This document shows positions 1 through 45,759 of a stretch of 45,759 bases of DNA, one piece after another. The translations under genes and the position numbers were made by a program. The stretch is from Candidatus Kerfeldbacteria bacterium (GTDB lineage: Bacteria; Patescibacteriota; Patescibacteriia; UBA9570). The notes beneath the pieces were generated by a model, which saw only the letters and a list, made by a program, of their open reading frames with translations, was not told the DNA's origin and did not search any database. Each line of letters opens with the position of its first letter. Positions within the stretch are counted from its first letter, which is position 1. The stretch lies in assembly GCA_016182495.1 (NCBI GenBank), contig JACPGK010000035.1, forward strand, positions 1 through 45,759. The letters run 5' to 3'.

Positions 1-83
1 ACCGCTCCGGACGCCGTTCTGGTCTTTCTAATAGAGGACATAGAATGCCATTAGTATGGCAGAAACCTAAAAAACAACCAAAA

Positions 84-108
84 AAACCGCCTGATTAAGC
101 GGTTATGT
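84..108 (-). terminator. putative rho-independent terminator (minus strand)
   Basis: AACCGC-ctgattaa-GCGGTT stem; minus-strand read is followed by a T-run (the aaaaaa on + just left of the stem). Confidence 0.45.
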
Positions 109-355
109 TGTTTGAGAAATGGAGTTGGCAGAAGTCAGGACACATTTGATACGAGCGTATGGCGGTACGCTCTCCATTCATGGAACTGAAATAGCTACCA
201 ATCGTGTCGTCAACGGCTGGGTGACGCTCGAACTCGGGGCATCAGACCAAGCTCACTACAAATCGAGTTGGACGGAACAGCGCATTGATTCCGTGCGCAT
301 ACCTAAAGACAGCAGCGCTGCGGGGTGGTTACGATCGCAATCTGAAGAAAGATTT

Positions 356-430
356 TGGTGCCCTCGGCAGGAATCGAACCTACGTCCCTGGTTCCGAAGA
401 CCAATGCTCTATCCATTGAGCTACGAGGGC
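356..430 (-). tRNA. tRNA-Arg(TCG)
   Basis: Reverse complement GCCCTCGTAGCTCAATGGATAGAGCATTGGTCTTCGGAACCAGGGACGTAGGTTCGATTCCTGCCGAGGGCACCA; cloverleaf, anticodon loop CTTCGGA, encoded CCA. Confidence 0.93.
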
Positions 431-455
431 ATGCTCTAAATACGGCCAGGTCAGT

Positions 456-1532
456 TTAGCCTAGCAACTCTTTATTGTCCATGTAGCTTTCGGCTACCGT
501 GCGCTCAATCAATCCAGCTTGGTACAACTGTTTTAAATCTTGATCAAGTGTAACCATTTTTTCCTCGGCCGAGGTTTGAATAACGGTACGAATTTGAGCG
601 AGCTTGTTTTCTCGAATCAAATTACCAATGGCCGGGGTGCTCATCATAATTTCTCGGGCAGCCACTCGACCACCATTCACTTTTGGTAACAATTGCTGTG
701 AAATAACCGCGCGCAATTCCATTGATAACTGTAATCGAATTTGATCTTGTTGGTGCGGTGGAAATACATCAATAATACGATCAATGGTTTGGGCAGCTCC
801 TAACGTATGGAGCGTAGCCAATACCAAGTGCCCAGTTTCAGCTACAGTGATGGCAGCAGCAATGGTTTCAAGATCGCGCATTTCTCCAACCATGATAATG
901 TTGGGGTCTTGTCGCACCACATGCTTAAGCGCTGTCGCAAAAGATAAAAAATCACGGTACAGTTCTCGCTGACGAATGATGCTTTTTTTGGAGGTAAACA
1001 TGTATTCAATCGGATCTTCCAGCGTGACAATGTGTTCTTTACGTTCGCGGTTAATCAATTCTACCATAGCAGCTAACGACGTTGACTTGCCACAACCAGT
1101 TGGACCCGTCACCAAAATAAGGCCTTGATGCAAACGGGTCAATTCGTACACCACCTCTGGCATACGTAGTTCTTCCATGGTAGGCGCTTCAACCTTCACT
1201 ACTCGGGCCACCAAACCGATATTGCCTTTTTCCCAGTGAATATTCACTCGAAAACGGGCCCCTCGTTTTACTTGATAAGCTAAATCGAGTTCACGCTCTT
1301 GCAAAAATTTATCCTTTTGCTGCGGCGTCAACATTGAAAACACTAATCCCTCCATAATTTCTGGAGTAACAATTGGCTGATCGGTCACTTCGAGCAAGGC
1401 TCCGTCAATACGAAACAACGGTTGATGTCCAACTAATAAGTGAACATCGGAAGCACCGTGTGAGGCTGCTAGGGCTAAAATTTGATCAATTTGATCAGAA
1501 GTGATAAATGATGGCATACTATGCATTAGCAA
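456..1532 (-). CDS. pilT: PilT/PilU-type twitching motility ATPase
   Basis: GPTGCGKST Walker A, IVTLEDPIEY, GEMRDLETIAAAITVAETGHLVLATLHT motifs. Confidence 0.9.
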   Translation of the reverse strand: MLMHSMPSFITSDQIDQILALAASHGASDVHLLVGHQPLFRIDGALLEVTDQPIVTPEIMEGLVFSMLTPQQKDKFLQERELDLAYQVKRGARFRVNIHWEKGNIGLVARVVKVEAPTMEELRMPEVVYELTRLHQGLILVTGPTGCGKSTSLAAMVELINRERKEHIVTLEDPIEYMFTSKKSIIRQRELYRDFLSFATALKHVVRQDPNIIMVGEMRDLETIAAAITVAETGHLVLATLHTLGAAQTIDRIIDVFPPHQQDQIRLQLSMELRAVISQQLLPKVNGGRVAAREIMMSTPAIGNLIRENKLAQIRTVIQTSAEEKMVTLDQDLKQLYQAGLIERTVAESYMDNKELLG

Positions 1533-1535
1533 ATC

Positions 1536-1994
1536 ATGAACTCAATCACCTGTCAATCACAATCTGAAGGAGCCACTCGTGCCTTTGCTCGTATGCTGGC
1601 TACCCGCCTATCCCAGGGCGGTACGATTTTACTCACTGGAGAATTAGGCGCTGGAAAAACTACCTTTGTCCAAGGCTTAGCTGATGAGTTAGGAGTAACC
1701 GAATCTATTACTAGCCCAACCTTTAGTCTGGTGGCGCTGCACCCTGTTACCAAGCATGCTCGCATTACTCAACTAGTGCACGTTGACCTCTATCGTCTAT
1801 TAAACCCCCTGGATATTGCAACACTAGATTTAGCCCAGTATCAAAACGACCCAGCAATACTGTTGGTCATTGAGTGGTCAGAGCGTTGCCCCGAACAATT
1901 TACTGACTGTCTGGGAACGATTCAGTTTACACTATCAGATTATCACGATCGACAATTACTCTTTACTGGGCAGTTAGCCGATTTGATTCAGTAA
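1536..1994 (+). CDS. tsaE: tRNA threonylcarbamoyladenosine biosynthesis ATPase TsaE
   Basis: GELGAGKTTFVQGLADELGV..SPTFSLV..HVDLYRL..IEWSER. Confidence 0.9.
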   Translation: MNSITCQSQSEGATRAFARMLATRLSQGGTILLTGELGAGKTTFVQGLADELGVTESITSPTFSLVALHPVTKHARITQLVHVDLYRLLNPLDIATLDLAQYQNDPAILLVIEWSERCPEQFTDCLGTIQFTLSDYHDRQLLFTGQLADLIQ

Positions 1995-2237
1995 CGGTAC
2001 TGGACTAGTCGCCGGCACAATAGTATCAACTACCGTCATTTTATCTTCAGTCATGGTAAGAACCTGTTGCGCACTAATTAAAAAATCAGCCGCATTAAAC
2101 CACCGCCGCCGGCTTACATAGTAGGTAATAATGGTCTGTTGCTCCACGTCGAGTTCAAAACCAATCACATATCCTAAAAAGGTTTGGGCGGCCGTATACA
2201 CTGGCAAATGATCAAGCTGTTGGCTGGTTAGGCGCAT
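1974..2237 (-). CDS. PRC-barrel-like small protein
   Basis: 87 aa ORF following yidC; LPVYTAAQTFLGYVIGFELDVEQQTI resembles PRC-barrel. Confidence 0.5.
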   Translation of the reverse strand: MRLTSQQLDHLPVYTAAQTFLGYVIGFELDVEQQTIITYYVSRRRWFNAADFLISAQQVLTMTEDKMTVVDTIVPATSPVPLLNQIG

Positions 2238-3003
2238 GATCGTTACTGGACAAGGCTCGACGAACCCGAAAAAAATACAGTTGCTGCACTAAACTAAACA
2301 ACGTCGATATCAACCAGTACAATGTTACACCGGCCGGAAACTGGTAGCCAAAAATAACGGTCATCACTGGTAAAATATAGAGCATTTGTTTATTCAATGC
2401 CGCTGCTACATTTTCATCTTTACTGCCAACGCTCCGTACCGTTACACGTTTAGCCTGTAATGTTTTAGCTTGAAAAAACGAAGCCGCTCCAGCCAAAACT
2501 GCTAGCACAATGTTATGCGCCGTTGCTAAATTGACCCAACCAAATAAGCTAGTATCAATTGGCGTGATAGCATATATCGTTCGTAATCCTTGATACAAAT
2601 GTTGCACTTGGTCAGCAGCGAGTAATCCGGTAGCACCGTCGACCTGTAAGCCATGCAAAAACGTTTGATACAAAGCAATTAAAATAGGCAATTGAATAAT
2701 CAATGGCAAACAAGATGAAAATGGATTAACTTTATTCTCTTTGTAAAACGCCATCAGTTGGCGACCGAGTTCTTCTTTATTATCTTTGTATTGTTGGCGC
2801 AACTCATCAATTTTTGGCTGGGTGTCTTGCAATCGTTTTTGTGCTTTTAAACCGGCCAATGATGGCCAAAATAACACCAGCTTAATGATTATGGTTAAAC
2901 CAATAATAGCCACGCCTAAATCGTGACCAGGTAGATAATGGTACAGAGCAATTAGGGCATTAAAAATTGGGTCGTATAAAAAGGTGGTATAGAGATAAAT
3001 CAT
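2212..3003 (-). CDS. yidC: YidC/Oxa1 membrane protein insertase
   Basis: NPFSSCLPLIIQLPILIALYQTF, FPAGVTLYW; position after yidD/rnpA. Confidence 0.93.
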   Translation of the reverse strand: MIYLYTTFLYDPIFNALIALYHYLPGHDLGVAIIGLTIIIKLVLFWPSLAGLKAQKRLQDTQPKIDELRQQYKDNKEELGRQLMAFYKENKVNPFSSCLPLIIQLPILIALYQTFLHGLQVDGATGLLAADQVQHLYQGLRTIYAITPIDTSLFGWVNLATAHNIVLAVLAGAASFFQAKTLQAKRVTVRSVGSKDENVAAALNKQMLYILPVMTVIFGYQFPAGVTLYWLISTLFSLVQQLYFFRVRRALSSNDHAPNQPTA

Positions 3004-3266
3004 TTGTGTGTACTATCAGGTACGGGATCGTATCCGCCCCGGCTTAATGGATTACATCGTAAAATTCTCCAGCAACCAAGGGCCACGCCGCGGGCCACGC
3101 CATATCGTTCAACAGCGCCGTAGGCATACTCGGAACAGGTTGGAAGATAACGACAAGCGTGCCTAGTAACACTCGACCACCAGCCATGATCAGGTGAGAT
3201 AGTATGCTGATAGAGCTTAATTGATTTTAGCACGAACAGTCTTAGAAAAATGCTGAATTGGGTCAT
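3000..3266 (-). CDS. yidD: membrane protein insertion efficiency factor YidD
   Basis: YQHTISPDHG..CRYLPTCSEYAYGAVERYG..RILRCNPLSRGGYDPVP. Confidence 0.93.
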   Translation of the reverse strand: MTQFSIFLRLFVLKSIKLYQHTISPDHGWWSSVTRHACRYLPTCSEYAYGAVERYGVARGVALGCWRILRCNPLSRGGYDPVPDSTHK

Positions 3267-3600
3267 ACAAATGTTGCTGTTGACAAGTACTGATCAACGC
3301 TTGCTGTAATGCTTGGTAATCGGCCTTGGCAGCAGCCGGATTAGCTACGATTACTATATCATGCGGCGCAGCCAAGTTTGGCAGAATCATTGTCAGCGCT
3401 GCCCGCAAACGACGCTTAATGAGGTTGCGGCCAACGGCTCGACGATCAACCTGTTGCGACACCACCACTGTGGCTCGACTATGCGACAATTGACTTGGTT
3501 TGGCATACAGCCGCAGCAGGCGGTGTCCGCGCTTATGACCATACTGGTATACCGCGGTGATATCCTTGGTATGCCGCAAGCGCTGGGCAGATATCAACAT
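3217..3600 (-). CDS. rnpA: ribonuclease P protein component
   Basis: VSQQVDRRAVGRNLIKRRLRAA motif; between rpmH and yidD. Confidence 0.9.
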   Translation of the reverse strand: MLISAQRLRHTKDITAVYQYGHKRGHRLLRLYAKPSQLSHSRATVVVSQQVDRRAVGRNLIKRRLRAALTMILPNLAAPHDIVIVANPAAAKADYQALQQALISTCQQQHLYDPIQHFSKTVRAKIN

Positions 3601-3612
3601 ACCATTTCAACC

Positions 3613-3750
3613 CTAGGCCGATAAGCGTTGGCGGCCCTTGCGTCGTCGGGCACGTAGTACGCGGCGTCCGGTAGCAGTGCGTGAGCGTTTACGAAAACCA
3701 TGCTCTTTAGCGCGCGACCGTTTTTTTGGCTGGTAGGTTCTTTTCGGCAT
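3613..3750 (-). CDS. rpmH: 50S ribosomal protein L34
   Basis: [45 protein letters not shown]; start moved inward from the listed ORF. Confidence 0.95.
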
Positions 3751-3762
3751 AGAAGTTGTTTG

Positions 3763-3792
3763 AGTATACACAGTCAATCCACACTTTGTCAA
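3763..3792 (-). promoter_or_regulatory. rpmH promoter
   Basis: TTGACA-18 nt-TATACT on the minus strand, 12 nt from the rpmH ATG. Confidence 0.65.
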
Positions 3793-3816
3793 CACTATCC
3801 AAACCGACCCGTCATG

Positions 3817-3825
3817 TTATCCACA
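3817..3825 (+). promoter_or_regulatory. DnaA box upstream of dnaA
   Basis: perfect TTATCCACA. Confidence 0.8.
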
Positions 3826-3850
3826 ACAGTTGTATGGTACTATACTCGCT

Positions 3851-5239
3851 ATGGATTCAGCGCAACTTTGGGAAGCTTGTTTGGGTGAATTAGAGCTCAA
3901 CCTAACAAAAGCTAACTTCACTACCTGGTTTAAAAATACCTTTATTTTAGAACATAAGGATGCCGCTGTAATTATTGGCGTACCAAATTCGTTCACCAAA
4001 ACGTGGATGGAAAATAAGTACGCTCACAAAATTCTTAAGTCTCTACAAGCCATCACTGAAGGCGCAGTTAACCATATCAGTTTTAAAGTGGCGCCGTTCA
4101 GCAAAAAAGATATTTTTGTCATTCAGCAACCAGTTCCCAGTAAATCGCCTGTCACTCAAAGCTCACCGCACGCTCCATCGCCTACTCCCATTCCGGCCCG
4201 CCATCGCCTCATCAACTCTGAACTCAACCCACGCTACACGTTTGACACTTTCGTGGTTGGTAAAAAAACTGAACTAGCCTATGCCGCTTGTCGAGCAGTG
4301 AGCGAAAATCCAGCTACCATTTATAATCCGCTGTTTATTTACGGTGGGGTAGGATTAGGAAAAACCCATCTTATGCAGGCAGTTGGCAATGCCATTTTAA
4401 AACAATTTGGTGATAAACGAATTTTATACACCCCGTGTGAAACGTTTACCAATGAGTATATTAAAGCAGTCACAATAGGTGAGGGTGATAAATTTAAAAA
4501 TAAGTACCGCTCGGTTGATGTGTTGCTAGTTGATGATATCCAATTTTTGGCCGGCAAAGAGGGCACCCAAGAAGCTTTTTTTCACACCTTTAATTTTCTG
4601 CACCAAAACGATAAACAAGTAGTCATTTCGTCTGACCGCCCACCCAAAGCCATTCCAACCCTAGAAGATCGCCTGATTTCTCGTTTTGAATGGGGGATGA
4701 TTGTTGATGTTGGCGCTCCCGATTTAGAAACGCGCATTGCCATTTTAGCCAATAAATGTAAGGATAAAAATGTCCAGCTCGATGACGAAATTCTCACTCA
4801 TATCGCCACCACCGTACAAAATAACATTCGCGAGTTAGAAGGGGCCCTGAACCGCGTAATTGCAGCCATGCAGCTCACCCACACCAAGCCAACAGTTGAT
4901 AGTGTGCGCGGGCTACTCTCTGGTATTGTCCAGTCGCCCAAGCGCAGCGCTCTAACCGGCAAACAAGTGCTAGTAGCCGTAGCTGAATATTTCGATATCG
5001 CCGTGAGCGATTTAACCGGTAGCTCTCGTAAAAAAGAGCTGGTGATGCCTCGTCAAATTTCTATGTATATCATGCGCGAAGAAATCAATGCCTCATATCC
5101 GGCTATTGGAGCTGAGCTGGGCGGCCGCGACCACACTACTGCCATGCACGCCTGTGCTAAAATTCAACTAAGCTTGGTTGATAACGACAAGCTAGCCCAA
5201 GATATTACGTTGATAAAACAAAAACTCTATAACGCCTAA
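3851..5239 (+). CDS. dnaA: chromosomal replication initiator DnaA
   Basis: NPLFIYGGVGLGKTHLMQAVGN, VDVLLVDDIQFLAGKE, C-terminal GGRDHTTAMHAC; start MDSAQLW at 3851. Confidence 0.97.
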   Translation: MDSAQLWEACLGELELNLTKANFTTWFKNTFILEHKDAAVIIGVPNSFTKTWMENKYAHKILKSLQAITEGAVNHISFKVAPFSKKDIFVIQQPVPSKSPVTQSSPHAPSPTPIPARHRLINSELNPRYTFDTFVVGKKTELAYAACRAVSENPATIYNPLFIYGGVGLGKTHLMQAVGNAILKQFGDKRILYTPCETFTNEYIKAVTIGEGDKFKNKYRSVDVLLVDDIQFLAGKEGTQEAFFHTFNFLHQNDKQVVISSDRPPKAIPTLEDRLISRFEWGMIVDVGAPDLETRIAILANKCKDKNVQLDDEILTHIATTVQNNIRELEGALNRVIAAMQLTHTKPTVDSVRGLLSGIVQSPKRSALTGKQVLVAVAEYFDIAVSDLTGSSRKKELVMPRQISMYIMREEINASYPAIGAELGGRDHTTAMHACAKIQLSLVDNDKLAQDITLIKQKLYNA

Positions 5240-5479
5240 TGCGCTCTTGTGTGTATCTATGTGGGTAACCTGAAGATAAGCCCGTGGATAATGACTGCGT
5301 AATCCGTGCATAACTAACCCTCTCGTAAAAGACTCAAAATTATTCACAATTCACCCACGGGCACATCCCCTAGTTTCCCACACCAACCTAATCAAAAGTA
5401 CTCTACGCCACAATAATCAAAACGACTTATCCACTTATCCCCCTAGCTTATTACTACTATTACTTATTTATAACTATTT
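5240..5479. other. oriC (dnaA-dnaN intergenic)
   Basis: DnaA-box-like sites at 5283-5291 (CGTGGATAA), 5305-5313 (CGTGCATAA), 5340-5348 (TTATTCACA), 5427-5435 (TTATCCACT), GC-rich stretch, then trinucleotide run TTATTACTACTATTA at 5448-5462 and an AT-rich stretch. Confidence 0.8.
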
Positions 5480-6592
5480 ATGAAATTCTCCTGTACTCAA
5501 GAAAATATTAATTATGCGCTAACCATAGTTGGGCGAATAGCCAACCGAACGCCAAACTTACCTATTTTACAAAACGTACTGCTTGAGGCCAAAGCCGGCG
5601 GCATTGTTATTGCTAGTACTAATCTTGAAATCGGAGTGCGCATGACAATTCGCGGTAAAGTGGAACAGGAGGGAAAATTTACCATACCAGCACAATTACT
5701 AGCGAACTATATCAACTTGCTTAGCGCCGAACGAATCGATTGTGTTTTAGAAAAAAAGAATTTACACATTAATGCTGGTAGCCAACAAACTCAAATTAAA
5801 GGAGAAGAGGCTACTGAATTTCCGTTACTGCCGGACATTGAACGAGAACACAGTTATACTATTAACCGAGTTGCCCTGGAATTAGGCTTACAACAAACAG
5901 TGATTGCGGCATCGGTTGATGAAACCAGGCCTGAAATTGCTGGGGTGTTGTTTTCTTTTCAAAACAACAAACTCACCCTAGCAGCCACAGATAGCTACCG
6001 GCTAGCTGAAAAGAAACTCGATCTTGAGCAGGCTGGCGACGAACATAAGATAATTTTACCATACCGCGCTGCTCAAGAATTACTACGGATTATTCAACTC
6101 ACCAAGATTGATCACGTAGCGGTGTTGTGTTCTGATACTCAATTAGCCTGCATTGCTGGTGAAATAGAGTTTGTATCTCGTTTGGTTGAAGGAGTGTTTC
6201 CCGAGTACGAACAGATTATTCCGAGTCAAAGCTCGACCGAAGCCGAGTTGGACTGCGCTACTCTGCTTAAAGCGGTTAAAGGCGCGGCCTTATTTTCGAA
6301 GGTGGGCATTAACGATATTGAGTTGGTGATATCAGCTGCTCAACAAGCGATGACGGTACGCTCAACCAACGCTCAACTAGGAGAAAACAGTACAGTTTTA
6401 CCAGCCCAGGTTCGTGGCCAAGATGTTCGAGCGGTGTTTAATTACCGTTACGTGGTTGACGGCATTCAACAAGTACAGCGACAAACCAGTACAACAGTGT
6501 GTTGTGGAGTGGCCGATAGCACTAGCCCCGGGGTGTTGTATGCTAAAAAGGATCCGTCATTTCACTATATTATTATGCCGATTAAACAGTAA
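5480..6592 (+). CDS. dnaN: DNA polymerase III subunit beta
   Basis: sliding clamp sequence; LPILQNVLLEA, TDSYRLAEKKL, YRYVVDGI; location after dnaA. Confidence 0.95.
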   Translation: MKFSCTQENINYALTIVGRIANRTPNLPILQNVLLEAKAGGIVIASTNLEIGVRMTIRGKVEQEGKFTIPAQLLANYINLLSAERIDCVLEKKNLHINAGSQQTQIKGEEATEFPLLPDIEREHSYTINRVALELGLQQTVIAASVDETRPEIAGVLFSFQNNKLTLAATDSYRLAEKKLDLEQAGDEHKIILPYRAAQELLRIIQLTKIDHVAVLCSDTQLACIAGEIEFVSRLVEGVFPEYEQIIPSQSSTEAELDCATLLKAVKGAALFSKVGINDIELVISAAQQAMTVRSTNAQLGENSTVLPAQVRGQDVRAVFNYRYVVDGIQQVQRQTSTTVCCGVADSTSPGVLYAKKDPSFHYIIMPIKQ

Positions 6593-6879
6593 TGCAATCG
6601 ATCTCTCGGCATGATATTTTACGACGATTACGGCAAACAGGCCTAGCCGAACAAGTTCAAGCTAGTGAAGTGCTACAGGCAGTACAATTATTTTTACGGA
6701 GTGAGTTTTCTCAAGCCAGTCAGGACATAGAGCCACTATATGTACGGGGACAAATCATAGTTATTCGATGTCATCAGTCGGCGGTGGCACAGCGCATTAA
6801 TGAACGAGCTGACGAGCTGTGTGCATATGTGTACCAGGCTACTGGGGTAACGTTAGCCGGAGTGCGTTTTCAGTTGTAG
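6592..6879 (+). CDS. DUF721/DciA-like protein
   Basis: 95 aa; VRGQIIVIRCHQSAVAQRINERADEL resembles DUF721; start overlaps dnaN stop (TAATG). Confidence 0.65.
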   Translation: MQSISRHDILRRLRQTGLAEQVQASEVLQAVQLFLRSEFSQASQDIEPLYVRGQIIVIRCHQSAVAQRINERADELCAYVYQATGVTLAGVRFQL

Positions 6880-9528
6880 TTAGCCAGCACTAGATGTTTT
6901 TTTGTTGGTCGAAGAGTTTTTGTTATCATTTTTTTGCTTACTGTTGCGATTACTATTTTTATCATCGTTGGTAGCGTTGCTATTTTCAGTTTTTTGTTCA
7001 CCAGCACTGTAGGTGAACGAAGTCGTTGCCGAATTAACGTTGTCGCGATCGTTAGTAACCCGTACGGTCGCAGTGTGTTTGCCAGTGGTGAGAGTGGTTG
7101 GTTGATAGGTTGAGGTAAACGGAGAGGCTGTTTTTACATCAACCACAACAGCATCGATTAAGTATTCAACTTTTTTAATCGTGCGGTTTGTTCCGGGGTT
7201 AATTGAAGCAACCAGGGCAAAGGCGTCGCTAGTCAGTGTAGCTCCGGCGCTTGGAGAGGTTAGCGTAACTGTTGGGGTTTGGGCGGTTGATCGTAGCTGG
7301 CAATCTTCATAGTCTGTTTTTTCTGAAACGTATTCAGCTTGGCCACTAGCCCACAACTGTATAGCCCCCTCCCATGAGCTATACATTGGATCGGCCGCAG
7401 CGTTATCCGGCGGGGCGCCAAGAGGATCGTCTTTGCGTAGATAGTGCAAAATAGTATGAGCCTCTTTAAACTCTCGTTTTTCTTTAAATTCAGCCGGGTA
7501 CTGATCAACGCAGTCTTCTGGAATGATATGTCCGGTCCCTTTATCCACAAACCGTTCAACCGTTTCACCAACTTCACCCCATAGCACTGGTTTGTTGGCT
7601 TGGGCCGGTGGTGGCGGGTTAAATTTTTCGTCAGGTAGCCCTTCAAGGATTCGGCTCATATAGGTGTTGGTAATCGGCGCTGCAATGATAATACCGTCGG
7701 CTAAGCGCTTCATGGCGCTGTTGTCATTATTGCCCACCCATACGCCGGTGGCAAAAGATGGGGTGTACATCATTGCCCAAGCATCACGGAAATCGTTGGT
7801 GGTGCCAGTTTTTCCAGCAATAGTTTTTCCAGCAATATTCAAGGCGCCAAACCCAGCTCGAGCTGATTGATCGGACAATACGCTATTCAGCTGTTGCACA
7901 GCGGCTTGATCAATCACTTGACTATCGCTACTGCTCCAGTCATATAGCACAGTGCCAGTTTGGTCTTCTACTTTGAGAATTGTGGCTAGCGGATGCCGAA
8001 CACCTTCGCGCGCATAGGTGGCAAAGGCGGCTGTGTGCTCAAGCAGCTTAACTTCAGCGCCGCCGAGGGTGAATGACAAACCTAAACGAGAACGATCTTG
8101 AAAGGTGGTGTAGCCTAAACTTTCGGCTGTATCAATTGCCCGATCAAGACCAACAAGGTACAAAGTTTTTACCGCTGGAATATTTAACGATTGACCAAGT
8201 GCTCGCCGCATGGTGAGTGGGCCAGAGGTGCCACCGCTAAAATTGTGGGGATGGTAATTGCCGGTTTCAATTGGGAAGTCTGTTTCAACATCAAATAGAA
8301 TAGTATTTGGATTGTAGCCATTGGCAAAGGCAGTTAAATACACGGCCGGTTTAATTGACGAGCCTGGTTGACGTAGACTAGTGGTCACATTAACTTGCCC
8401 ATCATAATCGGTGGCGTAGTAATCTTTTGAGCCAACCATAGCTAACACTTGATTAGTATGAGCATCGAGTGAAACCAGAGCGGCGTTACTGCCCCCGTAC
8501 TGACTAATTTTTTCCATGCCGGCACTAATGGCTTCTTCAGCAATTTTTTGTTTATCAAAATCAAGTGAGGTGGTAACGCGCAAGCCTTGATTAATAAAAT
8601 TGCCACCAAAGTCGTCTTCAAGTTGACTGACAACGTAATCAACAAAATGTGGGGCTTGTTTGATGGCGATCGTGTGTTGTACTTCGATTGGTTCAGCTTT
8701 AGCGACCTCGGCCTGTTCAACGGTAATATAGTCCTCTGCAACCATGCGATCAAGAGCGTAATTTTTGCGTTCTAACAAGCCGTCCATATCTTGGGTAATG
8801 CGACTGGGTTTTTGTGGAATAGCGGCTAGGAAGGCCGCTTCGGCTAAATTGAGTTCGTTGGGCGCTTTACTAAAATAGCTTTGAGCGGCGGCGGCTACGC
8901 CCAGATTAATGCCTCCATACGGGGCTTCGTTGAGATAAAATTCAAGAATTTTATCTTTATCATATTTTCGTTCAAGTTCAATGGCTAAAATCAGTTCTTT
9001 GATTTTTCGGGAGTAGGTTTTTTCTTTACCAACAATCGCCATTTTAATAAATTGTTGGGTAATAGTGGAGCCGCCAACCTGTCGATCAGATGCTACATTA
9101 ATGCCGGCCGACCGCAAAATGCCGATCGGATCGAAACCGTGATGTTCATAAAACCGCTGGTCTTCTAAAGCAATAGTGGCTTGTTGTAACGGCTCGACGA
9201 TGTTTTCCAGTTTGGTATAGGTGCGTCGAACATCTTTACCAGTTTCGTACAGCAAGTGGTCACCCGAGCGGTCGTAAATTTTGGTGCTTTCTGCCAGAAC
9301 GCGCGATTCAAGTTCGTCGGTACTGGGTAGATCTTTAGCAAACCAGGCAAATACGCCAAGCACTGTTAAGGCGCTTAGCCCAATGACAACTAAACAGGCT
9401 AGGCCAAAAGGTTTGCGCCAGCGCTGCCAAGCTGTTTTTTTGGACGGCCGACTAGCAGCTGGCGGTAATTTTTTTACGACCACAGGAATAACATTGGCTG
9501 ATGATCGACCAAGCTTTGACTTTGGCAT
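6880..9528 (-). CDS. class A penicillin-binding protein (PBP1A family)
   Basis: GT51: EDQRFYEHHGFDPIGILR, GGSTITQQ; transpeptidase: RQPGSSIKP, AGKTGTTNDF. Confidence 0.93.
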   Translation of the reverse strand: MPKSKLGRSSANVIPVVVKKLPPAASRPSKKTAWQRWRKPFGLACLVVIGLSALTVLGVFAWFAKDLPSTDELESRVLAESTKIYDRSGDHLLYETGKDVRRTYTKLENIVEPLQQATIALEDQRFYEHHGFDPIGILRSAGINVASDRQVGGSTITQQFIKMAIVGKEKTYSRKIKELILAIELERKYDKDKILEFYLNEAPYGGINLGVAAAAQSYFSKAPNELNLAEAAFLAAIPQKPSRITQDMDGLLERKNYALDRMVAEDYITVEQAEVAKAEPIEVQHTIAIKQAPHFVDYVVSQLEDDFGGNFINQGLRVTTSLDFDKQKIAEEAISAGMEKISQYGGSNAALVSLDAHTNQVLAMVGSKDYYATDYDGQVNVTTSLRQPGSSIKPAVYLTAFANGYNPNTILFDVETDFPIETGNYHPHNFSGGTSGPLTMRRALGQSLNIPAVKTLYLVGLDRAIDTAESLGYTTFQDRSRLGLSFTLGGAEVKLLEHTAAFATYAREGVRHPLATILKVEDQTGTVLYDWSSSDSQVIDQAAVQQLNSVLSDQSARAGFGALNIAGKTIAGKTGTTNDFRDAWAMMYTPSFATGVWVGNNDNSAMKRLADGIIIAAPITNTYMSRILEGLPDEKFNPPPPAQANKPVLWGEVGETVERFVDKGTGHIIPEDCVDQYPAEFKEKREFKEAHTILHYLRKDDPLGAPPDNAAADPMYSSWEGAIQLWASGQAEYVSEKTDYEDCQLRSTAQTPTVTLTSPSAGATLTSDAFALVASINPGTNRTIKKVEYLIDAVVVDVKTASPFTSTYQPTTLTTGKHTATVRVTNDRDNVNSATTSFTYSAGEQKTENSNATNDDKNSNRNSKQKNDNKNSSTNKKTSSAG

Positions 9529-9561
9529 AAAACAGGCTCACTATATCGAAAAAAAGTTATC

Positions 9562-9590
9562 TTGTCCAATTATGAACTGCGTGATAGGCT
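9562..9590 (+). promoter_or_regulatory. putative tyrS promoter
   Basis: TTGTCC-17-TAGGCT, then 7 nt to ATG at 9598. Confidence 0.45.
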
Positions 9591-9597
9591 GTGGCAT

Positions 9598-10788
9598 ATG
9601 GATCAAATTGAAGAGTTGTTGACTCGGGCGGTTGATACTATTTATCCAACTCGGCAAGCCCTTGAAGATAAGCTGCGTCGTGGCGAAAAACTCACCTTGT
9701 ATTTAGGAGTAGACCCCACTGGCGCCCAGCTCCACATTGGTCACACCATAGCGTTGCGTAAGCTGGCCCAATTTCAGCAGACCGGACACAAAGTGATTTT
9801 GCTGATTGGCGATTTTACCGGCCGGATTGGCGATCCCACCGGTAAAGATAAAACTCGCGTACCACTCACCCCAGAGCAATTGGCAGACAATGCTCGAACC
9901 TATCAACAGCAGGCTGCTAAAATTTTAGATTTTAACCACCCCACTAATCCAGTTGAACTTAAATATAACAGCGCCTGGTTAGCTCAACTCACGTTTGCCG
10001 ACGTTATTAAAGTAGCCTCACATTTTACCGTGCAGCAAATGTTGGAACGAGACATGTTTGAACAGCGCTGGCAGAAGAACAAACCGATCGCACTCCATGA
10101 ATTTTTTTATCCATTAATGCAAGGCTACGATTCAGTAGCCATGAATGTTGATTTAGAGGTGGGTGGTACCGATCAAACCTTTAACATGTTGGCTGGTCGT
10201 ACGTTACAGCGCCTGATGAATCAACGTGAAAAATTTGTACTCACTGTGCCATTGTTGATTGACGCCCAGGGCGTAAAGATTGGAAAAACGGCCGAGAATG
10301 TTATTGCTATTACAGCACCAGCGAACGATTTATACGGCATGATTATGGCTTTAAGTGATGAAGTGATTGTACCAGCGCTAGAGTTTTGTACTGATTTACC
10401 AATGACAACGGTGCGTCAGATTGAACAGCAATTGGCGGCCGGCGCTAATCCACGTGATGCTAAAATGCAACTGGCGCGCGCCATTGTAACGTTATATCAT
10501 AACGCCGCCGCTGCCGTATCCGCCGAACAAGAGTTTCAACAGATTTTTGTCCAGGGCGGAAAACCAACCGATCGCACTACTATGGCGGCCCCAATCAGCC
10601 ACCAACCATTGGATATTTTGGTGTCGCTACGGCTAGCTTCATCAAAATCTGAAGCCCAACGGTTAATTAAACAAGGTGGCGTACAATTGAACGATCACGT
10701 AGTCACTGATTGGCAGGCGCCATGGGGATTGCGTCCGGGTGACACCATTCAAGTTGGTAAACGAAAATTTATCCAAATTAGCGCTTAG
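9598..10788 (+). CDS. tyrS: tyrosyl-tRNA synthetase
   Basis: LYLGVDPTGAQLHIGH, GDFTGRIGDPTGK, S4 domain at C-terminus; start MDQIEELL at 9598. Confidence 0.93.
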   Translation: MDQIEELLTRAVDTIYPTRQALEDKLRRGEKLTLYLGVDPTGAQLHIGHTIALRKLAQFQQTGHKVILLIGDFTGRIGDPTGKDKTRVPLTPEQLADNARTYQQQAAKILDFNHPTNPVELKYNSAWLAQLTFADVIKVASHFTVQQMLERDMFEQRWQKNKPIALHEFFYPLMQGYDSVAMNVDLEVGGTDQTFNMLAGRTLQRLMNQREKFVLTVPLLIDAQGVKIGKTAENVIAITAPANDLYGMIMALSDEVIVPALEFCTDLPMTTVRQIEQQLAAGANPRDAKMQLARAIVTLYHNAAAAVSAEQEFQQIFVQGGKPTDRTTMAAPISHQPLDILVSLRLASSKSEAQRLIKQGGVQLNDHVVTDWQAPWGLRPGDTIQVGKRKFIQISA

Positions 10789-12301
10789 CCAGAACGCGAC
10801 GGTACAGTTTAACATATTGCAAGGCTGATTGATCCCAACTGTAGTTGGCTGTCATACCAGCTTTAATGTAGCGCTGCCAGCGGTTTGGTTGGGTGCGATA
10901 TAGTTGGACGGCCTGATCAATTGTTCTCACAAAAGCAGTTGCGGTTGGTTCGGAAAAAGTAAAACCATTGCGACCATTAAACACGGTATCTTTTAATCCA
11001 CCGGTGGCATGCACTATCGGCACAGCGCCATAGCGCATAGCAATTAATTGACTCAAACCACAAGGCTCATAGTGTGACGGCATCAAAAACATGTCTGATC
11101 CCGCGTAAATTTGTTGACTAAAGCGAACGTCAAAGGCGTTGTGAAAATAGAACCAAGAGCGATGGCGATGCTGGGCCTGTTTTAAGGCGTGCTCAAGTTT
11201 GGCCTCGCCGGTTCCGGTAATAATAATTTGCACACCTAAACGACGTAGCGTAGGCAAGCTAGCCAATAGTAAATCAACCCCTTTTTGTTCGACGATTCGT
11301 GCCACCATCCCCAGCAATGGTCGGCCGGCATTTTGAGTAAAACCAACTCGTTGTTGTAGCCATAATTTATTATGCAGGCGGCGAACGCGTGACCGAACGG
11401 TATACTGGTAAGGTACGCTAGGATCAGTGGCCGGGTTAAACCAATCGGTATCGAGACCGTTCAAAATAGCTGAAAACGACCGATGACGCTGATGGAGCAG
11501 TTGTTCTAGCCCGCGACCATACGTACGGGTGAGTAATTCTTTGGCATACTGTGGGCTAACGGTGTTCACTATATCAGCCTGAACAATTCCCAGTTCAAAT
11601 AAGCGCACGGCGCCCTGTTGTTTCACTCGGCGCCAATCAATCAGCGGGTGCAAGGCTAGTGGCAACAGATCAACATAGCGACCATACAGGCGAAAGGGCT
11701 TGGCCACCCCGCGCCAGCCAATATCTACATTATGAATGGTGAGTAGTGATTTAATCGTGGCCGTGGCGTGATGGCTTTTGAGCAAAGCCAATAATGGTGC
11801 CAGATGCCAGTCGTTGGCATGTACCAGCTGGTAGGCGGTTGGGTGTAGCGTTAACCAATGAAATACAGCTTGAGAAAAAAACAAATAACGAATCGGGTCA
11901 CGCAAGCGGCGCGAGGCTAGTCGTCGTTGAACGGGATCCCATACGTGTTTGCTGTTATAAATTTCTCCTCGACTAAGAAAACGTTGGTTCTGAAACAATA
12001 ACAGTGGTACCGTTGAGTTTGGTAGAGTCGTTTTCCAAATAGTCACTACTTCTAAGTGGTGATAAAAAGCCACCGCGATTTCACCGAGCTTGATTTTTTT
12101 AAGATCCGGGTAGGAGCGATCAATTACGTGGTGGTACGGTACGGCTACAGTTGGAACAACCTGGTGTTGCGCTAGGGCTTTAGGCAAAGAACCGATATAA
12201 TCGCCTAAACCACCCACCTTGGCTAACGGGGTAACCTCGGCTCCAACCAGCAGTATTCGGGGGTTACGTAGCCTGGCCATAGCGTTATTGATTGGGGTCA
12301 A
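10778..12301 (-). CDS. glgA: glycogen/starch synthase (GT5)
   Basis: LVGAEVTPLAKVGGLGDYIGSLPKAL; HANDWHLAPLL; MPSHYEPCGLSQLIAMRYGAVPIVHATGGLKDTV. Confidence 0.9.
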   Translation of the reverse strand: MTPINNAMARLRNPRILLVGAEVTPLAKVGGLGDYIGSLPKALAQHQVVPTVAVPYHHVIDRSYPDLKKIKLGEIAVAFYHHLEVVTIWKTTLPNSTVPLLLFQNQRFLSRGEIYNSKHVWDPVQRRLASRRLRDPIRYLFFSQAVFHWLTLHPTAYQLVHANDWHLAPLLALLKSHHATATIKSLLTIHNVDIGWRGVAKPFRLYGRYVDLLPLALHPLIDWRRVKQQGAVRLFELGIVQADIVNTVSPQYAKELLTRTYGRGLEQLLHQRHRSFSAILNGLDTDWFNPATDPSVPYQYTVRSRVRRLHNKLWLQQRVGFTQNAGRPLLGMVARIVEQKGVDLLLASLPTLRRLGVQIIITGTGEAKLEHALKQAQHRHRSWFYFHNAFDVRFSQQIYAGSDMFLMPSHYEPCGLSQLIAMRYGAVPIVHATGGLKDTVFNGRNGFTFSEPTATAFVRTIDQAVQLYRTQPNRWQRYIKAGMTANYSWDQSALQYVKLYRRVLAKR

Positions 12302-12740
12302 TTAAAAAATTACCAAGGTCGGATTTTCCAATCAACATAGGATAGGCTAATAAGCTGCGGTCGGAAATGTTCGCCAGCGTTTGGATAGTGTGACCGCCTA
12401 GTTGATAGGTGATATGCACGTATGGCCGCAGAGTAATGCCACTGGCCGAGCGTACAATTTGTACATCGGCTAAGGCAGTAATGCGTTGTTTGAGGTCAGG
12501 AACAATGGTGCGCTGTAATTGTTGGGTTAGGCTGGTAAGGGTATCTTTGGTCACCGTCAGTTTAGGGGCGAGCTGTTGGAATTGTTGATACACCCGACCT
12601 AGTCCCAAGCGGTGAGCAATAGTGATATCAATAGCGCTGGTGCGAGCCCCAGTATCGATTTTAGCTAAGCACGTGAACTGCTCGCCGGATGGTAGCGTAA
12701 AGGTAACAGGTTCTTCTAAACCAAGTATGGTAGGGGTCAT
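12285..12740 (-). CDS. RimK-associated retropepsin-like aspartic protease
   Basis: LAKIDTGARTSAIDI near the N-terminus, YPMLIGKSDLGNFLIDP near the C-terminus. Confidence 0.75.
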   Translation of the reverse strand: MTPTILGLEEPVTFTLPSGEQFTCLAKIDTGARTSAIDITIAHRLGLGRVYQQFQQLAPKLTVTKDTLTSLTQQLQRTIVPDLKQRITALADVQIVRSASGITLRPYVHITYQLGGHTIQTLANISDRSLLAYPMLIGKSDLGNFLIDPNQ

Positions 12741-14128
12741 TTTTTGGCTGGATTAATCAAAAAACCTTGTAAGTCGCTACGGCCAATAATCAAAGGATAC
12801 GATAATTTGTTGTCCAAGGCAATTGCTGTTGCCGTGGTAATATGGCGATTAGCCAGAGTAAATTTCAATGGAACTTTTGGTCGCAGACTGTAACTAGTAC
12901 CAGTACGCACGGCGACCACATCAACAATGTCGGGATGGATGCCCAGTAATTGTTCTCGGTAGTCGGCCTCAACCTGACTAACGCTGCTTAGTGATACATT
13001 ACTCGGCAACACCACATCAGCTAAGGCGCGCAGCACGGCCTGATAACCTAAACGTTGGGCCAAATCCTTGGTGATAGTAGTTGAGGTGAGGCCAGTGTCA
13101 AGGCGAGCACGCATATTGATTGATTGACTGTGCAACGGATACACAGTGACGTTTTCATACACTCCAACTACTGGCAAACTGTCAGCGCTGGTGCCGGAGT
13201 GACCAAACAGTTCTTTGCACACATTCAAACCTTTCGTTGGGCTAGTAATGGTTAAGCCAGCTACTCGTTCTAAACGATCACGCAGGGGTAACCAGTTGGC
13301 ATTTTGAATACCTAAACCAGGGTGTCCGTTGACTTCTAAAATTACCGGGCCCAGCTCTTTATCAAGCACAATATCAACTCCAACGTAGCCCAAACCAACC
13401 GCTTGTTGGGCTTTAATGCTGATGAGTAAAATAGTATCCCATTGTGGAATAGTAATACCACCTAAGGGTGTGTTGTAGTCGGGATGACGTTGTTGCAATT
13501 GTCCATTGGCAGCAGTGGCAAAGGTAGTAACGCCACTGGCCAGATCGATACCTACCCCAATACCACCACTATGCAGATTAGCTTTGCCATCCGAGGTCTT
13601 CGTGGGCAAACGCAGCATGGCCATCACCGGTACCGAGTTGAACACAATAATTCTAATATCTGGAATGCCTTTATAACTAATGTGTTTAAACTCTTCAGAT
13701 AAACGCAAACGTTGTTCAAAGTAGGCAATGTCGGGAATGTTTGAGAATGAATAATTGCCATCGAGAATGTTGCTCACCCGCAAAGCCAGATCTTCACGCG
13801 TGTAATTGTGATCGTCGCCACTGATCCACTGACCAGTTTTGGTTTTTCCATAAATAATCAAAATGCCATTACCGCCTAAACCAAAATTTGGTTTTAATAC
13901 AAAACTAGTTGGCAAACTATCCCAGTTAAAATCAAACAGTTCTTGGCGATTATGAATAATACCGTAGAGTTGAGCTGATGGCAGGCCAGCAGCTGCTAAA
14001 CATTGTTTAGTTTCCAATTTGTTGCGTGCCAACATCACTGCTCGCCGGGAATTATACGGTCGAATAAACTGTAAATTACGTGCATTCATGCCCAAAATGC
14101 GATGGGCAATAGTTGACCAAGTGCTCAT
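12737..14128 (-). CDS. ATP-grasp alpha-L-glutamate ligase-like (RimK-like) fused to a retropepsin-like domain
   Basis: FVLKPNFGLGGNGILI, GPVILEVNGHPGLGIQNAN; C-terminal RARLDTGLTSTTI..YPLIIGRSDLQGFLINP. Confidence 0.8.
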   Translation of the reverse strand: MSTWSTIAHRILGMNARNLQFIRPYNSRRAVMLARNKLETKQCLAAAGLPSAQLYGIIHNRQELFDFNWDSLPTSFVLKPNFGLGGNGILIIYGKTKTGQWISGDDHNYTREDLALRVSNILDGNYSFSNIPDIAYFEQRLRLSEEFKHISYKGIPDIRIIVFNSVPVMAMLRLPTKTSDGKANLHSGGIGVGIDLASGVTTFATAANGQLQQRHPDYNTPLGGITIPQWDTILLISIKAQQAVGLGYVGVDIVLDKELGPVILEVNGHPGLGIQNANWLPLRDRLERVAGLTITSPTKGLNVCKELFGHSGTSADSLPVVGVYENVTVYPLHSQSINMRARLDTGLTSTTITKDLAQRLGYQAVLRALADVVLPSNVSLSSVSQVEADYREQLLGIHPDIVDVVAVRTGTSYSLRPKVPLKFTLANRHITTATAIALDNKLSYPLIIGRSDLQGFLINPAKK

Positions 14129-15717
14129 GATAACAACGGTGGTTTTTTGAGCAGTCGCCGAAAGCGCAAATATTCTGTTAGGCGTAATCCGGTAAATCGT
14201 CCTAGCACAACATTAATGATAATAGTCAGCAAGACTGCTTCTGGATAGGCCATAATGAAGGTTTCAAACCAATCCCAGGTAACGATCAAATAACTTACTA
14301 CAGCTAAGGCCAGAGTTTCAATGGTGATGATAATAGCCTGACGGTTGCCTTGTTCAATTTGTGCTTCAACAAAGTTTTCAGTTAAAATAATCATCATTAA
14401 AATTGGAAAAATCGATAGTGACAGAATAGTTGGACGTTCTGCCCAATCAGCTAAAATAAACATGGCAAAAATAGAAAAACTGACAATGGTTAACACAATG
14501 GCCATGCGTGGTAAGTACAGCAGGCGCAGATAGCGCGCAATAATGCGACTAATTGTCGCAGTTGCCAATAGTACTGCAAAAATAGCCAAACCATATTTTA
14601 GTTGGGTGGCTACAAATACCAGTGTAATAATAGTTGGCATGTATAAACCAAACGCCTTAATACCAACAATCTGGCGAGCAAAGGCAATAATAGTGGCGAC
14701 CACTGGCAAAATTAGCAGTAAAAACAGCGTATCAGTACTTACTCCACGATTAATGAGATAGTTCAAACCGTATGATAAAAAGTTAAACGGCGTAATGCTA
14801 CCAAGTGTCCGTTCACTATGACGACCAAGAATTTGATAGTCGAAGTTTTGGGCCTGTAAGCGTTCAATTAAGGTGTCGGGCGATGGATCAGCCAGGATAG
14901 TATGCAGGGCAGTGGTGGTGGTAAGCATAATGTAGCGCGACAGCAAACCATTAAAGGCATTTTGAGCTAAGCGAGCCAACGCCCCACTTGGCATTTTTTC
15001 TGCCACATAAATCACCGCTTTTTGGCTGAAACTTAAACTACTATTCACGCCAGGTTCATTGCCAGCCAGGATACGCTTAGTTTCTGTGAGAGCAGTCAAA
15101 CCGGCAGCTTGTTCCGTCCACACAATAATGGTTTGGGCTTGGTTCAGGTCGTCGGCTGAAGCAATCAGCTGTTGTGTTAATCCTTGTTCAGTAAAATAGT
15201 TGGTCGTTTCAGCTTGATCCGGACGCACTACCACCAGCAAGGTATCGTTAGCTTGGGCATATTGCCGGTAATGTTTGAGATATTCTTTAGTGACACTTGT
15301 ATCCGTAATGAGCACTACAACATCTTTAGCCACAGTCACTAAAATAGTATCACGCGATACTACCGTGCCATCAGTGATAGTTAAGCGGGCGCGGTACGTG
15401 CCAGGCTCGGCATAAATGTGTGAAGCATCAATCCCCTGAAATTGCTGACTGTCGCCAAAATCCCAAGTGTAGGTGAGCGGTCGATCAGCTGGCCCGGTTG
15501 AGCCAGAACCATCAAACAGCACATTGCGTCCAACCACCACAATCCGATCTTTACCAGCCACTGCTCGTAGTGGCACTGGTTCAAGTTCCGAGGTTGGTAT
15601 AACCGGCAGGTCAGTGGTGACCGGAGGGGTGGTGTCAGTTTGAGCTTGACTAACCGTCGTCAAACCCAACACACCAGCTAACACTACTATGGTTGTCATA
15701 GAGCGAAGGTAGTTCAT
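14125..15717 (-). CDS. PKD-domain protein with C-terminal 7TM region
   Basis: signal peptide, PKD VLFDGSGSTGPADRPLTYTWDFGDS..YAEPGTYRARLTITDG, then multiple TM helices. Confidence 0.7.
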   Translation of the reverse strand: MNYLRSMTTIVVLAGVLGLTTVSQAQTDTTPPVTTDLPVIPTSELEPVPLRAVAGKDRIVVVGRNVLFDGSGSTGPADRPLTYTWDFGDSQQFQGIDASHIYAEPGTYRARLTITDGTVVSRDTILVTVAKDVVVLITDTSVTKEYLKHYRQYAQANDTLLVVVRPDQAETTNYFTEQGLTQQLIASADDLNQAQTIIVWTEQAAGLTALTETKRILAGNEPGVNSSLSFSQKAVIYVAEKMPSGALARLAQNAFNGLLSRYIMLTTTTALHTILADPSPDTLIERLQAQNFDYQILGRHSERTLGSITPFNFLSYGLNYLINRGVSTDTLFLLLILPVVATIIAFARQIVGIKAFGLYMPTIITLVFVATQLKYGLAIFAVLLATATISRIIARYLRLLYLPRMAIVLTIVSFSIFAMFILADWAERPTILSLSIFPILMMIILTENFVEAQIEQGNRQAIIITIETLALAVVSYLIVTWDWFETFIMAYPEAVLLTIIINVVLGRFTGLRLTEYLRFRRLLKKPPLLS

Positions 15718-16199
15718 AGTTGGCGGTAATGGCGCACACTAGCACTGGTTAATGCAATGGCTAGAGCATCAGCCGCATCATCTGGCTTAGGCAAATGGTC
15801 GAGATGAAAGATAGTTTGAATCATGTGTTGCATTTGTTGTTTACTGGCCGAGCCATAGCCAGTGACTGCCTGTTTTACTTCGGCTGGGGTACACTCAACT
15901 AAATGAATGTGGTGTTGAGCTAACGCTAGTAATAATACACCACGAGCCTGACCAACGTCACTGGCGGTCTTAACATTTTTGGCAAAAAATAACCGTTCAC
16001 ACCCAGCTACCGTTGGCTGGTATCGATCTAGTAATTGATTGATTTGTTGATATAATTGCACTAAGCGATCACTGATTGGTTGACGACTGGGCGTGCGAAT
16101 AACACCATACTCTATAATAGTGAGATGACGAATAACACCATACCCAGTAATGGCTAAACCGGGATCTACCCCAATAATGATAGCATCAGAATTTAGCAT
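15714..16199 (-). CDS. ruvC: Holliday junction resolvase RuvC
   Basis: IIGVDPGLAITGYGVI, CERLFFAKNVKTASDVGQARGV, KPDDAADALAIA. Confidence 0.93.
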   Translation of the reverse strand: MLNSDAIIIGVDPGLAITGYGVIRHLTIIEYGVIRTPSRQPISDRLVQLYQQINQLLDRYQPTVAGCERLFFAKNVKTASDVGQARGVLLLALAQHHIHLVECTPAEVKQAVTGYGSASKQQMQHMIQTIFHLDHLPKPDDAADALAIALTSASVRHYRQL

Positions 16200-16878
16200 T
16201 GTGATACACTGCTACAATATCGTCGTCATCGGCTAAAGCGGTTAGTATATCACCTAGGGTACTATCTGTTGGCACGGTTACGGTGCTATCCGGCACAAAA
16301 CCCAGTTCAGCAAAAGTGACGTTAGCACCTAACGCCGCGCGTACGCTGCTAAACAAGTTGGCTGGCGTGTAGATGGTTAAACCATCATCTTCTTCTACCA
16401 CATCATCAGCTCCCGCATCCATGGCTTGTAGTTGAGTAGCCTCATCAACTTGGTTCAGGCGAATAATGCCACGCTGTTTAAATAAATAGGCTACACTCCC
16501 TGGCCCACCCAGCTTGCCCCCATAGATATTGAGCAAGGCTTTAATCGTGCTGCTGGTACGATTGGTATTATCAGTGGCACAATGAATCATTAAAGCTACG
16601 CCAGCCGGACCATAAGCTTCATACGTCACCTCTTCAATATGTTGCCCGGGCAATTCACCAGCTCCACGCAAGATGGCGCGTTCAATGTTATCTTTAGGCA
16701 TGTTAGCTTCACGGGCAGCATCAATGGCCGAGCGTAAGGCCGCATTCATCGCTGGGTCCTTACCCTGCTTGGCTGCTAGGCTAACGGCTTTGGAAAGTCG
16801 AGTGAATAAAACACCACGCTTAGCATCAACAGCGCCTTTGGATCGTTTAATGGTTGACCATTTGGAGTGCCCGGACAT
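16186..16878 (-). CDS. yebC: YebC/PmpR family protein
   Basis: MSGHSKWSTIKRSKGAVDAKRG.. Confidence 0.95.
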   Translation of the reverse strand: MSGHSKWSTIKRSKGAVDAKRGVLFTRLSKAVSLAAKQGKDPAMNAALRSAIDAAREANMPKDNIERAILRGAGELPGQHIEEVTYEAYGPAGVALMIHCATDNTNRTSSTIKALLNIYGGKLGGPGSVAYLFKQRGIIRLNQVDEATQLQAMDAGADDVVEEDDGLTIYTPANLFSSVRAALGANVTFAELGFVPDSTVTVPTDSTLGDILTALADDDDIVAVYHNAKF

Positions 16879-16895
16879 AGTTATGAATGGGCTGC

Positions 16896-16942
16896 ATTAT
16901 AACAGAATTAGGCTTGTCAGTCAAAGCAGCAAAAGCTATACT
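16896..16942. promoter_or_regulatory. divergent overlapping promoters for yebC (-) and PGI/PMI (+)
   Basis: minus TTGACT-17-TATAAT (16924..16896); plus TTGTCA(16914)-17-TATACT(16937-16942). Confidence 0.65.
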
Positions 16943-16949
16943 GATCGCT

Positions 16950-17990
16950 ATGGTTACAACACCACTTGATCAGCACAATGTGTTAGGTTCAATTGATCTA
17001 CTCTCTCAACAAATTAGTCAGGCCTGGCACGATGTGTCGGCATTGCAACTGCCAGCCGACTACAGTGATATCGACCAGGTGGTAGTATTTGGTATGGGCG
17101 GGTCGGCCCTAGGGGCTGATATTATTCGAACAGCCTTTGCCGATACCGCTCGCGTGCCAATTTTGATTGAAAATAACTATACCATTCCAGCCTATGTGCA
17201 TCAGCGCACCTTGGCGATTTTATCGAGTTATTCTGGTACCACTGAAGAAACTCTTACCGTGGCTAAGGCCATTAAGCAACGCACCAACAAAGTGGCTATC
17301 ATCACCACCGGTGGTGCTCTACAAGAACTTCATCAGCAAGCTGGCTATCCAGCTTATCTGATCACGCCCACCTATAATCCGTGTGGCCAACCGCGCATCG
17401 CTGTGGGCTATGCGATTATTGGCTTGCTTGGTTTGCTACACCATGCCAAAGTGTTAACAATCACCAACAGCCTGATTGATGATGTGGTGCACTACCTTGA
17501 TGGTAATCGAGAACTGTTGCGCGATGATGCCAAACAATTGGCCCAGCGCGTGACCGGGCACATTCCGTTATTTGTTGGTAGTGAATTTTTGATTGGTAAT
17601 TTACATACCGTTTCAAATCAAACCAACGAAAACGGTAAAAATTTTTCTACCTATTTTACTATTCCCGAACTGAACCACCATTTACTCGAAGGGCTAAGTT
17701 TTCCGGCCAGCGCCAAGCAGTTACTGCACATGGTATTGATTGAATCAGCCCTCTATCACGAGCGTAATCAAAAACGATACGTTGTGACTAAACAAGTGCT
17801 TGATAAAAATGAGGTGCAATATAGTAGCTTTATTGCTACAGCCAATACTACATTGTTGCAAGTGTTCGAAGTATTGCAGTGGGGCAGCTATATCAGTTTT
17901 TATTTAGCCATGGCTAACCAGGTCGACCCAGCCTTAATTCCGTGGGTTGATTACTTTAAACATGCTCTTACGCAAGTCCGCGCTGCGTGA
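16950..17990 (+). CDS. bifunctional phosphoglucose/phosphomannose isomerase
   Basis: SIS domain VVVFGMGGSALGADIIRTA, LSSYSGTTEETL; start MVTTPLDQ at 16950. Confidence 0.88.
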   Translation: MVTTPLDQHNVLGSIDLLSQQISQAWHDVSALQLPADYSDIDQVVVFGMGGSALGADIIRTAFADTARVPILIENNYTIPAYVHQRTLAILSSYSGTTEETLTVAKAIKQRTNKVAIITTGGALQELHQQAGYPAYLITPTYNPCGQPRIAVGYAIIGLLGLLHHAKVLTITNSLIDDVVHYLDGNRELLRDDAKQLAQRVTGHIPLFVGSEFLIGNLHTVSNQTNENGKNFSTYFTIPELNHHLLEGLSFPASAKQLLHMVLIESALYHERNQKRYVVTKQVLDKNEVQYSSFIATANTTLLQVFEVLQWGSYISFYLAMANQVDPALIPWVDYFKHALTQVRAA

Positions 17991-19494
17991 TTACGCCCTG
18001 GCTATAATCGCCAGCGCCGGACTGTTTGGTTGGTTACAGGCCATTCCCACATTTGCCGATCCAGATTCGTTTTATCATGCTCGCCTCACTGCCCTGATGC
18101 TTGATCATGGGTTATTGCAACAATTGCCTTGGCTATCATTCACTGATTTGGCGCAACAGTTTACCGATCAACATTTACTCTATCATTTGTGGTTGTTGCC
18201 TTGGGTAGCCTGGTTTGGGGCGGCCATTGGGGCCAAAGTTGGGCATACTATTTTATTGGTCGTAATGACGCTAGTATTTGTTGCCATACTACGTAGTTGG
18301 AAAATTCCATACGCTGTTCCAGCAGTGTTGCTATTGTATAGCGTGTCAGCTTTTTTGTTGCGGATTAATTTGGTCAAAGCCACTCCATTAGTATTAATCT
18401 TATTTTTTGGTGGCCTTACGTTACTGTTGCAGCGGCGCTACTTGGCGGCTTGGTGTTTAGGGATGTTGTACCCCTGGGCTCATGGTGGTTTTATACTACT
18501 GCCACTTGCCGCCGGCCTGATGGTGCTGGCAGATACAGTAGCTCAATCATGGCAAGGCCGGCGATTAAAATTAGGTGACCCTCGACCTTGGTGGATAGCC
18601 AGTAGTGCCGTGCTCGTTGGGCTAGTAGTACATCCGTACTTTCCGCAACACCTGAAATTTTATTGGCAGCAGTTGGTACAGATTGGGGTAGTGAACTATG
18701 CTAGTGTTATTTCAGTTGGAGCAGAGTGGTATCCATTTTCTTTGCCCAATTTAATTGGCGTGTTGAGTGTGGTATTGATTGCCGTAGTGGTTGCTATTGT
18801 GGTGGGCATATTTCGTCAACCCCAGCGTTTATTAAGTACGCCAGCGTTAACTTTTATGGGCTTAGCCATAGTGTTTACAGTAGCCACCTTGCGATCGCGA
18901 CGCTACGTTGAGTATCTAGCACCAGTGGTATGGTTTTGGGCAATGTACTTGGCGTTGCCGTATCTGGCTTCGGGTCAGTGGAAAGCCGATTGGCAGCGCT
19001 TAACGCACTACACTGGGCGATGGTACTATGTGTTTATACTCTATTGTGCCATTACTATTCCCGTTGGCATGGTGCGATCGGTGTTGAACATTCATCAAGA
19101 GTTTACCAAAGGCTTCGCTTTGGATTACTTAGCCGGGGCCAGTAGGTATGTACAAACCCATGCCCAGCCAGGCAGCGTAGTGTTTCACTCCGATTGGGAT
19201 AATTTTCCGATGTTGTTTTATCACAACCCTGATAATTATTATATTGTCGGCCTTGATCCAACATTTTTATACTTACATAATCAGAACACGTATCAGCAGT
19301 GGCGCCAGTTAGTGGATGGCAAAGTAAAACAGTCTTTGGCTAACACTATCCATCAGCAGTTTGGAGCGGATTACGTGGTGGTCGATACTACTGATCCATC
19401 AGCCCAATTATTTCGGGCCTACCTATTACGGGATCCGGAATTGCAATTGGTGTTTCAGGATAATGAAGCCGTAGTATTTAAACGTAGCCTATGA
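17962..19494 (+). CDS. GT-C (STT3/PMT-like) multi-TM glycosyltransferase-like protein
   Basis: DPDSFYHARL near the N-terminus, many TM helices, extracytoplasmic HSDWDNFPMLFYHNPDNYYIVGLDPTFLY. Confidence 0.55.
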   Translation: MLLRKSALRDYALAIIASAGLFGWLQAIPTFADPDSFYHARLTALMLDHGLLQQLPWLSFTDLAQQFTDQHLLYHLWLLPWVAWFGAAIGAKVGHTILLVVMTLVFVAILRSWKIPYAVPAVLLLYSVSAFLLRINLVKATPLVLILFFGGLTLLLQRRYLAAWCLGMLYPWAHGGFILLPLAAGLMVLADTVAQSWQGRRLKLGDPRPWWIASSAVLVGLVVHPYFPQHLKFYWQQLVQIGVVNYASVISVGAEWYPFSLPNLIGVLSVVLIAVVVAIVVGIFRQPQRLLSTPALTFMGLAIVFTVATLRSRRYVEYLAPVVWFWAMYLALPYLASGQWKADWQRLTHYTGRWYYVFILYCAITIPVGMVRSVLNIHQEFTKGFALDYLAGASRYVQTHAQPGSVVFHSDWDNFPMLFYHNPDNYYIVGLDPTFLYLHNQNTYQQWRQLVDGKVKQSLANTIHQQFGADYVVVDTTDPSAQLFRAYLLRDPELQLVFQDNEAVVFKRSL

Positions 19495-20981
19495 AAGCCG
19501 TTTGGCTAGGGTTAACCATAGTGACAGTACTACTATTTTTGCCGCATCATTGGTCGGCTGAATTAAGCGACCCCGATGCCTTTTATCATATGAAAATGGC
19601 GCAACTACTCACCACCCAAGGAGTCATCCAACAATTTCCTTGGCTGCCATATACTACATTGAATCAACATTTTACCGATCAACATTTATTATTCCATGTC
19701 TTGATGATGCCGTTTGTGACGTGGGGTGATCCATTCGTTGGTATTAAACTGTTTACCATTACATTGGCGACAGTTTTTATTATCGTGTTCGCAACCACCT
19801 TGCGAGCGGTTGGGTTACGCTGGTGGTTGCCAGTAACATTGGCATTACTAGTAACTGTACCATTTACCTTTCGGTTGAATTTAGTTAAAGCTACGCCGTT
19901 AGCCCTAATACTATTATGTTTAGCTTGGTTAGGTATTGTGAAAAAACGGTGGTGGTGGGTGAGCGCGATAACAGTGGTGTATGTGTGGTCCTATGGTGGG
20001 TTTGCCATGCTGTATTTAGTACTCGGCTGCTGGCTAGTGAGTCAGTGGTTAACTCAACCGTGGCGTAGCTGGGCTAGTACGCTGTGGCCAATGCTGGCGG
20101 TTGGTACTGGCACAGTGCTTGGGTTGATAGTGAATCCATATTTTCCAAATAATATTTTATTTTACTGGGATCAATTAGTGCAGATTGGTATTATTAACTA
20201 TCGTGACAGCATTAGCGTAGGAGCCGAATGGTACACGTACAATATTGCCGAGTTACTACTTGGTTCAGTAGTATTGTTCAGCGCTGCGATCGTTAGCCTA
20301 ACTTTACTTATTATTCAACGGCGACGCTGGGCCCAATTAGATTGGTTTGCAGTTTTTTTGGCGCTACTGGGTATTGCTCTAACCATCAAGTCGCGGCGCT
20401 ATGTTGAATACTTTGGGCCGTACTTGGCCATAGCCGTGGCCATTTGGTTACGGCATCAGGTAGTCACTTGGGCAGGAGTTGTACAGTTGATGGTGCGTCA
20501 ATGGAAAATAGCCAGTCTAGCGGTGGCGGTACTAGCCGTAGTGATTTTTACCACGTTGCCAGTTGTGTTAGCCGATGTTGAACGTAATATCAGTGATGTC
20601 CGTGGCGGTATTAGTGTGACAAAATTTAAGCACAGTAGTCAGTGGTTACAAACGCACGCGCCACCAGGTAGTGTGGTATTGCATAGTGATTGGGATGATT
20701 TTCCATCGTTGTTTTACTATAACAGTCAAGCTGTGTATATGGCTGGGCTTGATCCTACGTTTATGTATCGTTTTAATCCCACGTTGTATCAACTGTGGGT
20801 TGATCTTACCACTGGTGATTATCATGGCGATGTGTCGGCGGCCCTGACTACTTTAGCCGTTGATTATGTATTAATTGAACATGATCATGTGGCCATGGAG
20901 CGTTTGATAAAACAAACCACGCGGGCTCGATTGGTGTATCAGGATGACGAGGTGACTGTATATCAGGTGGTAACAAAATAA
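19491..20981 (+). CDS. GT-C (STT3/PMT-like) multi-TM protein, paralogue of the preceding gene
   Basis: DPDAFYHMKM; HSDWDDFPSLFYYNSQAVYMAGLDPTFMY; same topology. Confidence 0.55.
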   Translation: MKAVWLGLTIVTVLLFLPHHWSAELSDPDAFYHMKMAQLLTTQGVIQQFPWLPYTTLNQHFTDQHLLFHVLMMPFVTWGDPFVGIKLFTITLATVFIIVFATTLRAVGLRWWLPVTLALLVTVPFTFRLNLVKATPLALILLCLAWLGIVKKRWWWVSAITVVYVWSYGGFAMLYLVLGCWLVSQWLTQPWRSWASTLWPMLAVGTGTVLGLIVNPYFPNNILFYWDQLVQIGIINYRDSISVGAEWYTYNIAELLLGSVVLFSAAIVSLTLLIIQRRRWAQLDWFAVFLALLGIALTIKSRRYVEYFGPYLAIAVAIWLRHQVVTWAGVVQLMVRQWKIASLAVAVLAVVIFTTLPVVLADVERNISDVRGGISVTKFKHSSQWLQTHAPPGSVVLHSDWDDFPSLFYYNSQAVYMAGLDPTFMYRFNPTLYQLWVDLTTGDYHGDVSAALTTLAVDYVLIEHDHVAMERLIKQTTRARLVYQDDEVTVYQVVTK

Positions 20982-21019
20982 AACGTAGGGAACAATCGCG
21001 ACTGTTTCCTACGTTTTTT
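20981..21019 (+). terminator. rho-independent terminator
   Basis: AACGTAGG-GAACA / TGTTT-CCTACGTT stem followed by T-run. Confidence 0.8.
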
Positions 21020-21035
21020 AGACCGAATCAACCAA

Positions 21036-21422
21036 TTATTCGGCGTTGGTGAAGTTCAACAGGTTGTTGATGGCGTAGATGGATAAGCCCCAGGCGGCTA
21101 GAATGACCACCAAACCAATTAAGGCGGCAATCAACAATTTTTTAGCACCTTCCACTTTTTCTTCGTTGCCACCGGCTGTCATCCATTTAAAACCACCCAC
21201 TAAAATCATTACTACGGCAATCAAGGCAAGTATCCCTAATACCCAGTTGATGGTGGCGACAGCGATGTCTTCAGGGCTGGCATCACCTAAACCAATATTA
21301 GCGCCGTAGTTGGCACCTAACTCTTCTGCCGATAGAGCAAAAGCAGTTTTAGCTAGTAACAAACTAGCTGACCCTACCCCAAGGTAGGCGAATTTTGAAA
21401 TGCGAGCGGTAAGTAGGCTCAT
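21036..21422 (-). CDS. T4SS-pilin/VirB2-like small membrane protein (1)
   Basis: signal peptide, GLGDASPEDIAVATINW, VGGFKWMTAGGNEEKVEGAKKLLIAALIGLVVIL. Confidence 0.75.
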   Translation of the reverse strand: MSLLTARISKFAYLGVGSASLLLAKTAFALSAEELGANYGANIGLGDASPEDIAVATINWVLGILALIAVVMILVGGFKWMTAGGNEEKVEGAKKLLIAALIGLVVILAAWGLSIYAINNLLNFTNAE

Positions 21423-21495
21423 ACTTATTTAAGGCTTAAAGAAAATTTAATTGAATGTATTATAGCATGATCTAAAAAAACTGTAAAGAGGGGGA

Positions 21496-21525
21496 TTGAC
21501 TTTTAGTCAATTTCCGTGGTATATT
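21496..21525 (+). promoter_or_regulatory. promoter of the plus-strand pilin array
   Basis: TTGACT-18-TATATT, 7 nt to ATG at 21533. Confidence 0.6.
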
Positions 21526-21532
21526 ATAGATC

Positions 21533-21898
21533 ATGACGTTTAGTAAACACATTGGTTCAGCACTAGGGCTACTATTTTTTCCAGTTTTGGCCCGAGCTTA
21601 TACACTTGAATTTGATCCCGGACTTATTTTGTATGGCAAATCCCAACTGGGGGCAAACGATCCAGCCTACATTGTATTTACCACCGTGAATACGGCTTTG
21701 ATTTTTTTGGGATTAATTACCGTAGTGATGATCGTGGTGGCTGGCTTTATGTGGATTTTAGCAGCGGGTGAAGAAGAAAAAATCACCAAAGCTAAAGATT
21801 TACTGAAAGGGTCAGTTTTGGGTTTAATTATTGTATTGGCTTCATACGGCTTAGCCAGATTTGTATTCGTGGCTATCCAAACAGCCGTGGCCGGTTAA
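21533..21898 (+). CDS. T4SS-pilin/VirB2-like protein (2)
   Basis: LGANDPAYIVFTTVNTALIFLGLITVVMIVVAGFMWILAAGEEEKITKAKDLLKGSVLGLIIVLASYG. Confidence 0.72.
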   Translation: MTFSKHIGSALGLLFFPVLARAYTLEFDPGLILYGKSQLGANDPAYIVFTTVNTALIFLGLITVVMIVVAGFMWILAAGEEEKITKAKDLLKGSVLGLIIVLASYGLARFVFVAIQTAVAG

Positions 21899-21906
21899 TT
21901 ACTGAT

Positions 21907-22308
21907 ATGAACACCAAATTCTTTTATCACAGTATCGGACTCGCTATTACCATTACTATGACATTGGGGCTAATCACATTAGCCCAGGCCGCCACTATTA
22001 CGCTAGACCCACTCCAAGGTGGCGACTACGGCAGCTTGGAAAACAGCACTGGTTTAGGCAGCACCGATCCAGTGGTGGTAGCTAGTCAGTTGGTCAATGT
22101 GTTTTTACGCGTGCTGGGCTTGCTGTGTGTACTACTAATGTTATACGGTGGCTTTCGGTGGATTTGGGCTCGTGGCAATGAAGAGGAAATTAGCACCGCC
22201 AAAGATATTATTCGCGGCACGGTGATTGGTTTGGTGGTGGTTTTGTCTTCCTTTGGAATAATGCAATGGGTGTTTTACTACCTAACTCGCATTACCAATG
22301 CCCAATAA
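21907..22308 (+). CDS. T4SS-pilin/VirB2-like protein (3)
   Basis: GLGSTDPVVVASQLVNVFLRVLGLLCVLLMLYGGFRWIWARGNEEEISTAKDIIRGTVIGLVVVLSSFG. Confidence 0.75.
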   Translation: MNTKFFYHSIGLAITITMTLGLITLAQAATITLDPLQGGDYGSLENSTGLGSTDPVVVASQLVNVFLRVLGLLCVLLMLYGGFRWIWARGNEEEISTAKDIIRGTVIGLVVVLSSFGIMQWVFYYLTRITNAQ

Positions 22309-22819
22309 CTCTTGGCGTTATTTGATTCGGGTAGTTACCATGACCATACTGCTGGCTGTGACAGTGCCTGTGTTGGCTGATGAATTAGATAATGCCGAAC
22401 GGGAAGCGCTAAATGCTGCTCAAGTTGAGCAACAAGCAGCCAGCGATACTGCTGCGGGTAGTACCGCCAGTAAACTTGATAGTTTTTTACAGTTTGATCC
22501 GGCCAAAAATGATAGTCGTTTTAGTTCGATTGAGCGGTTAAGTTTTTTAACTGGCGCTGACGATCCGGTGAGCGTATCAATTCGATTAGTGAACACCGCG
22601 CTTGGTTTTTTGGGCATGCTATCAACCTTGTTGATGTTGTATGGTGGCGTGATTTGGTTTATGTCGCGCGATAACGAAGAACGCGTTGAACAAGCTAAAG
22701 AAATCATTAAAGGCACCGTGATTGGTTTAATTATCACCATGCTGGCTTTGTCCGTTAGTTTACTCACCTTTAATCTTATTCAAGATGTGGTTTCGTCAGA
22801 CACAGCCAGTGAACAATAA
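22298..22819 (+). CDS. T4SS-pilin/VirB2-like protein (4)
   Basis: LTGADDPVSVSIRLVNTALGFLGMLSTLLMLYGGVIWFMSRDNEERVEQAKEIIKGTVIGLII. Confidence 0.72.
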   Translation: MPNNSWRYLIRVVTMTILLAVTVPVLADELDNAEREALNAAQVEQQAASDTAAGSTASKLDSFLQFDPAKNDSRFSSIERLSFLTGADDPVSVSIRLVNTALGFLGMLSTLLMLYGGVIWFMSRDNEERVEQAKEIIKGTVIGLIITMLALSVSLLTFNLIQDVVSSDTASEQ

Positions 22820-23273
22820 ATTGATCACTGTAACATTAATCAGTGTTAGTTTGGTTTTGGGTATGGTAACGGCTGGTTTAGCGGCAGTTAAACCCGGCGA
22901 AACCGCGCCACAAAAGTTAGACCTTGACCCAGCAGTTAACAATATTGTTTATACAAATAGCATTGCTAATGTTGAAAAGCTCTATACTATTGGCATTTTA
23001 AATCTTGGCCAGAATGATCCGGTGACAGTAACCATTCGGATTATTTCTATAGCCCTGACTTTGCTTGGGATGGCCTTTTTGGTATTATTAATTTACGCTG
23101 GTTTTTTATGGGCCCTCGCCCGCGGCAATGAAGAGGCCATTACCAAGGCGAAAAATTTAATTAAACGCGCCGTGATTGGCTTTATTATCGTAATGGCTTC
23201 CTTGGGCATTAGCACTACTGTGTTTTATCAAATTCGACAAGCCACCATATCAAATTCGACAAGCCACCAATAA
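22785..23273 (+). CDS. T4SS-pilin/VirB2-like protein (5)
   Basis: LGQNDPVTVTIRIISIALTLLGMAFLVLLIYAGFLWALARGNEEAITKAKNLIKRAVIGFIIV; start uncertain (could be further in). Confidence 0.7.
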   Translation: MWFRQTQPVNNKLITVTLISVSLVLGMVTAGLAAVKPGETAPQKLDLDPAVNNIVYTNSIANVEKLYTIGILNLGQNDPVTVTIRIISIALTLLGMAFLVLLIYAGFLWALARGNEEAITKAKNLIKRAVIGFIIVMASLGISTTVFYQIRQATISNSTSHQ

Positions 23274-23275
23274 TT

Positions 23276-23719
23276 TTGGCTCATAACACAACTACCATGA
23301 CACTTACTAAAATTATCTTTACCGTTGGCAGCGCTGTTTTGGGATTTTATACACCAGCTTTCGCCGGAGATCCAGTGAACTTTGATCCAAAGGCGAACGA
23401 TCCCACTGGTCAAATTCAAAGTACGCTTGAAGAAAATTTGGGATTAGGTACCATCGCCCCAACTGTAGTGGCGCTCGATTTAATTAACCAAGCCCTCACC
23501 TTGCTGGGCGCTGTTAGTCTAATGCTGTTACTCTATGGTGGTTTTTTGTGGGTGTGGGCCCGTGGTAATGAAGAACAAGTTGGGCAGGCTAAACAAATTA
23601 TTCAAGGCACGATTATTGGCTTGGTGATTGTGTTTGCCTCGCTTGGTATTACTCGGTTTGTCTTTACCACCGTAGCCGATATTACCAACGCTGATTATAA
23701 TATTAGTAACAGCGGTTGA
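23276..23719 (+). CDS. T4SS-pilin/VirB2-like protein (6)
   Basis: LGLGTIAPTVVALDLINQALTLLGAVSLMLLLYGGFLWVWARGNEEQVGQAKQIIQGTIIGLVIV. Confidence 0.72.
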   Translation: MAHNTTTMTLTKIIFTVGSAVLGFYTPAFAGDPVNFDPKANDPTGQIQSTLEENLGLGTIAPTVVALDLINQALTLLGAVSLMLLLYGGFLWVWARGNEEQVGQAKQIIQGTIIGLVIVFASLGITRFVFTTVADITNADYNISNSG

Positions 23720-24126
23720 AGATAATTAACCATAACAACCATACTATGTTCAAACGCCTACTCATCACTTTGATTATTACCGCCAGTATGGTAGCTCCAG
23801 CCATATCGCTGGCAGCCTATAATCCGCAGGAAGTCACCTTTGATCCAAATAACAACGCTCAACGGAACACTGGGTTAGGTAATGCTAGCCCCACTGATGT
23901 GGCGGCTGGAATTATTCAACGGGTGTTGACTATTTTAGCCTTACTGGCCTTGATTTTAATGATCTACGCTGGTTTTGTGTGGATGCTATCACGTGGCAAG
24001 GAAGAAGATGTTGAACGGGCTAAAGAAATTTTATACGGTGCTTTATTTGGTTTGATTGTGATTTTGGCTTCTTATGGGTTATCGTTGTATGTGTTCGAGA
24101 ACTTGATCAATATTACCAACGCATGA
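23716..24126 (+). CDS. T4SS-pilin/VirB2-like protein (7)
   Basis: LGNASPTDVAAGIIQRVLTILALLALILMIYAGFVWMLSRGKEEDVERAKEILYGALFGLIVIL; start may be at the internal MFKRL. Confidence 0.72.
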   Translation: MKIINHNNHTMFKRLLITLIITASMVAPAISLAAYNPQEVTFDPNNNAQRNTGLGNASPTDVAAGIIQRVLTILALLALILMIYAGFVWMLSRGKEEDVERAKEILYGALFGLIVILASYGLSLYVFENLINITNA

Positions 24127-24515
24127 AACCGGTTTTGCTCACTAGCCTGATCGGGTTAGCTATCAGTTTGCCAGCCCTAGCCTATCAAACGCAAAATTTG
24201 ACCCTCGATTATAATAAACGGCTGGAAAATGGCACCCAGTTAGGCGCTTATGAAGTCACCGATCAAGGCCCCACTGGCGGACCCGTGGTAATTGCCTCAC
24301 AAATTGTAAACCTACTGTTGCTTCTATTAGGAACGTTTTCTTTGTGTCTGATGTTTTACGGTGGCTATATTTGGGTAATGTCACGTGGCAATGAAGAACA
24401 AGCTAAACGGGCTAAAGATATTATCATTGGCACAGTGACTGGCTTGGTGGTTATTCTGGCGTCGTACTCAATTATGAGCTACGTGTTTCGTAGTATCGTT
24501 GATATCACCGACTAG
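24123..24515 (+). CDS. T4SS-pilin/VirB2-like protein (8)
   Basis: GGPVVIASQIVNLLLLLLGTFSLCLMFYGGYIWVMSRGNEEQAKRAKDIIIGTVTGLVVIL; ATGA overlap with previous gene. Confidence 0.72.
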   Translation: MKPVLLTSLIGLAISLPALAYQTQNLTLDYNKRLENGTQLGAYEVTDQGPTGGPVVIASQIVNLLLLLLGTFSLCLMFYGGYIWVMSRGNEEQAKRAKDIIIGTVTGLVVILASYSIMSYVFRSIVDITD

Positions 24516-24516
24516 C

Positions 24517-24897
24517 TTACGTGGTTGGCGCTATGGTCGAGGCATCTTGTAACACCGAGAAGGTGTATTCCAAAATAGCGTAACTGCTCAAAATAACCGC
24601 TAAACCAATCACGGCCCACACCAGCGTGTCTCGGCCTTTTTTTATTTTTTCTTCGCTACCACCAGAAAAAATAATTTTGAATCCACCCCAAATAAATATT
24701 AATAAAGTGGCCGCACCTACTAATCCCAGCAGTACTTGAATAATAGTAGCCACAATATAGACTGGTTCTTGTTTTGAAACATCGGCGGCTGTTCCAAACG
24801 GTGGATCAAGTTGTTCTCCGGACGCTCGCACCAACCAGGGCAAGCTGATGCCAACTAAGCTGATGACCAGAGATTTGATTGAACGAAGCATAGGCAT
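24517..24897 (-). CDS. T4SS-pilin/VirB2-like protein (9)
   Basis: EPVYIVATIIQVLLGLVGAATLLIFIWGGFKIIFSGGSEEKIKKGRDTLVWAVIGLAVILSSY. Confidence 0.7.
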   Translation of the reverse strand: MPMLRSIKSLVISLVGISLPWLVRASGEQLDPPFGTAADVSKQEPVYIVATIIQVLLGLVGAATLLIFIWGGFKIIFSGGSEEKIKKGRDTLVWAVIGLAVILSSYAILEYTFSVLQDASTIAPTT

Positions 24898-24906
24898 AGA
24901 AAAAGA

Positions 24907-25779
24907 TTAATTTTTTTGACCAGCACAGATGTAACCCTTATCAGGACACTGTACACCAGCGGGCACATCTTTGATATTGTATGTACCGGTGGTTTTAACG
25001 GTACTTTGAGCCACACAGCCAAAGGTGTAATCTGCCAAACTGGCGGCCTTGGTGGCGTTAAAGCGATCGCACCCTTGGGCACAGTAACATTCTTGTTGCT
25101 CCTCGGCTCCAGTTTTAAAATCTGGCTCGGTGCTGGTACTGGCAATATCGCAGCGACCAGTATCAATAATACTTTTATCCGTACCACTGTACCGTTTGCG
25201 GTAACAGTAGCAGGCGCCTTCGTTGTTGTCATCTTTTGGACAATCGCCACTGGTGCCGCAAGCATCGCCAATGTATTTGCCGGCACAATCTGTTTGATTG
25301 GGGTCGCACTTCGAAGCCGCTGTCCACCAATCAAATGGACTGTTTGATTTAAATAGTTGGTAATCTTCTACCTTGGTTACTTCTTTACCGGTGGAACTAC
25401 GATAGGCTAACCGCACCACAAAGTTGATTAAAAACCAAGCTACAAACACCACGGCTAAACCAGTCACCGTGCCGACCAGAATTTTTTTACCAGTTTCAAT
25501 CCGTTGTTCGTTGCCACCAGAGAACACAAAAAAGAAACCACCCACAATAAACATCAGTAACGATATGCCGCTCAACCCCCCAGCAATTAAATTTGAGGCA
25601 TTGACTACCGCTTGAGTGATATCACAAATTGAACAGCCGCCAATTTGTTTACGACACTCCGGTACAATTGATAAAGCAAAACCAACGGTGCTTTCTCCAG
25701 CCGCTGCACTGATAGTTGGCCTGGCCCAGCCGCCAATGACGACCATACCCACAGCGGCAATGATGAGGAGTTTATTCAT
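24907..25779 (-). CDS. T4SS-pilin-like N-terminus with Cys-rich C-terminal domain (10)
   Basis: VGGFFFVFSGGNEQRIETGKKILVGTVTGLAVVFVAW followed by ~170 aa with many Cys. Confidence 0.65.
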   Translation of the reverse strand: MNKLLIIAAVGMVVIGGWARPTISAAAGESTVGFALSIVPECRKQIGGCSICDITQAVVNASNLIAGGLSGISLLMFIVGGFFFVFSGGNEQRIETGKKILVGTVTGLAVVFVAWFLINFVVRLAYRSSTGKEVTKVEDYQLFKSNSPFDWWTAASKCDPNQTDCAGKYIGDACGTSGDCPKDDNNEGACYCYRKRYSGTDKSIIDTGRCDIASTSTEPDFKTGAEEQQECYCAQGCDRFNATKAASLADYTFGCVAQSTVKTTGTYNIKDVPAGVQCPDKGYICAGQKN

Positions 25780-27148
25780 AGGTCAGTTCTACTTTAGCGG
25801 CGGTGTTGGCGACAGCGGTTTGCGGGTCGAGGCGTTGATCGTTCACTACCGTGATCATATCAGCAAAGGCTTGGTCTACTTCTGCTGGCTTACTGCCGGC
25901 ATACCAACTTTGCGCCGTGAGTGCTTGGTTGGCAAATACGCTTAAGGTAAAATCTTCTTGTTGATCAGCGAGAATCGCTTTTAAAGCCGCTGGTTGGCCG
26001 GTAGCGTCGGCATAGGCTTGAGCCACTGCCGTAGTAGTGGTGATATACTCTACTAAAGCCCAGGCTTCGTTGGGATGCGCTGAATTAATGGATACCGTTT
26101 CTAACCAGTAATTAGCGTAATTCACTTCAGCCGCTAGATCAACTTGCGGGATAGGGGCAATATCAAAGTTTAATTGTGGCGCGCGATTTTTAATATCGGC
26201 TAGTTGGTAATGATACCCTAAAAAGTAAGCACTGGTGCCATTGATAAAGGTTTCTAGGGCGTCGGGTTGATTAGAATTCCAGCTGTACCACTCTACTTCT
26301 GGATTGGCAAAACTGGTATAAAACTCCAACGCTTTACTACCTGGAAAATAATCACGTTGCTCTTCCGATTCATCGGCAAACAGAATGCGATCACCTAACG
26401 ACATCACCGCCCCATTTTGCATCATTAGTAACGACATAATATCGAAATAGCCTGGTACGTTATTAGCTGTACCAAGGGCCGCGCCAGCTTGAATAACATT
26501 ATTATCAATATCCACCAAGGTCATTTTTGGCACCTGCTCTACAAATTCTTGCCAGGTAGTAGCCGGCAGGGGAATTTTTCCTTTACTTAATAAATCTTTG
26601 TTGTAGTAGAGTACTAGGGTATCGAGGCTTAATGGTAAACCAAACACTTTTTCGGTAGCGGTAGTAGTATCGGTTTCATCCACTAACACGGTGTCATCAC
26701 TGACTACTTGAGGAAACAGTGAGGAAATTTGTTGAGGCGATATCGTTCGTTTAGCCGTGCTATCAACAATTTGTTGGGTAGAACCAAAACTTTTCTCGGT
26801 GGTAACAGTAGCTACTTTTATACTGCTGGGCAGTGGACTAATGAGGTTTTTAAATTTACCCAAGTGACTATTTGGTATTGAAAAAATATCAGGACCTTCT
26901 CCTTGCGCCCAGGCTTCAATTAAACTATTTTCGTATTCTTCTGGAGTAAGTTGGCGTACTTCAACCTTAATGTAGGGATGGTTCGCTTGAAAAGCGGTGA
27001 TGCTTGGTAGGATGTTTTCTTCTTCAGTATACACCGTCCAGTATTGCAAGGTGACTGTGGCTGGTACTTTGCCACTGTTTCGACAAATTGCCCCTGACGT
27101 GGTGATCACCAGTAGTACTACAAACCACAGTACAGTTCGTCTATTCAT
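25772..27148 (-). CDS. extracellular solute-binding protein (family 1)
   Basis: LQYWTVYTEEENILPSITAFQANHPYIKVEVRQLTPEEYENSL..; start moved to MNRRTVLWF. Confidence 0.8.
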   Translation of the reverse strand: MNRRTVLWFVVLLVITTSGAICRNSGKVPATVTLQYWTVYTEEENILPSITAFQANHPYIKVEVRQLTPEEYENSLIEAWAQGEGPDIFSIPNSHLGKFKNLISPLPSSIKVATVTTEKSFGSTQQIVDSTAKRTISPQQISSLFPQVVSDDTVLVDETDTTTATEKVFGLPLSLDTLVLYYNKDLLSKGKIPLPATTWQEFVEQVPKMTLVDIDNNVIQAGAALGTANNVPGYFDIMSLLMMQNGAVMSLGDRILFADESEEQRDYFPGSKALEFYTSFANPEVEWYSWNSNQPDALETFINGTSAYFLGYHYQLADIKNRAPQLNFDIAPIPQVDLAAEVNYANYWLETVSINSAHPNEAWALVEYITTTTAVAQAYADATGQPAALKAILADQQEDFTLSVFANQALTAQSWYAGSKPAEVDQAFADMITVVNDQRLDPQTAVANTAAKVELTYE

Positions 27149-27154
27149 GGAAAA

Positions 27155-27182
27155 ATTATACCAGTTTTTCTGAATTTTGCAA
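27155..27182 (-). promoter_or_regulatory. solute-binding protein promoter
   Basis: TTGCAA-16-TATAAT, 6 nt to ATG at 27148. Confidence 0.6.
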
Positions 27183-27213
27183 CTATTCGTCCGCTCCTTA
27201 TTGGTCAACGTAG

Positions 27214-28143
27214 TTATTTCGTAGCCACCAGGTAGGTGGTTGATGCTAACAGGTGGGCATCAGTTCTTTTATTGAGTATGATATCCAATGGTTTTAATAG
27301 TACCATGATACAGCCCCATAGTAGGGTTAAGGGGAGGCGTAGAATTTTTGGAGGATACGTCATCAGATACGTTAAGGTGAGATGCATGATGGTATAGGTT
27401 GGACCAACGCATGCCCCTTGTTCAATGATTTTAAAACCAGCCTGTTCAAATAATTGGGTGTGTCCAGTGACAGTGTAGTTTTGATAGTGGTACGGATAAC
27501 CATGATAACTTTGCACAAATGGCGTTGCCACAAATAGTTTTGCCCCTGGCTTACATACGCGATACATTTCGCTAACTGCTCGTTCTGGAGTATGTAAGTG
27601 TTCAAGTACCGCTGAACATTCAATCATATCTACTGTATTGTCGGCTAAAGGTAGAGCATGGGCATCGCCAACGATATCAACATTTGGGAACGGACCAATA
27701 TTAAGATTGAGTAATTTTTCCGAGTGTCGATGCGGACCGCCACCAATAGCGATGGCCACTTGTGTATCATCAATACTATCAAGCAATCTATTAATTGCTG
27801 TGATGGCCGCAGGTGATCGGTAATCTTTGGCTTTCAGCGACCGTAACCACCCCATTACACCGCGACGTTCGTTAGCTAAAAAGGAGCTGCTATATTCTCG
27901 GTTCATTGTACGCGAAGTGGCGGCGTAGTTTGCCATGGCGGTAGCATCGGGCAATATAACCGGTACGCTGTTATCATGGAGTGGAAAAGTGTCCTGGCCA
28001 TCTGCAGATATCAACTGGGTGCGATCGGCGGTATAGTGCAACCGCTGCGTAGTACATGGTGATATCAAACACCCTTGCTGAATCAGGGTTGCTAGTTTTA
28101 TTTTATAATCCATAGTCGGTGCGCAGCAAAGCTTGGAAATCAT
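27214..28143 (-). CDS. class I SAM-dependent methyltransferase
   Basis: VDIVGDAHALPLADNTVDMIECSAVLEHLHTPERAVSEMYRVCKPGAKLFV. Confidence 0.8.
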   Translation of the reverse strand: MISKLCCAPTMDYKIKLATLIQQGCLISPCTTQRLHYTADRTQLISADGQDTFPLHDNSVPVILPDATAMANYAATSRTMNREYSSSFLANERRGVMGWLRSLKAKDYRSPAAITAINRLLDSIDDTQVAIAIGGGPHRHSEKLLNLNIGPFPNVDIVGDAHALPLADNTVDMIECSAVLEHLHTPERAVSEMYRVCKPGAKLFVATPFVQSYHGYPYHYQNYTVTGHTQLFEQAGFKIIEQGACVGPTYTIMHLTLTYLMTYPPKILRLPLTLLWGCIMVLLKPLDIILNKRTDAHLLASTTYLVATK

Positions 28144-29371
28144 GTTGTTTTTTTCCAGCGATAGTTTGATCTTGATAAATCAAGGCGTCCACAAACCGTT
28201 TCACCGGCCAAAACCGACGCTCACGCGGCACAATCACATAGTGTGACGGCAAATTTACATCGCAGGCAAAATGTTCTAGCTGAATTACTTCACCTTCTGG
28301 TAAGGTTTTTTCTGCTAGTACCAATGGCAAATCTTCTTCAAATGCTAACAGATCGTTCAGGGTAAACCAAAATGTATTGGTATTAAAAAATGGAATCTGG
28401 TCTTGATCAAAATCGGATGGAAATTTCATTTGTTCAACAATAATCAATTGTCCATCAACGTAACAAGGTGCCCCACCTTGATCGCCCAGAGTTTTGGTGG
28501 CCAGTTCCACCGTGCGACCCCGACCAGTTTGAATGTGTGCCCCCAGTAATACCGGATCAAGCGTAGCGCCTAAATTATCAATGTTGGCAAAAAACATATA
28601 CTGTACCTGTGGAATATGGGTTTCGCGCAGATAGTGTTGCAGCAAGTAGATAAAATCGCCATGTCCACAGGGAGCCCATGATAACTCACCAGTCTGATCT
28701 ATAAACAGGTCAATATTTTTAAGATCCATCACCTTTTGAAATCGAGGAATCAACGGTTGTTGCACCACAAAATGAAAGCGATCAGGTTCAAGCGTAGGAT
28801 ATTTGCGTAGGAGTTGTTGAACATGTTTTCGAGTGGCGGCATCGGTAATAAAACTGTTCATGATGATAACATGTGGATGATGTGACAAATGATATTGAGC
28901 AGTATGGTGTAATAGATTTCGGATTTTTAGTTCCAAGTAACTTAACCCATTCACTACCGGAGTAATGCCCTTGGGCGAACTTACCATATCATCAGCTACT
29001 GTTTGCAAGACGCTATGATACCGTTGTTGTTCCGCGGCGGTGATTTTACTGTGATCAAAATAGCGGGTGGCGGCACCACCATTTAACCAAAATACTAACA
29101 GCTGATCTTGACGTAAAGCAGTGATACCCTGCTGTTGTAGTTCGGCGTGGTGGAGTTGTTGATAGTGTGGAAATTCGTTTGGTTGGGGTGGTCGTAAACG
29201 GCTGGCATCAATCACAAAGGAACTGTGGTCAAGTTCACCAGTTTGTAATTTAACGTGCAAAGCTTTGATATGATCTGGATCAATGCCACGAGCCCGTAAT
29301 TTGGCTTGAATGGCAGCGTTATCAATATGGTACATCAGCAGAATGGTACCAGGTTTTACCTCAAGCTTCAA
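28103..29371 (-). CDS. UDP-sugar pyrophosphorylase-like (UTP-dependent nucleotidyltransferase) protein
   Basis: LVFWLNGGAATRYFD..KGITPVVNGLSYLELKIRNLL. Confidence 0.6.
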   Translation of the reverse strand: MKLEVKPGTILLMYHIDNAAIQAKLRARGIDPDHIKALHVKLQTGELDHSSFVIDASRLRPPQPNEFPHYQQLHHAELQQQGITALRQDQLLVFWLNGGAATRYFDHSKITAAEQQRYHSVLQTVADDMVSSPKGITPVVNGLSYLELKIRNLLHHTAQYHLSHHPHVIIMNSFITDAATRKHVQQLLRKYPTLEPDRFHFVVQQPLIPRFQKVMDLKNIDLFIDQTGELSWAPCGHGDFIYLLQHYLRETHIPQVQYMFFANIDNLGATLDPVLLGAHIQTGRGRTVELATKTLGDQGGAPCYVDGQLIIVEQMKFPSDFDQDQIPFFNTNTFWFTLNDLLAFEEDLPLVLAEKTLPEGEVIQLEHFACDVNLPSHYVIVPRERRFWPVKRFVDALIYQDQTIAGKKQHDFQALLRTDYGL

Positions 29372-29399
29372 TCTATCATAGGTATGCTATGATATAAAT

Positions 29400-30191
29400 A
29401 TGACCAACCTTACCAACCTAGTGCAATTTGCCCAACAATTAAGCCGGTCTGCTGGTACGCAATTAGTGCAGGCTTACCAACAACAATCCAGTAGTAACAT
29501 TAATCGACGCGAATCTCCCAAAGCCATGAAATTATTGGAAGACAGTACCATTGACCAATGGTTGGTGCAGCATATTCACGCAACGTATCCAGATCATAGT
29601 ATTCTCACTGAAGAATCGGGTTTACTATATAACACTGATCAATCATCATACCGTTGGATTATTGATCCGATTGATGGCAGCGTCAATTTTTCTAACCATA
29701 ATCCATTTTTTGCTATCTCCATGGCTGTACAAATTAATGGGGTTTTAGAAATTGGTATAATTGAAGCACCGCTATTAGGTGAACAGTTTGTGGCAGTACG
29801 CGGACACGGTGCCACTGTCAATGGTCAGCCAATTCGAGTATCCACTACTGCCAAACTGCAGCAGGCCTATGTGTTAAGTTGTGATGGTGGCATGACTGAC
29901 CGCACTCAAGTATTTTCAACTTTGATTCGTAATTATTACGACCAAGTGATTGATTTTCGTAAACTTGGTTCGGCCGCTTTAGAGTGTGCTTGGGTGGCCA
30001 GTGGCCGCGCTGATGGCTACATTACCATGGCGATTGATCCATGGGATATAGCCGCTGGAGTAGTATTGATTGAAGAAGCTGGCGGCCAAGTGACAACCTT
30101 TCATGGCGAACCATGGCAAGCACAACAACTTGATGTGATTGCTTCGAATGGTTTGCTTCATCAAGCGTTTATGGACCGAATTTGGGACTAA
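29400..30191 (+). CDS. inositol monophosphatase family protein
   Basis: ILTEESG, WIIDPIDGSVNFSN, WDIAAGVVLIEEAGGQV. Confidence 0.88.
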   Translation: MTNLTNLVQFAQQLSRSAGTQLVQAYQQQSSSNINRRESPKAMKLLEDSTIDQWLVQHIHATYPDHSILTEESGLLYNTDQSSYRWIIDPIDGSVNFSNHNPFFAISMAVQINGVLEIGIIEAPLLGEQFVAVRGHGATVNGQPIRVSTTAKLQQAYVLSCDGGMTDRTQVFSTLIRNYYDQVIDFRKLGSAALECAWVASGRADGYITMAIDPWDIAAGVVLIEEAGGQVTTFHGEPWQAQQLDVIASNGLLHQAFMDRIWD

Positions 30192-30208
30192 CGATATACT
30201 AGATAGAT

Positions 30209-32512
30209 ATGAAATATATCATGTTGACTGCGGTACTGGCCAGTACACTGATGATTAGTCAATCCGCCCAAGCTCAAACTGTATCGCTATCGTTATTTAC
30301 TGAATTAACTGGTCAATCTGCCGGCGATTTTGCTGGCCAGGCCGTTGCCAGTGCTGGTGATATTAATGGCGATGGTTTTCAAGATATGCTGATTGGAGCA
30401 CCCAATAACGATACTGCTGGAGCCAATGCTGGAGCGGCTTATATTATATATGGACAAAATGCCCAGTTTACTTCGCCAATCAGTTTAAGTGATAGCATAG
30501 TGGTACCATTAAGCGGTGTAACAGCTGGTGATACTGCCGGTTACGCTGTGGCTGGCGCCGGTGACGTGAATAATGATGGCTTTGATGATTTTTTGATTGG
30601 CGCTTATCGACGGTCGAGTGGAGCAGGCAGTGCCTATTTAATTTACGGACAATCGCAAACATTAACCGCCGTAACGTTAGCTCAAGCCGTCACAGCCGGT
30701 GGGGCAGAGTTTACTGGCGAAATGGCCAATGATCAGGCCGGTTATGCTGTGGCTGGCGCCGGGGATGTCAATGGCGATGGCTATGATGATTTTTTGATTG
30801 GTGCTAATACCATGGCTGATGGTGGCACCAATGCCGGCGCTGCCTATATTATTTATGGTAAACCAACCGAATACACTTCAACCAGTTTAGCCACGAATGA
30901 TAGCAATATTGTGCAGTTGACCGGAGAATCAGCTAGTAATTTGGCTGGAGCGGCCGTAGCCACAGCTGGGGACGTCAATTTTGATGGCTATGCTGATTTT
31001 TTGATCGGGGCATACGGGTATAACTCTACGGCCGGCGCCGCTTATTTAGTATATGGCGGCTCAACCAAACTCACCAATGCTAGTTTAGCCAGTACAGTGC
31101 GGTTTAGTCATACTGTTGCTAATGCTTCGGCTGGTTATGCGGTAGCCTCGGCTGGTGATATCAATAGTGACAGTTATGCTGATTTTTTGATTGGCGCCTA
31201 CAATGCTTCTGGGGCTAAGGGAGCAACCTATGTTTTATACGGCCAAGCGACGGTCTGGACCAGTGCCACTTTGGCGGCCAGTTCAATTATTGTAGAACTA
31301 ACCGGTGAAACCGCCGGCGACTCATCTGGCTATGCTGTGGCTGGCGTCGGCGATGCTAATGGTGATGGTTTTGATGACTTTGCCATTGGGGCATGGAATA
31401 ATGATGATGGTGCCAGCAATAGCGGGGCAGCGTACTTGGTACTGGGTCAGGATAGTACGCTAACTTCCGGCGATGTATCAGCTATGATTGAATTGACTGG
31501 TGTAGCCGCTAGTGACGCTGCTGGTATTGCCGTGGCCACATCGGGTGATGTTAACGCCGATGGTTATCCGGATATATTAATTGGAGCTCGATCGACTGAT
31601 ACTACGGGAACCGATGCTGGCTCGGCCTATTTGGCGTACATGTATATTGATGCCGATGGTGATGGTGAAGGCTCTCCGGATGCTATTTTTCCTGGTACAG
31701 ATTGTGATGATAGCGACGATAGTGTCAGCGAAGAACAAACCTATTACGTTGATGCCGATGGTGATGGCTTGGGTACGAGTGAGACGGCTGTACTGTGTAG
31801 TAGTACGCCGCCAGCCGGATATAGCGATAACAGTAACGATACCGACGATACGGTTGTGAATAACGGCGTAGAAATTGATGACGACCAGGTTGATAATGAC
31901 GGTGATGGTGAGATTGATGAACATAACACCATTACAGAAAATGGAGCCCATCCCGGTTATGGCACTACCGATCCCAGTGATCCGGCTGCGTACGCCAGCA
32001 ATGTACTAACTATTGCTGGTACGATTGATGGTGACATGTTGGTTACTTTTGCTGATAATTCAGTGTATCAATATGATGTGTTTACTGGCACCACCACTCA
32101 ATTAACCAAAGTCAGTTCTTACCAAGCTACCGGCTATATTGTGGTACTGCAGGCCCAGGGGCAAAAATTGGCCCTGGTGAATGTGTATAACGGCGAAGTA
32201 TTTTCCAGTATTACTCTATCTAAAACGAATCTCTACAGTAAAACTAGCGTACTCTTGAAAGATGCTCGATCAGATCACTCGGTTGAGGTAGTGGTAACTT
32301 CACGGCAGAAAGCGCAGGTATTGTTAACAATTACGAAAGTAAATTTGACTAAGGAAAAGTTAAAACGCAAAAGCCTAGTCACTCTATCGAATAAGGCCGT
32401 GGCCCCAAACAAAACCAAAGTGAAGAAATCTACCATTAGCCTACGTACTAAAAAAGGCCAGGTGCTTCAGCCGTATAGAGTAACAAAAAAGTATAAATTG
32501 AAGGCTGCTTGA
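30209..32512 (+). CDS. FG-GAP repeat (integrin-alpha-like) beta-propeller with Ca-binding DxDGDG region
   Basis: seven GDxNxDGxxDFLIGA repeats; then DADGDGEGSPDAIFPGTDCDDSDDSV..YYVDADGDGLG (MopE/TSP3-like). Confidence 0.85.
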   Translation: MKYIMLTAVLASTLMISQSAQAQTVSLSLFTELTGQSAGDFAGQAVASAGDINGDGFQDMLIGAPNNDTAGANAGAAYIIYGQNAQFTSPISLSDSIVVPLSGVTAGDTAGYAVAGAGDVNNDGFDDFLIGAYRRSSGAGSAYLIYGQSQTLTAVTLAQAVTAGGAEFTGEMANDQAGYAVAGAGDVNGDGYDDFLIGANTMADGGTNAGAAYIIYGKPTEYTSTSLATNDSNIVQLTGESASNLAGAAVATAGDVNFDGYADFLIGAYGYNSTAGAAYLVYGGSTKLTNASLASTVRFSHTVANASAGYAVASAGDINSDSYADFLIGAYNASGAKGATYVLYGQATVWTSATLAASSIIVELTGETAGDSSGYAVAGVGDANGDGFDDFAIGAWNNDDGASNSGAAYLVLGQDSTLTSGDVSAMIELTGVAASDAAGIAVATSGDVNADGYPDILIGARSTDTTGTDAGSAYLAYMYIDADGDGEGSPDAIFPGTDCDDSDDSVSEEQTYYVDADGDGLGTSETAVLCSSTPPAGYSDNSNDTDDTVVNNGVEIDDDQVDNDGDGEIDEHNTITENGAHPGYGTTDPSDPAAYASNVLTIAGTIDGDMLVTFADNSVYQYDVFTGTTTQLTKVSSYQATGYIVVLQAQGQKLALVNVYNGEVFSSITLSKTNLYSKTSVLLKDARSDHSVEVVVTSRQKAQVLLTITKVNLTKEKLKRKSLVTLSNKAVAPNKTKVKKSTISLRTKKGQVLQPYRVTKKYKLKAA

Positions 32513-32548
32513 CTACTACTATAGGTAGTATTACCATACGTATTGGTT

Positions 32549-33454
32549 ATGATTGCCGTACAGCAACTGACAAAACAGTTTGGCCAACATCGAGCGCTTG
32601 ATCGAGTATCGTTTACGGTACAGCAGGGAGAAGTGGTTGGTTTTTTGGGTCCAAACGGAGCTGGTAAAACCACTACCTTGCGCATATTGACTGGATTTAT
32701 TTCAGCTTCTAGTGGTAGCGTCACCATTGCCGATCAGGAACTATTGGATCAACCTATTGCTAGTCGTCAAAAAATTGGGTATTTGTCAGAAAGTAATCCG
32801 CTGTACGATGCCATGCGAGTATATGAGTATTTACGATTTGTTGCTCAAGCCAAAGCCGTGCCTGATATTATCAGCGATATTCGGCGAGTAGTGACTGCCT
32901 GTCATTTGGCTGAAAAAATTACTGCATCAATTAGTGATTTATCAAAAGGGTATCGGCAACGGGTTGGGTTAGCCGCTGCTTTGCTGGGCGACCCTGATAT
33001 TTTATTACTCGATGAACCAACCTCTGGGCTTGATCCAAACCAAGCCGCTGATATTCGTGAATTAATTCGTACTATTGGTCAAACTAAAACTGTGCTGTTT
33101 TCTACTCATATTTTACAAGAGGCCCAAGCCTCATGCGACCGCGCTCTGATTATTAATCGCGGCAGCATTGTGGCTGATGGCACCATTGATCAGTTATTGA
33201 ACCAAGCTCAAGGTAGCAGCCAAGTGACGGTAGAAATTGAAGGATCTCAAGCCATCATCATGGCTAGTTTGAAACAATTAACGGGCGTAGAACAGGTACA
33301 GGCAGTAGATCAACGTATTCAGCTCACTACCACGAGTCAGCAGGATGTTCGTCGGTCTATTTTTCAACTGTGTGTCGACCGTGGTTGGACGCTGTTAGCC
33401 ATGACCCGTACTACTGTTAGCTTAGAAGATGTTTTCCGGCAATTAACGGCCTAA
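32549..33454 (+). CDS. ABC transporter ATP-binding protein (GldA-like)
   Basis: GFLGPNGAGKTTTLRILTG; LSKGYRQRVGLAAALLGDPDILLLDEPTSGLDP. Confidence 0.9.
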   Translation: MIAVQQLTKQFGQHRALDRVSFTVQQGEVVGFLGPNGAGKTTTLRILTGFISASSGSVTIADQELLDQPIASRQKIGYLSESNPLYDAMRVYEYLRFVAQAKAVPDIISDIRRVVTACHLAEKITASISDLSKGYRQRVGLAAALLGDPDILLLDEPTSGLDPNQAADIRELIRTIGQTKTVLFSTHILQEAQASCDRALIINRGSIVADGTIDQLLNQAQGSSQVTVEIEGSQAIIMASLKQLTGVEQVQAVDQRIQLTTTSQQDVRRSIFQLCVDRGWTLLAMTRTTVSLEDVFRQLTA

Positions 33455-33470
33455 AAACGAAATACATTGT

Positions 33471-34184
33471 ATGACTGGATTTTTAGCAATCTATCGCAAG
33501 GAATTAACCGGCTACTGTTACTCACTGTTATCCTATATTTTTATGGTGGTGTTTTTGGTGATTCTGGGCTGGCTGTTTTGGCAAAATGTATTTTTAGTCG
33601 GCCAAACCACTATGCGTGATTGGTTCAGCCTATTACCATGGTTCTTTTTATTTTTAGTGCCGGCCTTAGCCATGCGCTTGTGGAGTGAAGATAAAAAGCA
33701 AGGCACTATTGAAACCCTACTCACATTACCAGTTAGTGATAGCCAGGTAATTTTGGCAAAATTTTTGGCAGCGGATACTTTTTTGGCGATAGTACTGGTG
33801 TTCTCACTACCCATTCCTATCACCCTAGCCCGCTTGGGCGAGTTAGATTGGGGTCCAGTCGTGGGAGCGTATCTGGGAGCCTGGTTACTCGGTGGTACCT
33901 ACTTGGCATTAGGACAATGGTTATCAAGCCTAACCAAAAATCAAATCGTTGCCTTTTTGGTAACGGTGGCAATGGCTTTTGGATTAGTGTTACTGGGGTT
34001 ACCTGGAGTTACTAGTGGCAGTGGTACCATAGCAGCGGTGATAGCCAGTTTGTCTCCGCTGACTCATTTTACCAATTTAGCCAAAGGGGTAATTAGTGCT
34101 CGTGACCTGGTGTACTATCTGTCAGCTATTGGATTATTTTTATACTGTAATAAGTATGTCCTCAATCGTCGCCACTACTCGTAA
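33471..34184 (+). CDS. ABC-2 type permease (GldF-like)
   Basis: FLAIYRKELTGYCYS..; MRLWSEDKKQGTIETLLTLPVSDSQVILAKFLA. Confidence 0.82.
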   Translation: MTGFLAIYRKELTGYCYSLLSYIFMVVFLVILGWLFWQNVFLVGQTTMRDWFSLLPWFFLFLVPALAMRLWSEDKKQGTIETLLTLPVSDSQVILAKFLAADTFLAIVLVFSLPIPITLARLGELDWGPVVGAYLGAWLLGGTYLALGQWLSSLTKNQIVAFLVTVAMAFGLVLLGLPGVTSGSGTIAAVIASLSPLTHFTNLAKGVISARDLVYYLSAIGLFLYCNKYVLNRRHYS

Positions 34185-35721
34185 GCAATTTGCCCGTCAG
34201 TCACATTTCCAGGTAGCGCTGGTGGTTGTGGCTGTGGTGGTGCTGAATCTGGCCGTTAGCGGCTTAACTTGGCGTTGGGATATTACCAAAGATAAACTCT
34301 ATAGCTTATCACCGGCTAGCACCACTATTGTACAACAGTTGGTTGATCCAGTGACATTTAAACTGTATTTTTCCAAGGATGTGCCGCAAGATTTATTAGC
34401 CGTGCGCCGCGATGTTGAAGATGTGCTGGCCGAGTACCGACAAACCGGCCGTGATATCACGGTGGTGATGGCTGATCCTAAAACTGATCTGTCGGCCCAA
34501 ACCGAAGTTGATACCTACGGCATTCCCGAGATTCAATATAATGTAGTGAATAATGATAAATTTGAAGTATCCACTGGTTATGCTGGTTTAGTGATACTGT
34601 ATCGCGATCAAAATACCGTGCTACCAGCCTTGCCCAATGTTGCTAACTTGGAATACGACATCACGGCCGCTCTGCAAAAAATGTCGCGAACAGATGCTCC
34701 TACCATTGGCTGGTTATCAGATCATGGTACTATTGTCGGGCGCACTGTGCAGCAGTATTTAGAACAACAGTATACCATTACGCCAGTAACATTAGCCGCT
34801 TTATCACCCGATCTGACTAATGTAGTAATAGCCGGACCAACCGAGGAATTTACCGAGGCCGAACAATACACTCTTGATCAATTTGTAATGCGCGGCGGTA
34901 ATTTGTATATGTTACTTGATGGCATGACCATTAATCAACAGTTGTTACAGGCTAGCCCTATGGTTACTGGGCTAGATGATTGGCTGACGCACTATGGTAT
35001 TACCGTGAATCATGATGTGGTGGCAGATTTTGCTTCGAACGAAACACTCACGTTTGGCGGACAATTTTTTTCGGTAGTGCGGCCATACCCGTACTGGCCA
35101 AAGATTGTATCGGCTGGTTTGAATCCGAATAGTCCAATGGTGGCTCAACTCACTGCTATTAGTTTACCCTGGACCAGCTCGCTAACCATTACTCCAGCTG
35201 ATGATCGCGTTGTTACTGAACTAGCTAACACTTCACCACAATCTACTAGTAGTACCGCGGTCACTTCAATTGATCCAGAAGCTATTGTGAGGTCAACTGA
35301 TAGTGATTTACAACAGTACCTGGTGGCCGCCCTGGTGACTGGTTCCTTCACCAGCGCCTATACCGCTGATACTGTGCCCACCGGTAGCGATGCCAGCCAA
35401 TTTATTGGTAGTACTGATCAAGCCAACCTGGTCATTGTCAGTAACAGTCGGTTCATTGCCGATGATATTATTGGTGACAATGTAGATAATGCCTTGCTGT
35501 TAGCGAACGCCATTGACGCTTTGAGTCAACAAACCTCATTGGTTGATATTCGGTCGCGCGCTAGTTTACAGCGCCCACTGAATAATATATCTGATCAACA
35601 AAAAACTGCTACCAAGTATGGCAATTTGGTAGGCAGCGTACTACTGGTGTTGGTTGGTGCCAGTGTGGTGTATGGTTGGCGCCGGCGACACGATATCAAA
35701 GCTAAACAATTATATGCGTAA
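34156..35721 (+). CDS. GldG-like ABC-type auxiliary transport protein
   Basis: RWDITKDKLYSLSPASTTIVQQL; single N- and C-terminal TM. Confidence 0.78.
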   Translation: MSSIVATTRKQFARQSHFQVALVVVAVVVLNLAVSGLTWRWDITKDKLYSLSPASTTIVQQLVDPVTFKLYFSKDVPQDLLAVRRDVEDVLAEYRQTGRDITVVMADPKTDLSAQTEVDTYGIPEIQYNVVNNDKFEVSTGYAGLVILYRDQNTVLPALPNVANLEYDITAALQKMSRTDAPTIGWLSDHGTIVGRTVQQYLEQQYTITPVTLAALSPDLTNVVIAGPTEEFTEAEQYTLDQFVMRGGNLYMLLDGMTINQQLLQASPMVTGLDDWLTHYGITVNHDVVADFASNETLTFGGQFFSVVRPYPYWPKIVSAGLNPNSPMVAQLTAISLPWTSSLTITPADDRVVTELANTSPQSTSSTAVTSIDPEAIVRSTDSDLQQYLVAALVTGSFTSAYTADTVPTGSDASQFIGSTDQANLVIVSNSRFIADDIIGDNVDNALLLANAIDALSQQTSLVDIRSRASLQRPLNNISDQQKTATKYGNLVGSVLLVLVGASVVYGWRRRHDIKAKQLYA

Positions 35722-36253
35722 ACAGCACTACTGGACCTATAGTTTACTAGTAATCGTAGTTGGCTTGGGGGCGGTGGTGGCTTATCGATATTACGCCACC
35801 CAACGTGCTGCTCAAAATCAACAAGCCAACAAGTATTTGGTGCAGTCATTTGATAGTAACGCCGTTACGGCTATAACAGTAACTCAACATCAAACAGTCA
35901 CTGAACTCACTAAACAGGCCGATGGTAGTTGGCTCATAGCCAATGATAGTAACGTTCCTGCTAATCAAACCGCTATTACCAATCTGTTGAGCACCATAAC
36001 TCATAGTACCATTCAAGCCGTATCGGCTCGCACCATGACCACGCCGGAACAGTATGGTTTAAATCCCGATCAGGCTATTCAGGTAATAGTTAAGCAGGCC
36101 GATACAGTGTTAGCAGATATTATTATTGGTAAAATTGGCTCGGCTGCCCAAACGTTGTATGCTCAACGCTCCGGTGATGTAGCCGTTTACCTAGTGAGTG
36201 GCCAGCGTGGCCATTTTGCCCAAACTGATTGGGCAGAACCGAACGAACAGTGA
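35714..36253 (+). CDS. DUF4340-like protein
   Basis: N-terminal TM; VTELTKQADGSWLIANDSNVPANQTAITNLLSTI..YGLNPDQAIQVIVKQ. Confidence 0.65.
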   Translation: MRKQHYWTYSLLVIVVGLGAVVAYRYYATQRAAQNQQANKYLVQSFDSNAVTAITVTQHQTVTELTKQADGSWLIANDSNVPANQTAITNLLSTITHSTIQAVSARTMTTPEQYGLNPDQAIQVIVKQADTVLADIIIGKIGSAAQTLYAQRSGDVAVYLVSGQRGHFAQTDWAEPNEQ

Positions 36254-36261
36254 AATTGAAA

Positions 36262-36777
36262 TTATTTTTTTAATCGTTTAATTTTTTCTTGAATATAAAA
36301 AGACAGATACCCTGCATTACTTTTTTGAAATTTTGGATTCTGCCATGAGGTGCCGTCAATTTTACCACGGCAATTTTTATCTCCACATCGACAAGTAAAT
36401 TTTAGATCTTGAGTGTCAGTTGTTTCGTAATCAAAACATATTTCCTCGCCGGCTTTAATTTTTCTTCTCGCGACTAATATAATTGATCCCTTCACGCCGG
36501 CATTAGCGTGACAACTATGATTGAACATCTCACAATCATCCAGATTTTTTGCCGATTTTGGACCTAAATAAAAATTTTCAAAAATTTGAACCGGATAATC
36601 GTAATCAAGAATAGTCCTCGGTAATTTTCTTAATTCTTTTAAAGTGATAACGTATCCTCCCCATAGCGCTATCAATTCTTCTTTTTTTATATCTTCTTTT
36701 GCAAAAACTCCGTAACGATGAATGGTACTGTTGTTTTGCGCTTTGCATTTTGGCGACAAATAAGAATGTTTCCTCAT
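36262..36777 (-). CDS. SET-domain protein (putative protein-lysine methyltransferase) with post-SET Cys motif
   Basis: GVFAKEDIKKEELIALWGG; MFNHSCHANAGVKGSIILVARRKIKAGEEICFDYETTD; CRCGDKNCRGKI. Confidence 0.85.
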   Translation of the reverse strand: MRKHSYLSPKCKAQNNSTIHRYGVFAKEDIKKEELIALWGGYVITLKELRKLPRTILDYDYPVQIFENFYLGPKSAKNLDDCEMFNHSCHANAGVKGSIILVARRKIKAGEEICFDYETTDTQDLKFTCRCGDKNCRGKIDGTSWQNPKFQKSNAGYLSFYIQEKIKRLKK

Positions 36778-36842
36778 ATTAAATATAATTTATGGTATTA
36801 ATTACGTTGCAATGCTAGCAAATAAAATAAACTTAATCAATT

Positions 36843-36902
36843 GGCGGACTTGTCCGCCTGAGTCCTCCAGAGTCCCGAGCTGATCGAGGGACGCCGGAGG
36901 AC
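36843..36902. repeat. REP-like double palindrome
   Basis: GGCGGA-CTTG-TCCGCC (36843-36858) and GTCCTCC-aga-GTCCC..GGGAC-gcc-GGAGGAC (36862-36902). Confidence 0.6.
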
Positions 36903-36907
36903 GAAGG

Positions 36908-36994
36908 CGGAGAGAGTGAGATTCGAACTCACGATACCCTTGCGGGTATAACGCTTTTCGAGAGCGTCGCCTTCAACCACTCGGCCATCTCTCC
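36908..36994 (-). tRNA. tRNA-Ser(CGA)
   Basis: reverse complement GGAGAGATGGCCGAGTGGTTGAAGGCGACGCTCTCGAAAAGCGTTATACCCGCAAGGGTATCGTGAGTTCGAATCTCACTCTCTCCG; long variable arm; no encoded CCA. Confidence 0.93.
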
Positions 36995-37106
36995 CGGGGC
37001 GTTCCCTCATACAACTCGGGATCGCACGAGTAAACCAATCAGCCCAAGTATCCTAATGAAAAAAGAGCCTATTGTCTAGCATCAGTGAAAATAGATTTCA
37101 TGATAA

Positions 37107-37307
37107 TTAACGCTTAATACCGTAAACAATTTCGTCAATGCGCTGGCTTAAATGTTTTTCGCCGCTATGAAAACTATATTTTCTAAGCTTTTCTAATGTC
37201 ATTGTTGTTTTTATATAGAACCATCGATCTTCATAGGGTAGGGGATCACGACCTTCAAAGCGTTGCCACCACATAATATTATCTATAAGTTGGGATTTAT
37301 TTTTCAT
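37107..37307 (-). CDS. small hypothetical protein
   Basis: 66 aa ORF; no recognised family. Confidence 0.35.
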   Translation of the reverse strand: MKNKSQLIDNIMWWQRFEGRDPLPYEDRWFYIKTTMTLEKLRKYSFHSGEKHLSQRIDEIVYGIKR

Positions 37308-37310
37308 AAA

Positions 37311-37342
37311 TTGATACTACCATTATTACTCGGTAGTATCAA
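37311..37342. repeat. perfect 11-bp inverted repeat
   Basis: TTGATACTACC-attattactc-GGTAGTATCAA. Confidence 0.7.
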
Positions 37343-37446
37343 ATGAACAAATATCTTTGAAAAATGTAATAGTGACCGGCCGCCGCAGACGTGAACGCTT
37401 CCTGGTTGGGGAAACGAACACGCTGCGGCGGGCCAGTCGGATTCAT
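37339..37446 (-). CDS. small GC-rich ORF, second of an overlapping pair
   Basis: MNPTGPPQRVRFPNQEAFTSAAAGHYYIFQRYLFI; ATGA overlap with the upstream ORF; may instead be a frameshifted continuation. Confidence 0.3.
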   Translation of the reverse strand: MNPTGPPQRVRFPNQEAFTSAAAGHYYIFQRYLFI

Positions 37447-37628
37447 GAAGAGGAGGTCGCCTTCTTGGCCGTCGCCGCCTTTTCGCGGGCGGCATCGGCC
37501 AAGTACCCTGCGCGTTGAGCGCGCTGGGTCTGCGACACCCGGTCCTCGTCCGTGAGGACCGGGCGGGGGTGCGGCTTCTGTCGCACCCCCCTGTCCTGCT
37601 TCTGAACGTCGCGCCATGACTCGAACAT
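37443..37628 (-). CDS. small GC-rich ORF with strong Shine-Dalgarno
   Basis: MFESWRDVQKQDRGVRQKPHPRPVLTDEDRVSQTQRAQRAGYLADAAREKAATAKKATSSS; AAGGAGGCGCCATG; strongly GC-biased third positions. Confidence 0.5.
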   Translation of the reverse strand: MFESWRDVQKQDRGVRQKPHPRPVLTDEDRVSQTQRAQRAGYLADAAREKAATAKKATSSS

Positions 37629-37638
37629 GGCGCCTCCT

Positions 37639-37670
37639 TTTTCCCGGGGGAAAGAATTGTCCCGGGAAAA
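37639..37670. repeat. perfect 10-bp inverted repeat
   Basis: TTTTCCCGGG-ggaaagaattgt-CCCGGGAAAA. Confidence 0.7.
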
Positions 37671-37706
37671 CAAAAAACTTCTTACTCCAATCATTGGGAT
37701 AAGAAG
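37671..37706 (-). terminator. rho-independent terminator (minus)
   Basis: minus-strand CTTCTTATCCCAATGATTGGAGTAAGAAG stem followed by TTTTTTG. Confidence 0.75.
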
Positions 37707-37916
37707 CCTTGTGTCTTTAAAAAAAAGTGACGAACAAGATTTTCGGATCAAAATCCGAACATATCTATCCAAACATGGTAGTTTGGTTGGAGGTACCACC
37801 GTATCCCTGCGGACCGGTTGGCGGAGCTTTATAACGGGCCAAATCCCTAGGCTCTCTCTTGATATTTTTATGAAATTGCTAAAGAACGAATGTATCCGTA
37901 GCTTAGCAAACCGGCC

Positions 37917-38981
37917 TTAGTGCGTCAAGTGCTGGCGCAGACGATTCAAAATATATAATGCCGCCAGCGCTAACACAGGTAATGGCACTTGTGTCACTTT
38001 TTGTCGGCCATCGTCAAAGGTTATTTTTAAATCTACTGATCGTTTTTCACCAACTGCTTTATCTAACAATTGTCGTTGGGTTGAATCAGTAATCTGGTCA
38101 CGGTTATAGAGATCAATGACATTGAGAATTTGTTCATGAACGTTTTTACCTGATACGTTTAAGGCTCGAGTCACAGCTTGTAAATCATGCAGATCATGCT
38201 CGTTAAACTCCGGTACCTCAAAAGCAATTGGTAATTTATCCACTCCAAGATAGGGCAGGTGTTTCATCAGAATGGTTTGAGCGTCTTGAGCTCGTGTTTT
38301 GGCCAAACGTTCATTAAGAAACTTTCCACCCTCGGCACTGCCAGTCTGCTGATCTGGCGAGGCATGGCCAGTGATGGCTATTGTTGAAATATGTTGATCT
38401 GGCGCCAGTTCATACCCTTGACTCCAATGTGTCATGCTTGAAAAATCAGCTAGATCATTTTTCAGTGGTAGATCGTCCGGAAAAAAACTAGCAGGCCAAG
38501 TGTCAAATTCTTCTAACCACAGCCGATGCAACTCATCTTTAATGCGTTGCTCTAGTTGATAATAATTTTCTCCAGCCGAGCGATTCATTTCAACAAAGTT
38601 GGGTGCAAGTTCATAGAGGATGCGCGTTTCAACAATTTGTTCACCAGCTGGCTGTGCCACTTGTAATGTAGCTGGCTCTATCCACGCCCGCAGATCATTA
38701 AACCGCGGTCTACCATCGCGATCCCAAAAATTCAGACGTAATCCAGGCAAATGTGAACGTACCCAAGCAAATAAACCACGACTGACCGGAGCAGTTTCTG
38801 CTGTTTCATTGCTATCTTCTTCAAAGACTTCTGGTTCGGCGCTGGTAGCTGCTCCAACTTCAGGTGATATTTGGGCATGAGCCTTATGAGCAGGCGTTGC
38901 ACTTAGGGCAGTTAGCAAAGCTAATAAACGGGCTAATGAACCGGGCTGGCGTGGTCGTTCCGGGGGTAAATGTTTTAGCAT
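37917..38981 (-). CDS. OmpA-like C-terminal domain protein
   Basis: signal/TM; ISTIAITGHASPDQQ..GGKFLNERLAKTRAQDAQTIL resembles OmpA-type peptidoglycan-binding fold; C-terminal TM. Confidence 0.55.
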   Translation of the reverse strand: MLKHLPPERPRQPGSLARLLALLTALSATPAHKAHAQISPEVGAATSAEPEVFEEDSNETAETAPVSRGLFAWVRSHLPGLRLNFWDRDGRPRFNDLRAWIEPATLQVAQPAGEQIVETRILYELAPNFVEMNRSAGENYYQLEQRIKDELHRLWLEEFDTWPASFFPDDLPLKNDLADFSSMTHWSQGYELAPDQHISTIAITGHASPDQQTGSAEGGKFLNERLAKTRAQDAQTILMKHLPYLGVDKLPIAFEVPEFNEHDLHDLQAVTRALNVSGKNVHEQILNVIDLYNRDQITDSTQRQLLDKAVGEKRSVDLKITFDDGRQKVTQVPLPVLALAALYILNRLRQHLTH

Positions 38982-38990
38982 AACTTCAAG

Positions 38991-39018
38991 AGTGTAGCGT
39001 AATGCTGTTAAAAATCAA
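38991..39018 (-). promoter_or_regulatory. putative promoter of OmpA-like gene
   Basis: TTGATT-16-TACACT, 9 nt to ATG. Confidence 0.45.
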
Positions 39019-39060
39019 GTGTGCTGGTATGTTTTTTGTGTAATCAAAAAGAGTAACAAT

Positions 39061-39172
39061 GTCCTGGCGATGACCTACTTTCCCATAAAAATAGTATCAT
39101 CGGCGCTGAAGAGCTTAACGACCGAGTTCGGGATGGAATCGGGTGTGACCTCTTCGCTAAAATCACCAGGAC
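39061..39172 (-). rRNA. rrf: 5S rRNA
   Basis: GTCCTGGTGATTTTAGCGAAGAGGTCACACCCGATTCCATCCCGAACTCGG..AGTAGGTCATCGCCAGGAC. Confidence 0.93.
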
Positions 39173-39266
39173 ACTATTACTCTTAATACTCTTTTGTTAG
39201 AGTCGTTCCTCGTCCCAACAGTGGTTGATCCACTGTTGGGCATGGTAGGAACGAATGTAATAGTGT
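39171..39266. other. 23S-5S spacer processing hairpins
   Basis: ACACTATTAC/GTAATAGTGT outer stem; CGTTCCT-cgt-CCCAACAGTGG-ttgat-CCACTGTTGGG-catggt-AGGAACG inner stem. Confidence 0.6.
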
Positions 39267-39509
39267 TGTATCACCGTCAATACGTCGGGATGAAATGACT
39301 TATTAGTACCGCTCGGCTTAAAGCATTACTGCTCGTATACCTGCGGCCTATCAACCTGGTAGTCTACCAGGAGTCTACGACTACTAATCTTGAAGACAGC
39401 TTCGTGCTTAGATGCTTTCAGCACTTATCTTAACCGAACATAGCTACCCAGCCATGCCTTTGGCAAGACAACTGGTGCACTAGAGGTTCGTTCTTCCCGG
39501 TCCTCTCGT

Positions 39510-40273
39510 CATGTATTCACGTATTTCGACGTGCATAGACTATATCTTCACCCTCTTGTCCGTTGCTGGAGTAGGGGATGGCATATGATAGTAGTTTAGA
39601 TTCCTGAATATCAGGTACCTACTATCTCTTTCTGTAGTTGTCCAGAAATCAGTCGTTACGGGGTCAAATTTAACATTTTTTTGAGTAGTTTTGCTGAACG
39701 TTTTCTTGAAGACTGATAGTTATGTTTCTGAATTGTTGTAATGCAGGACAATACGTTCAGTTTTTCGTGTTTTGATAATTCTGACACGCGTTTATCTTTT
39801 AAACAAGTTATAGCCTTAAGTAGGGCCCTAACTTGATTGCTTTTAAAGCGAATAAACGGTTTGAGCATTATCAGGACTTGGTAACATTGGGTATAGCCAT
39901 TGATACGTAACTCGGTAATGTTATCTTTCCGTTTGGAGATATAACCACACCGTAGTGTTTGGCGTATCCAATAGAGTGATCGATCATGCCGACTGTCTTG
40001 ATAAAAACAAATCGTACACATAAATCGCCACCCTTGCACAGTATCCTTACGCTTTTTAATTTGTAGCATAAGGCTACCATCACCATCCAAGAATCCAGCT
40101 ATGTATGCTAGCTCAGTTATGTTAGGTCGACTTCCCACGGTATTAACTTATTTCATTATGGTCCTTCAAGCATCTTCATAGTAGCATGAACCATAGTTGA
40201 AATGAAGCCTTCACCGTTATTAGCCATATTTTCAATCTTGATTACTCAAGAAAGTAGCAATGCCTTTCGGCTT
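39510..40273 (-). other. group I intron 4 in 23S (after E. coli U2656)
   Basis: exon CCCTAGT | intron | ACGAGAGGACCGG; Q 40129-40144, R ~39648-39663, S (AAGATATAGTCT) 39537-39548; terminal G. Confidence 0.88.
39656..40138 (-). CDS. LAGLIDADG homing endonuclease (intron 4)
   Basis: LAYIAGFLDGDGSLML; single motif; GTG start inside the intron core sequence ACCGTGGGAAG. Confidence 0.85.
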   Translation of the reverse strand: MGSRPNITELAYIAGFLDGDGSLMLQIKKRKDTVQGWRFMCTICFYQDSRHDRSLYWIRQTLRCGYISKRKDNITELRINGYTQCYQVLIMLKPFIRFKSNQVRALLKAITCLKDKRVSELSKHEKLNVLSCITTIQKHNYQSSRKRSAKLLKKMLNLTP

Positions 40274-40325
40274 ACTAGGGAAGAGCCTTCTCAATAGTCA
40301 ACGCGCACAGTAGATAGGAGACCGA

Positions 40326-41097
40326 CAATTATGTTATTTGCTCACCGCTTCATATACAGTAATGTGCTCTGCGGTATAATACTATTTCTAGTATTATCTG
40401 CATATCGCTATGCAGTTCGGACTATATCTTACTAATTATTTTTCAATAATTAATTCTCACGTATAGTCTCTGAGGATTCTACGATTTTGATCAAATCATT
40501 AACTGTAACTTTGCGATATTTTCCACGGGCATTCATCGCAAACGCTAATTGAATAATACGTTTACACCCAGCTCTGGTTTGATGTTCACCATCTATCATC
40601 ATTCGTACAATTTGAGCAAAGATTTTGAAATCATTTGCTTTGCTTGTTCTAAGAGAATATTTCTCAAAGAAAGGAATAATGTTATGAACCAGTGCTTGGC
40701 GCTCACGCACCACATACACTTCTGTTTGATCATTGTTTTTTCCACGGTGATTTGTTTTTATATTTCCACATTTGAAAAAGTATTGTAATTCTTCAAGTAC
40801 GCTACGAGATGTAGCATTTTGGGAAACATGGAATTCAGGGATGATTTTGAGGTGAGTTTTCATTCGGTCATCTTGATAGAGAGCGATATGAAAACTACCT
40901 TCACCATCCACGAATCCAACAATATACCATGGTTTCAATCGTAGTCTTTCCTGCTGATTGTCTGCACTCAACACATTGTTACTAGCCATACAAGAAGTAT
41001 AGCATAGTAGTGTGAGATACTCGAGTCCTCTAAAGTCTCCTGGACTCTTCAGATTTTCCAGCATTTAGTGAGATTTATAGACAGCACAGATACTCCT
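40326..41097 (-). other. group I intron 3 in 23S (after E. coli U2604)
   Basis: exon GTGAGACAGT | intron | TCGGTCTCCTATC; R CAGAGACTATACG within 40459-40480, S AAGATATAGTCC 40419-40430; terminal G. Confidence 0.88.
40450..40989 (-). CDS. LAGLIDADG homing endonuclease (intron 3)
   Basis: WYIVGFVDGEGSFHIAL; likely start MASNNVLS at 40989 with TATACT 6 nt upstream. Confidence 0.85.
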   Translation of the reverse strand: MASNNVLSADNQQERLRLKPWYIVGFVDGEGSFHIALYQDDRMKTHLKIIPEFHVSQNATSRSVLEELQYFFKCGNIKTNHRGKNNDQTEVYVVRERQALVHNIIPFFEKYSLRTSKANDFKIFAQIVRMMIDGEHQTRAGCKRIIQLAFAMNARGKYRKVTVNDLIKIVESSETIREN

Positions 41098-41151
<54 letters not shown>

Positions 41152-41175
41152 ACCAACCCTTGGGAGCTTCTTCAC

Positions 41176-41208
<33 letters not shown>

Positions 41209-41753
41209 GAACCTGGTCGTCGATATGAGCTCTTGGACCAGACTAGCCTGTTATCCCCAGAGTAACTTTTATCCGTTGGGCTTCCGCCGTCCTATATCGT
41301 ACGGTCGGATCACTAAGTTCTACTTTCGTAACTGCGCGACATGTCCGTCTTGCAGTAAAGCTGGCTTTTGCCTTTACGCTATCGTTCCCATTTCCATCGA
41401 GAACTAGCCAACCTTTGTAAACGCCTCCGTTATCTTTTAGGAGGCAACCGCCCCAGTTAAACTACCCGCCAGACACTGTCTTTCGGCCAGATAATGGCTC
41501 GAAGTTAGCTATAACATCATTTCAGGGTGGTATCTCATATTGTGGCTCCGGTGCAGCTAGCGCCACACCTTCAATGCCTCCCACCTATACTGAACAGAAA
41601 AAATATCATAGCAGTGCCAAGTTGTAGTAAAGCTTCATGGGGTCTTTTCGTCTGACTGCGCGTAACCGGCATCTTCACCGGTCATGTAATTTCACCGAGT
41701 CCCTTGTTGAGACAGTCTTCAAATCGTTATGCCATTCGTGCAGGTCGGAACTT

Positions 41754-42451
41754 CATTATTTATTAGCACTGTGTCACCACAGTGATTAGACTATACCTTC
41801 ATCTTGCTCACCATTTTTAGGAGGCGTTCTGCGGAATATTTCCGTTGACCAGCTTCATTCATATAACTAGCTAGTATAATCACTTTTTTAATCCCATCTC
41901 TTGAGAGATGTTGATTATTTTGAATAAGCTTACAAACAACTTTGAATGTTTCAAAGTCACGTTGTTTGCTTGTGTGTAGAGGGTATTGTTCGAAATGTGG
42001 AATGATATATTTGACCAAGTCAGATATTGATCTCACTTCAAACTTATAGTTTTGATCTCGCTTTGAGAATCGTACACCCCCACACTTAAAGAAGTGTTGT
42101 AGAAATAGAATTATTTCCTTATTCCGTTTATGTTGACTGACAGAGAAGCTTGGTCGGACCTCAATACCATATTTCATTTTGTTACGTAATGAAAACGATA
42201 CTGAAAAACAACCCTCGCCGTCTACTAGCCCAGTCACATATGATGTCATCTCCATAATAGTGTTATTATAGCAAGAGCTGACGTGTTATCCCATAATTTT
42301 ATGAGATCTCTCCTTTCGGATTAGTCGTTACGGGGTCCTACTGTAGGACTTCCCACGGTATTGCCCTTGAATTTATGTTCAATGGTGTCCACCGTTATGA
42401 GTCAGTTTGCTGACAACACATTACTGCGTTGTTCGGGCAGTTCCGTTTTCT
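41754..42451 (-). other. group I intron 2 in 23S (after E. coli U1951)
   Basis: exon TTGTCGGGT | intron | AAGTTCCGACCTGCACG; Q 42348-42366, R 42318-42335, S AAGGTATAGTCT 41788-41799; terminal G. Confidence 0.88.
41791..42255 (-). CDS. LAGLIDADG homing endonuclease (intron 2)
   Basis: SYVTGLVDGEGCFSVSF; stop TAG lies in the intron S element. Confidence 0.87.
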   Translation of the reverse strand: MEMTSYVTGLVDGEGCFSVSFSLRNKMKYGIEVRPSFSVSQHKRNKEIILFLQHFFKCGGVRFSKRDQNYKFEVRSISDLVKYIIPHFEQYPLHTSKQRDFETFKVVCKLIQNNQHLSRDGIKKVIILASYMNEAGQRKYSAERLLKMVSKMKV

Positions 42452-42479
42452 ACCCGACAAGGAATTTCGCTACCTTAGG

Positions 42480-43265
42480 CATGTGCCTTCCATATATTGC
42501 TATATAGCATGGACTATATCTTTCCTTCAATTCGCCTTAACGGCTCATTCGGGATCTGACGTATAGTCTCTGAGGATTCTCGAGGTGATGTCATGTTTGA
42601 TAAGATATATTCTTTTGGATGCTTTCTGCCTTTACCTTGTTGATTCATTGTATAGGCTAGTTCAACTATCTTACGAAATCCAGATTTCGTTAAATGTTGT
42701 TTTTGTTCCATCATTAGGACGATATAACGAAATTTTCGATACGCGTCTTGTTTGACGATGGGCTGAAAGCGGTCGAAGAATGGAATTACTTTCTCTATCA
42801 AACTGCGTCGTGAATCGATACTGAAATTTAATACGTGATGTGTACCGGATTTTCGATAAATACTGCCGGTTTTGAACACATACTGTAAGAGTTCCAAAAT
42901 TTCACGATGCTGTTCATGTTGATAAGCTTGGAAGCACGGGTTGATCATCCAGCCAAATTTTTGCATTGGATGTTGAATGATGGCAACACTGAAACTTCCT
43001 TCGCCGTCCACGAATCCTGCAATATAGTGATGCAGGTATGTTTCTTTCCCATGAAAATGGGATAGTAATTTTTTGATGTGTGGTTGCATAATGATGCGTT
43101 ATACCACGCTCGAGTCTTTCCTGCTGATTGACTGCACGTACAAATTATTACCTACTCGGTACCGTACGCTCTGCATCCATTTAAGGAACAGTTGTTCCAG
43201 CATTTAGTCAGATTTTGTAATCGCCCTTCTCTTTTCTAACGAGTGTTCGTTAGCGTAGCGAGACT
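42480..43265 (-). other. group I intron 1 in 23S (after E. coli U1923)
   Basis: exon AACTATAATCGT | intron | CCTAAGGTAGCG; R CAGAGACTATACG within 42559-42580, S AAGATATAGTCC 42511-42522; terminal G. Confidence 0.88.
42514..43089 (-). CDS. LAGLIDADG homing endonuclease (intron 1)
   Basis: HHYIAGFVDGEGSFSVAI; C-terminus reads through the intron R element. Confidence 0.87.
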   Translation of the reverse strand: MQPHIKKLLSHFHGKETYLHHYIAGFVDGEGSFSVAIIQHPMQKFGWMINPCFQAYQHEQHREILELLQYVFKTGSIYRKSGTHHVLNFSIDSRRSLIEKVIPFFDRFQPIVKQDAYRKFRYIVLMMEQKQHLTKSGFRKIVELAYTMNQQGKGRKHPKEYILSNMTSPRESSETIRQIPNEPLRRIEGKI

Positions 43266-44040
43266 ACGATTATAGTTATCGCCGGCGTTCATCTGCGCTT
43301 CAGTTCAAGGCTGCCGGTCACCTTGCGGCGACCATGACCTCTTGCCTTAACGTTCAGACACTGGCCAGGCATCAGCCCCTATACGTCACCTTACGGTTTA
43401 GCAGGGACCTATGTTTTTGATAAACAGTCGCTTGAAGTCGTTAGCTGCGCCCTGCCTTGCGGCAGGGAGGCCTTATTGCAAACTTACGGCCGCTACATTG
43501 CCGAGTTCCTTAACAAGGGTTCTCTCGTACACCTGAGGATACTCTCCTCACCCACCAGTGTCGGTTTAAGTACGGTTGCCTCGTTGTTAACGCATAGCCA
43601 GCTTTTCTTGGAACACTGTTACCTTGAATTGAGATTGTCTTGCGACGCTCTCTGCGCCTTGCGGCACGGTCATAGCCAAAAACCGTTCAAAACTTCAGTA
43701 TCCGTCATGGTATACAACAACGAGGTAGTGCAGGAATATTAACCTGCTGTCCATCGACTACGCTTGTCAGCCTCGCCTTAGGACCGACTAACCCTGGGTC
43801 GATTTGCGTTGCCCAGGAAACCTCGGGTTTACGGTGTTCAGGGTTTTCACCTGAATTTTTGTTACTTATGCCAACATTCTCACTTCCTATATCTCCAGCA
43901 ACCCTCGCGAGTCACCTTCACAGACATAAGGAACGCTCCTCTACCAAAGATAATAACCGAAGTTATTATCAGTCCGCAGCTTCGGTACGTAATTTAGCCC
44001 CGTTGGATTTTTAGCGCAAAGCGACTTGACCAGTGAGCTG

Positions 44041-44090
<50 letters not shown>

Positions 44091-44660
44091 AAAGTCACGA
44101 TACTACCTTTCCCACTGAATTACGATTTTGGGACCTTAGCTTGCGATCCGGGCTGTTTCCCTTTTGACCAATGGAGCTTAGCCCCCACGGTCTGACTCCC
44201 ACAATAGTCTCTCTCGGTATTCGGAGTTTGGTTAGGCTAAATACGGCGAACCGCTTTAGCCCATTCAGTGCTCTACCCCCGAGAGGTAGTTTGTGAGGCT
44301 AGCCCTAAAGCTATTTCGAGGAGAACCAGCTATCGCCGAGTTCGATTGGAATTTCTCCCCTATCCACAGCTCATCCGCTCGTGTTGCACGGCGAGTCGGT
44401 TCGGTCTTCCATCCACCTTTCGGAGAACTTCAACCTGGCCATGGATAGATCACCCGGCTTCGGGTCTTATATGTACTGCTGTAAAATTGCGGGTTAACGC
44501 TTGCTTTCACTGCGCCTCCGGCCTATCGGCCTTAGACAAGCAATACACATAAACTCGTTGGCTCATTCTTCAATAGGCACGCCATCACTCATCTTGCGAC
44601 AAGCTCTGACATTTGTAGGCAAATGGTTTCAGATACTATTTCATCCCCCTCACCGGGGTG

Positions 44661-44697
<37 letters not shown>

Positions 44698-45259
44698 ATC
44701 ACAAAGAGTATTTAGCTTTACCGGATAGTCCCGGCAGGTTCAGCTGGGATTCCACGTGTCCCAGCTTACTCAGGAGAGTCACCATAGAAAGCAATTCATT
44801 TCGTATACGGGGCTATCACCCGCTGCGGCGTACCTTTCCAGGCACTTCTACTATAAACGACTTTTCCACTACCTTGCGGTGTGTGACTTCCTACTACCCC
44901 TTGAAAATTTATTTGACCACACGATGTATCGTGCGGCTACATAAACTCTCTAGGTTTGAGCTGTTCCCCGTTCGTTCGCCACTACTAAGGGAATGTTCTG
45001 CTCGCGCAGATTTGTTTTCTATTCCTCTGGCTACTAAGATGTTTCAATTCACCAGGTGCGCTACTGCTAGTCTATATATTCAACTAGAGTTTACTTGGGT
45101 TTACCAAGTAGGGTTTCCCCATTCGGAAATCTCCGGATCAAAGGTTGCTTGCCACCTCCCCGAAGCTTATCGCAGGCTACGACGTCCTTCATCGCCTCTT
45201 TGTGTCAAGGCATCCACCATCTGCCCTTACTTCATCCCGACATATTGTCGGTGATTCGG

Positions 45260-45287
45260 CCGAAACATACCTATTATTATGTTTCGG
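45260..45287. repeat. 10-bp inverted repeat upstream of 23S
   Basis: CCGAAACATA-cctattat-TATGTTTCGG. Confidence 0.6.
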
Positions 45288-45442
45288 ATTATTTCAATTA
45301 CATGATTTTACGCATGTACTGATTGACGATTGACGATGCTTCAGTTGTCAAATAACTTGATTTACAGCACATTTTATCATGTAATGTATGGGTATATTGT
45401 GTTTCTACACCCGACATTATATGGTAGATCTGATGTAAAGGC

Positions 45443-45470
45443 CGAAAAAAAGAGCCGCTAGTGTGCGGCC
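45443..45470 (-). terminator. rho-independent terminator (minus) upstream of the 23S gene
   Basis: minus-strand GCCGC-ACACTA-GCGGC followed by TCTTTTTTT. Confidence 0.75.
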
Positions 45471-45759
45471 CCATCAAGCATGAAAAAATCAGAAGGTTAG
45501 CCGTTCTTGCTGTTACTGGTAAAATTGGCAGTCATGCTATAGGGATAAAAGATAAAACTTGAATATATAAACTGTTAGCTAAAATATGGTACTACTATCT
45601 ATTTGGACTGTCAAGCATTTGTAGGCGAGCAGCTATAATGTCCCCATAGTCTGTTGAGCATCGTGTCCTCTTGGGGAAGTACTGGATTAACAACACGACT
45701 ACTATGGACATTGACAATCATATCGTTGGAAAACATGCCATCTTTCAATTAGTGGAAGG

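Follow-up and report, generated by a model that had tools for sequence, protein, structure and literature searches.

Ten consecutive genes for diverged VirB2-like pilins, located at 21036-25779 of the 45,759-nucleotide stretch of DNA analysed here (the window), constitute, as judged by sequence comparison, an old, fixed and ordered set rather than a shuffled repertoire, and they probably encode a T4SS-linked surface assembly of mixed subunits, in which an orphan solute-binding protein (SBP) acts as receptor. The genome belongs to a patescibacterium of the class ABY1, related to Ca. Kerfeldbacteria, and Patescibacteria depend on other cells. What is new here is the fixed positional orthology and order of the genes, the presence of the orphan SBP in the operon, and the existence of giant and peptidase-like proteins headed by pilin domains.

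As described in the initial annotation, the array consists of one gene on the minus strand, seven on the plus strand and two on the minus strand (E-values are for PF18895 unless stated; paired figures are clade values):

21036..21422, minus strand: pilin position 1, 128 aa, E 1.6e-13
21533..21898, plus strand: pilin position 2, 121 aa, E 2.2e-7; clade over four genera of family f1, 100/94
21907..22308, plus strand: pilin position 3, 133 aa, E 8.2e-10; clade 99/96
22298..22819, plus strand: pilin position 4, 173 aa, E 1e-8; clade 100/95
22785..23273, plus strand: pilin position 5, 162 aa, E 3.5e-10; clade 100/89
23276..23719, plus strand: pilin position 6, 147 aa, E 1.1e-7; clade 99/95
23716..24126, plus strand: pilin position 7, 136 aa, E 1.2e-6; clade 97/86
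24123..24515, plus strand: pilin position 8, 130 aa, E 1.7e-7; clade 100/93
24517..24897, minus strand: pilin position 9, 126 aa, E 8.2e-10; TrbC (PF04956) E 6.9e-5, under cut-off
24907..25779, minus strand: pilin position 10, 290 aa, E 3.3e-7; order-wide clade 100/97

Overlaps of 11 bp are present between positions 3 and 4, of 35 bp between positions 4 and 5, and of 4 bp between position 7 and each of its neighbours (positions 6 and 8). Positions 6 and 7 have TTG as start codon, and both starts are uncertain.

All ten ORFs scored above the gathering threshold of the T4SS_pilin family PF18895 (29.0-50.9 bits vs. 26.6), with E-values from 1.6e-13 to 1.2e-6. As ten out of ten pass this curated cut-off, a chance resemblance between two-TM proteins was rejected, and the profiles matched are those of T4SS pilins. 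The core recognised earlier (G..DP..V....N, TM1, YGGF.W...RGNEE....AK.II.G..IGL.IVL.S and TM2) could be aligned through all of them. In position 10 the DP segment is replaced by Cys residues, and a Cys-rich C-terminal tail of ~150 residues follows the pilin domain. Pairwise identity between the ten pilins was 15-50%. The strong divergence ascribed to the N-terminal regions was evident also between orthologues, with identities of 26-51% in these regions compared to 47-79% in the core. Signal peptides and topology were read by eye.

Within the window, positions 1, 7 and 9 matched PF04956 below its curated cut-off of 27.9 bits and the other pilins gave no listed match, whereas 6 of the 10 position-9 orthologues did match it (best E 2.6e-8), position 9 being the nearest of the ten to TrbC/VirB2. 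Among the NCBIfam models, positions 1, 3, 6 and 9 matched NF045849 (Mbov_0395 family) best, with E-values down to 1.4e-8 but below cut-off (34.3 bits vs. 40). Comparison of the pilin profiles with PDB sequences gave no relevant match, and the F-plasmid pilin TraA was not matched in the profile comparison with the array pilins. The AlphaFold pilin model consisted of a hydrophobic hairpin (H50-82/H87-124, pLDDT ~70) and nothing beyond it; a fold search with the position-1 model against the PDB and the viral library BFVD returned generic helical hairpins, none with E <0.001, and the model of position 10 (pLDDT 49.5) was set aside.

The cluster is conserved in relatives. Each of the ten positions formed a separate orthologue clade over four genera of family f1; throughout the order, position 10 formed a single clade, and reciprocal best hits were obtained for positions 1 and 9. 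Position 1, the most conserved subunit of the array, had its reciprocal best hit in 9/9 other genomes of the order. In 49 arrays from outside the order, 825 of 865 label pairs (95%) followed the arrangement position 10, position 9, position 1 and then the plus-strand set, compared to a maximum of 63% in the shuffle control. PF18895 was found in 74/78 genomes of the class. As the positional clades are deep, recent tandem duplication was rejected, and within the array neither gene conversion nor a recent duplication could be discerned. The number of genes in the plus-strand set varies between families, with a separate expansion in family f2.

The locus is syntenic through the order and lies among housekeeping genes, with ruvC and yebC nearby and dnaA and dnaN ~15 kb away. 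Three further features lie beside or within the array:

17947..19494, plus strand: paralogue of the following membrane protein
19491..20981, plus strand: large membrane protein adjoining pilin 1, with a DPD..YH motif read by eye
21459..21525, no strand assigned: divergent pair of promoter-like sites with an extended -10, in the gap separating pilin 1 from pilin 2 (matches of 11/12 and 10/12, TG present in each)

A homologue of the 19491..20981 gene flanks pilin 1 in 8/9 other genomes of the order, the contig of the ninth being short. The motif suggests a GT-C or oligosaccharyltransferase-like enzyme, and neither of the two large membrane proteins was assigned to a family by Pfam or NCBIfam. 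Promoter and terminator scans gave no excess of sites over shuffled sequences.

At the other end of the array, the following gene heads an SBP-pilin 10-pilin 9 transcription unit and shares 8 bp with pilin 10:

25772..27208, minus strand: SBP, PF01547 E 5.9e-21 (76.2 bits vs. a cut-off of 26)

The protein is a membrane-anchored, sugar-type binding protein with conserved aromatic residues. By its sequence match to PDB 4qrz_A (E 1.2e-10) it resembles ABC-importer sugar-binding proteins of family 1, but it differs from these in having the pilin set as operon partner and no cognate permease, as the two PF00528 permeases detected in this genome adjoin other binding proteins, one of the NMT1 type and one of the SBP_bac_8/6 type. 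Moreover, three genomes of the order (G006, G007 and G008) gave no match to PF00528 and still keep the SBP. The gene abuts the first pilin, at <=60 bp, in 41/42 loci of the class ABY1, and is separated from a pilin by <=251 bp in 28/30 loci over the phylum, these having been collected with the SBP as query.

The absence of virB4, virB6 and virD4 reported for the vicinity of the array holds for the window, but a single chromosomal T4SS is present elsewhere in the genome, as it is in all ten genomes of the order. Contig C22 carries the only VirB4 (P-loop_TraG E 5.4e-29, recG nearby) and a PrgI (E 1.5e-5; 25.9 bits, slightly below the cut-off of 27), in agreement with the chromosomal VirB4 and PrgI/VirB3-like partner of MPF_FATA-like patescibacterial T4SSs, and another contig (C19) a T4CP-like gene. 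VirB4 was found in 10/10 genomes of the order and 72/78 of the class, nearly always as a single copy, and the T4CP-like gene in 8/10 of the order. The presence or absence of array and VirB4 across order and class genomes was uninformative as to a link between them, each being near-universal throughout the class. None of ten proteins from the C22 T4SS locus had a homologue in 79 array loci. Pilin domains were detected in two further contexts: at the beginning of a secreted giant protein (~2,800 aa), the N-terminal domain of which aligns with pilin position 1, and at the beginning of VirB4-linked VanY/M15-like (peptidoglycan-peptidase-like) proteins. The pilin domains on contig C22 are truncated in the present assembly.

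In the explanation that we favour, ten non-interchangeable VirB2-like subunits, an old fixed set, would build one surface assembly for the chromosomal T4SS. Each pilin would be secreted and cross the membrane as a two-helix hairpin, exposing its own N-terminal region outward and, in position 10, the C-terminal region too. The giant protein and the T4SS-locus proteins, which carry the same hairpin, could dock into this assembly as an adhesin and a wall-opening peptidase, respectively. The SBP, anchored outside without a permease, would act as a receptor or ligand-sensing part. The separate orthologue groups and the class-wide order support the multi-subunit nature put forward in the initial annotation. 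Against this reading count the lack of linkage between the array and virB4 in this order, the hairpin-only model without a significant fold match, and the failure of the TraA profile to match.

The 'variable' character also proposed for the assembly was not supported. By analogy with Bartonella and Anaplasma (cf. PMC12102498), the pilins might form an expanded, interchangeable repertoire for host-range or surface variation, as would fit the divergence of the paralogues, the faster change of their N-terminal regions and the family-dependent size of the plus-strand set with its own expansion in f2. This we regard as improbable, as every position is orthologous and colinear over four genera within the family, the order is held class-wide and the array shows neither gene conversion nor recent duplication.

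The subunits might instead form a membrane complex and not a pilus, the two-TM proteins making up a hetero-oligomeric channel or scaffold that would cooperate with the SBP in an unconventional kind of import. The phylum-wide position of the anchored orphan SBP beside pilin genes, the models limited to a hairpin and the presence of several subunits once each, as in a complex, all agree with it; nevertheless, the families matched (PF18895, TrbC and NF045849) are pilins and no energising ATPase is linked except the distant VirB4, making this unlikely. A common conjugative pilus encoded by a mobile element appears highly improbable despite the weak matches to conjugal pilin models and the frequent T4CP-like gene, given the housekeeping neighbourhood with order-wide synteny and a VirB4 that is chromosomal and near-universal. 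Relaxases are present in few patescibacterial genomes (PMC12102498).

VirB2 arrays of 2-11 diverged tandem pilin genes have been described in this phylum (Quinonero-Coronel et al., 2025; PMC12102498), and therefore this kind of array is already known; the present one, with ten genes at 15-50% identity and one VirB4 in the genome, falls within that description. Both share tandem PF18895 pilins of low mutual identity and a VirB4 of an MPF_FATA-related clade. That account explains the diversity by versatility towards different hosts, and its text makes no mention of an SBP, whereas here the orthologues are fixed, their order is conserved, an orphan SBP stands at the head and the array lies away from virB4. 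Ca. Southlakia epibionticum, also a patescibacterium, has a series of diverged predicted pilins and a monoderm-type T4SS (Wang et al., 2023; PMC10633639), but its pilins, six according to PMC12857230, lie within the T4SS gene cluster, in contrast to the ten found here in another class and on a contig other than that of virB4. The conjugative TrbC/VirB2 pilins (PF04956) are small secreted two-helix proteins, as the array pilins are predicted to be, and position-9 orthologues match their profile; the window members, in contrast, do not attain its cut-off, have no adjoining conjugation genes and form a set of several fixed paralogues where a single major pilin would be usual. The Mbov_0395-family pilin-like conjugal transfer protein of mycoplasma ICEs (NF045849) is matched below cut-off, and here a ten-gene set is present.

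In S. epibionticum, the one patescibacterium tested and one for which genetic tools are available, the T4SS genes and the pilin series are essential (PMC10633639), the T4SS being required for epibiotic growth. The fixed positional orthology speaks against a variable repertoire and in favour of a machine whose subunits are specialised. The missing VirB1 function might be supplied by the peptidase-like protein with a pilin domain at its head that lies beside VirB4, and the orphan SBP found phylum-wide in the pilin operon is a candidate ligand-recognising part. As a tentative possibility, the pilin operon and the external SBP may form throughout the phylum one ligand-capturing device, the ligand of which, perhaps a host polymer or nutrient, would be handed on to a hetero-polymeric pilin structure or conveyed through it; this would be an organelle for reception or uptake, derived from a T4SS and serving the epibiotic lifestyle, and not a secretion pilus.

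Reading of the window confirmed the ten ORFs proposed in the initial annotation at 21036-25779, with pilins 2-8 on the plus strand and pilins 1, 9 and 10 on the minus strand, and its assignment to the VirB2-like pilins held, all ten scoring above the curated threshold of PF18895 (T4SS_pilin) in an HMM check. A two-helix core is common to all ten, with a mutual identity of only 15-50%. In the tightly spaced plus-strand series of seven, successive pilin genes are either 2-8 bp apart or overlap by 4-35 bp. Pilin 10 shares 8 bp with the gene upstream of it:

25772-27208, minus strand: family 1 sugar-type solute-binding protein (SBP; PF01547, E 5.9e-21; PDB 4qrz, E 1.2e-10)

The genes thus seem to form three transcription units: pilin 1 on the minus strand, the series 2-8 on the plus strand, and SBP-pilin 10-pilin 9 on the minus strand. 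Within the 110-bp spacer between pilins 1 and 2, two extended -10 promoter-like sites point in opposite directions, although such sites are no more numerous in the region than in shuffles. Elsewhere in the window, the array is flanked, as across the order, by a pair of large paralogous membrane proteins carrying DPD..YH motifs (17947-20981); they had no Pfam match and were GT-C/oligosaccharyltransferase-like by eye, pilin glycosylation being a possible function. Also encoded are a 171-aa protein, SET-domain methyltransferase-like by eye (36262-36777, minus; NHSCHAN..., GEEICFDYE), and a 767-aa protein in which FG-GAP (integrin-like propeller) repeats occur six times (30209-32512, plus).

Comparison with nine other genomes of the order showed the ten positions to be colinear, and nearly all of them reciprocal best hits, in the four genera of the family to which the window belongs. 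The exceptions are genome G004, where positions 4 and 5 are fused, and a small number of pairs at positions 4, 5 and 8 that are not reciprocal. In a tree of 95 pilin domains, every position formed its own clade (ultrafast bootstrap/SH-aLRT for positions 1 to 10: 98/91, 100/94, 99/96, 100/95, 100/89, 99/95, 97/86, 100/93, 100/98 and 99/84). Position 10 formed an order-wide clade (100/97), positions 1 and 9 were reciprocal best hits throughout the order, and in family f2 the plus-strand set had expanded separately (own clade, 93/80). The deep forks are weak because the alignment is short (88 columns), but the position clades are not. Identity between orthologues was lower in the N-terminal regions (26-51%) than in the core (47-79%). 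The G004 fusion is a single 307-aa reading frame (locus L046, 7176-8099), so the neighbours 4 and 5 may be in contact with each other.

Profiles for positions 1, 9 and 10 and for the plus set, built solely from the window's order, labelled pilins in 79 named loci. Outside Kerfeldbacteria all pilins of each tested array shared one strand, in the order SBP-P10-P9-P1-plus set; genomes of the window's order differ in having the plus block between P9 and P1, in reverse orientation. Forty-nine loci had five pilins or more; in these, 825 of the 865 label pairs (95%) were concordant with the succession P10-P9-P1-plus set and 31 arrays were perfectly ordered, compared to a mean of 50% and a maximum of 63% concordance in 2000 shuffles. 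An interchangeable or switching repertoire, as another explanation for so many diverged pilins, is hard to reconcile with an order conserved across the class.

In 41 of 42 class loci, the SBP gene ended no more than 60 bp from the first pilin. Used as a query, it was present in 92 of the 117 genomes searched over the phylum, and a PF18895-type gene lay downstream in 28 of 30 fetched loci (at up to 150 bp in 24 and up to 251 bp in the other four); 23 of these 30 loci came from outside the class. Of 72 relatives, 59 have a signal-like segment followed by a Cys, and the remainder start with a membrane-anchor-like helix, as judged by eye. The SBP appears to lack a permease of its own, since the two PF00528 permeases seen in the genome are partnered by their own NMT1-type and SBP_bac_8/6-type binding proteins, and three genomes of the order without a PF00528 match (G006, G007, only 81% complete, and G008) nevertheless keep the SBP. 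In genome G002 the pilin-linked SBP is broken into two frames by a stop (locus L045, 9922-11358, minus), either a lesion or an assembly error.

Named relatives comprise MAGs of Ca. Kerfeldbacteria and, more distantly, Falkow-, Magasanik-, Uhr- and Kuenenbacteria, from which the genome was read as belonging to class ABY1 of Patescibacteria. As dnaA, dnaN, ruvC and yebC are also present, the window is chromosomal core as opposed to a mobile element. Another contig, C22, carries VirB4 (P-loop_TraG, E 5.4e-29) together with a PrgI-like gene; the recG-T4SS neighbourhood of this contig agrees with the ABY1 arrangement reported in PMC12102498. VirB4, nearly always a single gene, was found in 10/10 genomes of the order and 72/78 of the class, and PF18895 was matched in 74/78 of the latter.

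The pilin hairpin also begins two proteins adjoining VirB4, the first bearing a VanY/M15 peptidase domain and the second rich in Cys, and, in this genome and most relatives, a secreted protein of ~2,200-2,900 aa that includes Ig-like (Big_5) sequence:

L041 (this genome, C22), 6071-7105, minus strand: fusion of a pilin domain with a VanY/M15-like peptidase domain, next to VirB4
L041, 9328-10239, minus strand: second VirB4-linked pilin-fusion gene
L054, 8078-9514, and L055, 5064-6071: pilin-peptidase fusion beside VirB4 at two other loci
L043 (this genome, contig C16), 3575-11974, minus strand: giant secreted protein of 2,799 aa, T4SS pilin domain at its head, Big_5 and other repeats

The pilin-peptidase fusion is a candidate VirB1 substitute. 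In both L041 genes the sequence that would encode the first membrane helix is missing, with the junction at the same place, and the two have a near-identical block in common; the genes are intact in relatives. Either the assembly has collapsed at a repeat or the lesion is real. As with the 2,799-aa protein, relatives throughout the class carry long pilin-bearing open frames, of ~2,000-4,700 aa.

Earlier publications describe diverged VirB2 arrays of Patescibacteria (PMC12102498) and show that in one species these are essential (PMC10633639, PMC12857230). The SBP is unmentioned in the main text of PMC12102498, and a search of openly accessible texts found nothing that links a patescibacterial solute-binding protein with pilins. 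As far as the searchable literature shows, it is new that ABY1 arrays consist of orthologous subunits that are not equivalent and stand in a set order, and that an orphan SBP is their operon partner phylum-wide. The pilin set may be a membrane complex instead of a filament, and the pilin/SBP system may have a role in uptake. We consider it rather probable, from conserved position and linkage, that the pilins are specialised subunits which would co-assemble into a single hetero-oligomeric surface structure; this assembly would be used by the chromosomal T4SS, depending on its VirB4, and would carry the SBP as its external ligand-binding part, a putative receptor.
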